Positions 1 through 64,000 of a DNA stretch of 64,000 nucleotides are shown in pieces. Within the stretch, counting starts at the first letter, position 1, and each line of letters begins with the position of its first letter. Both the position numbers and the translations under genes were made by a program. The notes under the pieces are model-generated. The model ran no database searches, was not told the origin of the DNA, and saw nothing but the letters and a program-made list of their open reading frames with translations. Origin of the DNA: Herbaspirillum sp. WKF16 (lineage in GTDB: Bacteria > Pseudomonadota > Gammaproteobacteria > Burkholderiales > Burkholderiaceae_D); assembly GCF_028993615.1 (NCBI RefSeq), contig NZ_CP118632.1, positions 1,364,001-1,428,000 of the forward strand, given 5' to 3'.

Positions 1-166
1 GGCCGGCATCGAGGTCGGCCTGCAGGCGGGCGGTCATGAAAGCGCGGTCCATGGGGCGCGCCGAGGCGTCGGCCACCAGCGCCGCGCGCGCGGCGTCGGC
101 CTGGATCCAGCGGGTGAAGTAGCGCGAAGCCTGGGCGTCGTCGAGGGAGCGGAGCGGAGCTGGCAT
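1..166 (-). CDS. glnE: Glutamine synthetase adenylyltransferase, N-terminal fragment
   Basis: Leftward reading frame that starts at an ATG (position 166) and runs off the left edge, so only about 55 N-terminal residues are visible. They include the stretch ASRYFTRWIQAD, which resembles the beginning of betaproteobacterial GlnE, the bifunctional enzyme that adenylylates and deadenylylates glutamine synthetase. The divergent position next to yhdP is the usual place for glnE in Burkholderiales. The identification rests on a short, poorly conserved part plus context; no catalytic domain can be seen in the window. Confidence 0.6.
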   Translation of the reverse strand, partial: MPAPLRSLDDAQASRYFTRWIQADAARAALVADASARPMDRAFMTARLQADLDAG

Positions 167-402
167 AGGCAGGAAGAGGCCGGTTGGTCCGGAAACAGGT
201 GTAAAAGAAGGCAAAACGCGGGGAGGGCAGCTTCAAGTGCGGCGCCAGGCGGCAGAAAATGAGCCACGGCTGACGCTGCGCTGACGAATTTGTCCCCGAT
301 GGCGGATTCTATCGCCTGTTTTTAAACTAATCCCGCCTTTTGCCCCTCATAGCTGCGAGAGGCGGGCGGTAAGCGTGGCAAGGCGGGAGTTTCCATGCGA
401 TC

Positions 403-3400
403 ATGTCAGCCGCACGGATTGCGAATTATTCCATACAGAGCACCCATTTCACCCTGATGTCCCAAGAACAACATAACGCCGCAGCGAAGCCTGGCCGTTG
501 GGCGCTGTGCTGGCGGATCGCGCGGGGCACCTACTTTCGCCTGAACCGGGCCAGCCATCATGCGCTCGGTTTCACCTTCAAGCTGCTGCTGGCGGCTTAC
601 TTCCTCTTCTGCTCGCTGTTCCTGGTGCTGCGCTACGCCGTGCTGCCGGAGATCGGCCACTACAAGCCGCAGATCGAGCGCGCCGCTTCCAAGGCGGTCG
701 GCCGCGCCGTCACCATCGATGCCATCGACGCCTCCTGGAGCGGCTTGCGCCCGCAGCTGGCGCTGGGCAACGTCACCGTGCACGACGAGGCGGGCGAGCC
801 GGCGCTGACGCTGCCGCGGGTGTCCACCACGCTGTCGTGGAGCAGCGTGGTAGTGGCCGGCCTGCGGCTGGAAAACCTGACCATCGAGCGCGCCGACCTG
901 GCGATCCGGCGCGACCCTGCCGGCCGCCTGTTCGTGGCCGGCATCCCGGTGCCCGTCGGCGGCGATGGCAGCACGCTGGACTGGTTGCTGTCGCAGCGCG
1001 AGATCGTGATCCGCGACAGCAAGCTGCGCTGGGACGACGAGATGCGGCGCGCCCCCGAGCTGGAGCTGGACGACGTCAACCTGATCCTGCACAACAGCTG
1101 GCTGCGCCACCGCCTGTCGCTGCGCGCGGTGCCGCCGGCCGACTATGCGGCGCCTCTGGACGTGCGCGCCGATTTCACCCATCCCGCCTTCGCCAGCCGC
1201 ATCTCCGACGTCACCCGCTGGAAGGGCACGCTGTATGCCGACCTGCGCCGCACCGACCTCTCCGTCTGGCGCGCGTATTTCGATTACCCCATCGCGATTG
1301 CCAGCGGCAGCGGCTCGGTGCGCGCCTGGCTGGCGCTGGACCATGCCAAGGTCGCCAACTTCACGGCCGACCTGGGCCTGGAGGACTTCAGCGCGCAGCT
1401 CTCCAAAAAGCTTGAGCCGCTGAACCTCAAGCGCGTCAACGGCCGCATCTCCGCCAGCGAGAGCCTGGGCGCCACGCCCGAGGATGGCGTTCCCACCTTC
1501 GGCGCCAACGGCCACAAGGTGACGTTGACCAATTTCTCGATCGAGACGCCGGACGGCTTCGTGCTGCCGCCGACCTCGGTCGATGAAAGCTACGAACCGG
1601 CCACGCCGCTCAAGCCCGAGCGCACCAGCGTCAAGGCCACCCACCTGAACCTGGAGACGCTCTCGCAGCTGGCCGCGCGCCTGCCGCTGGCGCCGTCGCA
1701 GCGCAAGCTGCTGGACGACCTCTCGCCGCGCGGCGAGCTGCATGACTTCACGGTGCAGTGGCAGGGCACCTATCCGGAGCTGACCTCCTATCGCGTCCAG
1801 GGCCGCTTCACCGGCCTGGGCATGAAGGCCATGGCGCGCCACGTCGAGGCGGCGCGTCCGGCCACGCTGCAGCAGGCGGCGCCGGCGCAATGGGCGGGCC
1901 TGCCTGGTTTCGAGAATGTCTCCGGCGAGATCGATGCCAACGAGAAGGGCGGCGCGTTGCGACTGGACTCGCAAAAGCTGGCGGTGCAGCTGCCGGCCCA
2001 CCTGTTCTCCGAACCCAGCCTTCCGTTCGACAGCCTGACGCTGCAAGCGCACTGGCAGTACCAGAAAGACCAGACCCTGCTGTTCGAGCTGGACGACATG
2101 CAGTTCGCCCAGCCCGGCGTGGCCGGGCGCCTGCGCGGCAAGCACCTGCTGCCGCTGCAGGGCAAGTCGTCGGGCACGGTCGACCTGAGCGGCGAGCTGT
2201 CCACCTTCGACTTCAAGGCGATCCGCCGCTACCTGCCCCAGCACATCAGCGAGCCGCTGCGGCGCTGGCTGACCGAAGGCCTGGTCGACGGCACCGCGCG
2301 CGACGTGCACCTGAGCCTGAAGGGCGCGCTGGCCGATTTCCCCTTCCATACCGCCAATCCGGGCGACAAGCCCAAGGGGCAGTTCCTGGTCAGCGGCGAC
2401 TTCGACGGGCTCAAGCTCAACTACACGCCCGGCCATCTGAACAAGGACGGCAACGAGCCGGAGTGGCCGCTGCTGGAGCAGGGACGCGGCCGCTTCACCT
2501 TCGACCGCGCGCGGCTGGAAGTGAAGGCCGACGACGCCAGGTCGCTCGGCGCGAAGCTGGCGCCGGTGACGGCGCGCATCGCCGACCTCGAAGCGCACGA
2601 GGCGGTGCTGGAGATCGATGGCGTGGCCACCGGCCCGATGTCGGCCTTCTTGCAGTACGTCAACCAGAGCCCGGTGGCGCGCTGGACCGGCAACGTCATG
2701 GAACAGGCCAGCGCCAGCGGCGAAGGCCGGCTCGACCTCAAGTTCCAGATGCCGCTGCATCACGCCATTGAAACCCGCGCCCAGGGCGCGTTCCAGTTCG
2801 CCAACAACGACGTCGACCTGCTGCCCACGCTGCCGGTGCTGTACCGCGCCAACGGCAAGGTCGAGTTCAACGAGCGCGGCTTCACGCTCAACGGCGTGCG
2901 CGGCAACTTCCTGGGCGACGCCGTGGCCATCACCGGCGGCACCCAGGCCGACGGCAGCAGCCAGGCGCGCCTGAACGGCGCGGTCAACATCGAGGCGCTG
3001 CGCAAGCTCTACACCGAGCCCTCGCTGCAGCGCCTGCTGGCGCGGCTCTCCGGCGGCGCGCGCTACACCGCTTCGGTGCTGGTGCGCCAGCACCAGCCGG
3101 AGGTGATCATCGAATCCACCCTGGCCGGATTGGGATCCGAGCTGCCGGCGCCGCTCAGGAAGCCGGCCCAGGACAGTCTGCCTCTGCGCTTCGAACTGCT
3201 GCCGGCGCCTTCCGGCGATCCCTTGCTCCAGCGCGAGGAGATCAAGGTCGCGCTGGGGCCGAACCTGGCCTCGCGCTACCTGCGCGAGAAGGTCGCCGGC
3301 AAGGCCGAGGACTGGCGCGTGGTGGCCGGCGGCATCGCCTTGAGCCAGCCGGTGCCGGCGCCGGCCTCGGGCTTGAAGCTGGCGCTGGCCGCCGACAGCT

Positions 3401-4734
3401 TCGACCTCGACGCCTGGACTGCCTTCAAGGCCGAGATCGTCGGCGCCGACGCCGGCGGCGGTGCGCCGCAAAGCAAGCTGGGCAGCAGCGAGATCACGCA
3501 ATACCTGGAGCCGGACGCAGTGTCGGCGCGCGTGGGTGAACTCACGCTGATGGGCAAGAAACTCAACCTGCTCACGCTGGACGCCACGCATCGCAAGAAC
3601 AGCTGGCAGATGAACATCGATTCGCGGCAGGTCGCCGGCGCGGTGACCTGGGACGAGCCCGGCGCCGGGCGCGGCCCAGGCAAGGTGACGGCGCGGCTGT
3701 CTTCGCTGACGGTGCCCAAGGGCGATGGCGACAACGGCGCCAATCGCGACGCCCAGGCCACCCAGCGCCCTTCCTCCAACGACGCCCAGATGCCGGCGCT
3801 GGACATCCGCGCCGAGCAGTTCGAGCTGGCCGGCAAGAAGCTCGGGCGGCTGGAGCTGGACGCCAACAACATGGTCACCGCAGTCGGCCGCGAATGGCGC
3901 ATCAACCGCCTGGTGCTGGCCAACGAGGATGCGCAGTTCCGCGCCGCCGGCAACTGGATGGCCTTCGGCAACAGCAACACCTCCAACATCACCTACGCGC
4001 TGGACATCAACGACGCCGGCAAGCTGCTGGAGCGCTTCGGCTATCCGGGCACGATCCGCGGCGGCCGCGGCAAGCTCGACGGCGACCTCAGCTGGAAGGG
4101 CCTGCCCTATGCGATGGACATGCCCAGCCTGTCCGGCCAGGTGCATGTGGACGTGCATTCCGGCCAGTTCCTGAAGGTCGACCCGGGCGCCGCCAAGCTG
4201 TTGGGCGTGCTCAACCTGCAGGCCTTGCCGCGCCGGCTGACGCTGGACTTCCGCGATGTGTTCTCGGAGGGCTTCGCCTTCGACAACGTGGTCGGCACGG
4301 CCGCCGTCAATCGCGGCATCGCCACCACCGACAACCTCAAGATGACCGGCGTCACCGCCTCGGTGCTGATGAACGGTTCGGCCGACATCGCCAGGGAAAC
4401 GCAGGACCTGCATGTTGTGGTGATCCCCGAAATCAACCTCGGCACCGCCTCGGTCGTGGCCATGGCGGTGAACCCGGTGGTCGGCGTGGGTACCTTGCTG
4501 GCGCAGCTGTTCCTGCGCAACCCGGTGATGAAGTCGCTGACCTTCGAGTACAAGGTGACCGGCCCATGGAGCGACCCCATCGTGGTCAAGCAGAGCCAGG
4601 TGTCCGCAGTCGGCAGCGACCGCGCCAAGGAGATGCTGGACAACGGCAAGCCGCAACCGGCCTTGCCGGCGGCCCCGGCCCCGGCTGCTCCGCGCCGGCG
4701 CGACGCCGGGCCGGTCATCAACAGCGGCGCCTGA
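403..4734 (+). CDS. yhdP: YhdP family AsmA-like envelope protein
   Basis: A very large protein (1443 codons from this ATG; an in-frame ATG at 457 giving a product that begins MSQEQHN is an equally good start). One hydrophobic segment lies about 35-60 residues after the second ATG (KLLLAAYFLFCSLFLVLRYA), followed by a long beta-rich, repetitive periplasmic body and a Pro/Ala-rich tail. This is the architecture of the YhdP/TamB/AsmA bridge proteins, which are anchored in the inner membrane and span the periplasm. Family members are implicated in phospholipid traffic to the outer membrane. The gene is divergent from glnE and is followed 78 bp later by the nitrilase and then tldD, a conserved order. 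Function in this organism is inferred from the family. Confidence 0.9.
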   Translation: MSAARIANYSIQSTHFTLMSQEQHNAAAKPGRWALCWRIARGTYFRLNRASHHALGFTFKLLLAAYFLFCSLFLVLRYAVLPEIGHYKPQIERAASKAVGRAVTIDAIDASWSGLRPQLALGNVTVHDEAGEPALTLPRVSTTLSWSSVVVAGLRLENLTIERADLAIRRDPAGRLFVAGIPVPVGGDGSTLDWLLSQREIVIRDSKLRWDDEMRRAPELELDDVNLILHNSWLRHRLSLRAVPPADYAAPLDVRADFTHPAFASRISDVTRWKGTLYADLRRTDLSVWRAYFDYPIAIASGSGSVRAWLALDHAKVANFTADLGLEDFSAQLSKKLEPLNLKRVNGRISASESLGATPEDGVPTFGANGHKVTLTNFSIETPDGFVLPPTSVDESYEPATPLKPERTSVKATHLNLETLSQLAARLPLAPSQRKLLDDLSPRGELHDFTVQWQGTYPELTSYRVQGRFTGLGMKAMARHVEAARPATLQQAAPAQWAGLPGFENVSGEIDANEKGGALRLDSQKLAVQLPAHLFSEPSLPFDSLTLQAHWQYQKDQTLLFELDDMQFAQPGVAGRLRGKHLLPLQGKSSGTVDLSGELSTFDFKAIRRYLPQHISEPLRRWLTEGLVDGTARDVHLSLKGALADFPFHTANPGDKPKGQFLVSGDFDGLKLNYTPGHLNKDGNEPEWPLLEQGRGRFTFDRARLEVKADDARSLGAKLAPVTARIADLEAHEAVLEIDGVATGPMSAFLQYVNQSPVARWTGNVMEQASASGEGRLDLKFQMPLHHAIETRAQGAFQFANNDVDLLPTLPVLYRANGKVEFNERGFTLNGVRGNFLGDAVAITGGTQADGSSQARLNGAVNIEALRKLYTEPSLQRLLARLSGGARYTASVLVRQHQPEVIIESTLAGLGSELPAPLRKPAQDSLPLRFELLPAPSGDPLLQREEIKVALGPNLASRYLREKVAGKAEDWRVVAGGIALSQPVPAPASGLKLALAADSFDLDAWTAFKAEIVGADAGGGAPQSKLGSSEITQYLEPDAVSARVGELTLMGKKLNLLTLDATHRKNSWQMNIDSRQVAGAVTWDEPGAGRGPGKVTARLSSLTVPKGDGDNGANRDAQATQRPSSNDAQMPALDIRAEQFELAGKKLGRLELDANNMVTAVGREWRINRLVLANEDAQFRAAGNWMAFGNSNTSNITYALDINDAGKLLERFGYPGTIRGGRGKLDGDLSWKGLPYAMDMPSLSGQVHVDVHSGQFLKVDPGAAKLLGVLNLQALPRRLTLDFRDVFSEGFAFDNVVGTAAVNRGIATTDNLKMTGVTASVLMNGSADIARETQDLHVVVIPEINLGTASVVAMAVNPVVGVGTLLAQLFLRNPVMKSLTFEYKVTGPWSDPIVVKQSQVSAVGSDRAKEMLDNGKPQPALPAAPAPAAPRRRDAGPVINSGA

Positions 4735-4812
4735 GCGCAGGCCGCCACGCGCTTGCCGGTTCTGCGCGATACTTGAGGCATTCGAGATAGATATCTTTCC
4801 AAGAGGCTCAAC

Positions 4813-5616
4813 ATGACGCAGGCGTTCAAGGTGGCGGCGATCCAGATGGTGTCCACGCCCGAGGTGGAGCAAAACTTCGCCGCCGCCGCGCGGCTGGTGG
4901 GGCAGGCGGCGCAGCAGGGCGCGCAGCTGGTGCTGCTGCCCGAATACTGGCCGATCATGGGCATGCACGAGCGCGACAAGTTCGCCCACGCCGAAACCGA
5001 CCAGGCGGGACGCATCCAGGAATTCATGGCGCAACTGGCGCGCGAGCGCAAGCTGTGGCTGGTCGGCGGCACGCTGCCCATGGCGGCCAGCGACAGCAAG
5101 GTGCTCAACACCTCGCTGGTGTACGACCCCGAGGGCCGCCGCGTGGCGCGCTACGACAAGATCCACCTGTTCAGCTTCGCCCGCGGCGAGGAGAACTACG
5201 ACGAGGCGCGCACCATCGAGTACGGCGGCGAGGTCAAGACCTTCGAGGCGCCGTTCGGGCGCGTCGGCCTGTCGGTCTGCTACGACCTGCGCTTCCCCGA
5301 GCTGTACCGCGCCATGGGCGAGTGCGCGCTGATCGTGATGCCGGCCGCCTTCACCTACACCACCGGCAGCGCCCATTGGGAAATCCTGCTGCGCGCCCGC
5401 GCCATCGAAAACCAGTGCTACGTGCTGGCCTCGGCGCAGGGCGGGCGCCACGTCAACGGCCGCCGCACCTGGGGCCACAGCATGCTGGTCGATCCGTGGG
5501 GGGAAATCGTTTCCGTGTTGCCCGAGGGCGAAGGCCTTGTGATCGGCGACATCGACCCCCATCGTCTACAATACGTTCGTGAAAGCTTGCCGGCATTGCG
5601 CCACCGCAAGCTTTGA
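4813..5616 (+). CDS. Carbon-nitrogen hydrolase (nitrilase superfamily, Nit-like)
   Basis: 267-residue cytosolic hydrolase with the complete nitrilase catalytic triad in the expected order: Glu44 (LLPEYW), Lys116 (YDKIHLF) and Cys156 (SVCYDLRFPE). Length and motifs fit the Nit1/YbeM branch, whose best known activity is hydrolysis of deaminated glutathione (a metabolite repair reaction); omega-amidase activity is an alternative. An AGAGG ribosome site lies a few bases before the ATG. It is followed by tldD with only 23 bp between the genes, so the two are probably co-transcribed, perhaps together with yhdP. The exact substrate cannot be read from sequence. Confidence 0.9.
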   Translation: MTQAFKVAAIQMVSTPEVEQNFAAAARLVGQAAQQGAQLVLLPEYWPIMGMHERDKFAHAETDQAGRIQEFMAQLARERKLWLVGGTLPMAASDSKVLNTSLVYDPEGRRVARYDKIHLFSFARGEENYDEARTIEYGGEVKTFEAPFGRVGLSVCYDLRFPELYRAMGECALIVMPAAFTYTTGSAHWEILLRARAIENQCYVLASAQGGRHVNGRRTWGHSMLVDPWGEIVSVLPEGEGLVIGDIDPHRLQYVRESLPALRHRKL

Positions 5617-5639
5617 TTTTTGCCTTCCGACAAGATCCT

Positions 5640-7100
5640 ATGAAATTATTTGAACCCAATATGGGCGCGCTGCAAGTCGCGCGCGACGTGCTCCTGACCC
5701 CCTTCGGCCTGGACGAATCCAAGCTGCTCAGCGCGCTGGGCAGCATGTTTTCGCACAAGGTCGACTACGCCGACCTGTACTTCCAGTTCACCAAGAGCGA
5801 GGGCTGGAGCCTGGAAGAGGGCATCGTCAAGACCGGCAGCTTCTCGATCGACCAGGGCGTCGGCGTGCGCGCGGTGTCGGGCGACAAGACCGCGTTTTCC
5901 TATTCCGATGAAATCTCCGAACGCGCCCTGCTCGATGCGGCGGCGGCCACGCGCACCATCGCGCGCCAGGGCGCCGGCAAGGTCAAGGTGGCTGGTTCCA
6001 TGATCCCGGCCGGCGGCCGCGCGCTGTACCTGCCGCACGACCCGCTGAACTCGCTGGACGCCACCGCCAAGGTGCAGCTGCTGGAGCGCATCGAACGCAT
6101 CGCGCGCGCCAAGGATCCGCGCGTCAAGCAGGTCATGGCCAGCCTGGCGGGCGAATACGACGTGGTGCTGGTGGCGCGCGCCGACGGTGTGCTGGCCGCC
6201 GACATCCGTCCGCTGGTGCGCGTGTCCGTGACGGTGATCGCCGAGCAGAACGGCCGTCGCGAGATGGGCAGCAGCGGCGGCGGCGGCCGTTACGACTATG
6301 CCTACTTCTCCGACAGCCTGCTGGAGCAATACGCGTCCGAAGCGGTGGCCACCGCGCTGGTCAACCTTGATTCGCGTCCGGCTCCGGCCGGCCCGATGAC
6401 GGTGGTGCTCGGCCCCGGCTGGCCCGGCATCCTGCTGCACGAGGCGATCGGCCACGGCCTGGAAGGCGACTTCAACCGCAAGGGCTCGTCCACCTTTGCC
6501 GGCCGCATCGGCCAGCGCGTGGCGGCCAAGGGCGTGACCGTGGTCGACGACGGCACCATCGCCGACCGCCGCGGTTCGCTCAACATCGACGATGAGGGCA
6601 ACCCGACCCAGTGCACCACGCTGATCGAGGACGGCATCCTCAAGGGCTACATGCAGGACACCATGAACGCCCGCCTGATGAAGACCGCCATCACCGGCAA
6701 CGCGCGCCGCGAATCCTTCGCACACCTGCCGATGCCGCGCATGACCAACACCTACATGCTGGGCGGCGACAAGGACCCGGGCGAGATCCTGGCCTCGGTC
6801 AAGAACGGCCTGTACGCGGTCAACTTCGGCGGCGGCCAGGTCGACATCACCAACGGCAAGTTCGTGTTCTCGGCCAGCGAGGCCTACATGATCGAGGACG
6901 GCAAGATCACCTATCCGGTCAAGGGCGCCACGCTGATCGGCAACGGTCCGGACGTGTTGAACCGCGTCTCCCTGATTGGCAACGACATGCGCCTGGACTC
7001 GGGCGTGGGCGTGTGCGGCAAGGAAGGCCAGAGCGTCCCCGTGGGCGTGGGCCAGCCGACGCTGCGCCTGGATGGTGTGACGGTGGGCGGCACGGCCTGA
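5640..7100 (+). CDS. tldD: Metalloprotease TldD
   Basis: 486-residue protein matching TldD/PmbA family proteins along its whole length. The zinc-binding HExxxH signature is present as HEAIGH at residues 267-272, followed by the typical GLEGDFNRKGSS. TldD acts with TldE (PmbA) as a heterodimeric protease on unfolded peptides, for example in maturation of microcin B17 and degradation of CcdA. The partner pmbA is not in this window. ATG at 5640 (MKLFEPN) is preferred over the upstream in-frame TTG at 5613, because the shorter form gives the usual family length. A strong hairpin follows the stop codon. Confidence 0.95.
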   Translation: MKLFEPNMGALQVARDVLLTPFGLDESKLLSALGSMFSHKVDYADLYFQFTKSEGWSLEEGIVKTGSFSIDQGVGVRAVSGDKTAFSYSDEISERALLDAAAATRTIARQGAGKVKVAGSMIPAGGRALYLPHDPLNSLDATAKVQLLERIERIARAKDPRVKQVMASLAGEYDVVLVARADGVLAADIRPLVRVSVTVIAEQNGRREMGSSGGGGRYDYAYFSDSLLEQYASEAVATALVNLDSRPAPAGPMTVVLGPGWPGILLHEAIGHGLEGDFNRKGSSTFAGRIGQRVAAKGVTVVDDGTIADRRGSLNIDDEGNPTQCTTLIEDGILKGYMQDTMNARLMKTAITGNARRESFAHLPMPRMTNTYMLGGDKDPGEILASVKNGLYAVNFGGGQVDITNGKFVFSASEAYMIEDGKITYPVKGATLIGNGPDVLNRVSLIGNDMRLDSGVGVCGKEGQSVPVGVGQPTLRLDGVTVGGTA

Positions 7101-7126
7101 AGCTAGCCATTCCCGCAGCCAGAAAG

Positions 7127-7152
7127 CCGCCGGCAACCCCGGCGGTTTTTTT
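7127..7152 (+). terminator. Rho-independent terminator after tldD
   Basis: CCGCCGG and CCGGCGG form a perfect 7-bp stem around a CAACC loop, followed directly by seven T residues. It ends the yhdP-nitrilase-tldD unit. The left flank has only a short A stretch, so termination from the right is doubtful. Confidence 0.85.
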
Positions 7153-7160
7153 ATTTGTGC

Positions 7161-7382
7161 TCAGTATTGCTCTTCGTATGTCGGACGCGATCCGTGACAT
7201 TGCTCGCGCTTGCGCGATGCCGATACGTAGAGCCAGTAGACATTAGTGCACTGATCGCTTGAAGCTTTTCGAATAGTCAATTGATCCTTACAAGTGCCCC
7301 CTGTCTTGCCACAGGAGTTCGGCAATATTTCCCCACTCGCTATACCTGCCTGGACGACGATACGAGATCGATCCATGTCCAC
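7161..7382 (-). CDS. Possible small cysteine-containing hypothetical protein
   Basis: A 73-codon leftward frame that starts with GTG (an in-frame ATG lies two codons later) and ends nine bases from the tldD terminator. The C-terminal half contains four Cys (CGKTGGTC, QCTNVYW, QCHGSRP), which could make a small disulfide-bonded secreted protein, but no signal peptide or clear ribosome site is visible. An in-frame stop lies three codons before the GTG, so it may be the 3' remnant of a longer gene. I recognise no family. It lies at the edge of an A+T-rich, IS-scarred region and may be non-functional. Confidence 0.3.
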   Translation of the reverse strand: MDMDRSRIVVQAGIASGEILPNSCGKTGGTCKDQLTIRKASSDQCTNVYWLYVSASRKREQCHGSRPTYEEQY

Positions 7383-7516
7383 GCAATGTCAGCGATCTTT
7401 ACATACACCGTTCCACTTCAGCCATCGTCAAATGCCCTTCGCAAAGCTTGCCGGACGCTGTTGACCTGCAGGGGCTACAAAGCGATCTTTAATAACATAT
7501 CTGGAGTGCCTAAACC

Positions 7517-7855
7517 GTGAAAGTGAAATGCATTCGCCTGTTAAATGCCGATGGCGAAGATGTTGAATCTTCGCCTTGGATAACACTCGGTCGTGTCTAT
7601 CATGTGATGGAGGTCTATGTTGCGCCAGATGGGAAGTGTAGCTTCAGCATCATCAATCATCCTTCTGAAGGAAAATGGCCCCAGATGGCATATCAACATG
7701 CTGAGTGCTTCGAGGTAATTAGTGAGAAAGTGCCTTCCAATTGGCGTGAGTGGAAAAATCAGCATGCCTGTGGCACGGGACCTGAGGCATGGCAATCTCC
7801 TGGATTTCTTGAAGCGTTTTACGATCATGATCCGGCGACCTATCCGATTTTTTAA
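7517..7855 (+). CDS. Orphan immunity-like small protein, apparently nonsense-truncated
   Basis: 112-residue acidic cytosolic protein starting at GTG. Its features (start MKVKCIRLL, middle PSNWREW, end FYDHDPATYPIF) resemble small proteins usually encoded directly downstream of Rhs/CDI-type polymorphic toxins, that is, putative immunity proteins. No toxin gene is adjacent. The frame stops at TAA 7853-7855, but the same frame continues RERDIILSEDP and then TGA at 7889-7891, which looks like a natural tail for such a protein; a single substitution (for example GAA to TAA) would explain the early stop. Base composition is clearly lower in GC than the neighbouring core genes, consistent with horizontal origin. 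The immunity assignment is an inference from resemblance. Confidence 0.55.
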   Translation: MKVKCIRLLNADGEDVESSPWITLGRVYHVMEVYVAPDGKCSFSIINHPSEGKWPQMAYQHAECFEVISEKVPSNWREWKNQHACGTGPEAWQSPGFLEAFYDHDPATYPIF

Positions 7856-7967
7856 CGGGAGCGCGACATCATTCTGAGCGAAGACCCCTGATTGAAAGTC
7901 AGAGGTTATTAGAGATGAAAAAATCAAAGCTGAAATCTGTCGATGCGTTGGCAACTGGTGAAAGAGT

Positions 7968-8951
7968 GTGGTCTTGCCTGAATCAAAATCCTTTTCTCAA
8001 AAGAATAAAAGGTTTAGCCCCCGATCTATCAAGCTGGCATACGCGCTCATGCCGTGGATCGCCAACACCACGGCTACGACTCGTCAGCAACAACGAGAAC
8101 TCATCGATCATCAGCGGCCCCAAGCCTGCTCCATCCGACGAGGATGCCAAATGATTGATCTGCCGCATAGCACCTACTATTACCAGCCTAAGCCGGCCAC
8201 TGCCGCACTTAGCGATCATGAGCTGGCTCAACTAATAGGTGACATCCACGATGTCTTTCCAGGTTATGGCTATCGTCGAATCACTTTGGAGTTGAAGGCG
8301 CGCGGGCATGTGGTCAATCACAAACGCGTAGCGAGGATCGTGCGTGAGCACGAGGTGTACGGCCACCACCGACGCAGATTCAAGTCGGTGGCCGGTTCTG
8401 AGATTGATGTCGCAGTTTTTCCCAGTCGCTACCGCAACGTCATTCCAACGGAGCCTGATCGTGTTTGGGGCGCCGATATTACCTATATCCGAATGGTATC
8501 CGGCTTTATCTACCTGGCCGTTGTCTTGGATGCTTGCAGTCGCAAGGTAATCGGCTACGCTTTATCCAAGCGTATCGATACCCCCTTGGCCCTGGCGGCG
8601 TTGACAGCAGCCTACAGAATCCGTAAGCCAGCACCCGGCACGCGCATTCATCATGCCGATCGCGAGTGGCAATACGGGAGCGCGTTATATCAAGAGGCGC
8701 TGGACGAATTCGGTTTGATTGGTTCAATGAGCGCACCGGCCAATCCGTATCACAACGCTCAGGCGGAGAGCTTCATGAAGACGCTCAAGGTCGAAGAGAT
8801 CTATCTAGCCGGTTATGAGAAATTCGACGATGTGGCTCGCAGGCTGCCGTACTTCCTCGAAGAGATATGCAACGAACGGCGCATGCATTCTGCGCTGGGC
8901 TACCAATCACCTAACCATTTCGAAGCACAATTCGCTCTGCAAGCGGCTTAG
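7968..8951 (+). CDS. IS3-family transposase OrfB (orfA missing)
   Basis: 327-codon frame whose residues from about 40 onward form a nearly complete IS3-family OrfB integrase. The catalytic triad is intact: Asp170 (WGADITYI), Asp231 (HHADREWQY) and Glu267 (AQAESFMKTLK), with the typical 35-residue D-E spacing. An HTH-like lead-in (SIRRGCQMIDLPHSTYYY) precedes it. The usual HSDRGSQY around the second Asp is changed to HADREWQY. No orfA with its HTH and leucine zipper lies upstream, so the normal OrfAB fusion made by programmed frameshifting cannot form. The first 30-40 residues are probably read from flanking sequence. The element is most likely inactive. Confidence 0.75.
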   Translation: MVLPESKSFSQKNKRFSPRSIKLAYALMPWIANTTATTRQQQRELIDHQRPQACSIRRGCQMIDLPHSTYYYQPKPATAALSDHELAQLIGDIHDVFPGYGYRRITLELKARGHVVNHKRVARIVREHEVYGHHRRRFKSVAGSEIDVAVFPSRYRNVIPTEPDRVWGADITYIRMVSGFIYLAVVLDACSRKVIGYALSKRIDTPLALAALTAAYRIRKPAPGTRIHHADREWQYGSALYQEALDEFGLIGSMSAPANPYHNAQAESFMKTLKVEEIYLAGYEKFDDVARRLPYFLEEICNERRMHSALGYQSPNHFEAQFALQAA

Positions 8952-9029
8952 TCTCTCGATCAGCCTTGGTCCAGTCGGAGGGGGCACTCCAGTGCCCTGG
9001 ATGAATTCGCGCCACGGCTCTCGGCCTAG

Positions 9030-9194
9030 ATCAGCGCTGAGGCAGTCAAATCGCGCAAGCAGCGACGAACCATGAAACAAATGTTCCTGGACTTAAGGGA
9101 GCTGGGATATGAAGGGTCTTATGAGCGCGTGGCAGCTTTCGGGAGGCAGTGGAAGGTGGGGCAAATGGGGAGGGGCAATTCTGCGAGCAAATCA
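9030..9194 (+). pseudogene. IS21-family IstA transposase remnant
   Basis: About 55 codons (after an in-frame TAG at 9027) read SRKQRRTMKQMFLDLRELGY and continue with EGSYERVAAFGRQW. From family knowledge this matches the segment of IS21-type IstA just before the catalytic domain. The frame then diverges from any transposase after NSASKS. No catalytic domain and no istB follow, so this is a decayed stub joined to unrelated sequence. Confidence 0.6.
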
Positions 9195-9254
9195 ACAAAC
9201 AGGCAATTCGAGAGTGGCCCCTTGTCGAAAACGAGCCAGACCATAATTCTGATC

Positions 9255-9557
9255 ATGAAACCCGATGCCATCATTCGTGTGCGTTTCAAAAAAACAGCAG
9301 AGAACGGCAGGAGTTCGGCTGTTGAAGGGGAGTTTTATGCGTGTCCGTTATTTATCGATGGGCAGGCATACGATTGTCGTCTCCTTCTCTCTGGTAGGTG
9401 TTTGGAACTTGGTGAGTATTATGAAGTTCCGGTTAAGTTTCTGCATCGAGACTTTGCGATTCTCCAATTAGCCGCAGGAAAAAATGTGGTGTTGTGGGAA
9501 GGTAAAGATGTTGCAAATGGAAGTATCGTGTCATTGTGTGAAGGATTGCTTGCTTGA
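9255..9557 (+). CDS. Hypothetical protein, possible orphan accessory/immunity type
   Basis: 100-residue protein starting MKPDAIIRVRF, with motifs EGEFYACPLFIDG, YDCRLLL and LWEGKDVANGSIVSL, suggesting a compact all-beta fold. It is read in the same frame as the upstream istA stub (whose ATG at 9072 would give a 161-residue chimera), but the ATG at 9255 is a more sensible start because the preceding residues have no resemblance to this domain. No good ribosome site is visible. Similar small proteins often lie near Rhs/CDI loci, but I cannot assign a function. Codon use and GC are lower than in the surrounding core genes. Confidence 0.45.
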   Translation: MKPDAIIRVRFKKTAENGRSSAVEGEFYACPLFIDGQAYDCRLLLSGRCLELGEYYEVPVKFLHRDFAILQLAAGKNVVLWEGKDVANGSIVSLCEGLLA

Positions 9558-10006
9558 TGAACAGCTTAGTCGTAGTCCCCGCCCATCGCCATGTGTTGAT
9601 ACTGGTATTCTTTAGCGACTGCAAGTTATGGCTATGATGGGGCGATGCGAATACCAGCCGGAGATTTCTCTGGACGAGTTGAAGACAAGTCGGCCTACCT
9701 GAGAGGTATATAAGTAGCTATCCGTCCATGACGCATTGATGCGCGACTTTGCCCCCAATGTGGAAGTCGTCTACGGTCGACATAAAATCGATGTGTGCGA
9801 ATAGTTCACTTGCTTCAATGCTGCGTTTTGCATTGATACAACAGACTCTTGCTTCAGATCATTGCAAGATTGCTTGCGTCTGCCGTGGTTGTTTTTTGTG
9901 TTTCTTTCGGATTTTTTATTTAAATTTATTTAAAAATTTCATAAGTGATCAATTTTTAGGGTGATTTGTGCGTTTTTTATAAGGGTTTATCGGATATCGA
10001 TCTCCC
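9558..10006. other. A+T-rich spacer without recognisable genes
   Basis: About 450 bases between the orphan gene and the aroG leader. No coding frame is convincing. The right half (about 9885-9990) is very rich in A and T, with runs such as TTTTTTATTTAAATTTATTT, unlike the GC-rich core. It may hold upstream promoter elements or binding sites of nucleoid proteins for aroG, but no specific site is identified. Confidence 0.6.
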
Positions 10007-10035
10007 TTGTCAAAGCCCAGGATTTGTAGCACTAT
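10007..10035 (+). promoter_or_regulatory. Candidate sigma-70 promoter of the aroG leader
   Basis: TTGTCA (10007-10012; five of six consensus bases), a 17-base spacer and CACTAT (10030-10035; a weak -10). It would start RNA near 10042, just before the leader peptide, as is typical for attenuator leaders. It is a pattern match only; other A+T-rich hexamers upstream cannot be excluded. Confidence 0.4.
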
Positions 10036-10069
10036 GGGTGCTGGTTCAAATTTATCCATGCAGCCAAAG

Positions 10070-10150
10070 ATGTCTTTCTTCCGCGCTTACTTTTATTTTT
10101 ACTTTAGCTATTCCAGCCCCACGGCGGTGAAAAGCGGTAAGCGTTCGTAA
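10070..10150 (+). CDS. Phe/Tyr-rich leader peptide controlling aroG
   Basis: A 26-codon open frame beginning MSFFRAYFYFYFSY and ending with TAA at 10148-10150. Nine of its first 14 residues are Phe (5) or Tyr (4), with an uninterrupted Tyr-Phe-Tyr-Phe-Tyr-Phe run at codons 7-12. An in-frame ATG at 10058 could add four residues (MQPK). The frame sits about 100 bases before aroG and immediately before a perfect terminator hairpin, the classic layout of amino-acid attenuators such as pheA or trp leaders. Translation should stall when charged tRNA-Phe or tRNA-Tyr is scarce. No strong ribosome site is visible; AAAG lies just before the ATG. The function is inferred from composition and position. 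Confidence 0.82.
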   Translation: MSFFRAYFYFYFSYSSPTAVKSGKRS

Positions 10151-10186
10151 AAAGACAAAACCGAATTTCCTAAAAAACCGCCAGTG
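10120..10186 (+). promoter_or_regulatory. Antiterminator pairing in the aroG leader RNA
   Basis: CACGGCGGT (10120-10128, inside the leader reading frame) can pair with ACCGCC-A-GTG (10177-10186), giving nine base pairs with one bulged A. This pairing uses the left arm of the terminator, so the two structures exclude each other. A ribosome stalled on the Phe/Tyr codons (10088-10111) leaves CACGGCGGT free; a ribosome reaching the stop codon covers it. A further long-range match, CGCTTAC (10084-10090) with GTAAGCG (10137-10143), could form when the leader is not translated. Confidence 0.65.
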
Positions 10187-10202
10187 ATGGCGGTTTTTTT
10201 TT
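10172..10202 (+). terminator. Attenuator terminator upstream of aroG
   Basis: AAAAAACCGCC and GGCGGTTTTTT form a perfect 11-bp stem around AGTGAT, followed by further T residues to 10202. It lies between the leader stop codon and the aroG ribosome site (GGAG at 10239-10242), so it is a conditional terminator inside the transcript. It could also stop leftward transcription because of the A run. Confidence 0.9.
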
Positions 10203-10247
10203 GGTCGATATTCACGCTGATACAGCCAAAGCAATCCTGGAGAAAAC

Positions 10248-11318
10248 ATGCCGCGCACTGACGATCTTCGCATCCGAGAAATGAAAGAACTGGTCCCTCC
10301 TTCGCATTTGATCCGCGAGTTCGCCTGCACCGAAAAGGTCGAGCGCACCACGGCAGAAGCGCGCACCGCACTGCACCGCATCCTGCACGGCCAGGACGAT
10401 CGCCTGATGGTGGTCATCGGCCCGTGCTCCATCCACGACACCAAGGCCGCGATGGAATATGCCCGCCGCCTGGTGGCCGAGCGCGAGAAGCACAAGAACG
10501 AGCTGGAAATCGTGATGCGCGTGTACTTCGAGAAGCCGCGCACCACCGTCGGCTGGAAGGGCCTGATCAACGACCCGTACATGGACAACAGCTTCCGCAT
10601 CAACGACGGCCTGCGCGCCGCGCGCGAGCTGCTGTTGAACATCAACGACCTGGGCCTGCCGGCCGGCACCGAGTTCCTGGACGTGATCAGCCCGCAGTAC
10701 ATCGCCGACCTGATCAGCTGGGGCGCCATCGGCGCGCGCACCACCGAGTCGCAGGTGCACCGCGAGCTGGCCTCGGGCCTGTCGTGCCCGGTCGGCTTCA
10801 AGAACGGCACCGACGGCAACGTCAAGATCGCGGTCGATGCGATCAAGGCCGCTTCGCAGCCGCACCATTTCCTGTCGGTCACCAAGGGCGGCCACTCGGC
10901 CATCGTGTCGACCGCCGGCAACGAGGATTGCCACATCATCCTGCGCGGCGGCAAGGCGCCCAACTATGATGCCGCCAGCGTGGAAGCGGCTTGCCAGGAC
11001 ATCGCCAAGAGCGGCCTGGCGGCGCGCCTGATGATCGACGCCTCGCACGCCAACAGCTCCAAGAAGCCGGAGAACCAGATCCCCGTGTGCGCCGATATCG
11101 GCGGCCAGATCGCCGCGGGCGACACCCGCATCGTCGGCGTGATGGTGGAGTCGCACCTGATCGCCGGCCGCCAGGACCTGGTGCCGGGCAAGGAGCTGAC
11201 CTACGGCCAGTCGGTGACCGACGGCTGCATCAACTGGGAGGAGAGCGTGCAGGTGCTGCAAGGCCTGGCCGATTCCGTCAGGCAGCGCCGGTTGGTGGGC
11301 GAGCGCGACGCAGCCTGA
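10248..11318 (+). CDS. aroG: 3-deoxy-7-phosphoheptulonate synthase, class I (DAHP synthase)
   Basis: 356-residue type I DAHP synthase, which condenses phosphoenolpyruvate and erythrose 4-phosphate in the first step of the shikimate pathway. Family signatures include VIGPCSIHD, YFEKPRTTVGWKG, SCPVGFKNGTDG, KGGHSAIV, ILRGGKAPNY and MIDASHANSSKKP. The length matches the feedback-regulated AroF/AroG/AroH type of enterobacteria; which amino acid inhibits it cannot be told from sequence alone. GGAG lies five bases before the ATG. Expression is likely controlled by the Phe/Tyr attenuator just upstream. It is monocistronic, closed by a strong terminator. Confidence 0.97.
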   Translation: MPRTDDLRIREMKELVPPSHLIREFACTEKVERTTAEARTALHRILHGQDDRLMVVIGPCSIHDTKAAMEYARRLVAEREKHKNELEIVMRVYFEKPRTTVGWKGLINDPYMDNSFRINDGLRAARELLLNINDLGLPAGTEFLDVISPQYIADLISWGAIGARTTESQVHRELASGLSCPVGFKNGTDGNVKIAVDAIKAASQPHHFLSVTKGGHSAIVSTAGNEDCHIILRGGKAPNYDAASVEAACQDIAKSGLAARLMIDASHANSSKKPENQIPVCADIGGQIAAGDTRIVGVMVESHLIAGRQDLVPGKELTYGQSVTDGCINWEESVQVLQGLADSVRQRRLVGERDAA

Positions 11319-11340
11319 GTTCATGCGCAAATGAAAAGGA

Positions 11341-11370
11341 ACGCCGCGATTTGCATCGCGGCGTTTTTTT
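11341..11370 (+). terminator. Rho-independent terminator after aroG
   Basis: ACGCCGCGAT and ATCGCGGCGT form a perfect 10-bp stem with a TTGC loop, followed by six further T residues. It lies 22 bases after the aroG stop. Confidence 0.9.
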
Positions 11371-11578
11371 ATGGCGTGTCGTTCTTGCGAAGCGGGGGCT
11401 CGGGCATCGTTTGACCGGTGCCCGGGCCTCGCTTCGACCGGGTTTGCTTGAGCGCAACAGGAGCCATCGGATTCCTGCTTGCGCAGGAGCGGAGCCGCCG
11501 GCGCATTGAGGATGAGCTTGGATTTGCCCGGGCAGGCGCGCACAATGGCGCGGCCATATCCATCATCAAGGAGACGCC

Positions 11579-12049
11579 ATGACCACCCCCGTCCAGCCGA
11601 TTCCCCCCGGCATGCATTCGATCACCCCGCACCTGGTTTGCGCCGGCGCGGCCGAGGCCATCGAGTTCTACAAGAAAGCGTTCGGCGCCCGCGAAGGAGG
11701 CCGCCTGGCCGGCCCCGACGGCAAGCTGATGCACGCGCACATCAACATCGGCGACTCCAGCCTGATGCTGGTCGATGAAATGCCGGAGTGGAAATGCCTG
11801 GGGCCGAGAGCGCTGGGCGGTTCGCCGGTGACCATCCACCTCTACGTGGAAGACGTCGACGCCGTGTTCGCCCAGGCGGTGGCGGCGGGCGCACAGCCGT
11901 CGATGCCGGTGGCCGACATGTTCTGGGGCGACCGTTACGGTCAACTGGTCGATCCCTTCGGCCACAAGTGGTCGATCGCCACCCACGTGCGGGACATGAC
12001 GCCCGAGGAGATCGCCAAGGGCGCCAACTGCGGCGGCGCGAGCCGGTAG
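11579..12049 (+). CDS. VOC (glyoxalase/bleomycin-resistance) superfamily protein, PhnB-like
   Basis: 156-residue protein with the paired beta-alpha-beta-beta-beta modules of the vicinal-oxygen-chelate fold. Recognisable parts are ITPHLVCAGAAEAIEFYKKA near the start, MHAHINIGDSSLML in the middle and DRYGQLVDPFGHKWSIATH near the end; the histidines and a glutamate could bind metal. This PhnB/YdfO-like branch is widespread and mostly uncharacterised, so neither glyoxalase nor resistance activity should be assumed. AAGGAG precedes the ATG. It stands alone and is convergent with yajQ. Confidence 0.85.
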   Translation: MTTPVQPIPPGMHSITPHLVCAGAAEAIEFYKKAFGAREGGRLAGPDGKLMHAHINIGDSSLMLVDEMPEWKCLGPRALGGSPVTIHLYVEDVDAVFAQAVAAGAQPSMPVADMFWGDRYGQLVDPFGHKWSIATHVRDMTPEEIAKGANCGGASR

Positions 12050-12070
12050 GGCGGGTTCCATGCGCCCATG

Positions 12071-12096
12071 AAAAACGCCGGCGCAGAGCCGGCGTT
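12071..12096 (-). terminator. Terminator after yajQ
   Basis: AACGCCGGC and GCCGGCGTT form a 9-bp stem around GCAGA. Read leftward it is followed by a T run, fitting the end of yajQ; read rightward there is only TT, so it may be weak for the VOC gene. Confidence 0.75.
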
Positions 12097-12119
12097 GTCG
12101 TTGGCGGGCGGCGCCGAGA

Positions 12120-12605
12120 TCAGTCGCGGAAGTTGTTGAACTCCAGCGGGATGTCCTTCACTTCCTTGCGCAGCAGCGCCATGGCGGCCTGCAGGTCGTC
12201 GCGCTTGGCCCCGGTGATGCGCACGGCGTCGCCCTGGATGCTGGCCTGGACCTTCATCTTGCTGTCCTTGACGACGCGCACGATCTTCTTGGCGTCGTCG
12301 CTCTCGATGCCGTTCTTGACCTTGATCACCTGCTTGACCTTGTCGCCGCCGATCTTCTCGATCTTGCCTTCATCCAGGAAGCGCACGTCGACGTTGCGCT
12401 TGGTCATCTTGTTGGTCAGCACGTCGCGCACCTGGCTCAACTGGAAGTCGGAGTCGGCGAAGGCGGTCAGTTCGCGCTCCTTCTGTTCGACGCGGGCATC
12501 GGTGCCCTTGAAGTCGAAGCGCGTGGAGATTTCCTTGTTGGCCTGTTCGACGGCATTCTTCACTTCCACCAGGTTGGCTTCGCAGACGGTATCAAAAGAG
12601 GGCAT
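12120..12605 (-). CDS. yajQ: YajQ family nucleotide-binding protein
   Basis: 161-residue protein typical of YajQ (UPF0234): start [11 protein letters not shown], then [42 protein letters not shown] and the end LEFNNFRD. YajQ proteins have two ferredoxin-like domains; members in Xanthomonas and Pseudomonas bind cyclic di-GMP and act with transcription factors, and others bind nucleotides or tRNA. A diguanylate cyclase is encoded elsewhere in this window (42.2 kb). It is transcribed alone. Confidence 0.95.
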
Positions 12606-12775
12606 GGCGTTATCCTTGTATTCTTGCAGCCGGAAGGGATCCGGCGTGACGACCGTGATTTTAGCGGAGTCGCCGCGCCTAGGCTATTGCAGCTCCGCTG
12701 ACGGACGATTCCCGCCCCGCAGATTTCGCGCGCGCCGGGCAGGGCGGGGCGGGGGAAGGCTATAATCCATGCCCT

Positions 12776-13801
12776 ATGCCTTTGCCAGCCCTACAACACG
12801 ACTTCTCCCTGCGCGCGCTCAATACCTTCGGCATCGACGCGCGCGCGCATGCCTACCTGCCGGTGGATGGCGCCGATGTCCTGCGCGCGGTGCGCGACGA
12901 CGCGGCGCTGGCCGCCTTGCCGCGCCTGGTGCTGGGCGGCGGCAGCAACCTGTTGCTGACCCAGGATTTCAACGGCCTGGTGCTGCACATGCGCGGCGCC
13001 GGCATCGAGCTGGTCGGCGAGGATGAGCAGTTCACCTACGTGCGCGCCGCCGCCGGCGAGAACTGGCACGGCTTCGTGCAATGGACGCTGGCGCACGGCC
13101 TGGGAGGGCTGGAGAACCTGTCTCTGATTCCCGGCAGCGTGGGCGCGGCGCCCATCCAGAACATCGGCGCCTACGGCGTCGAGCTCAAGGATCGTTTCCA
13201 CGAACTGCGCGCTTTCGATTTCGCCAGCGGCGAGGTGCTCACGCTGGATCGCGCTGCCTGCCGCTTCGGGTATCGCGACAGCGTGTTCAAGCGCGAGCTG
13301 CGCGATCGCGCCGTGGTGCTCGATGTCACCTTCGCCTTGCCCAGGCATTGGGCCGCCAACGCCGGCTATGCCGACGTGGCGCAGGCGCTGCAGGAGAAGG
13401 GCATCGACCAGCCCGCCGCGCGCGACATCGCCGACGCCGTCATCGCCGTGCGCACGCGCAAGCTGCCCGATCCTGCCAGGATCGGCAACGCCGGCAGCTT
13501 CTTCAAGAACCCCATCGTCAGCGCGCGGCAGCGCGACGCCTTGCTGGCGCAGCACATCGGCCTGGTCAGCTATCGCCAGGACGACGGCGGCTACAAGCTG
13601 GCGGCCGGCTGGCTGATCGACCGCTGCGGCTGGAAGGGCAAGACCATGGGGGCAGCCGGCGTGTACGACAAGCAGGCGCTGGTGCTGGTCAATCATGGCG
13701 GCGCCAGCGGGGCGGACATCGCGCAGCTGGCCAAGGCGATCCAGGATGACGTGATGCTCAAGTTCGGCGTGGCGTTGGAGCCTGAGCCGGTGTTCATCTG
13801 A
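12776..13801 (+). CDS. murB: UDP-N-acetylmuramate dehydrogenase
   Basis: 341-residue flavoprotein that reduces UDP-GlcNAc-enolpyruvate to UDP-MurNAc with NADPH, the second committed step of peptidoglycan synthesis. Signatures are FGIDARA near the start, the FAD-binding VLGGGSNLLL, LIPGSVGAAPIQNIGAYG, the catalytic GNAGSFFKNP (Ser as proton donor) and a C-terminal DDVMLKFGVALEPEPVF. The length and the substrate-binding region fit the type I enzyme of E. coli. It stands alone and is divergent from yajQ, with a terminator about 105 bases after its stop. Confidence 0.96.
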   Translation: MPLPALQHDFSLRALNTFGIDARAHAYLPVDGADVLRAVRDDAALAALPRLVLGGGSNLLLTQDFNGLVLHMRGAGIELVGEDEQFTYVRAAAGENWHGFVQWTLAHGLGGLENLSLIPGSVGAAPIQNIGAYGVELKDRFHELRAFDFASGEVLTLDRAACRFGYRDSVFKRELRDRAVVLDVTFALPRHWAANAGYADVAQALQEKGIDQPAARDIADAVIAVRTRKLPDPARIGNAGSFFKNPIVSARQRDALLAQHIGLVSYRQDDGGYKLAAGWLIDRCGWKGKTMGAAGVYDKQALVLVNHGGASGADIAQLAKAIQDDVMLKFGVALEPEPVFI

Positions 13802-13906
13802 TCAGCTTGCCGTTGAAACTCTGCGTTGTTCAGACCGCGGTGATGCACGACGAACGCCGTCGATGCGCCGCAAGAGCCGCTGGATCCGGCTTTATCCCGC
13901 CCAATA

Positions 13907-13935
13907 AAAAACGCCGGTAAAAACCGGCGTTTTTC
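13907..13935. terminator. Bidirectional terminator between murB and ppnP
   Basis: ACGCCGGT and ACCGGCGT form the stem with an AAAA loop. A runs on the left and T runs on the right allow function for murB (rightward) and for the argF-argG-ppnP unit (leftward). Confidence 0.88.
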
Positions 13936-13955
13936 TTTTCCACAAGCGACTGCGA

Positions 13956-14270
13956 TCAGCCGTAATGGCAGACGTAATCCACGGTCTCGGTCACTTCGAT
14001 GTCGAAGCTGGAGTTGCCGGGCACGCTGAACTGGGTGCCGGCGCCGTAGGTGTTCCAGGCTTCTTCGCCCTTCAGGCGGATGCGGCAGCTGCCGCTGACG
14101 ATTTCCATGATTTCAGGCGAGGCGGTACCGAAGTTCAGCGACGAGGGCAGGATCACGCCCAGGGTCTTCTTGGTGCCGTCGGCGAACAGCACGGTGTGCG
14201 AGACGCACTTGCCGTCGAAGTAGACGTTGCCCTTCTTCAGGACGGTGACGTTGTCGAATTGAATGCTCAT
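13956..14270 (-). CDS. ppnP: Pyrimidine/purine nucleoside phosphorylase PpnP
   Basis: 104-residue single cupin protein of the PpnP (YaiE, DUF1255) family: start [20 protein letters not shown], then [33 protein letters not shown] and the end YVCHYG. PpnP phosphorolyses a broad range of nucleosides to free base and ribose 1-phosphate. It lies 32 bases after argG on the same strand and is probably the last gene of the arginine transcript; a functional link with arginine synthesis is not obvious. Confidence 0.93.
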
Positions 14271-14302
14271 CTAGATTCTTTCAGATTGTCGGTGGCGGTC
14301 GA

Positions 14303-16614
<2,312 letters not shown>

Positions 16615-16623
16615 AAATAGAAA

Positions 16624-16674
16624 CGGCGGCCAGTTGGCACCTGCCGCCGGTCGTTTGTAACTCGTTAGATTATA
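16624..16674 (-). promoter_or_regulatory. argF promoter -10 and 5' leader hairpin
   Basis: Read leftward, a perfect TATAAT (16674-16669) precedes argF; no good -35 is seen at 16-18 bases, which suggests an activator or an extended element. The short leader then contains CGGCGGC and GCCGCCG (16649-16643 and 16630-16624), a 7-bp stem ending about ten bases before the start codon, with no clear ribosome site exposed. The hairpin could affect translation start. No arginine-repressor box was recognised. Confidence 0.45.
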
Positions 16675-16738
16675 AGGGATTCAGGGCAAAAAGATACCCG
16701 TAGGTATTGCCAAAAGGAAACCCCGCTTGCGCCCGCTC

Positions 16739-16781
16739 AAAAAAGAAGGCGGCCGTCCCGCGCAGGGAGGCGGCCGCCTTC
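16739..16781 (-). terminator. Terminator after rsgA
   Basis: GAAGGCGGCCG and CGGCCGCCTTC form an 11-bp stem; read leftward it is followed by a T run (16744-16739). It closes the M48-phhB-rsgA unit before the argF promoter. Confidence 0.85.
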
Positions 16782-16797
16782 GCTTGCGTGCGCCGGA

Positions 16798-17733
16798 TCA
16801 GTACAGGGTCTGCGACGATTCATGCACCAGCTGGCCATACAGCTGGTGGCGCAGCGGCGCGATCTGCCCCGCCTGCACCGCCTCCAGCACCGCGCAGCCC
16901 GGTTCGTTCAGGTGGTGGCAGTTGTAGAAACGGCATTTGCCGAGGTAGGGCGCGAAGTCGCGGAAGGCGCGCTCCAGCATGCCTTCGGAGAGCTGGTACA
17001 GGCCGAACTCCTGGAAACCCGGCGAGTCGATGATGCTGGCCTCGCCCTCCATCTGGTACAGGCGCGTGAACGTGGTGGTGTGCTTGCCGGTGTCCAGCGC
17101 GGCGGAGATCTCGCGCGTGGCGATGTCGGCATCGGGCACGATAAGGTTGATCAGCGAGGACTTGCCCATGCCGGACTGGCCGATCAGGATGGTGCTCTTG
17201 CCTTCCAGCAGCGGCATGAAGGCCGCGCGGGTTTCATCCGGCCGCGCCGTGGCCGACACCTCATGCACCGGATAGCCCAGGCGCGCGTAGACCTGCAGGC
17301 GTTCGCGCGTCCTCGGCAGCGCCTCTTCGATGTCGATCTTGTTGAGGATCAGGTGGGCCGAGACGCCGGCCGATTCGGCCGCCACCAGCGCGCGCGAGAC
17401 CAGGTCGTCGGTGAAGCTGGGCTCGGTCGCCACCACGATGAAGAGCTGGTCGACGTTGGCCGCCAGCAGCTTGGACTTGTACTGGTCGGAGCGGTACAGC
17501 AGGGTCTTGCGCTCGTCGATGGTTTCCACCACGCCCTGGTTGGGCGAGGTGCGCGCAAAGCGGATGCGGTCGCCCACCGAGACGTCGCTCTTCTTGCCGC
17601 GCGTGACGCATTGCAGTTTCTGCTCGCCGGCCTGGACAAGATAATGCCGCCCGTGGGCGGCAATCACCAGGCCGGACTCGAGATCGGCCGCGGCGCCGTT
17701 GCGCCGCGCGGGGAAGGGTTTCTTCGACGCCAT
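16798..17733 (-). CDS. rsgA: Ribosome small subunit-dependent GTPase A
   Basis: 311-residue circularly permuted GTPase assisting late 30S subunit maturation. An N-terminal OB fold is followed by GTPase motifs in permuted order: LNKIDI (G4), then [12 protein letters not shown] (G1) and DSPGFQEFG (G3). A C-terminal zinc-binding group appears as [14 protein letters not shown]. The true start is the ATG at 17733 ([11 protein letters not shown]); this ATG shares one base with the phhB stop (TGATG), so translation is coupled. Confidence 0.96.
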
Positions 17734-18089
17734 CAGGAAGCGCCGCGCTGGGCGAACACGGCGTCGACCTTGGCCGCGCAGATGAAGTCGTTGACCGAGA
17801 GGCCGCCGCGGCCGTCGTTGACGCTGTGGGTGTCGAACTTCACGCCGCAACGGTTGTAGCTCACGGCCAGCTCGGGATGATGGTCTTCGGCGTGGATGAT
17901 CCAGGCGATGGCGTTGACGAAGGCCAGGGTCTGGTAATAGTCCTTGAAGGCGAAGGCGCGGGCCAGCTTGCCGCCATCGATGGTCCAGTCCGGCAGGGCG
18001 GCCAGGTGCTCCTTGACGGCGGCGTCGTCCAGCGCCGTGACCTGGTGGGCGCAGCGCGCGGCTGCGAGTGTGCTTGCGGTGATGCTCAT
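17733..18089 (-). CDS. phhB: 4a-hydroxytetrahydrobiopterin dehydratase (pterin carbinolamine dehydratase)
   Basis: 118-residue protein with the family core [20 protein letters not shown] (the active-site His residues) followed by TH and a C-terminal [14 protein letters not shown]. It dehydrates the carbinolamine formed by aromatic amino acid hydroxylases and so recycles tetrahydropterin; homologues in other bacteria also support molybdopterin-dependent processes. No phenylalanine hydroxylase gene is in this window. AAGGAG precedes the ATG at 18089. It lies 29 bases after the M48 protease gene and overlaps rsgA by one base. Confidence 0.93.
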
Positions 18090-18118
18090 GGGGTTCTCCT
18101 TGGTTCCGGTTGCGCCGT

Positions 18119-19396
18119 TCAGTGTCCCGAGGCGCCTTGCGCCAGGTTCAGGCGGCCGATGCGCAGCGCCGCCGGCGGGTGCGAATCGTAGAAGGCCGAA
18201 TGCAGCGGGTCGGGCGTCAGTGTCGAGGCATTGTCTTCGTAGAGCTTGACCAGCGCCGAGACCAGGTCCTGCGCGTTGGTGTACTGGGCGGCGAAGGCGT
18301 CGGCCTCGAACTCGTGCTTGCGCGAAGTCAGCGACGACAGCGGCGAGAGCAGGAAGGTGAAGATCGGCAGCGCCAGCATGAACAGGATCAGTGCCATGGC
18401 GTCGTTGCTGCCGAACAGCAGCGGGTTCACGCCCAGGCCGGTGTAGAACCATACCTGCCCCTTGAGGTAACCCAACAGGGCCAGGAAGCCCAGCGAGATG
18501 GCGAACATCACCACCACGCGCTTGACGATGTGCTTGAGCTTGAAGTGGCCCAGCTCATGCGCCAGCACCGCCTCGATCTCGTGCGGCGCCAGGCGCGCCA
18601 GCAGGGTGTCGAAGAACACGATGCGCTTGCCCGAGCCGAAGCCCGAGAAGTAGGCGTTGCCATGGGCGCTGCGCTTGGAGCCGTCCATCACGAACAGGCC
18701 CTTGGAGGCGAAGCCCACGCGCGTCATCAGGTTCTCGATACGGCTGCGCAGGCTGTCGTCTTCCAGCGCGGTGAACTTGTTGAACAGCGGCGCGATGAAG
18801 CTGGGATAGATCACCAGCATCAGCAGCTGGAAGCCGCACAGCACGATCCAGGCGTACAGCCACCACAGCGCGCCGGCCTTGTCCATCAGCGCCAGCACCA
18901 CCCACAGCAGCGGCAGGCCGATCACCGCGCCCACCAGCGATTGCTTCACCATGTCGCTGAAGAACAGCGCGCGGGTCATCTTGTTGAAGCCGAAGCGGGT
19001 TTCCAGCCTGAACTGGCGATAGTAGTCGAAGGGCAGGTCGACCAGGCCGGAGACGATGCCGAAGGCCGCCACCAGGCCGATTTGGTACCACATGCCCGGG
19101 CCGCCGGTCCACGACAGCAGCAGGCCCGACAGCGCCTGCAACCCGCCCAGCAGGGTGAAGCCGATCAGCACCGCGGCGTTGACCAGGAGCGTCACCACGC
19201 CCAGCTTGGTGCGCGCGACGGTATAGTCGGCCGCCTTCTGGTGGGCCGCCAGCGGGATCTTTTCGGCGAACTCGGCCGGTACCGCGGCGCGATGCGCGAG
19301 CACATGGCGGATGTGGCGCGAGGCGAGCCAGAACCGGACCGCCAGGCTGGCGGCCAGGAAGGCGACGAACAAAACCGAAAACGTATATGAAGACAT
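18119..19396 (-). CDS. M48 family integral membrane metalloprotease (Ste24-like)
   Basis: 425-residue membrane protease. Several hydrophobic segments occupy the N-terminal half (for example near residues 3-25, 65-95, 110-130, 150-175 and 180-205). The zinc site HELGH ([13 protein letters not shown]) and the distal [10 protein letters not shown] follow, with two more membrane segments between them. This matches the CAAX-protease/Ste24 (M48A) type, expected to act in membrane protein quality control in bacteria. Start ATG at 19396 (MSSYTFSV) is preceded by GGGAAAGA. It heads a likely operon with phhB and rsgA and is divergent from orn. Confidence 0.92.
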
Positions 19397-19571
19397 TCTT
19401 TCCCTGTGCGAAAATGGCGGAGGTTCATGCCGGCCCGCCTCCCGGACGCTCCGGAGGCGGTGCTGCGCAGCAGGACGATCAATCCGAATCATCCCCGATA
19501 GCAAGCGCAAGCAAGCGAACAAGCAAACCTGCAGATGGGGTGTGTTACCCCGACGTCAATAAGGAAGAATT

Positions 19572-20165
19572 ATGTCACAAGCCGCCGATGCCAACGCCGG
19601 GCAAGCCCTCGCGGTTCCCGTTCGTCCCAACGAGATGAACCTGGTCTGGGTCGACATGGAAATGACCGGACTGGATCCGGACAACGATCGCATCATCGAA
19701 GTCGCCGTGGTGGTCACCGATTCCCAGCTCAACGTGCTGGGCGAGGGCCCGGTGATGGCGATCCACCAGTCCGACGAGCTGCTGGACGGCATGGACGCCT
19801 GGAACAAGGGCACCCACGGCCGTTCCGGCCTGATCGACCGCGTCAAGGCCTCGACCATCACCGAGGCCGAAGCCGAGAAGGTGCTCATCGAGTTCCTGAG
19901 GAAATACGTGCCGGCGGGCAAATCGCCCATGTGCGGCAACTCGATCTGCCAGGATCGCCGCTTCATGGCGCGCGGCATGCCCAAGCTGGAAGAATTCTTC
20001 CACTATCGCAACCTGGACGTGTCCACGCTCAAGGAGCTGTGCAAGCGCTGGAAGCCGGAAATCGCCACCGGCTTCAAGAAGCGGCAGCTGCATACGGCGC
20101 TGGCCGATATCGTCGAGTCGATCGAGGAATTGAAGTATTACCGCGAGCACTTCATCAAGGAGTGA
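19572..20165 (+). CDS. orn: Oligoribonuclease
   Basis: 197-residue DEDDh 3'-5' exoribonuclease: [20 protein letters not shown] (first Asp and Glu), then the [11 protein letters not shown] region and the C-terminal HTALADI with the catalytic His/Asp. Orn degrades 2-5-mer RNAs, including pGpG, the product of cyclic di-GMP breakdown, and is usually essential. AAGGAAG precedes the ATG; a small hairpin GGGGT/ACCCC (19537-19551) lies just upstream of the ribosome site. Confidence 0.97.
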
Positions 20166-20203
20166 GGCGGCGAGGCGGGGCTGTTCAGGTCTTGCCTTCA
20201 ATG

Positions 20204-20243
20204 AAAACGGCGCGCCGGGATATCGGCGCGCCGTTTTGTTTTC
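20204..20243 (+). terminator. Rho-independent terminator after orn
   Basis: AAAACGGCGCGCCG and CGGCGCGCCGTTTT form a perfect 14-bp stem around GGATAT, followed by GTTTTCTCTTT. The flanking A run also permits leftward use. Confidence 0.88.
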
Positions 20244-20276
20244 TCTTTCAGTAAATGCCGGGTCGCCACGAAAGCC

Positions 20277-20386
20277 GCTGGATCCCGGCCTGCGCCGGGA
20301 CGACAAGCAGGACGTATCTTGAGCATCAGGCAGTGTTGGCCACCGCCTTGGTGTCGTCCCGGCGCAGGCCGGGACCCAGCGTCGTT
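20277..20386. repeat. REPIN-like inverted pair of REP sequences
   Basis: Two REP palindromes in opposite orientation: one at 20277-20304 (ending GCGCCGGGACGAC) and one at 20353-20386 (starting GTCGTCCCGGCGC). They are separated by a spacer containing ATCTTGAGCATCAGG. The same layout, including the ATCTTGAGCAT core, recurs near 59.55 and 59.77 kb. It lies between orn and the SEC-C gene, in non-coding DNA. Confidence 0.8.
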
Positions 20387-20415
20387 CAGCACATCCCGCA
20401 ACGCCCGTTCAAGGC

Positions 20416-21111
20416 TTATTCCTCGCCGTCAGCCCCGCAGCACTTCTTGTATTTCTTGCCGCTGCCGCAAGGGCAGGGATCGTTGCGGCCGACCTTGGGG
20501 GCGTCGCGTTGCACCTGTTCCACCGCCGACTTGCGCTTGGGCGCCCAGTAGCGCTGGATGTGCGGGATGGCCGATTCGATCTCGATGGCCAGCTTGTGGG
20601 TCTTGACCGGGTCGTCGACCAGCTTGATTTCTTCCTCTTCCAGCTCATCGGAGCCGAGCAGGTAGATCGGGCGCAGCAGCGGTCCCAGCTCGGAGTGGAA
20701 GATCTCGTCCCATTGCGCGGCGCGCAGCTGTATGCCTTCCCAGAAACCCCAGGCCCAGGCCTCGGCGTCCAAGAGCGGCTTGCCTTCGTGCTCGCGCTCG
20801 CAGAACAGCGGTTCGTATTCCTTGGGCGCCACTTCGAAGGTGATCGCGATCTCGTTCATGGAACGCGCGATCAGGCTGCTGATGCGCTCGGCTTCCTTGC
20901 CGTTCTTGAACTTGGGCGTGTCTTCCGGGCGGCTGCCCCACACGCGCGGCAGCCATTCGGCCATCAGCACTTCCTGCGGGCCGATGACCAGCGCCGTCAG
21001 GTAGCCGTGCAGCGTGTCCATGGTCATGACATCGTCGGCGCAGCGGTCGGACAGGAGGAAGTCGTCGAGTTCGTCGAACTCGGCGTCGGAGAGGGGCTGG
21101 TCGAGGTGCAT
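20416..21111 (-). CDS. UPF0149/YecA family protein with C-terminal SEC-C motif
   Basis: 231-residue acidic protein. The N-terminal two-thirds ([37 protein letters not shown]) is the YecA/YgfB-type helical domain. The last 20 or so residues are a zinc-binding SEC-C motif, [18 protein letters not shown], as at the C-terminus of SecA. YecA of E. coli associates with SecB and ribosomes, so a chaperone-linked role is plausible here. ATG at 21111 ([12 protein letters not shown]) is preferred because upstream codons do not resemble the family. It is transcribed alone, divergent from srkA. Confidence 0.9.
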
Positions 21112-21255
21112 GATGTCCAATTGCTGATGCCAAAACACGCAGTTTAATGGCATTCGGCCAGCGGCGCGAGCATTGTCGGCTTGCCCGGATGGCAAGAGCG
21201 CAATCGGTTTCGATCCGGCATGCCGGGGGCGTCGCCCGGACAGTACAATACCGGG

Positions 21256-22269
21256 ATGAATCAATCCGCCAGCTCAAGTCTTCCCCCCGACGCCGACTCC
21301 TTCGCCACGCTTTCGCCCGATACGGTGCTGGACGCGCTGGACGCCGTGGGCCTGTACGGCGACGGCCGCCTGCTGGCCCTGAACAGCTACGAGAACCGCG
21401 TCTACCAGGTCGGCATGGAAGAGGGGCCGCCGGTGGTGGCCAAGTTCTACCGGCCGCTGCGCTGGAGCGACGAGCAGATCCTGGAAGAGCACGCCTTCTC
21501 GCAGCAGCTGGCCGACGCCGAAGTGCCGGTGGTGCCGGCGCTGGCGCTGGAGGGCGGCTGCACCTTGCAGCGCCATGCCGGCTTTCGTTTCGCGGTGTTC
21601 CGGCGCCATGGCGGCCGCGCTCCCGAGCTGGATGCCCCGGATACGCTGGAATGGATGGGGCGCTTCATCGGCCGCATCCACGCGGTCGGCGCGCAGCAGC
21701 CGTTCCTGCACCGTCCGGCGCTGGACATCGCCACCTTCGGCGAGGAGCCGCGCGACTGGCTGCTGGCCAACGATTTCATCCCGATGGATGTGCTGAGCGC
21801 GTACAAGAGCACTGTCGAGCATGCGCTGGACGGCGTGCGCCGCTGCTTCGACCGCGCCGGCGACCTCAAGACACTGCGCCTGCATGGCGACTGCCACGTC
21901 GGCAATGTGCTGTGGACCGACACCGGCCCGCACTTCGTCGATTTCGACGACAGCCGCAGCGGCCCGGCGGTGCAAGACCTGTGGATGCTGCTCTCCGGCG
22001 AGCGCCCGGACATGGTGCGCCAGCTGGCCGACCTGCTGGCCGGCTACGAGAGCTTCTGCGAATTCGAGCCGCGCGAGCTCTACCTGATCGAGGCGCTGCG
22101 CACGCTGCGCCTGATCCACTATTGCGCCTGGCTGGCGCGGCGCTGGAGCGACCCCGCCTTCCCGGTGGCCTTCCCCTGGTTCAATACCCAGCGCTACTGG
22201 CAAGACCGCATCCTGGAACTGCGCGAGCAGATCGCGCTGATGGACGAGCCGCCGCTGTGGCCGGTGTGA
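21256..22269 (+). CDS. srkA: Stress response serine/threonine kinase SrkA (YihE)
   Basis: 337-residue kinase of the aminoglycoside-phosphotransferase-like fold. The catalytic loop is [12 protein letters not shown] and the metal-binding motif is [10 protein letters not shown]; the N-terminal part contains [10 protein letters not shown] and VVAKFYRP with the ATP-anchoring Lys. SrkA counters stress-induced programmed death and MazF toxicity in E. coli. The ATG at 21256 (MNQSASSS) is taken as the start because upstream codons are not family-like. tag follows 22 bases later and is probably co-transcribed. Confidence 0.93.
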
Positions 22270-22291
22270 ACCAACTGACGAGAGCAAACAC

Positions 22292-22864
22292 ATGAAGAGC
22301 AAGACGCGCTGCGCCTGGGTCAACCTGAACAACCCGGTCTACGTGAGCTATCACGACGAGGAGTGGGGCGTGCCCTGCCATGACGAGACCCGGCTGTTCG
22401 AAATGCTCAACCTGGAGGGCGCGCAGGCCGGCCTGTCATGGGAGACCGTGCTCAACAAGCGCGAGAGCTACCGCGCCGCCTTCGACAATTGGGATGCGGA
22501 GAAGATCGCCAACTACGACGAGCGCAAGGTCGCCCAGCTGCTGGCCAACCCCGGCATCGTCCGCAACCGTCTCAAGGTGGCCGCGACCATCACCAACGCC
22601 CGCAGCTACCTCAAGCTGCGCGAGGAGGTCGGCGGGCTGGATCCCTACCTGTGGGGCTTCGTCGACGGCAAGCCGATCCGCAACCAATGGCAGTCGCTGG
22701 GAGAAGCGCCGGCCAAGACGCCGCTGTCGGACGCGATCTCCAAGGACCTGGCCAAGCGCGGCTTCAAGTTCGTCGGCTCCACCATCATCTATGCCTACAT
22801 GCAAGGCATCGGCATGGTGGACGACCACGTCATGGACTGCCACCGCCACGGCCGCAAGCACTGA
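22292..22864 (+). CDS. tag: DNA-3-methyladenine glycosylase I
   Basis: 190-residue HhH-superfamily glycosylase removing 3-methyladenine from DNA. Signatures include RCAWV near the start (zinc Cys), [29 protein letters not shown], the helix-hairpin-helix region and the C-terminal zinc ligands ([10 protein letters not shown]). It begins 22 bases after srkA and precedes the ftsK-type gene by about 100 bases. Confidence 0.96.
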
Positions 22865-22962
22865 GGCGATGGCGCCGGCGCATGGGCCGCCGGCAACAGC
22901 GGCGGCGTGATGGTTTACACTCGCAGCCTGCGCCGTCCCCGGGACGGCGCGCATCTTATGGA

Positions 22963-25900
22963 ATGAGTTCGAGCATGATTTTCGTCAAATGGTTTGGCTG
23001 GTCGGTCCTGTGGCTGATACCGCTGGCGCTGCGCGCCGTCATCTCCGCGCTGGCCCGCAGGTCGCCGCTGGGCGGCCGCGGCGCCATCCGCGTCTGGGTC
23101 GGCAGCCTGCTGCTGCTGTGCGCCAGCGCCGCCCTCGAATCGCTGGTGCGGGCGCAGGTCGACACCGGCGACGACGGTGAGCGCGGCGACCTGTTCGGCT
23201 TCGCGCTGATGGATGCGCTGGCCGGCAAGCTCAACAAGGGCATCGCCGCGCTGATCATGCTCGCACTGGCGGCGCTGGGTCTGAAGTGGCTGCTGGGCGC
23301 GATATTCAGCCGCGCGGCCAAGGCCGGCCCTGACGAGCATCATCCCGAGCTGGACCTGGGCCCGCGCCGCGGCAGCATCGAGAGCGAGCGCATGCGCATG
23401 GCCGGCAACGGCAAGCGCTTCGGCGGCAACGAACGCCTGTCGGCCACGCCGCGGGCGCCGCGCACGCCGGCCGCGGCGCGCGCGCAGTCGATGTCGAATG
23501 CGTCGCCCACGCATGCCTCCACGCCGTTCGGGCCGAAGAAACCCAATCGTTTTTCCAGTCCCAGCGAGCGCATCCATGACGCGCAGGCGCGCGAGGACTG
23601 GCAGGTGCCGTTGTCTTCCCTGAACCGCAGCGCCGGCGCGCAAGGCGGCAAGTGGCCCGCGCTCCGGCAGGGCGCCGCCGATGCGCGCGCCCGTCCGGAA
23701 TCGGAATGGGCGGCCTTCGAGACCCTGCGCCCCACCGACGCCATGCTGGCGCGCGCCGCCGCCAGCACCGCGATCTCCGCCGCCAGCGCGGCCGCCAATG
23801 CCAGCCTCTCGCGCGCCTCCGCGCCCGGACCGGCGCAACAGCACATCCCGCCGTCCATCGCGCGCGCGGCGCAAGGCGAGCCGGCATCGGCGCCCAGCCC
23901 AACGCCCACGCGCAGCATCCGCATCAGCAGCGTCGGCCGCGCGGCGCGCCAGGCGCCGGAAGCCGGCGCGCCGGCCGAACGCGCCGACGTCGTTCCCACG
24001 CGCCTGATGCGTTCGCTGCAGGAAGCCTCCGGGCAGACGCCGGCCGCGCCGCTTGCGCCGCCAGCCGCCGCGCCCGTTGCACCTGCGCCAATCGACCCAT
24101 TGCCGCAGTTGCCGCCGGAGATCCAGTCAGCCCCAGCGCAAGCGGAGTTCGCCGGGCCGCGCATGGAAGAGGGCGCGCCCGAACCCGCCGGGACGCCTGC
24201 CGCGCAAGACACTGTCGACGCGCTTCCGCCCGCGCCGATGACGCCGCCTGCGGCCATCGTCCCGCCGCCCGCGCCCAGCTATGCCGCGCCCTGGTTCGAC
24301 ATGCTGGACGACCCGGAGCCTGAGCCGGAAGTCGCGACGCCGGAGCGCCTGTTCGAGGAGGTATTGCCGCCCGCCGGGCAGCAACCGTTCTCGGTGCGCG
24401 CCGCCGAGACGCAACCGCAACCGCAACCGCCTGCGGCGGTGATCCATGACGATGGCGAGTTCGAGCCGCATGTGGACATCCCGCTGCCGTCGCTGGAGCT
24501 GCTCGATGAAATCGCCGACGCCGCCATCGAAGTCGACGCCGCGCAGCTGGAGGAAACCGGCCGCCTGATCGAGCAGCGTCTCAAAGAGTTCAAGGTGCCG
24601 GTCACGGTGCTGGGCGCCGAGGCCGGTCCGGTGATCACGCGCTTCGAGGTGGAGCCGGCGCAGGGGGTGCGCGGCGCCCAGGTGGTGAATCTGATGAAGG
24701 ACCTGTCGCGCGCACTGGGCCTGACCTCGATCCGCGTGGTCGAGACCATCCCCGGCAAGACCTGCATGGGGCTGGAGCTGCCCAACGCGCGCCGGCAAAT
24801 GATCAAGCTTTCCGAGATCGTGCGCTCCGAGCCCTACCGCAAGTCTTCCTCGTTGCTGACCATCGCCATGGGCAAGGACATCACCGGCAAGCCGGTGGTC
24901 ACCGACCTGGCGCGCGCGCCGCACATGCTGGTGGCCGGCACCACCGGTTCGGGCAAGTCGGTGGCGATCAACGCCATGATCCTGTCGCTGCTCTACAAGG
25001 CCACCCCGGATGAGGTGCGCCTGATCATGATCGATCCCAAGATGCTGGAGCTGTCGATCTACGAAGGCATCCCGCACCTGCTGGCGCCGGTGGTGACCGA
25101 CATGCGCGAAGCCGCGCACGCCCTGAACTGGGCGGTCGACGAGATGGAGCGCCGCTACAAGAAGATGTCGAAACTGGGCGTGCGCAACCTGGCCGGCTAC
25201 AACCAGAAGATCGACGACGCCCATGCGCGCGGCGAGAAGATCCCCAACCCCTTCAGCCTGACGCCGGACGCGCCCGAGCCGCTGGACAAGCTGCCCACCA
25301 TCGTGATCGTCATCGACGAGTTGGCCGACCTGATGATGGTGGTCGGCAAGAAGGTCGAGGAGCTGATCGCGCGCCTGGCGCAGAAGGCGCGCGCGGCCGG
25401 CATCCACCTGATCCTGGCCACGCAGCGGCCGTCGGTGGATGTGATCACCGGCCTGATCAAGGCCAACATCCCGACCCGCGTGGCCTTCCAGGTGTCATCC
25501 AAGATCGACTCGCGCACCGTGCTTGACCAGATGGGCGCGGAGTCCCTGCTGGGCCACGGCGACATGCTGTTCCTGCCGCCCGGATCGGGCTATCCGCAAC
25601 GCGTGCACGGCGCCTTCGTCTCCGACGACGAGGTGCATCGCGTGGTGGAATACCTGAAGTCCTTCGGCGAGCCGCGCTACATCGAGGAGATCCTGGCGCC
25701 GCCGATGGTGGAGGATGCCGCGCAGGGCGACATGTTCGGCAGCGACATGCCCGACCCGGAATCCGACCCGCTCTACGACGAGGCGGTGGCCTTCGTGCTC
25801 AAGTCGCGCCGGGCCTCGATCTCCTCGGTGCAGCGCCAGTTCCGCATCGGCTACAACCGCGCCGCGCGCCTGGTGGAGCAGATGGAAACGGCCGGCGTGC

Positions 25901-25965
25901 TGTCGGCCATGTCGCGCAACGGCAGCCGGGATATCCTGGTGCCGCCGTCGGGCGGGGAAGAATAG
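22963..25965 (+). CDS. ftsK: FtsK/SpoIIIE family DNA translocase
   Basis: 1000-residue protein. Three hydrophobic segments lie in the first 120 residues, followed by a linker of about 390 residues dominated by Ala and Pro, and then the motor domain. The motor carries Walker [13 protein letters not shown], Walker [13 protein letters not shown] and [17 protein letters not shown]. The C-terminal gamma domain, which reads KOPS DNA sites, is present ([20 protein letters not shown]). It couples chromosome dimer resolution to cell division. Fewer membrane segments than the four of E. coli FtsK and the location beside tag rather than lolA suggest it may be the second FtsK copy found in many betaproteobacteria. 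ATG 22963 was chosen; ATG 22975 is possible. Confidence 0.93.
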
Positions 25966-26034
25966 TTCCAACGCCGTCGTTCGTCGCGCCTCTGCCGTAG
26001 TTTCGGCTTATCGGCTCACCTTCTCCTTGAATCC

Positions 26035-26138
26035 GTCGTCCCCGCGAAGGCGGGGATCCAGTGTCGTTTGCTGCGTCTCGCAGGTGCTCGGGCAGTGTGA
26101 AGAACGCCGCTGGGCCCCTGCTTTCGCAGGGGCGACGG
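26035..26138. repeat. REP pair between ftsK and the aldehyde dehydrogenase
   Basis: One REP at 26035-26068 (GTCGTCCCCGCGAAGGCGGG and the following GATCCAGTGTCGTT) and an inverted, less similar REP at 26104-26138 (CTGCTTTCGCAGGGGCGACG). This is the same family as at 20.3 and 59.4-59.9 kb, in the 'CGCGAA' subtype. Confidence 0.78.
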
Positions 26139-26168
26139 ATGTTGTGTTGCCGCTTGGCTTGCCGCCAT

Positions 26169-26206
26169 AAAAAAACGGCGAACCGGAATCCCGGTTCGCC
26201 GTTTTT
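26169..26206. terminator. Bidirectional terminator between ftsK and aldehyde dehydrogenase
   Basis: AAAAACGGCGAACCGG and CCGGTTCGCCGTTTTT form a 16-bp perfect stem around AATC. It serves two converging genes. Confidence 0.9.
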
Positions 26207-26223
26207 CATTTCACCAACGCCGA

Positions 26224-27657
26224 TCAGATATCCAGCTGCGTCACCAGCTTGGTGTTGATGTAGGCTTCGATCGCCTCGGTGCCGCCTTCCGAACCGTAGC
26301 CGCTGTCCTTGATGCCGCCGAACGGCAGTTCGGGCAGCGCCAGGCCCAGGTGGTTGATGGTCAGCATGCCGCTTTCCACGCGCGTGGCCAGCGCATGCTT
26401 GGTCTGCGCCGACTTGGCGAAGGCGTAGGCGGCCAGGCCGAAGGGCAGGCGGTTGGCTTCGGCGATCACTTCGTCCAGGGTCTCGAAGGAATTGATCAGC
26501 GCCAGCGGCCCGAAGGGCTCTTCGTTCATCACGCGCGCCGACAGCGGGATGTTGGTCAGCACGGTGGGTTGGAAGAAGTAACCCCTGTCGCCCACGCGCT
26601 TGCCGCCGGTGCGCAGTTGCGCGCCTTGCGCGACGGCGTCGTCGATCAGCGCTTCCAGCGCCGGGATGCGGCGCTTGTTGGCTACCGGGCCCATGGTGGT
26701 GCCGGCGTCCACGCCGTTGCCGACCTTCAGCTGTTCGGCATAGGTGATGAACTTGTCGACGAAGGCGTTGAACACGCCCTTCTGCACCAGGAAGCGGGTC
26801 GGCGAGACGCACACCTGGCCGGCGTTGCGGAACTTGGAGGCGGCCAGCTGCTTGGCGGCGGCGTCGATGTCGGCATCGTCGAACACCATGGCCGGGGCGT
26901 GGCCGCCCAGCTCCATGGTGGCGCGCTTCATGTGCAGGCCGGCCAGCGCCGCCAGCTGCTTGCCTACCGGGGTGGAGCCGGTGAAGGAGATCTTCTTGAT
27001 CACCGGATGCGGGATCAGGTATTCCGAGATTTCCGAGGGCACGCCGTAGACCAGGTTGATCACACCGGCCGGCACGCCGGCGTCGGCGTAGGCGCGGATC
27101 AGTTCGGCCGGCGAGGCCGGGGTTTCTTCCGGCGCCTTGACGATGATGGAGCAGCCGGCGGCCAGCGCGGCCGACAGCTTGCGCACCACCTGGTTGATCG
27201 GGAAGTTCCAGGGCGTGAAGGCAGCCACCGGGCCGACCGGCTCCTTGATCACCATCTGGTACGCGCCGGGCACGCGCGCCGGCACCAGCCGGCCGTAGGT
27301 GCGGCGGGCTTCCTCGGCGAACCAGTCGATGGTGTCGGCCGAGGCCAGGGTTTCCATCTTGGCTTCGGCCAGCGGCTTGCCTTGCTCCAGCGTCATCAGG
27401 CGCGCCACGTCGTCGGCGCGCTCGCGCATGATGTTGGCGGCGCGGCGCATGATCTTGGAGCGTTCGAAGGCGGAAATGTTGCGCCAGGTGTCGAAGCCTT
27501 TCTGCGCGGCTTGCAGGGCGCGATCCAGGTCTTCGCGGCCGGCGTGGGCGATCTTGCCGATCACCTCTTCAGTGGCCGGATTGATGACGTCGATGGTGCG
27601 GCCGGAGGCGCTGGCGGTCCATTCGCCGTTGATGAAAAGCTGTACGTCCTTATACAT
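26224..27657 (-). CDS. NAD(P)-dependent aldehyde dehydrogenase, succinate-semialdehyde type
   Basis: 477-residue aldehyde dehydrogenase superfamily enzyme. Key parts are [16 protein letters not shown], the cofactor loop [10 protein letters not shown], the general base Glu in [12 protein letters not shown], the catalytic Cys in [12 protein letters not shown], and [10 protein letters not shown]. Length and motifs fit the GabD/alpha-ketoglutaric semialdehyde branch, but substrate specificity in this family cannot be set by sequence reading. No transaminase partner (gabT) is adjacent. The start ATG at 27657 ([13 protein letters not shown]) fits the family; upstream codons do not. Confidence 0.9.
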
Positions 27658-27985
27658 GTTCGGTCCTTGTTCGTTGGGGTTTCGACATGCCGCCGGCGGC
27701 GTTTCGCGGCGGGCGGCGCAGGGGAGATGTGGTGATGGCAACAACTTTGCCGGTGTCTCTTCTTGTACGTTCGTTCGTCAGCGCCGGCGGCCGTGCTGCG
27801 TGTGGATCGGCCGCTCGTGCGAGGACGATATTTATACCATGCATCGCAACATCGCGTCTTGCGGCGGCCCCCGCGGCCGGCTCGCCGACAGCGCTTTCCG
27901 ACAAGGCGGGCAGCTCGGCGGCGGCGCAGGAACAATCGAAATGGCCGGGAGTCACACCGGCAGAACCTAGCCAAGCGAGGCGCCC

Positions 27986-29410
27986 ATGAGCAGCCAATCA
28001 GAGGACTTCCCGGCCGGCCTGAAGCCGGCTTCCCGCAAGCGCGCAGCGCACGGCGATGCGTTGGCCGCAGGTAGCGTGGTGGCCGGCTCCGTGCTCAGCG
28101 CGGGCCTGGGCATCTGGCTGGGGCGCAAGCGCCGGCAGAAGCCGCGGGTCGAACCCGCGTCGCCCCAGGCGGGGCAGGCAAGGAAAGCCGCGCGCTCCGC
28201 CGATCCGATGCCGCGCGGCCTGGAGAACGCCGTGCGCGTGGCCACGCTGGTGCTGCCGCTGGTGGCCGCCTGGCGCAAGGGCTCTGGCAAGGCCAGGCAA
28301 CGCAACCGGGCGCGCGAGCACGCCGCGCCGCATGCCGGCAAGATCAGCAACATCAAGGCCGACCTTGAGCCGGCGCCGTCCGAATACCTCGACCCCGCCG
28401 CCGAGGTGAAGATGATCAAGGGCGGCTCGCGCATGCAGCAGGCGTGGCAGATGACCATGGCTGCGGTCAACGCCTGGCTGGACGACTTCGCCCCCAGCAT
28501 GGGCGCGGCCATCGCCTACTACACCATCTTCTCGATCGCCCCCATGCTGGTGATTGCCATCGCGGTGGCCGGCGCGCTGTTCGGGCACGACGCGGCGCAG
28601 GGCGAGATCGTCAACCAGATCCGCGACATCGTCGGCACCGAAGGCGCCATCGCCATCCAGGGCTTGCTGAAGTCGGTCAACCAGCCGCGCGAAGGCATGA
28701 TCGCCGCCGCGCTTTCGGTGGTGACGCTGGCCGTCGGCGCCACCGCCGTGTTCTCCGAGCTGCAGAGCGCGCTGGATCGCATCTGGCGCGTCCCCGCCGC
28801 CCGCCGCAAGAGCGGCATCTGGGCGCTGGCGCGCACGCGCCTGCTGTCGTTCGGCCTGATCCTCGGGCTCGGCTTCCTGCTGATCATCTCGCTGGTGGTG
28901 AGCGCCGCGCTGGCGGCGCTGGGGCGCTGGTGGGGCGGTTGGTTCGAGGGCTGGCAGCTGGTGCTGCAGTTGCTCAACTTTGCGCTGTCCTTCGTGGTGT
29001 TCTCGACGCTGTTCTCGGTGATCTACAAGTTCATGCCGCGGGTGACGCTGTCCTGGCGCGACGTGTGGATAGGCGCGGTGGCCACCACGGTGTTGTTCAT
29101 CATCGGCAAGTACCTGATCGGCCTCTACCTCGGGCGCACCGGCATGACCTCGGGTTTCGGCGCCGCCGGTTCCTTCGCGCTGCTGCTGGTGTGGATCTAC
29201 TACTCGGCGCAAATCTTCCTGCTGGGCGCCGAGTTCACCTGGATCTACGCCAACAATTTCGGTTCGCGCGCGGTGCGCCAGAAATTGGTCGATACGCTGG
29301 AAAAGCACGCCGGCGAGGTCGGCCCGGCGCAGCAGGCGGTAAAGGCGGTGCGGCCAGGCGACGCGGTGCGCGCCGGCCAGGAACTCAACCAGGAAAGGAG
29401 TGTGCGATGA
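27986..29410 (+). CDS. YihY/BrkB family inner-membrane protein with long N-terminal extension
   Basis: 474-residue protein. Residues from about 150 onward form the YihY/BrkB (virulence factor BrkB) domain with six hydrophobic segments: FAPSMGAAIAYYTIFSIAPM, ATAVFSELQSALDRIWRVP, later SGFGAAGSFALLLVWIYYSAQI. The first 145 residues are an extra, basic, Ala-rich part with one or two short hydrophobic stretches (near 27-45 and 85-95) that is not part of the usual family. The function of BrkB-like proteins is unclear; despite an old name they are not RNase BN. The downstream small gene overlaps its stop codon (ATGA), so the two are translationally coupled. Confidence 0.88.
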   Translation: MSSQSEDFPAGLKPASRKRAAHGDALAAGSVVAGSVLSAGLGIWLGRKRRQKPRVEPASPQAGQARKAARSADPMPRGLENAVRVATLVLPLVAAWRKGSGKARQRNRAREHAAPHAGKISNIKADLEPAPSEYLDPAAEVKMIKGGSRMQQAWQMTMAAVNAWLDDFAPSMGAAIAYYTIFSIAPMLVIAIAVAGALFGHDAAQGEIVNQIRDIVGTEGAIAIQGLLKSVNQPREGMIAAALSVVTLAVGATAVFSELQSALDRIWRVPAARRKSGIWALARTRLLSFGLILGLGFLLIISLVVSAALAALGRWWGGWFEGWQLVLQLLNFALSFVVFSTLFSVIYKFMPRVTLSWRDVWIGAVATTVLFIIGKYLIGLYLGRTGMTSGFGAAGSFALLLVWIYYSAQIFLLGAEFTWIYANNFGSRAVRQKLVDTLEKHAGEVGPAQQAVKAVRPGDAVRAGQELNQERSVR

Positions 29411-29655
29411 AACTCAAGGCTATCCAGATGCTGGCGCTGATCGTGGGCGTGGGCGCCGCGTGGTCGGTGCGCAAGGCCATGCGCGAAGGCCGGGCCGCTT
29501 ATCCGGTCACGTTGGGCGATGCCGGCCGGGCCGCCGAAGCGGGCGGGAAGTGGTCGCCCGCGCTGCAAACGGCTTCGGGCGCGACCGAGTACGAGGATCC
29601 CGACGCCGATCCGCCGCGCAACCGCATGCCGTCGGTGGGCGACCTGCCTCCCTGA
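29407..29655 (+). CDS. Small single-pass membrane protein coupled to the YihY gene
   Basis: 82 residues: a hydrophobic N-terminus (IQMLALIVGVGAAW at about 6-19) followed by a basic then acidic, Pro-rich polar tail (YEDPDADPPRNRMPSVGDLP). The ATG overlaps the stop codon of the YihY gene in an ATGA junction, and AAAGGAG lies just upstream, which strongly supports translation. Its last 157 bases are antisense to the 3' end of the glycosyltransferase gene. No family recognised; a partner role for the YihY protein is an inference. Confidence 0.65.
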   Translation: MKLKAIQMLALIVGVGAAWSVRKAMREGRAAYPVTLGDAGRAAEAGGKWSPALQTASGATEYEDPDADPPRNRMPSVGDLPP

Positions 29656-30317
29656 GGCGGGGGCAGGGCGGGCGTCCAGCTGCGCAGGGTATCGCCGAAG
29701 CCGCCCGCCGCCTTGCTGTAGCGGCGCGAGCTGGTGGATACGCGCGGCTTGCAGCTCCATGCGATGTCGGCGCCGATGGCCATGAGCGCCTGCACCATCG
29801 CTACATCCTCATGGCAGGCCAGCGGCTGGAAGCCGCCCGCGCGCCGATACGCCAGGGCCGAGATGCCGAAGTTGGCGCCGTGGATATGACGGTGCCCGTC
29901 GCGATCCAGGTAGTCGCGCAGGAAGCGTTCCCGGACGTGGTCCGCGTAGCCGTCCCAGTTGTCCACCGCGACGGTGCCGCAGACGGCGTCGGCGTTCAGC
30001 GCGAGCTGCTGCGCCAGCCAATCGGGAGCAACCAGGGTGTCGGCATCGGTGAAGGCCAGCCAGCGGGCGCCATCGCGCAGCAGCAGTTCGGCGCCGCGAG
30101 AGCGCGCCAGGCCGACGTTGCGCGCATCCAGCCGCGTGATGCTCACGCGGTGGCTTAGCGAGATATCGGCCGAGCGGTCGGTGCAGGCGTCCAGCACCAC
30201 CACGATGCGCACCGGTTCGGCCAACAGCGCGGGATGGCTTGCGGCCAGGCGCGCGGTATGCAACGTGGCGTCCAGGCACAGCTCTTCGTTGTGAACCGGG
30301 ATGACGATTCCTATCAT
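29499..30317 (-). CDS. Family 2 glycosyltransferase
   Basis: 272-residue cytosolic GT2 enzyme with a GT-A fold: IVIPVHNEELCLDATL at the start, VVVLDACTDRSAD, the nucleotide-sugar DxD-like FTDADTLVAPDWLA, and HIHGANFGISALAYRRAGGF plus CHEDVAM (acceptor and catalytic region). There is no transmembrane segment, so it probably acts on a soluble or lipid-linked acceptor. The last 50 or so residues are low-complexity and are encoded opposite the small membrane-protein gene, so the original stop codon may have been lost. It is the last gene of the leftward cluster with the methyltransferase (37 bases upstream), PIG-L and acyl-CoA-dehydrogenase-like genes. Confidence 0.82.
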   Translation of the reverse strand: MIGIVIPVHNEELCLDATLHTARLAASHPALLAEPVRIVVVLDACTDRSADISLSHRVSITRLDARNVGLARSRGAELLLRDGARWLAFTDADTLVAPDWLAQQLALNADAVCGTVAVDNWDGYADHVRERFLRDYLDRDGHRHIHGANFGISALAYRRAGGFQPLACHEDVAMVQALMAIGADIAWSCKPRVSTSSRRYSKAAGGFGDTLRSWTPALPPPQGGRSPTDGMRLRGGSASGSSYSVAPEAVCSAGDHFPPASAARPASPNVTG

Positions 30318-30354
30318 GCGCTGACCCCTTCCATTTTCTCTTTACGTTTTTTCT

Positions 30355-30948
30355 TCATGTCTTGCGCCACAGGTCCAGCAGGAAGTCGTCATCCTCGTAG
30401 CGTGCGGTGTGCCGCAGTCGTCCGTTGGCGTCGATCAGGCGGTGCATGGCGTCGGTGGGTTGCAGGCGGTCATCGAACTCCTTCTTCCAGTGGCAGGCCA
30501 GCATGTGGCCGCCAGGCGCCAGGCCGGCCACCGCCAGCGCCGTCAACTCGGTGAGCTGCGGGGGATCCAGGTAGTAGCACAGCTCGGCCAGCACGATCAG
30601 GTCGAAGGGCGGCGCGGCGGCCGACAGCGCCGGCCATTGTCCGGGCAGCGATTCCTGCCGCACGTCCACGTGCGGCAGGTGAGAGGTCTTGTCGCGCGTG
30701 ATGCGCACCGCCGGGTCGGAGAAATCCGAGGCGTGCAGGCGTTCGCAGCGGGACGCCAGCGCCAGCGTCATCTCGCCGCTGCCGCAGCCCGGCTCATAGA
30801 TATGGGCGAAGCGCTGCTGCGGCAGGATGGCCGCGATGATCGCGCGCTTGCGCCGTTCATACCAGCTGGCGGCGGTATCCCAGGGATCGGCGCGGTGCGC
30901 ATACAGGCTGTCGAAATGTCGCTGTCCCGCGCGGTCGGCGTCGCTCAT
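30355..30948 (-). CDS. SAM-dependent methyltransferase, NodS-like
   Basis: 197-residue class I methyltransferase. The SAM-binding glycine loop is YEPGCGSGEMTLAL (motif I), followed by LHASDFSDPAV (motif II) and FDLIVLAELCYYL (motif III). The N-terminal HFDSLYAHRADPWDTAASWY resembles NodS and related sugar N-methyltransferases, which methylate the free amine of a deacetylated glucosamine; that makes sense beside a PIG-L deacetylase. Its ATG overlaps the PIG-L stop codon by four bases (ATGA). The exact acceptor is unknown. Confidence 0.82.
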   Translation of the reverse strand: MSDADRAGQRHFDSLYAHRADPWDTAASWYERRKRAIIAAILPQQRFAHIYEPGCGSGEMTLALASRCERLHASDFSDPAVRITRDKTSHLPHVDVRQESLPGQWPALSAAAPPFDLIVLAELCYYLDPPQLTELTALAVAGLAPGGHMLACHWKKEFDDRLQPTDAMHRLIDANGRLRHTARYEDDDFLLDLWRKT

Positions 30949-31724
30949 AGGAAGAACACCTCGTAGGGACGCACGAAATGCGCCAGAACCCCCGCCGGCA
31001 GCACCGGATCGTGGGCGCCGTCGCGCGCGATCTGGCTGTGGTAGCAACGCAGCGCGCGCCGCTTCTTCCACTCGGTGGCGGCGTCGAAGGGCAGCTTGTG
31101 CGCGCGCCCCCAGGGGAAGCTGCCGCTGGCGGGTTCGGCCCAGTGCCAGCCCCAGATCGGCACTTCGACCAGCTTGCAGCCGATCTCATGCTCCAGCTCC
31201 GCGGCCACTTCGCCGACCGCTTCATGGTCGGGGTGGCCATCGAGCCGCCACGGGGCGAAGACGATGTCGGTGGGACGCAGCTGCGACAGCAGCCATGTCT
31301 TGAGCTCCGCGCGATGGCGGCGCACGTGACCGTCGGGGATATGCGCGCGCAGCAGTTCGTTGTACGCCGCGCCCAGGCACTCCAGCGCGGCCCGGCTCTC
31401 GGCGGGCCGCACCAGCGCCAGCCGCGAGGCCAGGGCGGAAGAGGCCGGATGGCTGCGTTCGCCGTCGCTGACGGCGATCACGCTCACGTCGCGCATCATC
31501 GCCGCCAGCCTGGCGATCAGTCCGCCGCAGCCGAGCGTCTCGTCGTCGGGATGCGGCGCCAGCACCACCGCGCGTGAACGCGGCGGCACCAGGTGGCACA
31601 GCTCGATCTCCGGCAGCGTCTGCAGGCGGCCGTCGGCCTGCCATTCATGCTCGGCGGTGCCGGCGGCGATGTCGATGTGGCGCGGGTCGCGCCGCGGATG
31701 GGGACTGCCGGTCATAGTTGCCAT
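30945..31724 (-). CDS. PIG-L family deacetylase
   Basis: 259-residue zinc deacetylase of the LmbE/PIG-L family. The metal site is intact: LAPHPDDETLGCGG (AHPDDE box) near residue 50 and the distal DGHPDHEAVG. Family members remove acetyl groups from N-acetylglucosamine conjugates (GPI precursor, mycothiol, bacillithiol, teicoplanin). GGAGG precedes the ATG at 31724. It overlaps the upstream acyl-CoA-dehydrogenase-like gene by 13 bases and the downstream methyltransferase gene by 4, so the three are tightly coupled. Confidence 0.88.
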   Translation of the reverse strand: MATMTGSPHPRRDPRHIDIAAGTAEHEWQADGRLQTLPEIELCHLVPPRSRAVVLAPHPDDETLGCGGLIARLAAMMRDVSVIAVSDGERSHPASSALASRLALVRPAESRAALECLGAAYNELLRAHIPDGHVRRHRAELKTWLLSQLRPTDIVFAPWRLDGHPDHEAVGEVAAELEHEIGCKLVEVPIWGWHWAEPASGSFPWGRAHKLPFDAATEWKKRRALRCYHSQIARDGAHDPVLPAGVLAHFVRPYEVFFL

Positions 31725-32779
31725 GGTGTTTCCTCCGATTCGGTGCATAGCGTCGCCAGCGCCGCCAGGTCGCGTTCCGCGTGGCTCTGGCGCAGCCACA
31801 CCGGCAGGTCCGCCAGCAGGCGGGCGGTGCGGCGTTGGGCGCAGTAAGGGATGGGGCCGAGCGCCGCGCCGACATCGGCGATCACCTGCAAGGCGGCGCG
31901 CTCGACCGTCAGCCGCGCGCGCAAGGCGTTGCGCATGGATTGCTGGCCGGCGGCGCCGGGGTGCGCATCGATGCGGCGTGCCGCGTCGCGCAGGCAGGCG
32001 GCGGCGCCGGCCAGCGCGCATTCGGCGCTGCCCAGCCGGGCCAGGGCGTGACTGTCGCGGCGCTGCGCCAGGCGCCGGCGCATGTCGTCGGCCAGGGCCG
32101 CAGCCGCGCCGTGCCAACAAGCGGCGATGCCGGCGCCGCCATGCCAGAAGCCGGGCCGCTCCAGATAGAAGCCCGGCGCGCCGACCGGCCGCGCGATAGC
32201 CTTATCCAGGCGCAGGCGAGCGGTGCGGGTGGCGGCCATGCCCACCGCCATCCATTCGTCTTCGATCACGGTTACGCCTTCCTGTTTCAGGTCGAGCGCC
32301 GCCAGGCAAGCGCGACCATCGGCATCGCGGTAGCTCAGCAGCGCATGCGTGACTGCGGCCGCGCCCGAGCACCAGCGCTTCTCGCCATCCAGCTGCAGCA
32401 AGTCGTCGGCAGGCAGGCGATGCGCGGCGAGCACCGCATCGGGCGCTTCGGCGCACCACACGCCCCATACCGAGAAGGGCGGCTGGTCGGCTTGGCCGGC
32501 CTCGGCCAGGATCGCCAGCGCGTCGGTGTGGGCTTCGTACAGTTTGGCCAGCGAGAGATCGCGCCCGGCGACTGCGGCCAGCGCGCGCCAGCGCTCCAGG
32601 GTCTTGCCTCGGCCGGGCAGCGGCAGCGTCGCCAGGCCGCTGCCGACCAGTTGGTGCAACAGCTCGCTGACCATCGCCGGCAGGCGCTCCTGCGGACATT
32701 GCGCAAGCGGCTGGTCCAGCAGGGCGTCGAGCGCCGAGGGGAGGGCATTGCCGTCGTTGCTGCTGGCGTGGCTGTTCAT
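31712..32779 (-). CDS. Acyl-CoA dehydrogenase-like flavoprotein
   Basis: 355-residue protein with an acyl-CoA dehydrogenase-type layout: an N-terminal helical domain, a central beta part (FSVWGVWCAEAP, DGEKRWCSGAAAVTHALL) and a C-terminal four-helix bundle rich in Ala and Arg. I cannot identify the usual catalytic Glu with confidence. It is shorter than canonical enzymes (about 380), so its reaction is uncertain. It is the first gene of the four-gene cluster with PIG-L, methyltransferase and glycosyltransferase; the start ATG at 32779 (MNSHASSNDG) has GGGAGGG upstream. Confidence 0.7.
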   Translation of the reverse strand: MNSHASSNDGNALPSALDALLDQPLAQCPQERLPAMVSELLHQLVGSGLATLPLPGRGKTLERWRALAAVAGRDLSLAKLYEAHTDALAILAEAGQADQPPFSVWGVWCAEAPDAVLAAHRLPADDLLQLDGEKRWCSGAAAVTHALLSYRDADGRACLAALDLKQEGVTVIEDEWMAVGMAATRTARLRLDKAIARPVGAPGFYLERPGFWHGGAGIAACWHGAAAALADDMRRRLAQRRDSHALARLGSAECALAGAAACLRDAARRIDAHPGAAGQQSMRNALRARLTVERAALQVIADVGAALGPIPYCAQRRTARLLADLPVWLRQSHAERDLAALATLCTESEETPWQL

Positions 32780-33179
32780 GGCGGGGAGGGTGATCTCGCG
32801 CTGCGGCGGACGGCCGCGTCGATGTTGCCAGTATGGCGCCGCGCCATTGCGATTTCTGTCGGCGCGTCCCGGTGTTGTTCGTAGGACTTCACCGCCGCCG
32901 ACGTAGCGCGCCGGCGGTTTTGCGCCAGGCTCATCAAGAAGGCGAAAGAATGCGAGCGGCAAATTCCGACAGGGCGGTGCGGCGGGCGCTGATCGCAGAC
33001 GGGATCGAAGCTGCCTAGCATGAGGGGCAGGAGCAACCCTCCCGGAGGCATGCATGGATCTGGCTGCAGGCCGGGTGCGCAGCGGTACCGGGCCGCGCCT
33101 GTTTCGCGGCGGCGCCGATTTCCCGCCTTTCCGCCTTCCTTTTCACTCCCAACGATATTTCACTCCCAACGAGGCAGCC

Positions 33180-34292
33180 ATGAAACCGAACGACCGCCAC
33201 CTTGACGCACCCATCGTCTACAACCCGTCCTACGAGATCCTGGAGCCGGATGAAAAGGAGACTGAGGCCGGCCTGGTCGATGCGCTGACCAGGATCGCCG
33301 AGACCGTCTTCCAGCATTCCGAACATGCCCGGCGCGCGGTGCACGCCAAGAGCCATGGCCTGTTGCGCGGCGTGATCGAGGTGTTGCCGGACCTGCCGGC
33401 CACCCACGCGCAGGGCATCTGCGCGCGCCCCGGCACGCGTCCCGCGCTGCTGCGCCTGTCGACCACGCCGGGCGACATGCTCAGCGACAAGGTCTCCACG
33501 CCGCGCGGCATGGCGCTCAAGATGGTCGGGGTGGAGGGCGAACGGCTGGCCGGCAGCGAGGGCGACGTCACCCAGGATTTCGTCCTGGTGGACAGCCCGG
33601 CTTTCTCCGCGCCCAGCGCCAGGAAATTCCTGGCCAACCTGAAGTTGCTGGCCGCCACCACCGACAAGGCGCCGGAACTGAAGAAGGCGCTCTCGGCCTT
33701 GCTGCGCGGCGCCGAGCACATGCTGGAGTCCGCCGGCAAGGAGAGCGCCACGCTGGTGGCGCTGGGCGGCCATCCGGAAACGCACCCGCTGGGCGAGACC
33801 TATTTCAGCCAGGCGCCCATCCTGTGGGGACCGTACATGGCCAAGGTGGCGGTGGCGCCGGTCTCCCCGGCGCTGCAGGCGCTCGCCGGCAGCCCGGTCG
33901 ACCTGAAGGACAATCCCGACGGCCTGCGCGACGCGGTGCGCGATTTCTTCGCGGCCGGCGGCGCCGAGTGGGAGCTTTGCGTGCAACTGTGCACCGACCT
34001 CGAGCGCATGCCCATCGAGGACGCCACGGTGCCGTGGCCGGAGGAGCTGAGCCCTTACCTGCCGGTGGCGCGCATCCGTGTCCCGGCCCAGGTGGCGTGG
34101 AGCGGGCCGCGTTCCTACGCGGTGGACGACGGCATGTCGTTCTCGCCCTGGCACGGCTTGGCGGCGCATCGCCCGATCGGCTCCATCATGCGCGTGCGCA
34201 AGGCGGCCTATGAGATGTCGGCGCGCTTTCGCGCCGGGCGCAACGGCCACCGCGTGAAGGAGCCCGCCAGCTTCGACGACCTGCCGGACTGA
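33180..34292 (+). CDS. Catalase family (heme-dependent) protein
   Basis: 370-residue protein of the short catalase-like family. It contains the core features RHPGTR-like ICARPGTRPALLRLSTTPGD, the region PRGMALKMVGVEGE, TQDFVLVDSPAF, and SFSPWHGLAAHRPIGSIMRVR near the end, where catalases place the proximal Tyr/Arg region. It lacks the full length and several motifs of true monofunctional catalases, so catalase activity should not be assumed; peroxidase or other heme chemistry is possible. A molybdoenzyme gene of the YdeP type follows 200 bases later on the same strand. Start ATG 33180 (MKPNDRHLDAP) fits the family. Confidence 0.82.
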   Translation: MKPNDRHLDAPIVYNPSYEILEPDEKETEAGLVDALTRIAETVFQHSEHARRAVHAKSHGLLRGVIEVLPDLPATHAQGICARPGTRPALLRLSTTPGDMLSDKVSTPRGMALKMVGVEGERLAGSEGDVTQDFVLVDSPAFSAPSARKFLANLKLLAATTDKAPELKKALSALLRGAEHMLESAGKESATLVALGGHPETHPLGETYFSQAPILWGPYMAKVAVAPVSPALQALAGSPVDLKDNPDGLRDAVRDFFAAGGAEWELCVQLCTDLERMPIEDATVPWPEELSPYLPVARIRVPAQVAWSGPRSYAVDDGMSFSPWHGLAAHRPIGSIMRVRKAAYEMSARFRAGRNGHRVKEPASFDDLPD

Positions 34293-34493
34293 GCATTGCC
34301 GGATCCGACAATGCCAACCGTCCCCACTGCCCCGGCAGTGTAGGAAAACCGCCGCAGGCGAAACCGCCGCGCGCCTACAGTCAAATCCCCGCAAAGCTTC
34401 CAAGATGAGCGCATCGGCCGCGAGGATGCGCCGCGCTTGACGTCGTCGACGATCGTATCCCCGCGCCGCGCCAACCCAGCATGGAGATGCGAC

Positions 34494-36815
34494 ATGAAAA
34501 CCAAGGACAATCCCGAACAGGCCCGCTTCCACGATTACACCAACTCCGCCGGCGGCTGGGGCTCGGTCAAGGCGCTGGCTTCCATCCTGATGCAGGAGCG
34601 CGTGGTCGGCGTCGGCGCGCGGGTGCTGATGAAACAGAACAAGCCGCATGGCTTCGCCTGCGTCAGCTGTTCGTGGGCCAAGCCGGCCGATCCGCACCTG
34701 TTCGAATTCTGCGAGAACGGCGCCAAGGCCACCGCCTGGGAGATCACCGACAAGCGCGCCACCCCCGACTTCTTCGCGGCGCATACGGTGACGCAGATGG
34801 AGGGCTGGAACGACCTTGAGCTGGAGTCGTCCGGCCGCGTCACCGAGCCGATGAAATACGACGCCGCCAGCGACCGCTATTTGCCGGTGTCGTGGCGCGA
34901 AGCCTTCGACGACATCGGCGCGCGCATGAAAGCCATGGATCCGAAGAAGGTGGTGTTCTACGCCTCCGGCCGCGCGTCGCTGGAGACCTCCTACATGTAC
35001 CAGCTGATGGCGCGCATGTACGGCACCAACAACCTGCCCGACAGCTCCAACATGTGCCACGAGTCGACCTCGGTGGCCCTGCCCAAGACCATCGGCGTGC
35101 CGGTCGGCACGGTGACGCTGGACGACTTCGAGAAGACCGGTTGCATCCTCTTCTTCGGCCACAACACCGGCACCAACGCGCCGCGCATGCTGCATCCGCT
35201 GGAGGCCGCGCGCAAGCGCGGCGTGCCGGTGATCACCGTCAACCCGCTGCGTGAGCGCGGGCTGGTGAGCTTCGTCAATCCGCAGTCGCCGCTGGAGATG
35301 CTCACGCCTGCGCGCACCGCCATCAGTTCGCAGTACCTGCAGATCAGGATCGGCGGCGATACGGCGGCGGTGATGGGCATGGCCAAGCACCTGATGGCGA
35401 TGGACGATGCGGCGCTGGCATCGGGCGCGCCGCGCGTGCTCGATGTCGCCTTCATCGAGCAGCACACCGCCGGCTTCGAGGAATTCGCCCGGGCCGCGCG
35501 CCAGGCGGATTGGGAAGAGATCGAGCGTCACGCCGGCGTCGCTCGCGCCGAACTGCAACAGGCCGCGGAAACCTATGCGGCGGCGGACGCCGCGATGCTG
35601 ATGTACGGCATGGGCATCACCCAGCACCGCGAGGCGGTGCGCACCATCCACATGCTCACCAACCTGCTGCTCATGCGCGGCAACATCGGCAAGCCCGGCG
35701 CCGGCATCTGCCCCATCCGCGGCCATTCCAACGTGCAGGGCCAGCGCACCGTCGGCATCACCGAGAAGCCGGCGCTGGTGCCCAACGACAAACTGCGCGA
35801 GCTTTACCATTTCGAGCCGCCGATGGAGAAGGGGCTCAACACCGTCGAGGCCTGCGAGGAGATCCAGCGCGGCGGCATCTCGGCCTTCTTCATGCTGGGC
35901 GGAAATTTCGTGCGCGCCATTCCCGACCATGGCGCCATCGAGCCGGCGTGGCGCGAGATCCCGCTCACCGTGCAGGTGGTGACGCACTTCAACCGCAGCT
36001 GCGTGATCCACGGCAAGACCTCCTACCTGCTGCCGTGCCTGGGGCGCATCGAGATCGACCGCCAGTCCGGCGGCGAGCAGGCGGTGGCGGTGGAAGACAG
36101 CACCGGCTGCATGCACGGCTCGCGCGGCGTGGCCAGGCCGGCCTCAGAACATCTGTTGTCGGAGCCTGCCATCGTGGCCGAGCTGGCCAAGCGCATCCTG
36201 CCGTACAACCCGCGGGTAGACTGGGATGCCTGGGTGGGCGACTATGCCTTGGTGCGCGACGCCATCGAGGCCACCTGGCCGGATATCTTCCGCGACTTCA
36301 ATGCGCGCATGTGGAAGCCGGGCGGGTTCCCGCGTCCGCTGGCCGCGCGCGAGCGCAGCTGGAAGACGCCCAACGGCCGCGCCAATTTCATTGCGCCGCA
36401 AGGCTACGATCCCGACCCGGACATGCCGGCCGACGCGCCCGGCGTGCTGCGCCTGATGACCGTGCGCGGCGACAGCCAGTTCAACACCACCGTCTATTCG
36501 CTGGACGATCGTTTTCGCGGGGTGTGGGGTACGCGGCGCGTGCTGCTGATGAACGCGGAGGACCTGCGCGCGCAGGCGTTGGCGGCCGGCGATTTCGTCA
36601 CCGCGCACACGGTATCGGCCGACGGCGTGCCGCGCAGCGTCAGCCATCTGCGGGTGGAACCCTTCGATATCCCGCGCGGATGCGTGATGGGCTACTTCCC
36701 CGAACTCAATTCCCTGATCCCGCTGTCGCACCATGCGCTGGAGAGCAAGGTGCCGGCCGCCAAGTCGGTGCCGATACGGCTGGCTGCCGAGGCTGCCCGG
36801 ATGGCTGCCCTGTAG
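34494..36815 (+). CDS. FdhF/YdeP family molybdopterin oxidoreductase
   Basis: 773-residue cytosolic molybdopterin enzyme. Recognisable parts are FACVSCSWAKP near residues 58-68 (a CxxC, but no full four-Cys iron-sulfur ligand set), NMCHESTSVAL, FFGHNTGTNAPRM, YGMGITQHREAVRTIHMLTN, GKPGAGICPIRGHSNVQGQRTVGI, and a C-terminal cofactor domain (RGDSQFNTTVYSLDDRFRG). This pattern matches E. coli YdeP, which is linked to acid resistance, rather than true formate dehydrogenase. GGAG precedes the ATG at 34494. Its substrate is unknown. Confidence 0.88.
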   Translation: MKTKDNPEQARFHDYTNSAGGWGSVKALASILMQERVVGVGARVLMKQNKPHGFACVSCSWAKPADPHLFEFCENGAKATAWEITDKRATPDFFAAHTVTQMEGWNDLELESSGRVTEPMKYDAASDRYLPVSWREAFDDIGARMKAMDPKKVVFYASGRASLETSYMYQLMARMYGTNNLPDSSNMCHESTSVALPKTIGVPVGTVTLDDFEKTGCILFFGHNTGTNAPRMLHPLEAARKRGVPVITVNPLRERGLVSFVNPQSPLEMLTPARTAISSQYLQIRIGGDTAAVMGMAKHLMAMDDAALASGAPRVLDVAFIEQHTAGFEEFARAARQADWEEIERHAGVARAELQQAAETYAAADAAMLMYGMGITQHREAVRTIHMLTNLLLMRGNIGKPGAGICPIRGHSNVQGQRTVGITEKPALVPNDKLRELYHFEPPMEKGLNTVEACEEIQRGGISAFFMLGGNFVRAIPDHGAIEPAWREIPLTVQVVTHFNRSCVIHGKTSYLLPCLGRIEIDRQSGGEQAVAVEDSTGCMHGSRGVARPASEHLLSEPAIVAELAKRILPYNPRVDWDAWVGDYALVRDAIEATWPDIFRDFNARMWKPGGFPRPLAARERSWKTPNGRANFIAPQGYDPDPDMPADAPGVLRLMTVRGDSQFNTTVYSLDDRFRGVWGTRRVLLMNAEDLRAQALAAGDFVTAHTVSADGVPRSVSHLRVEPFDIPRGCVMGYFPELNSLIPLSHHALESKVPAAKSVPIRLAAEAARMAAL

Positions 36816-36957
36816 GCGCAGGCTGTCGGCCGTGCGGGATCGCGCCGACGTCCTGTCGCCCGGCCGCCCACTGCCATAGGAGCGTTGCGCCGACTTATAC
36901 GCCGTGCTTCGCTTGCCTAGACTGCAAGGGTAGACAGCCAACCAGGAGGAGTTTGCC

Positions 36958-37524
36958 ATGACACACCGGACATTGAAGAGATCGGCCGCCGCGCTGGCGG
37001 CGGCCTTGTTGAGCCTGAGCGCGGCAGCGCAGACGGGCAACGCGGGCGTAGGCGGCAGTTCCAACGGCGCCGCAGGCGCCGCTGCGGGAACTAGCACGCC
37101 GGGCTATTCGACCGGCGCCGCCGGCAGTGGCGCCACGGGAACGACAGGCGCTACCGGCACGACAGGGAGCACAGGTACGACAGGCAGCACAGGCACTAGC
37201 GGAACAGCGGGCACCACCGGTACCGGCGCCGTCGTGACGCCGGGCACGGCTGGCGCGCCCGGGGCAACTACAGGCACCACCGGTACTCCAGCCACCGGTA
37301 GTACTACGGGCACCACCGGCACCACCGGCACCACCGGCACGACAGGCACCACCGGCACGACAGGCACGACAGGCACGGCAGGCACGGGCGCTTCAGGTTC
37401 AGGGGCGGCGGGCAGTGGCGGTGCGGCCGGCGCCGGGTTTGGCGCGGGTGGTGGCGGTGCGGCCGGATCCGGCGGCGCGGGAGCGGGTGGCGGTGCGGGA
37501 GCGGGCGGCGGCGGCGGCCGCTGA
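36958..37524 (+). CDS. Secreted collagen-like Gly-Thr-Thr repeat protein
   Basis: 188-residue protein. A cleavable signal peptide is clear (positive MTHRTLKR, hydrophobic [16 protein letters not shown], cleavage near residue 25). The mature part is almost only Gly, Thr, Ala and Ser. From about residue 52 to 146 glycine occurs at nearly every third position ([15 protein letters not shown], then seven GTT triplets in a row), the Gly-X-Y pattern of bacterial collagen-like proteins; the tail is poly-Gly/Ala. Part of this is encoded by near-identical 9-base units (GGCACCACC). An excellent AGGAGGAG site lies just before the ATG. It may form an extracellular or envelope fibre; function unknown. Confidence 0.7.
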
Positions 37525-37564
37525 GCTTACGCCGAGGGGCAGCGACGCCAGAGGCGGCGCATTG

Positions 37565-37591
37565 AAAAGGCCGGGGATCCCCGGCCTTTTT
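37565..37591. terminator. Terminator between collagen-like gene and histidine kinase
   Basis: AAAAGGCCGGGGATCCCCGG continues into CCTTTTT: a perfect palindrome with A and T flanks, suited to stop both converging genes. Confidence 0.85.
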
Positions 37592-37625
37592 CACGTCACC
37601 GGCCCATGGCTCGCCGGCCGCCGGC

Positions 37626-40331
37626 TCAGGTGCGCGTGCCTTCCATGTCCTTGTCTTTGTCCAGCCCGCCAAGCAGGTTCAGCAGCGTATCGGTATCGAC
37701 GGGTTTCTTGAGATGGACGTCGAAGCCGGCCTTCGCCGAACGCTCGCGGTCTTCCGCCGCGGCCCAGCCGGTCAGCGCCACCAGCACCAACTGCTCCAGG
37801 CCGGCAGTCTGGCGCAGGGCGCCGGCGGTGGCATAGCCGTCCATGCCGGGCATGCCGATGTCGAGGAAGGCGACGTCGGGCCGGAAGGCGCGGGCGCTGT
37901 CCACCGCCTTGCGGCCGTCATGCGCCACCTCGGTGACGTAGCCGTGCAGCCCCAGCAGTTCGGCCAGGGTCAGGGCGGCATCGCGGTTATCGTCCACCAC
38001 CAGTACGCGCAGTTGCCGGCGGCCGGGCTGCGCGATGTCGGGCGGCGGCGCTTCGCGCGCTGCGGCGATGGGGGCGGTGGAGGGCAAAGTCACGATGAAG
38101 GTGCTGCCCAGGTCGGGGCCGTCGCTTTCGGCGCGCACCGTACCGCCGTGCATGTCGACCAGGCTGCGCACCAGCGACAGGCCGATGCCCAGGCCTCCTT
38201 GCGCCTGTCCCATGTTGCGTCCGATCTGGGTGAACATGTCGAACACGTGATCCAGCCAGTCGCGCGGTATGCCCACCCCGGTGTCGGCCACCGAGACTTC
38301 CATGCGGCCGTCCAGCGGGCGCGCCGAGATCAGGATGCGCCCGCCCTTGGGCGTGTACTTGATGGCATTGTTGAGCAGGTTGCCGAAGATCTGCATGATG
38401 CGCGTGGCGTCCGCCTCCACCGGCATGGAGTCGCGCGGCAGCTTGAGCGTGATCATGTGGCCGGCGGCGTCGACCTGCGGCTGCATGGTCTCCACCAGTC
38501 CGGTCAGCGCTTCGCGCAGGTCCATCGGCTGGCGCTGCAGCACCACCTTGCCGCTGTTGATGCGCGAGATGTCGAGCAGGTCGTCGATCAAGTGCGCCAT
38601 CTGTGTGATCTGGCGCTGCATGATGCCTTGCACGCGCTCCATCGTGGCCGGGTTGCCGCCGTTGATGCGCATGATGTCCAGGCCGGTGCGGATGGGCGCC
38701 AGCGGATTGCGCAGCTCATGCGCCAGCGTGGCCAGGAAGGCGGTCTTGCGGCGATCGGCCTCGGCCAGCTCGGCAGCCGCGCGCTTGATGCCTTCTTCGG
38801 CGCGGTGGCGGGCGGTGATGTCGTTGAACAGCACCGCCACGTGACGGTTGGAGGGATCGCCGAAGCGGCTGGCGTGGACGTCGAACCAGCGCTGCAGCGG
38901 TGTGGATTCGTCGATGAAGCGCAGTGGCCGGCCGGTCATGGCGACTTCGCCGTATTTGTCGAACCAGCGCTGGTCCTGGCCCGGGGCCAGTTCCAGCACG
39001 GTCTTGCCCACCGCGTCGGTGAGGCCGGTATGTTTCTCGAAGGCGGGATTGGTTTCCAGGAAGCGGTAGTCGCAGGGCACGCCGTCGCTGTTGAACAGCA
39101 CCTCGATCAGGCAGAAGCCTTCGTCGATCGATTCGAACAGGGTGCGGTAGCGCTCCTGGCTGACGCGCAGGGCGGCTTCGGCATGCTTCTGGCGGGTGAT
39201 GTCGATGAGCGCGCCGGCCAGCCGCAGCGGCGTGCCGTCCTCGGCGTATTCGACGCGGCCGCGCGCGATCACGTGGCGCAGCCCGCCGCGCGTGGAGCGC
39301 ACGCGATAGGCGGCCTGGTAGCGATGACCTTCGTGGATGGCGTTTTCCATTTGCATCGCCACGGCTGCGCGTTCGGCTTCGTGGACGGCGTTGAAGTGCT
39401 CGGCCAGCGTGCCCGAGAGGTGCGACTCGGCGACCGCGGGCAGCTCGCCCGGGTGGCGGTGGGTGCGGATGCTCTGCTGCTGGATGTCGATGGTCCAGGT
39501 GGCGATCTCGCCGGCCATCAGGATGGCATCGATGCGCGCCTGGGCCTCCATCAGCGCGGTGTGGGCGCGCTTGCGATCGGTGATGTCGGCCGCCGTGCCC
39601 ATGATGCGGCGCTTGCCCGGCGCGTCGCCGGCGCGCAGTTCGCCGATCAGTTCTATCCAGCGCAGTTCGCGCTCGGGGCCGCGGAAGAAGCGTCCTTCAT
39701 AGTGCAGCCGGGTCTTGCCGGCGAGGCAGGCGTCGAGCGCCTCGCGCAATAGCGGCAGGTCGTCCGGGTGGGACAGCTTGCTCTGGAACTCGTGCGAATT
39801 GATGGGGGCGGCCGAGGACGGCAGGCCGAACAGCGCGTACATGCGTTCGTTTTCCCAGGTGCCCTGGTCGTTTTCCACGTCCCATATCCAGATGCCCAGG
39901 CCGGCGGCCTCGGCGGCCAGCTCGGCGCGCTGCTCGCTGGCGCGGATGCGGTGTTCGGCCGGTTCGGCCGCGCTTGCGGCCAGGTCGGCGATCAGGCCGA
40001 AGCCGGTGCATTCGCCGTCGCCGGCCGGCAGCCGGTAGAGCGTGGCGCAAGCTTGCAGGGGCCGGCCATCCTTGCGCCGCAACGGCGCCGCCAGGCGCAG
40101 CTTGCCGTCGCGCCGCGCGCTGTCCAGCGCGGCCGCCAGCCGGGCGTCGTCGAACAATAATGCGCCGGGCTTGCCCAGCGCCTCGTCCTCGCGCCAGCCG
40201 GTTGCGTGCCGCGCGCCGGCGCTCCAGGCCGCGATGGCGCCCCGGTGATCGAGGATGATGACGGCATGGTCGGTGGCGGCGTCGGCGAGCAGCCTGAAAT
40301 AGTCTTCTGCCGTTGTTGTCGATGTTGTCAT
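37626..40331 (-). CDS. Hybrid sensor histidine kinase/response regulator with multiple PAS domains
   Basis: 901-residue cytosolic hybrid kinase without membrane segments. Four PAS/PAC-type sensor domains occupy residues 1-520 (PAS boundaries marked by ITDRKRAHTAL, ITRQKHAEAAL and ITARHRAEEGI). Next are a HisKA domain with phospho-acceptor His in TLAHELRNPLAPI, an ATPase domain with NLLNNAIKYT, VADTGVGIP and GLGIGLSLVRSL, and a C-terminal receiver domain (VLVVDDNRD; phospho-Asp in FLDIGMPGMDG). The signal is unknown and no separate output regulator is adjacent; a second receiver or histidine phosphotransferase elsewhere is expected. A small gene lies 76 bases upstream on the same strand. Confidence 0.93.
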   Translation of the reverse strand: MTTSTTTAEDYFRLLADAATDHAVIILDHRGAIAAWSAGARHATGWREDEALGKPGALLFDDARLAAALDSARRDGKLRLAAPLRRKDGRPLQACATLYRLPAGDGECTGFGLIADLAASAAEPAEHRIRASEQRAELAAEAAGLGIWIWDVENDQGTWENERMYALFGLPSSAAPINSHEFQSKLSHPDDLPLLREALDACLAGKTRLHYEGRFFRGPERELRWIELIGELRAGDAPGKRRIMGTAADITDRKRAHTALMEAQARIDAILMAGEIATWTIDIQQQSIRTHRHPGELPAVAESHLSGTLAEHFNAVHEAERAAVAMQMENAIHEGHRYQAAYRVRSTRGGLRHVIARGRVEYAEDGTPLRLAGALIDITRQKHAEAALRVSQERYRTLFESIDEGFCLIEVLFNSDGVPCDYRFLETNPAFEKHTGLTDAVGKTVLELAPGQDQRWFDKYGEVAMTGRPLRFIDESTPLQRWFDVHASRFGDPSNRHVAVLFNDITARHRAEEGIKRAAAELAEADRRKTAFLATLAHELRNPLAPIRTGLDIMRINGGNPATMERVQGIMQRQITQMAHLIDDLLDISRINSGKVVLQRQPMDLREALTGLVETMQPQVDAAGHMITLKLPRDSMPVEADATRIMQIFGNLLNNAIKYTPKGGRILISARPLDGRMEVSVADTGVGIPRDWLDHVFDMFTQIGRNMGQAQGGLGIGLSLVRSLVDMHGGTVRAESDGPDLGSTFIVTLPSTAPIAAAREAPPPDIAQPGRRQLRVLVVDDNRDAALTLAELLGLHGYVTEVAHDGRKAVDSARAFRPDVAFLDIGMPGMDGYATAGALRQTAGLEQLVLVALTGWAAAEDRERSAKAGFDVHLKKPVDTDTLLNLLGGLDKDKDMEGTRT

Positions 40332-40407
40332 GGCATGGGTACCGGAGTGATCCGGGCCGGGCGTCGTGGCGCCCGGCTCCGGGAAAACGGGGAGGTCGCG
40401 GGGCGGC

Positions 40408-40653
40408 TCAATGCACGTGCAGCGGAATCTCCATCTCGGCCAGGATCATTTCCACCTGCAGGCACTGGATCTTCAGCTCCTTGATGGCCTTGCGGTACTG
40501 GCGCACCGATTTGAGCGGCGGCGTCTCGTCTTCGTCGCGCGCGGCGCGGATGGCGTTGAGCATGATGCGCGAGAGCAGCGTGGCCGCGTCGTCGTGGGAG
40601 CTCTTGAGTTCAGCGATGCTTGTCAGCAGGGCAAGCCGTTTGTCCATGGCCAT
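40408..40653 (-). CDS. Small helical hypothetical protein upstream of the hybrid kinase
   Basis: 81 residues, almost entirely predicted helix: LALLTSIAELKSSHDDAATL and KAIKELKIQCLQVEMILAEM, with a charged middle. It could be a short coiled-coil or adaptor. GAGGAGA lies upstream of the first ATG (40653; a second at 40647 is possible). It is on the same strand and 76 bases before the hybrid kinase, so they are probably co-transcribed. No family recognised. Confidence 0.6.
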   Translation of the reverse strand: MAMDKRLALLTSIAELKSSHDDAATLLSRIMLNAIRAARDEDETPPLKSVRQYRKAIKELKIQCLQVEMILAEMEIPLHVH

Positions 40654-40757
40654 GGCGATCTCCTCTTGTCCAAGTCCGGTAAGACTTCAGGGGCGAAAGG
40701 AATGTTCCGGACCGGTGCAGTTGTCGCGGCGGCAAGTCCGGCCGGCGCCGTGGGATG

Positions 40758-40781
40758 AAAAAAGCCCCGCCGAAGCGGGGC
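40758..40781 (-). terminator. Terminator after asparaginase
   Basis: GCCCCGC and GCGGGGC form the stem with a CGAA loop; read leftward it is followed by six T. It lies 64 bases after the asparaginase stop and so separates that gene from the small helical protein gene. Confidence 0.87.
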
Positions 40782-40844
40782 CAAGAGGGAACCGGGTGAC
40801 CCCGGTCTTTGCAACAACGCAAAACAGTGCATGGGCGCTGCCGA

Positions 40845-42050
<1,206 letters not shown>

Positions 42051-42184
42051 TCATGCTTTTAAAACATGGCCGAATGCGGCAAATGCATGAGCTTGAAAAC
42101 GCGAGCCGAGAGGCCGTTTCGGTGCCCGTACCGCACCATGAAGAGGCCGGTGTTGGCCTGCGATCGGCAGCGGCGGCGGAAAGC

Positions 42185-42206
42185 AAAAAGCCGCCCTAAG
42201 GCGGCT
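42185..42206 (-). terminator. Terminator after the diguanylate cyclase gene
   Basis: AGCCGCC and GGCGGCT with a four-base loop; read leftward it ends in TTTTT. It lies 28 bases after the stop of the GGDEF gene. Confidence 0.82.
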
Positions 42207-42233
42207 GTGCGGAGGCGGCGCGGCGGCCGCCGG

Positions 42234-43352
42234 TCAGAAGAATTCGACCGTGTCGTTGGTGGTGATGCCCGAGCGCAGCACGCCCGAATCGACCAGCTCC
42301 TCGTAGAAGCAGATGCGGTTGCGGCCGCTCTTCTTGGCGTGGTACAGGGCCTGGTCGGCATGGCCGAGGATGACCACCGGGGTCTCGCGCGAGATGCCGA
42401 CGAAGCCCAGGCTGACGGTCACCTTGCCGACTTGCGGGAAGTCGTACTCCTGCACGTTCTGGCGGAAGCGGTCGAAGATCTTGCGGGCGTCGGTCAGCGT
42501 GGTTGCGCGCAGCAGGATCACGAATTCCTCGCCGCCGAAGCGGAAGATGCGGTCATGGCTGCGGAACGAGGCGCGCAGGATGTTGGCCACCAGGATCAGC
42601 ACCTCGTCGCCGTAGAGGTGGCCGTAGCGGTCGTTGACCTGCTTGAAGTGATCGATGTCGACTACGGCCAGCCAGTGGCCCTTGACCTCGCCGGAGGCTT
42701 CGTGGCGGCGATCGTTCTGCTCCAGCGAGTGCGACTCGTGCGGCGCGATGGCGAAGGCGTACTTGGTGAACTGCTCGTCGAAGGTCTTGCGGTTGAACAG
42801 CCCCGTCAGCGCGTCGCGCTCGCTGTAGTCGAGCAGGCTCTGGTAATTGCAATAGACATGGAAGATGCCGTGGATCACGTCCATCATCTGCGGCTCGAAG
42901 GCCTTGTCGCTGCGGATCTCGACGCAGGAGCTCATCTTGCCGTGCAGCCACACCGGCAGCCACAGGATGTGCGCGCCGTCGTCGGTGGTTTCCAGGTATT
43001 CGTTGAGGTGATTGCGGATGCAGGCCATCATGGCCGGGTAGGACGACAGCGGTTCCTTGGGATCTTCGCTGGTGTGCTCGTCGATGGTGTGGACGGCGCC
43101 GTCCCGGATCACCATTTTTTCCTGGACGTAATGCTCTTCACGCATGGTGAAGATTTCCAGCATGCGGATTTCCTGCACGTTGGTCAGCTGGTACAGGGCC
43201 GAGATGACGGAGAGCGCCAGTCGGGAATGCTCCCGATGAGCGGTAATCTCTACCAGGTGCTTGAGCAGCGGTTTTTTCATCACGTCGTCGATGTCCTGCA
43301 TGAGCCCATTGTTGTATGTATGGTCGGTACTCGGATGTGCTTCGCCATTCAC
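42234..43352 (-). CDS. GGDEF domain diguanylate cyclase
   Basis: 372-residue soluble protein. The C-terminal half is a GGDEF domain making cyclic di-GMP: DALTGLFNRKTFDEQF, VVDIDHFKQVNDRYGH and the active-site loop FRFGGEEFVILL. An inhibitory I-site RSHD lies five residues before GGEEF, so product inhibition is expected. The first 180 residues (start MQDIDDVMKKPLLKHLVEIT in the shorter form from ATG 43301) form a sensor-like region with no recognised domain and no membrane segment. Its ligand is unknown. Confidence 0.92.
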   Translation of the reverse strand: MNGEAHPSTDHTYNNGLMQDIDDVMKKPLLKHLVEITAHREHSRLALSVISALYQLTNVQEIRMLEIFTMREEHYVQEKMVIRDGAVHTIDEHTSEDPKEPLSSYPAMMACIRNHLNEYLETTDDGAHILWLPVWLHGKMSSCVEIRSDKAFEPQMMDVIHGIFHVYCNYQSLLDYSERDALTGLFNRKTFDEQFTKYAFAIAPHESHSLEQNDRRHEASGEVKGHWLAVVDIDHFKQVNDRYGHLYGDEVLILVANILRASFRSHDRIFRFGGEEFVILLRATTLTDARKIFDRFRQNVQEYDFPQVGKVTVSLGFVGISRETPVVILGHADQALYHAKKSGRNRICFYEELVDSGVLRSGITTNDTVEFF

Positions 43353-43683
43353 GCAATATCAGCACTGATGCAAGAATCACGCCATGAATCGAGCCAGGAA
43401 GCGAGATGATTTTACACGTTCGCGTGCACAGGGATGAAGCAGTTTCTTCAATTTGAAATCGAAAAAGTTCCATTCATTTCCACTCGGAAATTTTGGCGCA
43501 CATTGATTTTCACTTACGTGCGCGTTTGATTGTTTTTTGATTTCTCTTCATGCCTTCCGCGTATAAGGAAAGCCGGGAAGTCGCGCCGGCTCTGCGCTTG
43601 AGACGTGACGTTTCGTGAGATTGCGTTCGCCGCATGCGCGCGTCGCTGAACGGAAAAACGAACGCCCATGATTTCGCCCGGGC
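43353..43683. other. Intergenic region upstream of the diguanylate cyclase
   Basis: About 330 bases, moderately A+T-rich around 43440-43560. It must hold the promoter of the leftward diguanylate cyclase gene. I see no convincing reading frame, RNA gene or operator in it. Confidence 0.55.
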
Positions 43684-43684
43684 A

Positions 43685-43717
43685 AAAAAAATCGCCGGGC
43701 ATGCCGGCGATTTTTTT
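43685..43717. terminator. Bidirectional terminator after the LpxO-like gene
   Basis: AAAAAAATCGCCGG and CCGGCGATTTTTTT form a 14-bp perfect stem around GCATG. It ends the leftward LpxO-like gene. Confidence 0.9.
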
Positions 43718-43743
43718 ATTTATATTGTTTGCGCTGGCGCTGC

Positions 43744-44643
43744 TCAGGCGTAGATGATCAGCAGCGCCACGGCGATGATGAGGCCGAACTTGGTGGCCTT
43801 GTAGACGGTCTTGTTCCAGTTCTTGAAGCGGCGGCGATACTGGCCGGCCAGCCAGACGAAACGGAACAGCTTGTTGACGCGCCCGGTCTGGTCGCCGGTC
43901 TCATTGGGGGAGGCGGCGGCGGTCATCATGGTGCGGCCCAGGAAGCCGTTGATGGCCTCGGCCCAACGATAGCGCAGCGGACGCTCGACGTCGCAGAAGA
44001 GAATGATACGGTTCGTCTCGGTGCCGTTCTGCGCCCAGTGGATGAAGGTCTCGTCGAACACCACGCTCTTGCCGTCGCGCCAGCTGTAGCGCTGGCCGTC
44101 TACTTCGATGAAGCAGCGGTCGTCGTTGGGGGTGACCAGGCCCAGGTGATAACGCAGCGAACCGGCGAACGGGTCGCGGTGCGGATTGAGCGTGCCGCCG
44201 GGCGCCAGTTCGGCGAACATGGCCGCCTTCACGCAGGGGATGCGTTGCAGGATCTCGACGGTCTTGGGGCAGAATTTTTCGGCCGACGGATGGCTGGCGT
44301 TGTACCACTTCAGGTAGAAGCGCTTCCAGCCGGCCTTGAAGAAGGAGTTGAAGCCGGCGTCGTCATTCTTCTCGGCAGCCTTGATCTTGGCCATCTCGCG
44401 CAGCGCCACGGCTTCGTCGCGGATGGTTTCCCAGTTCTCGTCGATCAGGGCCAGTTCCTTGAATTCCTTCACCGACGGGTAGGGGATGGCCGGCACGCGC
44501 GAGAAGGCGTACATGAACAGGTTGATCGGCGACATGATCGACGAGTGGTCGAAGAACTGGCGCAGGAAGGGCAGCCGCACGCGTCCGCGGAAATGGATGA
44601 AGACGATGGAAAACAGGTAGAGGAAGACGATAGCCCACTTCAT
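43744..44643 (-). CDS. lpxO: Aspartyl/asparaginyl beta-hydroxylase family dioxygenase (LpxO-like)
   Basis: 299-residue membrane-associated, iron- and 2-oxoglutarate-dependent dioxygenase. N-terminal hydrophobic segment (WAIVFLYLFSIVFIHF) and a C-terminal one (FGLIIAVALLIIYA) flank a cytosolic catalytic domain. Iron ligands are in NPHRDPFAGSLRYHLGL (HxD) and FIHWAQN (distal His); RIILFCDVERPL carries the 2-oxoglutarate Arg. The two-anchor layout matches LpxO, which adds a 2-hydroxyl to lipid A acyl chains; other hydroxylase substrates are possible. A ribosome site (AAAGGA) precedes ATG 44643. Confidence 0.88.
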   Translation of the reverse strand: MKWAIVFLYLFSIVFIHFRGRVRLPFLRQFFDHSSIMSPINLFMYAFSRVPAIPYPSVKEFKELALIDENWETIRDEAVALREMAKIKAAEKNDDAGFNSFFKAGWKRFYLKWYNASHPSAEKFCPKTVEILQRIPCVKAAMFAELAPGGTLNPHRDPFAGSLRYHLGLVTPNDDRCFIEVDGQRYSWRDGKSVVFDETFIHWAQNGTETNRIILFCDVERPLRYRWAEAINGFLGRTMMTAAASPNETGDQTGRVNKLFRFVWLAGQYRRRFKNWNKTVYKATKFGLIIAVALLIIYA

Positions 44644-44957
44644 TGCATGGTCCTTTGATGTTGCTGGCGGCCGTTCCAGGGGTGACGGCAGCGCGGCGGA
44701 TATCCGCCAATATGGGGTTGGATCGGGGAAGATCAACGGCAATCGCGAGCAAAAGACGGAAGATGCTTCAAGGCGAGCTGAGCCTGGTTCCCCGGCACTG
44801 CGCCGCGCGGCGGCACAGGACAAGGCAAGGATTCTACACCAAGGCATTGTCAGCAAACGTAAGCGCCGCGGCGGCGTGGGGCGGTTCTGCGCCAGATCAA
44901 ATGCCGCCGGGAAAGATGGCGCGAAAGCGCATCGGCAGGCATGTCCGGAGCGCGCAT
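44644..44957. other. Intergenic region between dadA and the LpxO-like gene
   Basis: About 310 bases of mixed composition holding the promoter region of the leftward LpxO-like gene. No convincing gene, RNA or repeat was found. Confidence 0.5.
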
Positions 44958-44985
44958 AAAAAAGCGGACCGGGAAACCGGTCCGC
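44958..44985 (-). terminator. Terminator after dadA
   Basis: GCGGACCGG and CCGGTCCGC form a 9-bp stem with a GAAA tetraloop; read leftward it ends in six T. It lies about 50 bases after the dadA stop. Confidence 0.9.
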
Positions 44986-45036
44986 CAAGACAACAACAAA
45001 CGTGAAGGATGAAAGCTTTTGCCGGGCGCGGGACGG

Positions 45037-46347
45037 TCAGGCCGCCTGCTGCACCACCGTGCGGCTGCGGTTCCAGCGCGGCAGGCCGGTGAAGGCGAAA
45101 TCGATCTCGGGCACGCGGCCGGCGACGATCTCGGCGATGGCGCGACCCGAGCCGCAACCCATGGTCCAGCCCAGGGTGCCGTGGCCGGTGTTGAGGTAGA
45201 GGTTGCTGAACTTGGTCTTGCCCACGTAAGGCACGTTGGACGGGGTCAGCGGGCGCAGTCCGGTCCAGTAGGTCGGGTTGTCATAGTCGCAGCCGTCCGG
45301 GAACAGCTCACGGGTGCGGCGCGTGATGGCTTCGCAGCGGGTGGTGTTGAGCTCGCGGGTGTAGCCGTTGAGCTCGCAGGTGCCCGCCACGCGCAGGCGA
45401 TCGCCCAGGCGCGAGACCACCAGCTTGTAGCCGTCGTCGGTGAGCGAGACGGTCGGCGCGGCGTCCGGGTTGGTGACCTTGTAGGTGGCCGAGTAGCCCT
45501 TGCCAGGGTAGAGCAGCAGGTCGATGCCCAGCGGCTTGACCAGCGGCTGCGAGAAGCTGCCCATGGCGACCACGAAGGCGTCGGCCTTGAGCACTTCATG
45601 GCGGCCGTCGGGGTTGATGATTTCCACGCCGGTCACGCGCGCCGAACTGCCGGCGCCTTCGGTGATGAGGCGGGTGATGGTGGTCGAGTAGCGGAATTGC
45701 ACGCCGGCTTCTTCGCTCTTCTTCGCCATGCCGGTGGTGAGCTTGTAGACGTCGCCGGATTCGTCGGTGGCGGTGAAGTCGCCGCCGACGATCTTGTCGC
45801 GGATCGAGGCCAGGGCCGGTTCGATGCGCACCACCTCATCGGCGCCGATCGATTCGCGCGGGCAGCCCAGGTCGCGCATCAGCTTGGCGGCCGGCAGCGA
45901 TTCCTGGAATTCCTTTTCCTCGGTGTAGAAGTGCAGGATGCCGCGGGTCAGGTGGTCGTAGGCGATGCCGGTCTCGGCGCGCACGGCCTGCAGCGTCTGG
46001 CGGCTGTACTCGCACAGGGCGACGATGTTGCGGATGTTCTCGTCGGTGCGGGCGGCGGTGCATTCGCGCAGGAAGCTCACGGCCCATTTCCATTGCAGCC
46101 ATTCCGGGCGGAAACGGTACAGCAGCGGGGCGTCTTCCTTGCCCAGCCACTTCAGCACCTTCATCGGCGCCGACGGGTTGGCCCAGGGTTCGGCATGGGA
46201 GACCGAGATCTGGCAGCCGTTGGCGAAGCTGGTTTCCTGGGCGGCGCCGGGCTGGCGCTCGATGACGGTGACGTCGTAGCCTTCCTTCTTCAGGAACCAG
46301 GCCGATGCGGTTCCGATAATGCCTGCGCCCAATACGATCACTTTCAT
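45037..46347 (-). CDS. dadA: D-amino acid dehydrogenase
   Basis: 436-residue FAD enzyme oxidising D-amino acids (D-alanine best known) and passing electrons to the quinone pool. The FAD-binding start is VIVLGAGIIGTASAWFL, then QETSFANGCQISVSHAEPWANP, the substrate region TYWTGLRPLTPSNVPYVG and the C-terminal NTGHGTLGWTMGCGSGR. No alanine racemase gene is adjacent. GGGAGAG lies before the ATG. It is probably monocistronic. Confidence 0.95.
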   Translation of the reverse strand: MKVIVLGAGIIGTASAWFLKKEGYDVTVIERQPGAAQETSFANGCQISVSHAEPWANPSAPMKVLKWLGKEDAPLLYRFRPEWLQWKWAVSFLRECTAARTDENIRNIVALCEYSRQTLQAVRAETGIAYDHLTRGILHFYTEEKEFQESLPAAKLMRDLGCPRESIGADEVVRIEPALASIRDKIVGGDFTATDESGDVYKLTTGMAKKSEEAGVQFRYSTTITRLITEGAGSSARVTGVEIINPDGRHEVLKADAFVVAMGSFSQPLVKPLGIDLLLYPGKGYSATYKVTNPDAAPTVSLTDDGYKLVVSRLGDRLRVAGTCELNGYTRELNTTRCEAITRRTRELFPDGCDYDNPTYWTGLRPLTPSNVPYVGKTKFSNLYLNTGHGTLGWTMGCGSGRAIAEIVAGRVPEIDFAFTGLPRWNRSRTVVQQAA

Positions 46348-46484
46348 CCCACTCTCCCGGTTTATGCGTGAAGCTGCGTTCTTCGATGGGATCCGCTGGC
46401 GCGGATCGATGCATGCATTGTAAGAAAACCGCGATTGCAGATGTGTTTAATCGGACGTGAAATTTTTAAGACAAATAAAGCGAT

Positions 46485-46522
46485 AAGCCATTTTTTATTC
46501 GAAAAGAAAAGAAAAATGGCTT
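46485..46522. repeat. A+T-rich inverted repeat between dadA and the holC-linked gene
   Basis: AAGCCATTTTT (46485-46495) is repeated inverted as AAAAATGGCTT (46512-46522): 11 bp perfect, with a 16-base A-rich loop. It lies just after the stop of the leftward gene at 46529 and upstream of dadA. It may be a weak terminator or an operator; its low GC content stands out. Confidence 0.5.
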
Positions 46523-46528
46523 TCTATT

Positions 46529-47020
46529 TTAATTTTTGGAAGATGAGAATCGCGCCATCTCTTCTGCGACCGCCCGCGTCACCGTTTCAGCCAGCGCGGC
46601 GCGCAGGCTCTCCTTGATGCGTTGCGTCAGGATATCGGCGAGGTTGTCCATGGCCAGGGCCATCTGGTCCTGCAGGTGCTGCTGCAGGACGGTGTCTGCT
46701 TGCGCCAGCAGGCTTTGCAGTACGTTCTCGCCGATCTCCTGCTCCCACTGGCGATACTGCTCGGCGGCCGGCGTCACGACGGCCGCCGGCGCGGAAGGGA
46801 ACTGCGTGGGGGCGGGCGCCGCCGGCGCCTGGTAGCTGGCCGCGGAGGGCTGGGTGTGGAAGGCGCCGGGCTGGGCCGGCGCGCCGTAGTCGGGGCCGCC
46901 CGCGCCGGGTTGGCCGAAGTGGGCCGGTGGCGTCGGCACCGCCTGCGCCGGCAATACCTGCGGCGGCGCGGCCGGGATCACTTCGGTCAGGAGGGGGATG
47001 CTGTTGTCGTCCTGGTTCAT
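46529..47020 (-). CDS. Conserved hypothetical protein downstream of holC
   Basis: 163-residue protein. The first half is low-complexity Pro/Ala/Gln (APPQVLPAQAVPTPPAHFGQ); the second half is helical and polar (EQYRQWEQEIGENVLQSLLA, LTQRIKESLRAALAETVTRA), suggesting an oligomeric coiled-coil. It starts at ATG 47020 (MNQDDNSIPL), 22 bases after holC, so the two are co-transcribed. I do not recognise a function. Confidence 0.72.
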   Translation of the reverse strand: MNQDDNSIPLLTEVIPAAPPQVLPAQAVPTPPAHFGQPGAGGPDYGAPAQPGAFHTQPSAASYQAPAAPAPTQFPSAPAAVVTPAAEQYRQWEQEIGENVLQSLLAQADTVLQQHLQDQMALAMDNLADILTQRIKESLRAALAETVTRAVAEEMARFSSSKN

Positions 47021-47042
47021 GGCAGTCTGCGCGAATCGGACG

Positions 47043-47462
47043 TCAGGCCGCCACGTGGTGGCTGAGGGGGTAGCCGCGTTCCTTGTAGAAGCGGTAGCGG
47101 TCGCGGCCGGCCGCCTTGTCGGCGTCGTCGGCGGCGATGATTTCCAGCATGCGCTCGAAGCGGGCAAAGTTGGCCGGCGTCTGGCCGGACAGGTTGATCA
47201 GCACCTGGTGGTGCGGCAGCTCGATCTCGTCGCTGGCGGTCAGGATGATGGGCGTCTGCGCGGCCAGCGGATCGCCGGCGGTGACGTGCGGCAGGAAGTC
47301 CTGCTCGGAAAAGCTCCAGAGCGCCTGGTCCAGTTGCTGCAGCTCGGCGCGGTCGCGCGCGCGCAGCACGATGTGGGTGCCGGCCGCGCGCGCCTTGCGC
47401 ACCAGGCGGCAGACGTAGGCGATCTTTTGCGGGACGTTGCTGTGGAAATCGATTCGGGTCAT
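47043..47462 (-). CDS. holC: DNA polymerase III chi subunit
   Basis: 139-residue protein with the HolC pattern: start MTRIDFHSNVPQKIAYVCRL, KARAAGTHIVLRARD, LDQALWSFSEQDFLPH, and a C-terminal YRFYKERGYPLSHH. Chi binds SSB and connects it to the clamp loader. The true start is the ATG at 47462; the longer open frame upstream is out of family. It lies 134 bases after prlC on the same strand. Confidence 0.93.
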   Translation of the reverse strand: MTRIDFHSNVPQKIAYVCRLVRKARAAGTHIVLRARDRAELQQLDQALWSFSEQDFLPHVTAGDPLAAQTPIILTASDEIELPHHQVLINLSGQTPANFARFERMLEIIAADDADKAAGRDRYRFYKERGYPLSHHVAA

Positions 47463-47596
47463 GGCGGAAGTATAGTGGCAAGCGGTGAGCGCTGCCATGC
47501 CATAGGGACGGGAAATTTCACCCGCGCCCCGTTCGTGCCGATACGCCGCTGTGCGGCTGCCCGGCCCGAACGGGCGGGTAGGGGCAGAGGCCTGTT

Positions 47597-49669
<2,073 letters not shown>

Positions 49670-49719
49670 GGGCTCTCTATTCATTCAGTGCGCCCCGCGG
49701 CATGCGGGACGCGATTGCA

Positions 49720-50565
49720 TTAAGTACGTTCGGCGGCTTCGATGGTGTTGACCAGCAGCATGGTGATGGTCATCGGGCCGACGCCGCCCGGCACCGGTGT
49801 GATCCAGCCGGCGACTTCCTTGACGTTGGCGAAGTCGACGTCGCCGCACAGCTTGCCGTTGTCGTCGCGGTTCATGCCCACGTCCAGCACCACGGCGCCG
49901 GGCTTGACCATGTCGGCGGTGACGATGTTGCGCTTGCCGGTGGCCACGACCAGGATGTCGGCGTTGCGGGTGTGCGCGCCGAGATCGCGGGTCTTGGAAT
50001 TACAGATAGTGACGGTAGCGCCGGCTTGCAAGAGCAGCATCGCCTGCGGCTTGCCGACGATGTTGGAGGCGCCCACCACGACGGCGTTGGCGCCGCGCAC
50101 GGGGTAATCGATCGATTCCAGCATCTTCATCACGCCGTAGGGAGTGCAGGGGCGGAACAGCGGCTGGCCGGTCATCAGCAGGCCGGCGTTGCTGATATGG
50201 AAGCCGTCCACGTCCTTTTCGGGGGCGATGGCCTCGATCACCTTGTGGGAATCGATATGCGCCGGCAGCGGCAGCTGGACCAGGATACCGTTGATCTTGG
50301 GATCGGCGTTGAGGGCGTCGATGCGGGCCAGCAGCTCGGCTTCGGTGAGCGAGGCTTCATACTTTTCCAGCACCGAATACAGGCCGTTGTCTTCACAGGC
50401 CTTGACCTTGTTGCGCACGTAGACCTGGGAGGCCGGGCTGTCGCCCACCAGGATCACGGCCAGGCCGGGCTGTTTGCCCTTGGCGGTCAGGGCGGCGGCG
50501 CGGCGGGCGACATCGGCGCGCAGTTGTTGGGAGAGCAGGTTTCCGTCGATCAGTTGGGCTGGCAT
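49720..50565 (-). CDS. folD: Methylenetetrahydrofolate dehydrogenase/cyclohydrolase
   Basis: 281-residue bifunctional one-carbon enzyme. Substrate site [18 protein letters not shown] (catalytic Lys and Tyr), [22 protein letters not shown], the NADP fold [17 protein letters not shown] and the C-terminal [15 protein letters not shown] are all present. It is first in a leftward unit with prlC, and is divergent from gshA. Confidence 0.97.
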
Positions 50566-50736
50566 GGCAGATATATAGGGAAGCAGGGCGGGATGGGTTG
50601 AAAAACAAGGCGGCGGGCAAGCGTTGCCGCGCGCCGGAACCCATGATTATAAGGCGAGCGGGGCAGGCCGATGAAGCGAGCAGGCGATGTCGATAGTTGA
50701 TGCAATTGCAATGAAATGCCCGCGAAGTTCCATGAT

Positions 50737-50758
50737 GCGGGCAATTTGACCTGCCCGC
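50737..50758. promoter_or_regulatory. Inverted repeat in the folD/gshA divergent region
   Basis: GCGGGCA (50737-50743) and TGCCCGC (50752-50758) form a 7-bp perfect inverted repeat with an eight-base spacer that contains a -35-like TTGACC (50746-50751). A TTCAAT lies 17 bases after that hexamer. The layout suggests an operator over a gshA promoter, but evidence is limited to pattern. Confidence 0.35.
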
Positions 50759-50843
50759 TACGGGAAATTTCAATTTCGGTTATGCTCCCGCAACCAAGAA
50801 AGAACCCCTGCAATAACGCTACCGAATCGAGAAGGACCACCGC

Positions 50844-52457
50844 ATGACCGATCTGCTGACACGCCGCCTGCAACTGCTTGCCGACCCGCAACATATCGCG
50901 TTGCTCGGCCAGGGTTTGCGCGGCGTGGAACGCGAGACGCTGCGCGTGGACCGGCAGGGCGCGCTGTCGCGCAAGCCGCATCCGCCGGCGCTCGGTTCGG
51001 CCCTGACCAACGACCTGATCACTACCGATTATTCGGAGTCGCTGCTCGAATTCATCACCCCGGCCACGCATGACATCGCCGATGCGCTCAAGCGCCTGGA
51101 AGAGATCCACCGCTTCGCCTACGCCAAGCTGGACGGCGAGATCCTGTGGAACGCGTCGATGCCCGCCGTGCTGCCGCCGGAAGACGAGATCCCCATCGCC
51201 TGGTACGGCACCTCGCACATGGGCATGCTCAAGCACGTCTATCGCCGCGGCCTGGCGCTGCGCTACGGGCGCACCATGCAGTGCATCGCCGGCATCCACT
51301 ACAACTTCTCGCTCAACGAAGACCTGTGGGAAGTGCTGCGCAAGATCGACGAAAGCGATGAGTGCGAGGAGGCGGTGGACGTCTCGGTCTCGCGCCGCGA
51401 CTACCAGTCCGAGCGCTACATCGCGCTGATCCGCAACTTCCGCCGCTACAGCTGGCTGCTGATGTACCTGTTCGGCGCCTCGCCGGCGGTGGCCACCAAT
51501 TTCCTGCGCGGCCGCCCGCACCAGCTGGAGACGCTGTCCGAGGACACGCTCTACCTGCCCTACGGCACCAGCCTGCGCATGAGCGACCTGGGCTACCAGA
51601 GTAACGCCCAGGCCAACATCACGCCGCACTACAACAACCTGCCGGCCTACATCCGCAGCCTGTCGCACGCGGTGAGCGAGCCATATCCGCCGTACGAGGC
51701 GATCGGCACCAAGCGCGACGGCGAGTGGGTGCAGATCAATACCAACATCCTGCAGATCGAGAACGAGTTCTACTCGGCGATCCGCCCCAAGCGCGTCATC
51801 TATAGCGGCGAGCGCCCCGTGCAGGCGCTCTCGGCGCGCGGCGTGCAGTACGTCGAGGTGCGCTGTATGGACATCGACCCGTTCAATCCGCTGGGCATCG
51901 GCCTGGAGGCGGCGCGCTTCCTCGACGTCTTCCTGCACTTCCTGACGCTGGAGTCGAGCTGCCTGACCCTGGACGAAGAGGGCCGCGAGAACCGCGCCAA
52001 CTTCCTGTCCACCGTCAAGGAGGGCCGTCGCCCCGGCCTGCAGTTGACGTTCCGCGGCAAGGCCATCGGCCTGCAGGCGTGGGGCGAGCAACTGCTGGAG
52101 CGCATGGCGCCGGTGGCCGAGCTGCTGGATCGCGCCGCCGGCGGCAGCCAGCACCGCGACAGCCTGGCCGCCCAGCGCGCCAAGTTGGCCGATCCCGAGA
52201 CCACGCCCTCGGCGCGCGTGCTGCGCGAGATCCGCGCGGCCGGCAACTCCTTCCCGGCCTTTACCCTGGCCAACAGCGCGCGCCAGGCCGACGAGCTGAT
52301 CGCCCGGCCGCTGCCGGCGGCTACCGCGGCCGATTTCGTCGCCGTCGCCCAGGCCTCGCTGGACGCCCAGCGCGAACTGGAGCGCACCCAGACCGGCGAT
52401 TTCGACACCTTCGTGGCCGCCTATCGCGCCAGCACCCTGGGCAACATCGCCGTCTGA
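50844..52457 (+). CDS. gshA: Glutamate-cysteine ligase
   Basis: 537-residue enzyme of the gammaproteobacterial type GshA, making gamma-glutamylcysteine for glutathione. Family features: [15 protein letters not shown] at the N-terminus (glutamate/ATP site), [66 protein letters not shown] and [22 protein letters not shown] precedes the ATG. It is transcribed alone, divergent from folD. Confidence 0.96.
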
Positions 52458-52702
52458 GCGGTTTCCTGCCCGTCCCCCTCTATATAGACAAGCCTCGTCC
52501 GTGCGCCTGCACGGCGGGCCGCGCCTTTGCTTGTCTTTTCCACCATGCCTGCCCGCGCCGGCGCGCCGCAGGCGTGCTCATGTCCCCGCCGCCGGCGTTG
52601 ACTTTGCGGCATTGCAAACAAGCCAGAATCCAGCGCCGGCAGCAGGCAACCGTAGAAATACGGTGGCCGGAGAGCGCCTGTTCATGCCGCTTTGCAGCAT
52701 AT

Positions 52703-52759
52703 TTTCATAATACGAAATCATTTATCGTAATTTGAAAATCAAAAATTCCCTGATAAAAT
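52703..52759 (+). promoter_or_regulatory. aceE promoter with two tandem operator-like palindromes
   Basis: TTGAAA (52732-52737) and TAAAAT (52754-52759), 16 bases apart, form a good sigma-70 promoter for the pyruvate dehydrogenase operon. Two related 15-base sites precede it: TTTCATAATACGAAA (52703-52717) and TATCGTAATTTGAAA (52723-52737). Both fit TTTCRTAWTAYGAAA, the first exactly and the second with two mismatches. Their centres are 20 bases apart, two helical turns, and the second covers the -35. The form resembles IclR-family sites, but the regulator is unknown. The rest of the spacer (52458-52702) shows no gene. Confidence 0.6.
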
Positions 52760-52908
52760 GCGTCGTCCACACGGCTGGAAGACCGTACATTAGCGAGGTT
52801 CAGACGGTTTTCGCGCATCACACCGCCGGCGGCTTTTTCGTAAATGCATGACCGATGACCGGGCGGTCCACCAGACCGGCCGGCCTCTCAACAACCAGGA
52901 GACATGAC

Positions 52909-55605
<2,697 letters not shown>

Positions 55606-55621
55606 GCCATACAGAACCGAC

Positions 55622-55658
55622 CATCCCCGCCTCAGTCCATCAACTGACCGCGGGGATG
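55622..55658 (+). promoter_or_regulatory. Stem-loop between aceE and aceF
   Basis: CATCCCCGC (55622-55630) and GCGGGGATG (55650-55658) form a 9-bp stem; CAGT and ACTG inside it can extend the structure. No T run follows, so it is not a standard terminator. It may set mRNA stability or limit read-through in the 193-base aceE-aceF gap. Confidence 0.5.
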
Positions 55659-55798
55659 TGTCGTGCAAAGGCCAGGAGAAAGCAGGGAAGGGCGGGCCGC
55701 ATGGCTTAATATGCGCAGTGCAGCCGGCAGCACCTTCCCCTGAGCGAATACCCCACCCCAGCCCCAAGGCGAGGGAACAGAACAACGGAGCGCAACAG

Positions 55799-57463
55799 AT
55801 GAGTCAAGTCGAAGTCAAAGTCCCGGATATCGGCGATTTCAAGGAAGTCGAAGTCATTGAGGTGATGGTCAAGGTCGGCGATACGATCAAGGTCGACCAG
55901 TCGCTGGTCACCGTCGAGTCCGACAAGGCCAGCATGGAGATCCCGTCCAGCACCGCTGGCGTGGTCAAGGAAATCAAGGTCAGCCTTGGCGACAAGATCG
56001 CTGAAGGATCGCTGCTGGTGATCGTCGAAGCCGACGGCGCCGCTGCCGCGCCTGCCGCCGCGCCGGCCCAGGCGGCTGCCGCCGCTCCGGCAGCCGCGCA
56101 AGCGTCCGCGCCCGCCCCTGCTCCGGCAGCGGCCGCAGCGCCTGCCGCCGCCGGCGGCACGGTCGAGATCGAAGTGCCGGACATCGGCGACTTCAAGGAA
56201 GTCGAAGTCATCGAAGTGATGGTCAAGGTCGGCGACACGGTCAAGGCCGAGCAATCGCTGCTGACCGTCGAATCCGACAAGGCCAGCATGGAAATCCCGT
56301 CGAGCCACGCCGGCGTGATCAAGGAACTGAAAGTGAAGCTGGGCGACAAGGTGGCCAAGGGCAGCATCATCGCCACCATCGAAGCTGTCGGCGGCGCGCC
56401 TGCCGCAGCCGCTCCTGCCGCCGCTTCCGCGCCTGCGGCCGCAGCGCCGGCTCCTGCTGCCGCACCCGCGGCCGCACCGGCGGCCGAGGCCGCTCCGGCC
56501 ATCGCCACCGCATCGGCCACCAGCACCGGCGGCAAGGCCCACGCATCGCCGTCCGTGCGCAAGTTCGCGCGCGAACTGGGCGTGGACCTGGCGCGCGTGC
56601 CGGCCACCGGCCCCAAGGGCCGCATCCTGCAGAACGACGTGCAGAACTTCGTCAAGGGCGTGATGGCCGGCTCCACCGCGGTGGCCGCCGCCCCGGGCAA
56701 GAACGGTTCGGGCGCCGGCATGGACCTGCTGCCGTGGCCGTCGCTGGACTTCTCCAAGTTCGGCGCCACCGAGCTGCAGCCGCTGTCGCGCATCAAGAAG
56801 ATCAGCGGCCCCAACCTGCACCGCAACTGGGTGATGATCCCGCACGTCACGCAGTTCGACGAGGCCGATGTCACCGAGCTGGAAGAATTCCGCGTCGCCT
56901 CCAACGCCGCCTACGCCAAGGCCAAGTCGCCGGTCAAGCTGACCATGCTGGCGTTCGTGATCAAGGCCAGCGTCTCGGCGCTGAAGAAATTCCCGGCCTT
57001 CAACTCGTCGCTGGATGCCAAGGGCGAGAACCTGATCCTCAAGCAGTTCTACAACATCGGCTTCGCGGCAGATACCCCGAACGGCCTGGTGGTTCCGGTG
57101 ATCAAGAACGCCGACCAGAAGACCATCAGCCAGATCGCCACCGAAATGGGCGAGCTCTCGGCCCAGGCGCGCGACGGCAAGCTCAAGCCGGCCGACATGC
57201 AGGGCGCGACCTTCACCATCTCGTCGCTGGGCGGCATCGGCGGCACCGCCTTCACGCCCATCATCAACGCGCCGGAAGTGGCGATCCTGGGCCTGTCCAA
57301 GTCGATCACCAAGCCGGTGTGGGACGGCAAGCAGTTCGTGCCGCGCCTGATGCTGCCGACTTCGCTGTCCTACGACCACCGCGTGGTCGACGGCGCCATG
57401 GGCGCGCGCTTCTCGGCGTATCTCGCCGAGGTGCTGGGCGACCTGCGCAAGTCCTTGCTCTAA
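55799..57463 (+). CDS. aceF: Dihydrolipoyllysine-residue acetyltransferase (E2)
   Basis: 554-residue E2 core of pyruvate dehydrogenase. Two lipoyl domains (each with the lipoylated Lys in [13 protein letters not shown]) occupy about residues 4-78 and 121-195, joined by Ala/Pro linkers. A peripheral subunit-binding domain (HASPSVRKFARELGVDLARV) lies near 250-285, followed by the catalytic domain with active-site His in SYDHRVVDGAMGARF. ATG 55799 ([14 protein letters not shown]) is the start; the longer open frame is not family-like. lpdA follows after 69 bases. Confidence 0.97.
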   Translation: MSQVEVKVPDIGDFKEVEVIEVMVKVGDTIKVDQSLVTVESDKASMEIPSSTAGVVKEIKVSLGDKIAEGSLLVIVEADGAAAAPAAAPAQAAAAAPAAAQASAPAPAPAAAAAPAAAGGTVEIEVPDIGDFKEVEVIEVMVKVGDTVKAEQSLLTVESDKASMEIPSSHAGVIKELKVKLGDKVAKGSIIATIEAVGGAPAAAAPAAASAPAAAAPAPAAAPAAAPAAEAAPAIATASATSTGGKAHASPSVRKFARELGVDLARVPATGPKGRILQNDVQNFVKGVMAGSTAVAAAPGKNGSGAGMDLLPWPSLDFSKFGATELQPLSRIKKISGPNLHRNWVMIPHVTQFDEADVTELEEFRVASNAAYAKAKSPVKLTMLAFVIKASVSALKKFPAFNSSLDAKGENLILKQFYNIGFAADTPNGLVVPVIKNADQKTISQIATEMGELSAQARDGKLKPADMQGATFTISSLGGIGGTAFTPIINAPEVAILGLSKSITKPVWDGKQFVPRLMLPTSLSYDHRVVDGAMGARFSAYLAEVLGDLRKSLL

Positions 57464-57532
57464 TCAAGTCGACGCGCCGCCTGGCCGAGGCCGGCGGCGC
57501 GCAGCGAAACAGAACATAACGGAGTCAAGACA

Positions 57533-59314
57533 ATGAGTCTCTCTGAAGTCAAAGTCCCGGATATCGGCGACTTCAAGGAAGTGGAAGTGATCGAGGTGAT
57601 GGTCAAGGTCGGCGACACGATCAAGGTCGACCAGTCGCTGATCACCGTCGAGTCCGACAAGGCCAGCATGGAAATCCCGTCCAGCACCGCTGGCGTGGTC
57701 AAGGAAATCAAGGTCAAGGTCGGCGACAAGGTCGCCGAAGGTTCGGTGCTGCTGATGGTGGAGGCTTCTGGCGCCGCCGCTGCAGCCCCGGCCACCGCAG
57801 CGCCGGCACCGGCGGCAGCGGCCCCGGCGCCCGCAGCTGCGCCGGCGGCACCCGCAGCAGCCCCGGCCGCCGCCAGCTTCGGCGGCAGCGCCGACGTCCA
57901 GTGCGACGTGATGGTGCTGGGCGGCGGTCCCGGCGGCTACTCGGCCGCGTTCCGCGCCGCCGACCTGGGCCTGAACACCGTGATCGTGGAGCGCGACGCC
58001 ACCTTGGGCGGCGTCTGCCTGAACGTGGGCTGCATCCCGTCCAAGGCGCTGCTGCACGTGGCCGCCGTGATCGACGAGGCTGCCGCCATGGCTTCGCACG
58101 GCGTCACCTTCGGCAAGCCCGAGATCGACATCGACAAGCTGCGCAGCTACAAGGACAAGGTCATCGGCACCATGACCGGCGGCCTGGCCGGCATGGCCAA
58201 GGCGCGCAAGGTCGCGGTGGTGAACGGCAACGGCCAGTTCGCCGGCCCCAACCATATCGAAGTGACCGCCGGCGACGGCAGCAAGAAGGTGGTGCAGTTC
58301 AAGCACGCCATCATCGCCGCCGGCTCCTCGGTGGTGAACCTGCCGTTCGTGCCGCAGGACCCGCGCATCGTCGACTCGACCGGCGCGCTGGAACTGCGCC
58401 AGGCGCCCAAGCGCATGCTGGTCATCGGCGGCGGCATCATCGGCCTGGAAATGGCCACCGTGTACTCCACGCTGGGCGCGCGCATCGACGTGGTCGAAAT
58501 GATGGACGGCCTGATGCAGGGCGCCGACCGCGACATGGTCAAGGTCTGGCAGAAGTTCAACGAGAAGCGCTTCGACAACATCATGGTCAAGACCAAGACC
58601 GTGGCCGTGGAAGCGCTGCCCGAAGGCATCAAGGTCACCTTCGAGGCCGCCGAAGCCGGCGCCAAGGCGCCCGAGCCGCAACTGTACGACCTGGTGCTGG
58701 TGGCCGTGGGCCGCAGCCCGAACGGCAAGAAGGTCTCGGCCGACAAGGCCGGCGTGATCGTCGGCGAGCGCGGCTTCATCCCGGTCGACAAGCAGATGCG
58801 CACCAACGTGCCGCACATCTTCGCCATCGGCGACCTGGTGGGCCAGCCGATGCTGGCGCACAAGGCCGTGCATGAAGGCCACGTGGCGGCCGAGGCGATC
58901 GCCGGCGAGAAGAGCTTCTTCGACGCCAGCGTGATCCCGTCGGTGGCCTACACCGATCCGGAAGTGGCATGGGTCGGCGTCACCGAGGACGAAGCCAAGG
59001 CGAAGGGCATCAAGATCGAGAAGGGCCACTTCCCGTGGGCCGCTTCCGGCCGCGCCGTGGCCAACGGCCGTTCGGAAGGCTTCACCAAGCTGCTGTTCGA
59101 CGCCGAGACGCATCGCGTGATCGGCGGCGGCATCGTCGGCACGCATGCCGGCGACATGATCGGCGAGGTGGCGCTGGCCATCGAGATGGGCGCCGACGCG
59201 GTGGACATCGGCAAGACCATCCACCCGCACCCGACGCTGGGCGAATCGCTGGGCATGGCGGCGGAAGTGGCCGAAGGTCATTGCACCGACCTGCCGCCGC
59301 AGCGCAAGAAGTAA
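57533..59314 (+). CDS. lpdA: Dihydrolipoyl dehydrogenase (E3) with N-terminal lipoyl domain
   Basis: 593-residue flavoprotein. An extra lipoyl domain (residues 2-80, again with [13 protein letters not shown]) and an Ala/Pro linker precede the E3 part. FAD binding is at [20 protein letters not shown], the redox disulfide at [16 protein letters not shown] binding at [16 protein letters not shown], and the C-terminal catalytic His-Glu in [11 protein letters not shown]. The lipoyl-E3 fusion is typical of several betaproteobacterial PDH operons. Last gene of the operon. Confidence 0.97.
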
Positions 59315-59332
59315 GCGTTGTGCTGGATGTGG

Positions 59333-59360
59333 AAAAAGCCCGGACTTGTCCGGGCTTTTT
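59333..59360 (+). terminator. Rho-independent terminator after lpdA
   Basis: AAAAAGCCCGGAC and GTCCGGGCTTTTT form a 13-bp stem with a two-base nominal loop, followed by no further structure; it closes the PDH operon. Confidence 0.9.
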
Positions 59361-59407
59361 CATGGGTGCGATGTCTCGCGGTGGCTCATGCGATGGTGAT
59401 GTGCAAT

Positions 59408-59884
59408 GAAAGCCGCTAGGTCCTGACCTTCGTCAGGACGACACGGAGGAGGGCGCCTGAACGCTTGGTTGCTCGAGTCCATCCCCTCACTTGTCGTCCC
59501 GGCGCAGGCCGGGAGCCAGCGACGTTCGTGAAGCATTGACTACCGCTGAACGACACTGGGTTCCTGCTTTCGCAGGAACGACGGAAAAGGATCTTGAGCA
59601 TGAGGAGGCGTTGACTACCTCCGCCTTGTCGTCCCTGCGAAAGCAGGGACCCAGCGTCGTATGCTGCGCCTCTCATGCCGCGCCAAGCCACCAACTCACT
59701 GCCTCCTTCAATCCGTCGTCCCCGCGAAAGCGGGGATCCAGTGACGTTTTTCGTGCCTCAGCGGCGGTTAAACGACACTGGGTTCCTGCTTTCGCAGGAA
59801 CGACAGGGGAGGATCTTGAACGTGAGGAGGCGTTGGCTACCTCCTCATTGTCGTCCCGGCGCAGGCCGGGACCCAGCGTCGTTT
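59408..59884. repeat. Cluster of seven REP palindromes with a duplicated REPIN
   Basis: REP copies lie at about 59408-59443, 59493-59527, 59548-59584, 59628-59660, 59715-59749, 59770-59806 and 59850-59884, in alternating orientation. The units 59548-59660 and 59770-59884 (about 115 bases) are near-copies of each other, including the spacer (GGATCTTGA..., GAGGAGGCGTTG). Translated, the palindromes give the 'VPAFAGTT' peptide common in spurious gene calls. No REP-associated transposase gene is in the window. The cluster fills the space between lpdA and the aldo/keto reductase gene. Confidence 0.85.
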
Positions 59885-59914
59885 GTCGCAGCCCGCCGGC
59901 ATGGCAAACGCCGG

Positions 59915-60946
<1,032 letters not shown>

Positions 60947-60959
60947 TTGGCGTCCTTTT

Positions 60960-61436
60960 TCAGTTGGCGCCGGCGGGTTGCATGGCTGCTGCATCGGTTC
61001 GCGGATCGGACAGCGCTGTCTTGCGGCCGCTCTTGCGCGGCGCGGGCGCGGATTGCGCCATGGCTTCCTTTTCCATCTCGCCGTAGAGGGCGATCTTGTG
61101 ATGCAGCGCGGCCAGGTTGCTTTGCAGTTCCGCCAGCGTGTGTTGTACGGAAAGCGTGTGATCCAGCAGGATCGCCTTCCGTTCCGTGACGCTCTCCATG
61201 CTATTGCCCAGGCGGCGCAGCTCGGCGTAGCGCAGCATCGCCCGTACCGGCAGGCCGGTGGACTTCAGCTTGAGCAGGAAACCGATCCAGTTCAGGTCTT
61301 CCTGCGTGTAGCGCCGGTGGCTGTTGTCGCGCCGCTCGACCGGATCGAGCAAGCCGATCCGTTCGTAGTAGCGCAGCGTATGCACCGACAGGCCGGTGGC
61401 CGCTGCGGCCTGGGCGATGGTCATGGAGGTCGTCAT
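60960..61436 (-). CDS. MerR family transcriptional regulator
   Basis: 158-residue regulator. The N-terminal winged HTH is typical ([20 protein letters not shown], then [18 protein letters not shown]), followed by a dimerisation coiled coil ([20 protein letters not shown]) and a short basic tail without Cys ligands, so metal sensing is unlikely. It precedes the aldo/keto reductase gene and probably controls it, as in many MerR-AKR pairs. Start ATG 61436 (MTTSMTIAQ) fits the family; MTIAQ at 61424 is an alternative. Confidence 0.9.
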
Positions 61437-61611
61437 GGCAGGCAGTCTAGAAGTTGGAGCGCGCTCGAAGTCAAGCGCCGGGTTTCCATTATGGGCAAGT
61501 CGGCGCCGACCTGCTGGCGGCGCGGGTTTGTTGCCGCCGGGACATGCTGCCGGCGCTCGCGCCAGCGCGTACAATGCGCGCTGCCTATCGATCTTGTCGG
61601 AGAAAACCAGG

Positions 61612-62358
61612 ATGAATATCCACGCCGCCACCCAACTTCTGCTGGACGCCCGCAACAGCGGCGTCGTACTCGACTGGCGTCGCCTGGCGGTGGGCGACGC
61701 CGCCACCGCCTACGCGGTGCAGGACGCGCAATTGCTGCAGCTGGGGCCGGTGGGCGGCTGGAAGGTGGGCAGCAAGGGCGATGGCGCGGAGCCGGCCTGT
61801 TCGCCGCTGCCGGCATCTTGCGTGCTGGCCTCCGGCGCCCTGCTGGCGGGGCCGCAGTGGCGGTTGCGCGGACTGGAAGTGGAGCTGGCCCTGCGCGTGG
61901 GGCGCGATTTCGATCCCGGCGATACGCTTCCGGCGCGCGAAGAATTGCAGGGCGTATTCGACGCCGTGATGCCGGCCATCGAAGTGGTCGAGACGCGCCT
62001 GGGCAAGCTGCCTTGCGACAATCCCTGGGCCGCGATGGCCGACCTGCAATGCCATGGCGCGCTGGTGATCGGCGCGGCGCGGCCGATGCCGGCCACGGTG
62101 CTGGAACTGCGCGACGTGCTGGCCAGCCTGTCGATCGATGGGCGCGAGGAGGTGCGCGCTCGCGGCGGCAATCCGGCCGACCTGTGGCCGACCCTTTCGT
62201 GGCTGGCGCGCCATTGCGCGCTGCGCGGGATGCCGTGGAAGAAGGGCCAGGTCGTCACCACCGGCTCATGCACCGGTTTGCATAACGCCCGTTCGGGCAC
62301 GCTGGTGGAGGCGCGGCTGGAGGGCGTGGGCGCGGTCTCGCTGCGCTTCGCCGGCTGA
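61612..62358 (+). CDS. 2-keto-4-pentenoate hydratase-like protein
   Basis: 248-residue protein of the fumarylacetoacetate hydrolase/hydratase superfamily, related to the MhpD/HpcG group: YAVQDAQLLQLGPVGGWKVG near residues 35-55, GLEVELALRVGRD (metal-binding Glu pair), MPAIEVVETRL and KGQVVTTGSCTGLH. Hydratases of this type add water to 2-hydroxypentadienoates in aromatic meta-cleavage, but no other meta-cleavage gene is nearby, so the substrate is uncertain. It is divergent from the MerR gene and convergent with lysE, their stops seven bases apart. Confidence 0.8.
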   Translation: MNIHAATQLLLDARNSGVVLDWRRLAVGDAATAYAVQDAQLLQLGPVGGWKVGSKGDGAEPACSPLPASCVLASGALLAGPQWRLRGLEVELALRVGRDFDPGDTLPAREELQGVFDAVMPAIEVVETRLGKLPCDNPWAAMADLQCHGALVIGAARPMPATVLELRDVLASLSIDGREEVRARGGNPADLWPTLSWLARHCALRGMPWKKGQVVTTGSCTGLHNARSGTLVEARLEGVGAVSLRFAG

Positions 62359-62365
62359 CACCGCT

Positions 62366-63007
62366 TCAGCTGCCGCGGCGATAGAAGGCCAGCGATCCCG
62401 CCAGGGCCAGCAGGACGGCGCCGCAGGTGCGGTCCATCCAGAGGATGGCGCGGCGGCGCAGCAGGCTGACCGCGCGCGCGCCGATGAGCGCATAGGCGAA
62501 CATGATCAGGAAGTCGATGGCGGCGAACAGCAGGCCGATGGCCACATACTGCGGCGCCTGCGGGGCGGCGCTGTCGATGAACTGCGGCAGCAGCGCCGAG
62601 CAGAACAGGTAGCCCTTGGGATTGGTCACCGCCACCAGGAAGGACTTCATGAACACCTTGCGCGCGCCGGCGCGCCTGTCGTCCGGCATCGCGTCCAGGT
62701 TAAGGCTGCCTTGCGAGCGCAGCATGCGCAGGCCGATCCATGCCAGGTAGGCGGCGCCGACCCACTTCACCACCGCGAACCAGAATTCCGAGGCCGCCAA
62801 CAGCGCGCCCAGTCCCACCGCCACCGACGCCACCAGCACGAAATCCGACGCCAGCGCACCCAGCATGCCGGGGATGGCGCGGCGCACGCCCATGCGCGCG
62901 CCGTTGGACAGCGCCAGCAGCACGGTCGGTCCGGGCGTGGCGATGGTGGCCACCGCGACCAGTGAGAACAGGGCGAGGGTGGTGTAGTTGAGGCTCAGGG
63001 CGGTCAT
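62366..63007 (-). CDS. LysE/RhtB family amino acid exporter
   Basis: 213-residue inner-membrane protein with about six hydrophobic segments (for example LALFSLVAVATIATPGPTVL, LASDFVLVASVAVGLGALL, and the C-terminal TCGAVLLALAGSLAFY). The family signature TPGPTVLLALSNGARMGVRRA near residues 25-45 and VTNPKGYLFCSALLPQF are present. It belongs to the RhtB group that exports homoserine, threonine or other small amino acids; substrate unknown. ATG 63007 (MTALSLNYTTL) is used. Confidence 0.92.
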   Translation of the reverse strand: MTALSLNYTTLALFSLVAVATIATPGPTVLLALSNGARMGVRRAIPGMLGALASDFVLVASVAVGLGALLAASEFWFAVVKWVGAAYLAWIGLRMLRSQGSLNLDAMPDDRRAGARKVFMKSFLVAVTNPKGYLFCSALLPQFIDSAAPQAPQYVAIGLLFAAIDFLIMFAYALIGARAVSLLRRRAILWMDRTCGAVLLALAGSLAFYRRGS

Positions 63008-63081
63008 GGCGTCTCCGGGCCGGCGGCGTTCCCGCCGCATGGCCGGGAAGACGCCGCCGGCGTCATGTGAGGCGCATTATG

Positions 63082-63981
63082 TCACGCCAGCCCGCGCGCG
63101 ATCAGCTTGCCGATCTCCGAGTGCACGCCGTTGCGCTTGTCCTCGGCGGCCGCGGTCTCGGTGAGGTAGACCGCGAACAGCAGCGGCGCGCCGCCCGGCG
63201 TCCAGGCCACGCCGACGGTATTGGTGCTGCCGCGGTTGCCGGTGCCGGTCTTGTCGCCCACCTTCCATCCCGCGGGCAGGCCGGCGCGCACGCGCTTGTC
63301 GCCGGTCTTGTTGTGCAGCAGCCATTGCGTGACCAGCGTGCGCGAGGCCGCATTGAGCGCGTTGCCCAGCACGATGCCGCGCAGGTCGGCCGTCATCGCC
63401 GCCGGCGTGGTGGTGTCGCGCGGGTCGCCGGGCACGGCTTCGTTGAGCGTGGGCTCGTTGCGGTCCAGGCGCGTCTGGTCGTCGCCCAGCGTGCGGATGA
63501 AGGCGGTCAGGCCGGCCGGGCCGCCCATGCTCTCCAGCAGCAGGTTGGCCGCGGTATTGTCGGACAGCGTCATCGCCGCCTCGCACAGCGCGGAGACCGA
63601 CAATCCCTCGCCGCCGACATGCTTGCCGGTGGTGGGGGAGTAGGGCACCAGCGCCTCGCGTCCGTAGACGATGCGCCGCTCCAGGCGCTCCTCGCCCAGG
63701 TCCACGCGCTTCAATACCGCGGCGGCGGCCAGGAACTTGAAGGTGCTGCACATCGGAAAGCGCTCGTCGGCGCGATAGCCCCAGCTGCCGCCATGCGAGG
63801 TATCGACGATGGACACCCCCAGGCGGCCGCCGACGCCCGCTTCCAGCGCCGCCATGCGTTCGACGAAGGTGAGCGAGTCCTTAGTTTTATTGCTGGCTTT
63901 GCCATCGGCCGCCCAGGCGCGCGTCACCAGGCCGCCGGCCGCCAGGCCCGCCATTGCAAGAAAATTCCTTCTTCCACGCAT
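63082..63981 (-). CDS. Class A beta-lactamase with twin-arginine signal
   Basis: 299-residue serine beta-lactamase hydrolysing beta-lactams in the periplasm. All class A motifs are intact: S79-T-F-K82 (PMCSTFKFL), S140-D-N (TLSDNTAAN), E176-P-T-L-N (omega loop) and K244-T-G (GDKTGTGN). The N-terminus RRNFLAMAGLAAGG is a twin-arginine signal, so the enzyme is exported folded by Tat. A Cys precedes the catalytic Ser, as in the Pen/L2 and KPC groups, but the partner Cys of carbapenemases (after KTGT) is Gly here. Base composition matches the core genome, so it is a resident enzyme. A divergent LysR regulator might lie beyond the right edge. Confidence 0.95.
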   Translation of the reverse strand: MRGRRNFLAMAGLAAGGLVTRAWAADGKASNKTKDSLTFVERMAALEAGVGGRLGVSIVDTSHGGSWGYRADERFPMCSTFKFLAAAAVLKRVDLGEERLERRIVYGREALVPYSPTTGKHVGGEGLSVSALCEAAMTLSDNTAANLLLESMGGPAGLTAFIRTLGDDQTRLDRNEPTLNEAVPGDPRDTTTPAAMTADLRGIVLGNALNAASRTLVTQWLLHNKTGDKRVRAGLPAGWKVGDKTGTGNRGSTNTVGVAWTPGGAPLLFAVYLTETAAAEDKRNGVHSEIGKLIARGLA

Positions 63982-64000
63982 GTGTTCTCCGTTGTGATGT

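Follow-up and report, generated by a model that had tools for sequence, protein, structure and literature searches.

A probable ribosome-mediated attenuator rich in aromatic codons upstream of aroG in Herbaspirillum and its relatives

Described leader attenuators and the aroG locus

The nearest precedent that we found for the element described here appears, by analogy, to be the aroR leader of aroF in Corynebacterium glutamicum. That leader was predicted from RNA-seq, according to the excerpt of PMC4046766 that we consulted, and passages of a review (PMC11802643) report that limitation of Phe leads to stalling and to more transcription, while the supply of Tyr is without effect. The likeness, drawn by description only, lies in a leader peptide with Phe-Tyr-Phe ahead of a DAHP synthase gene. 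The aroR host is, however, an actinobacterium; Phe-Tyr-Phe is what the review passages name there, whereas the leaders studied here have group means of 5.3-8.3 aromatic codons; and aroF is one of two DAHP synthases in C. glutamicum (PMC4046766, same excerpt), compared with the lone enzyme found here. The same review passages describe the enteric pheA (pheL) and pheST leaders as leader-peptide attenuators set by charged tRNA-Phe, and the trp operon leader (trpL) as belonging to the same mechanism class, with Trp control codons; in these respects both resemble the aroG leader. Unlike the pheA and pheST leaders, which have other target genes, the aroG leader carries Tyr and often Trp codons; and unlike trpL, which concerns one amino acid and a terminal branch, it stands before the common first step and concerns two or three aromatic amino acids. 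In the part of PMC1262725 consulted, Panina 2001 and Vitreschak 2004 are cited as papers on proteobacterial attenuators. No published description of an aroG leader element was found in the titles and abstract beginnings of the literature searched.

The window (the whole stretch of 64,000 nucleotides of Herbaspirillum sp. WKF16 that was analysed, part of a 4.99-Mb genome) carries aroG, for DAHP synthase, the first step of the shikimate pathway, on the forward strand at 10248..11318, with its ATG at 10248. The protein matches NCBIfam NF006723 above the cut-off (598.6 bits vs 568) and is 97% identical to the AroG of a Herbaspirillum MAG. Ahead of it, on the same strand, the sequence and the list of open reading frames give a leader peptide frame at 10070..10150 (ATG at 10070, TAA at 10148-10150) of 26 sense codons, MSFFRAYFYFYFSYSSPTAVKSGKRS, which recurs in relatives and is, as in ribosome-mediated attenuators, short and rich in codons for the end products of the pathway. 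The control codons, five Phe and four Tyr within codons 3-14, occupy 10076..10111 (+). Folding and alignment place an intrinsic terminator between this leader and the biosynthetic gene, at 10172..10202 (+): arms 10172-10183 and 10188-10199 form a 12-bp stem closed by a GTGA loop and followed by a T run reaching 10202 (-16.4 kcal/mol, z -5.8). A motif scan of 9850-10300 reported neither a promoter nor a terminator; since folding shows the terminator, its omission is probably due to the rule of the scan, the stem entering its own T run. An earlier, sequence-only reading of this DNA had described the 26-codon frame with its five Phe and four Tyr codons among the first 14 and aroG downstream, all borne out by the sequence, the frames and the NF006723 match. 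It had also described a perfect terminator at 10172-10202; the position and T run stand, and the stem, given as 11 bp, folds as 12 bp. That observation was correct almost to the base.

The aromatic run stands out from its background. In the 300 bases upstream of aroG the best density of Phe, Tyr and Trp codons in a short ATG frame is 9 in 12 codons, which was reached in none of 2000 dinucleotide shuffles; the maximum was 3 in 12 at 76 other upstream regions, those of the window's frames of at least 200 codons, taken mechanically as long frames and not as proven genes. A promoter-like TTGTCA-17-CACTAT at 10007..10035 (+) gives a putative start for the leader transcript; its 8 of 12 consensus matches are attained by about 25% of shuffles, are weak by themselves and fall short of the stricter promoter rule of the scan. 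Among 79 leaders, 29 have a best promoter match of 10 of 12 within the 100 bases that precede the leader, a score that 0.5% of shuffles reach, and several Burkholderiaceae leaders have just 4-6. A plasmid BLAST search with 10007-10248 gave no match.

The DNA preceding the leader in the window differs from that of its relatives. Between tldD (stop at 7100) and the aroG leader lie about 2.84 kb (7161-10001), where a related locus (L003), 89% identical to the window on both flanks of this replacement, has 223 bases. The GC content of this DNA is lower, and a transposase-like frame is found at 7968-8951 (rve integrase core and HTH_21), which we take to be IS3-like. The stretch stops five bases short of the promoter-like site and leaves the leader intact.

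When the element of the window and those of 12 related loci were compared with known RNA families, none in Rfam reached its gathering score. RF01859 (Phe_leader) aligned over its full length to 10069-10203 with 26.4 bits, against a gathering score of 55 and 20.2 bits on the opposite strand; with the score threshold not reached, the relation is one of likeness and not of membership. We consider it highly probable (about 0.88), from the sequence and from modelled RNA folding, that aroG is controlled by classical ribosome-mediated transcription attenuation. This reading draws on the sequence of the element, its conservation, the alternative pairings found by folding and its genomic position, all of them observed. 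The aroG leader would then be a ribosome-mediated attenuator whose target is unusual and whose codon set, in many lineages, covers three amino acids. It would govern the entry to aromatic amino acid synthesis in many bacteria related to Herbaspirillum and Burkholderia. As an RNA element it stays below threshold for every Rfam family, and it yields a codon-level prediction for each amino acid; naming it would also flag a family of short genes which may escape the usual gene callers.

Conservation in near relatives, the order and the class

In the best 80 aroG relatives among the matches listed (records titled Oxalobacteraceae, Burkholderiaceae or MAGs), an aromatic run and a terminator precede aroG in 79, the exception being L024. 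The run is free of internal frame shifts in 77 and shifted inside in L059 and L062. Absence of the leader was ruled out for L004, L007, L012, L017-L019, L036, L044, L048, L055 and L067, the frames of which show leaders. Oxalobacteraceae leader peptides resemble MSFARFYFYFYFSYSSPKAVEKR and those of Burkholderiaceae MSAKFYFYFFWYLRPLADREG. In 27 Burkholderiaceae leaders, five of the six third positions of the FYFYFF codons vary, compared with one of the 12 first and second positions, and the sole change there replaces Phe by Tyr, so that third-position variation keeps the residues; this codon pattern is what selection on residues read by a ribosome would give. The tail of the peptide is less constrained: it shifts frame in the window's clade and in L013, L025 and L037 with the aromatic run kept. 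In the window's clade the loss of one base after GGCGGT changes the end of the peptide from AVEKR to AVKSGKRS, the adjoining RNA being otherwise much alike. Between families the peptides diverge, and the Phe and Tyr codons and the GGCGG element persist. In the Oxalobacteraceae genome of the exception (L024 and L123, one genome with the same sequence, through which the near set and the order sample overlap) aroG starts 36 bases after tldD with neither leader nor terminator, which suggests loss or replacement of the attenuator.

The order was sampled by an even draw of 160 genomes, 126 of which had an AroG match; the upstream DNA of 100 was analysed, with the best AroG copy of each. The element precedes 36 of these 100 genes, in 13 of 32 families, and the other 64 have no recognised leader. 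This count comes from an automatic rule, after which inspection by eye brought in seven loci (L199, L205, L211, L214, L156, L135 and L192) and took out one; the latter, L197 (f184), had passed on a frame of 58 residues and was judged a false positive. At least seven aromatic codons in 12 were found in 26 of the 100 upstream regions, vs 1 of 2000 shuffles. Genome G464 also carries the element and adds a 14th family. The 110 leaders used below leave aside L024, L059 and L062, and from the order sample L121, L122, L124, L125, L126 and L135, the groups of which were already represented or which were found late.

Covariance models gave a further view of this distribution. A model built from Burkholderiaceae only matched 99 of 399 genomes of the order at E 0.01 or better, the window with E 4.3e-9; many of the weak matches are to the terminator only. 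In genomes with a listed AroG, 29 of the 31 full-length model matches share the strand of AroG and precede it by 27-146 bases. The Oxalobacteraceae model finds one strong place in the window's genome (E 5.3e-25), and its next match (E 0.017) overlaps the same terminator on the opposite strand. Matches of the R2 model in G389, G429 and G428 and the second in G510 were rejected; they lack an AroG frame downstream and, on inspection by eye, resemble ordinary hairpins.

Some individual loci of the order deserve mention. A 1.2-Mb genome of family f201 keeps a leader, MAAKLYFYFFANLKLAEGDGC, before aroG (L262, G465:C1:89500-90900), and no leader was seen in two other small f201 genomes, G303 and G346. 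In L184 (f213) a terminator of the form CCGCCA...TGGCGG precedes aroG without an aromatic run, and is possibly a decayed attenuator.

In the class sample 25 of 30 loci, the window's own included, were examined by motif, which missed L086, L089, L094, L106 and L111. Besides the window's own, 2 of the 24 loci carry the element, both of family f14 and outside the order, and 22 were without it. These two loci, L084 and L087, belong to another order and have the same leader design, MNAARASFYFWYYFPKPLAEEG; their AroG proteins, 71% and 69% identical to that of the window, are the two highest among the matches listed outside the order. Either transfer or old inheritance may account for the f14 leader.

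Alternative pairings, the proposed mechanism and its rivals

Four regions can be defined in the leader RNA. Region 1, the RNA of the aromatic run (10083..10103, +), pairs in the absence of a ribosome with 10126-10144, which is the second half of region 2 plus the tail; the fold of 10083-10150 has stems of 9 and 8 bp (-18.8 kcal/mol, z -1.7), and 16 of 200 shuffles are as stable. Region 2, the 5' arm of the antiterminator, is CACGGCGGT at 10120..10128 (+), and region 3, its 3' arm and at the same time part of the terminator, is ACCGCCAGTG at 10177..10186 (+); region 4 completes the terminator. In the minimum free energy structure of 10109-10190 (z -2.0; 8 of 200 shuffles as stable), region 2 pairs with ACCGCC-A-GTG with one bulged A. 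The antiterminator seen by folding and alignment uses the 5' arm of the terminator, and the two are mutually exclusive.

Of 110 leaders, 107 have the core of region 2, GGCGG, inside the frame of the peptide (L138, L198 and L219 lack it by pattern, which reduces the set to 107). This core duplicates the 3' arm of the terminator, so that region 3 (CCGCC) can pair either way. It starts at a median of 14 bases (1-20) past the start of the last preceding aromatic codon, 10-43 bases (median 16) ahead of the stop codon and 41-77 bases (median 57) ahead of region 3. The complementarity of region 2 is significant at 0.05 in 73 of the 107 leaders, each taken singly. Three alignments were made (A1, 44 leaders; A2, 26; A3, 43). 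Across the 43 sequences, terminator positions form standard pairs in 99.0% of cells, with both-side changes at two pairs, and the antiterminator pairs in 84.7%. Its covariation score is attained by 4 of 500 shuffles, and two of the five covariation measures (both-side changes and further pair types) are no higher than in shuffles. Because the antiterminator core hardly varies, covariation support is confined to one pair, the sixth, which is UA in 17, CG in 9, UG in 2 and AU in 1 and unpaired in 14 of the 43. An inner extension of the antiterminator stem was also considered (mean z -0.62 in 95 sequences, with 12 of 14 group means negative) and was dropped, the signal being modest.

The pairing of region 2 with ACCGCC-A-GTG across one bulge had been proposed in the sequence-only reading, along with RNA folding and a comparison of the frame and the exclusive stems among relatives as checks. 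The pairing reappeared in the computed structure, folding gave mutually exclusive alternatives, and the comparison was passed in 79 of the 80 near relatives and in the 36 of 100 genes order-wide. Recurrence before aroG and the exclusive stems support its interpretation as an attenuator.

In the mechanism that we propose, RNA polymerase would transcribe the leader and a ribosome close behind would translate the peptide rich in Phe and Tyr. When charged tRNA-Phe or tRNA-Tyr, and in many relatives tRNA-Trp, is scarce, the ribosome would stall on the run and cover region 1, leaving region 2 free; region 2 would then pair with region 3 before region 4 is made, no terminator would form and aroG would be transcribed. 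When charged tRNA is plentiful, the ribosome would reach the stop codon, region 2 would be covered or recaptured by region 1, and with region 2 unavailable regions 3 and 4 would form the terminator, stopping transcription before aroG. What we infer is that the leader is translated, that ribosomes stall on it and that aroG responds to the supply of amino acids.

We simulated nascent folding with RNA made only up to region 4 and with an assumed ribosome footprint reaching 12 bases past the start of the A-site codon. For the window, the simulated probability of the antiterminator (2:3) is 0.00 without a ribosome vs 1.00 with one stalled at the first, middle or last aromatic codon. With a mid-run stall it attains at least 0.5 in 100 of 107 simulated leaders and stays below in 7. 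In free nascent RNA it is below 0.5 in 56 of the 107, the window included, and the antiterminator forms without a ribosome in 51: all 28 Burkholderiaceae leaders, 8 of 50 of the Oxalobacteraceae type and 15 others. In these 51, we infer from the model, termination would need a ribosome covering region 2 near the stop codon; the start of region 2 lies beyond the assumed footprint edge in 24 of them, nine by one base. Once the RNA is complete and free, the probability of the terminator is at least 0.9 in 99 of 107 leaders; with the terminator dominant there, the switch must be kinetic, its timing deciding the outcome. In known attenuators timing decides likewise.

Three other explanations were weighed. 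The hairpin might be the terminator of an upstream gene, tldD in the relatives, with the Phe/Tyr frame arising by chance or going untranslated. Such an account would suit the presence of the TldD C-terminal motif upstream in 55 of the 80 relatives and the small Shine-Dalgarno signal of the leader, the pairing of which is nearly absent (median -0.1 vs -6.4 kcal/mol for aroG). However, in 51 of those 55 the leader lies between the two genes, tldD stopping 257-569 bases ahead of aroG, and in the window the element is kept although about 2.8 kb of other DNA break the tldD neighbourhood. Given also that no shuffle produced an equally aromatic frame, that the Phe/Tyr run is conserved at the level of codons, and that a GGCGG arm lies inside the frame at a limited distance from region 3 in nearly all leaders, we regard this explanation as very improbable.

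We give just as little credence to the idea that the peptide works through nascent-chain arrest, or as a functional small protein, and not as a codon counter: the leader frame and its aromatic residues are indeed conserved, but apart from aromatic content the peptides differ widely between families, and members of one family differ in the frame of the tail. A trans-acting factor or ligand (an RNA-binding protein, a riboswitch or a T-box) that flips the terminator could draw on the 51 leaders with a ribosome-independent nascent antiterminator, where another factor could enforce termination. Against it, no Rfam family reached its gathering score for the window or the 12 related loci, and the aromatic codon run makes up much of what is conserved outside the stems; this explanation too seems most unlikely. 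Classical attenuation is the reading that we retain.

Amino acids that the leader may read, and the lone DAHP synthase

Both Phe and Tyr codons occur in 104 of the 110 leaders, Trp codons in 56 and all three in 53. The codon mix differs between lineages: Phe and Tyr in the window, the leader of which has no Trp codon, and Phe, Tyr and Trp in Burkholderia and several other families. Trp codons are present in 27 of 28 Burkholderiaceae leaders and in all leaders examined of f192 (4), f174 (3), f2 (4) and f14 (2). Profile searches with PF00793 and PF01474 found aroG as the only DAHP synthase in the window's genome. The second PF00793 match there is a KDO8P synthase (kdsA tested) and not a DAHP synthase, and PF01474, for the class II enzymes, has no match in the genome, so that the synthesis of Phe, Tyr and Trp appears to depend on one enzyme. 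A single AroG match, with class II enzymes outside the count, accompanies a leader with all three kinds of codon in G275, G276, G283, G323, G329, G340, G365, G381 and G430. The Trp codons beside Phe and Tyr in those 53 leaders, the lone DAHP synthase and the folding of the run onto region 2 go beyond what the sequence-only reading had seen.

We give somewhat less than an even chance to a further possibility: in many lineages the availability of Phe, Tyr and Trp may be read by one leader, which would set the lone DAHP synthase as an RNA logic gate with a codon mix tuned to the lineage. Such a leader might be a natural sensor of three amino acids and, if so, one RNA logic gate would replace the separately controlled isoenzymes of E. 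coli. It had also been suggested that attenuation acts here in place of repression by TyrR or TrpR. The genome is consistent with this in a weaker form: no TrpR (PF01371) was matched in it, and PF18024 (HTH_50), which we take to be the TyrR-type HTH, has two matches, both below the cut-off. The part of PMC5343134 consulted describes TrpR and TyrR as conserved in many gammaproteobacterial groups and absent from other classes.

No aromatic leader was seen ahead of pheA. The DNA before trpE of the window's genome (L263:1155-1241) has a short frame ending AWLWRRWQFKAL, near which no clear T-run terminator was seen by eye; it holds three Trp codons, starts 271 bases before trpE and is a possible Trp leader.
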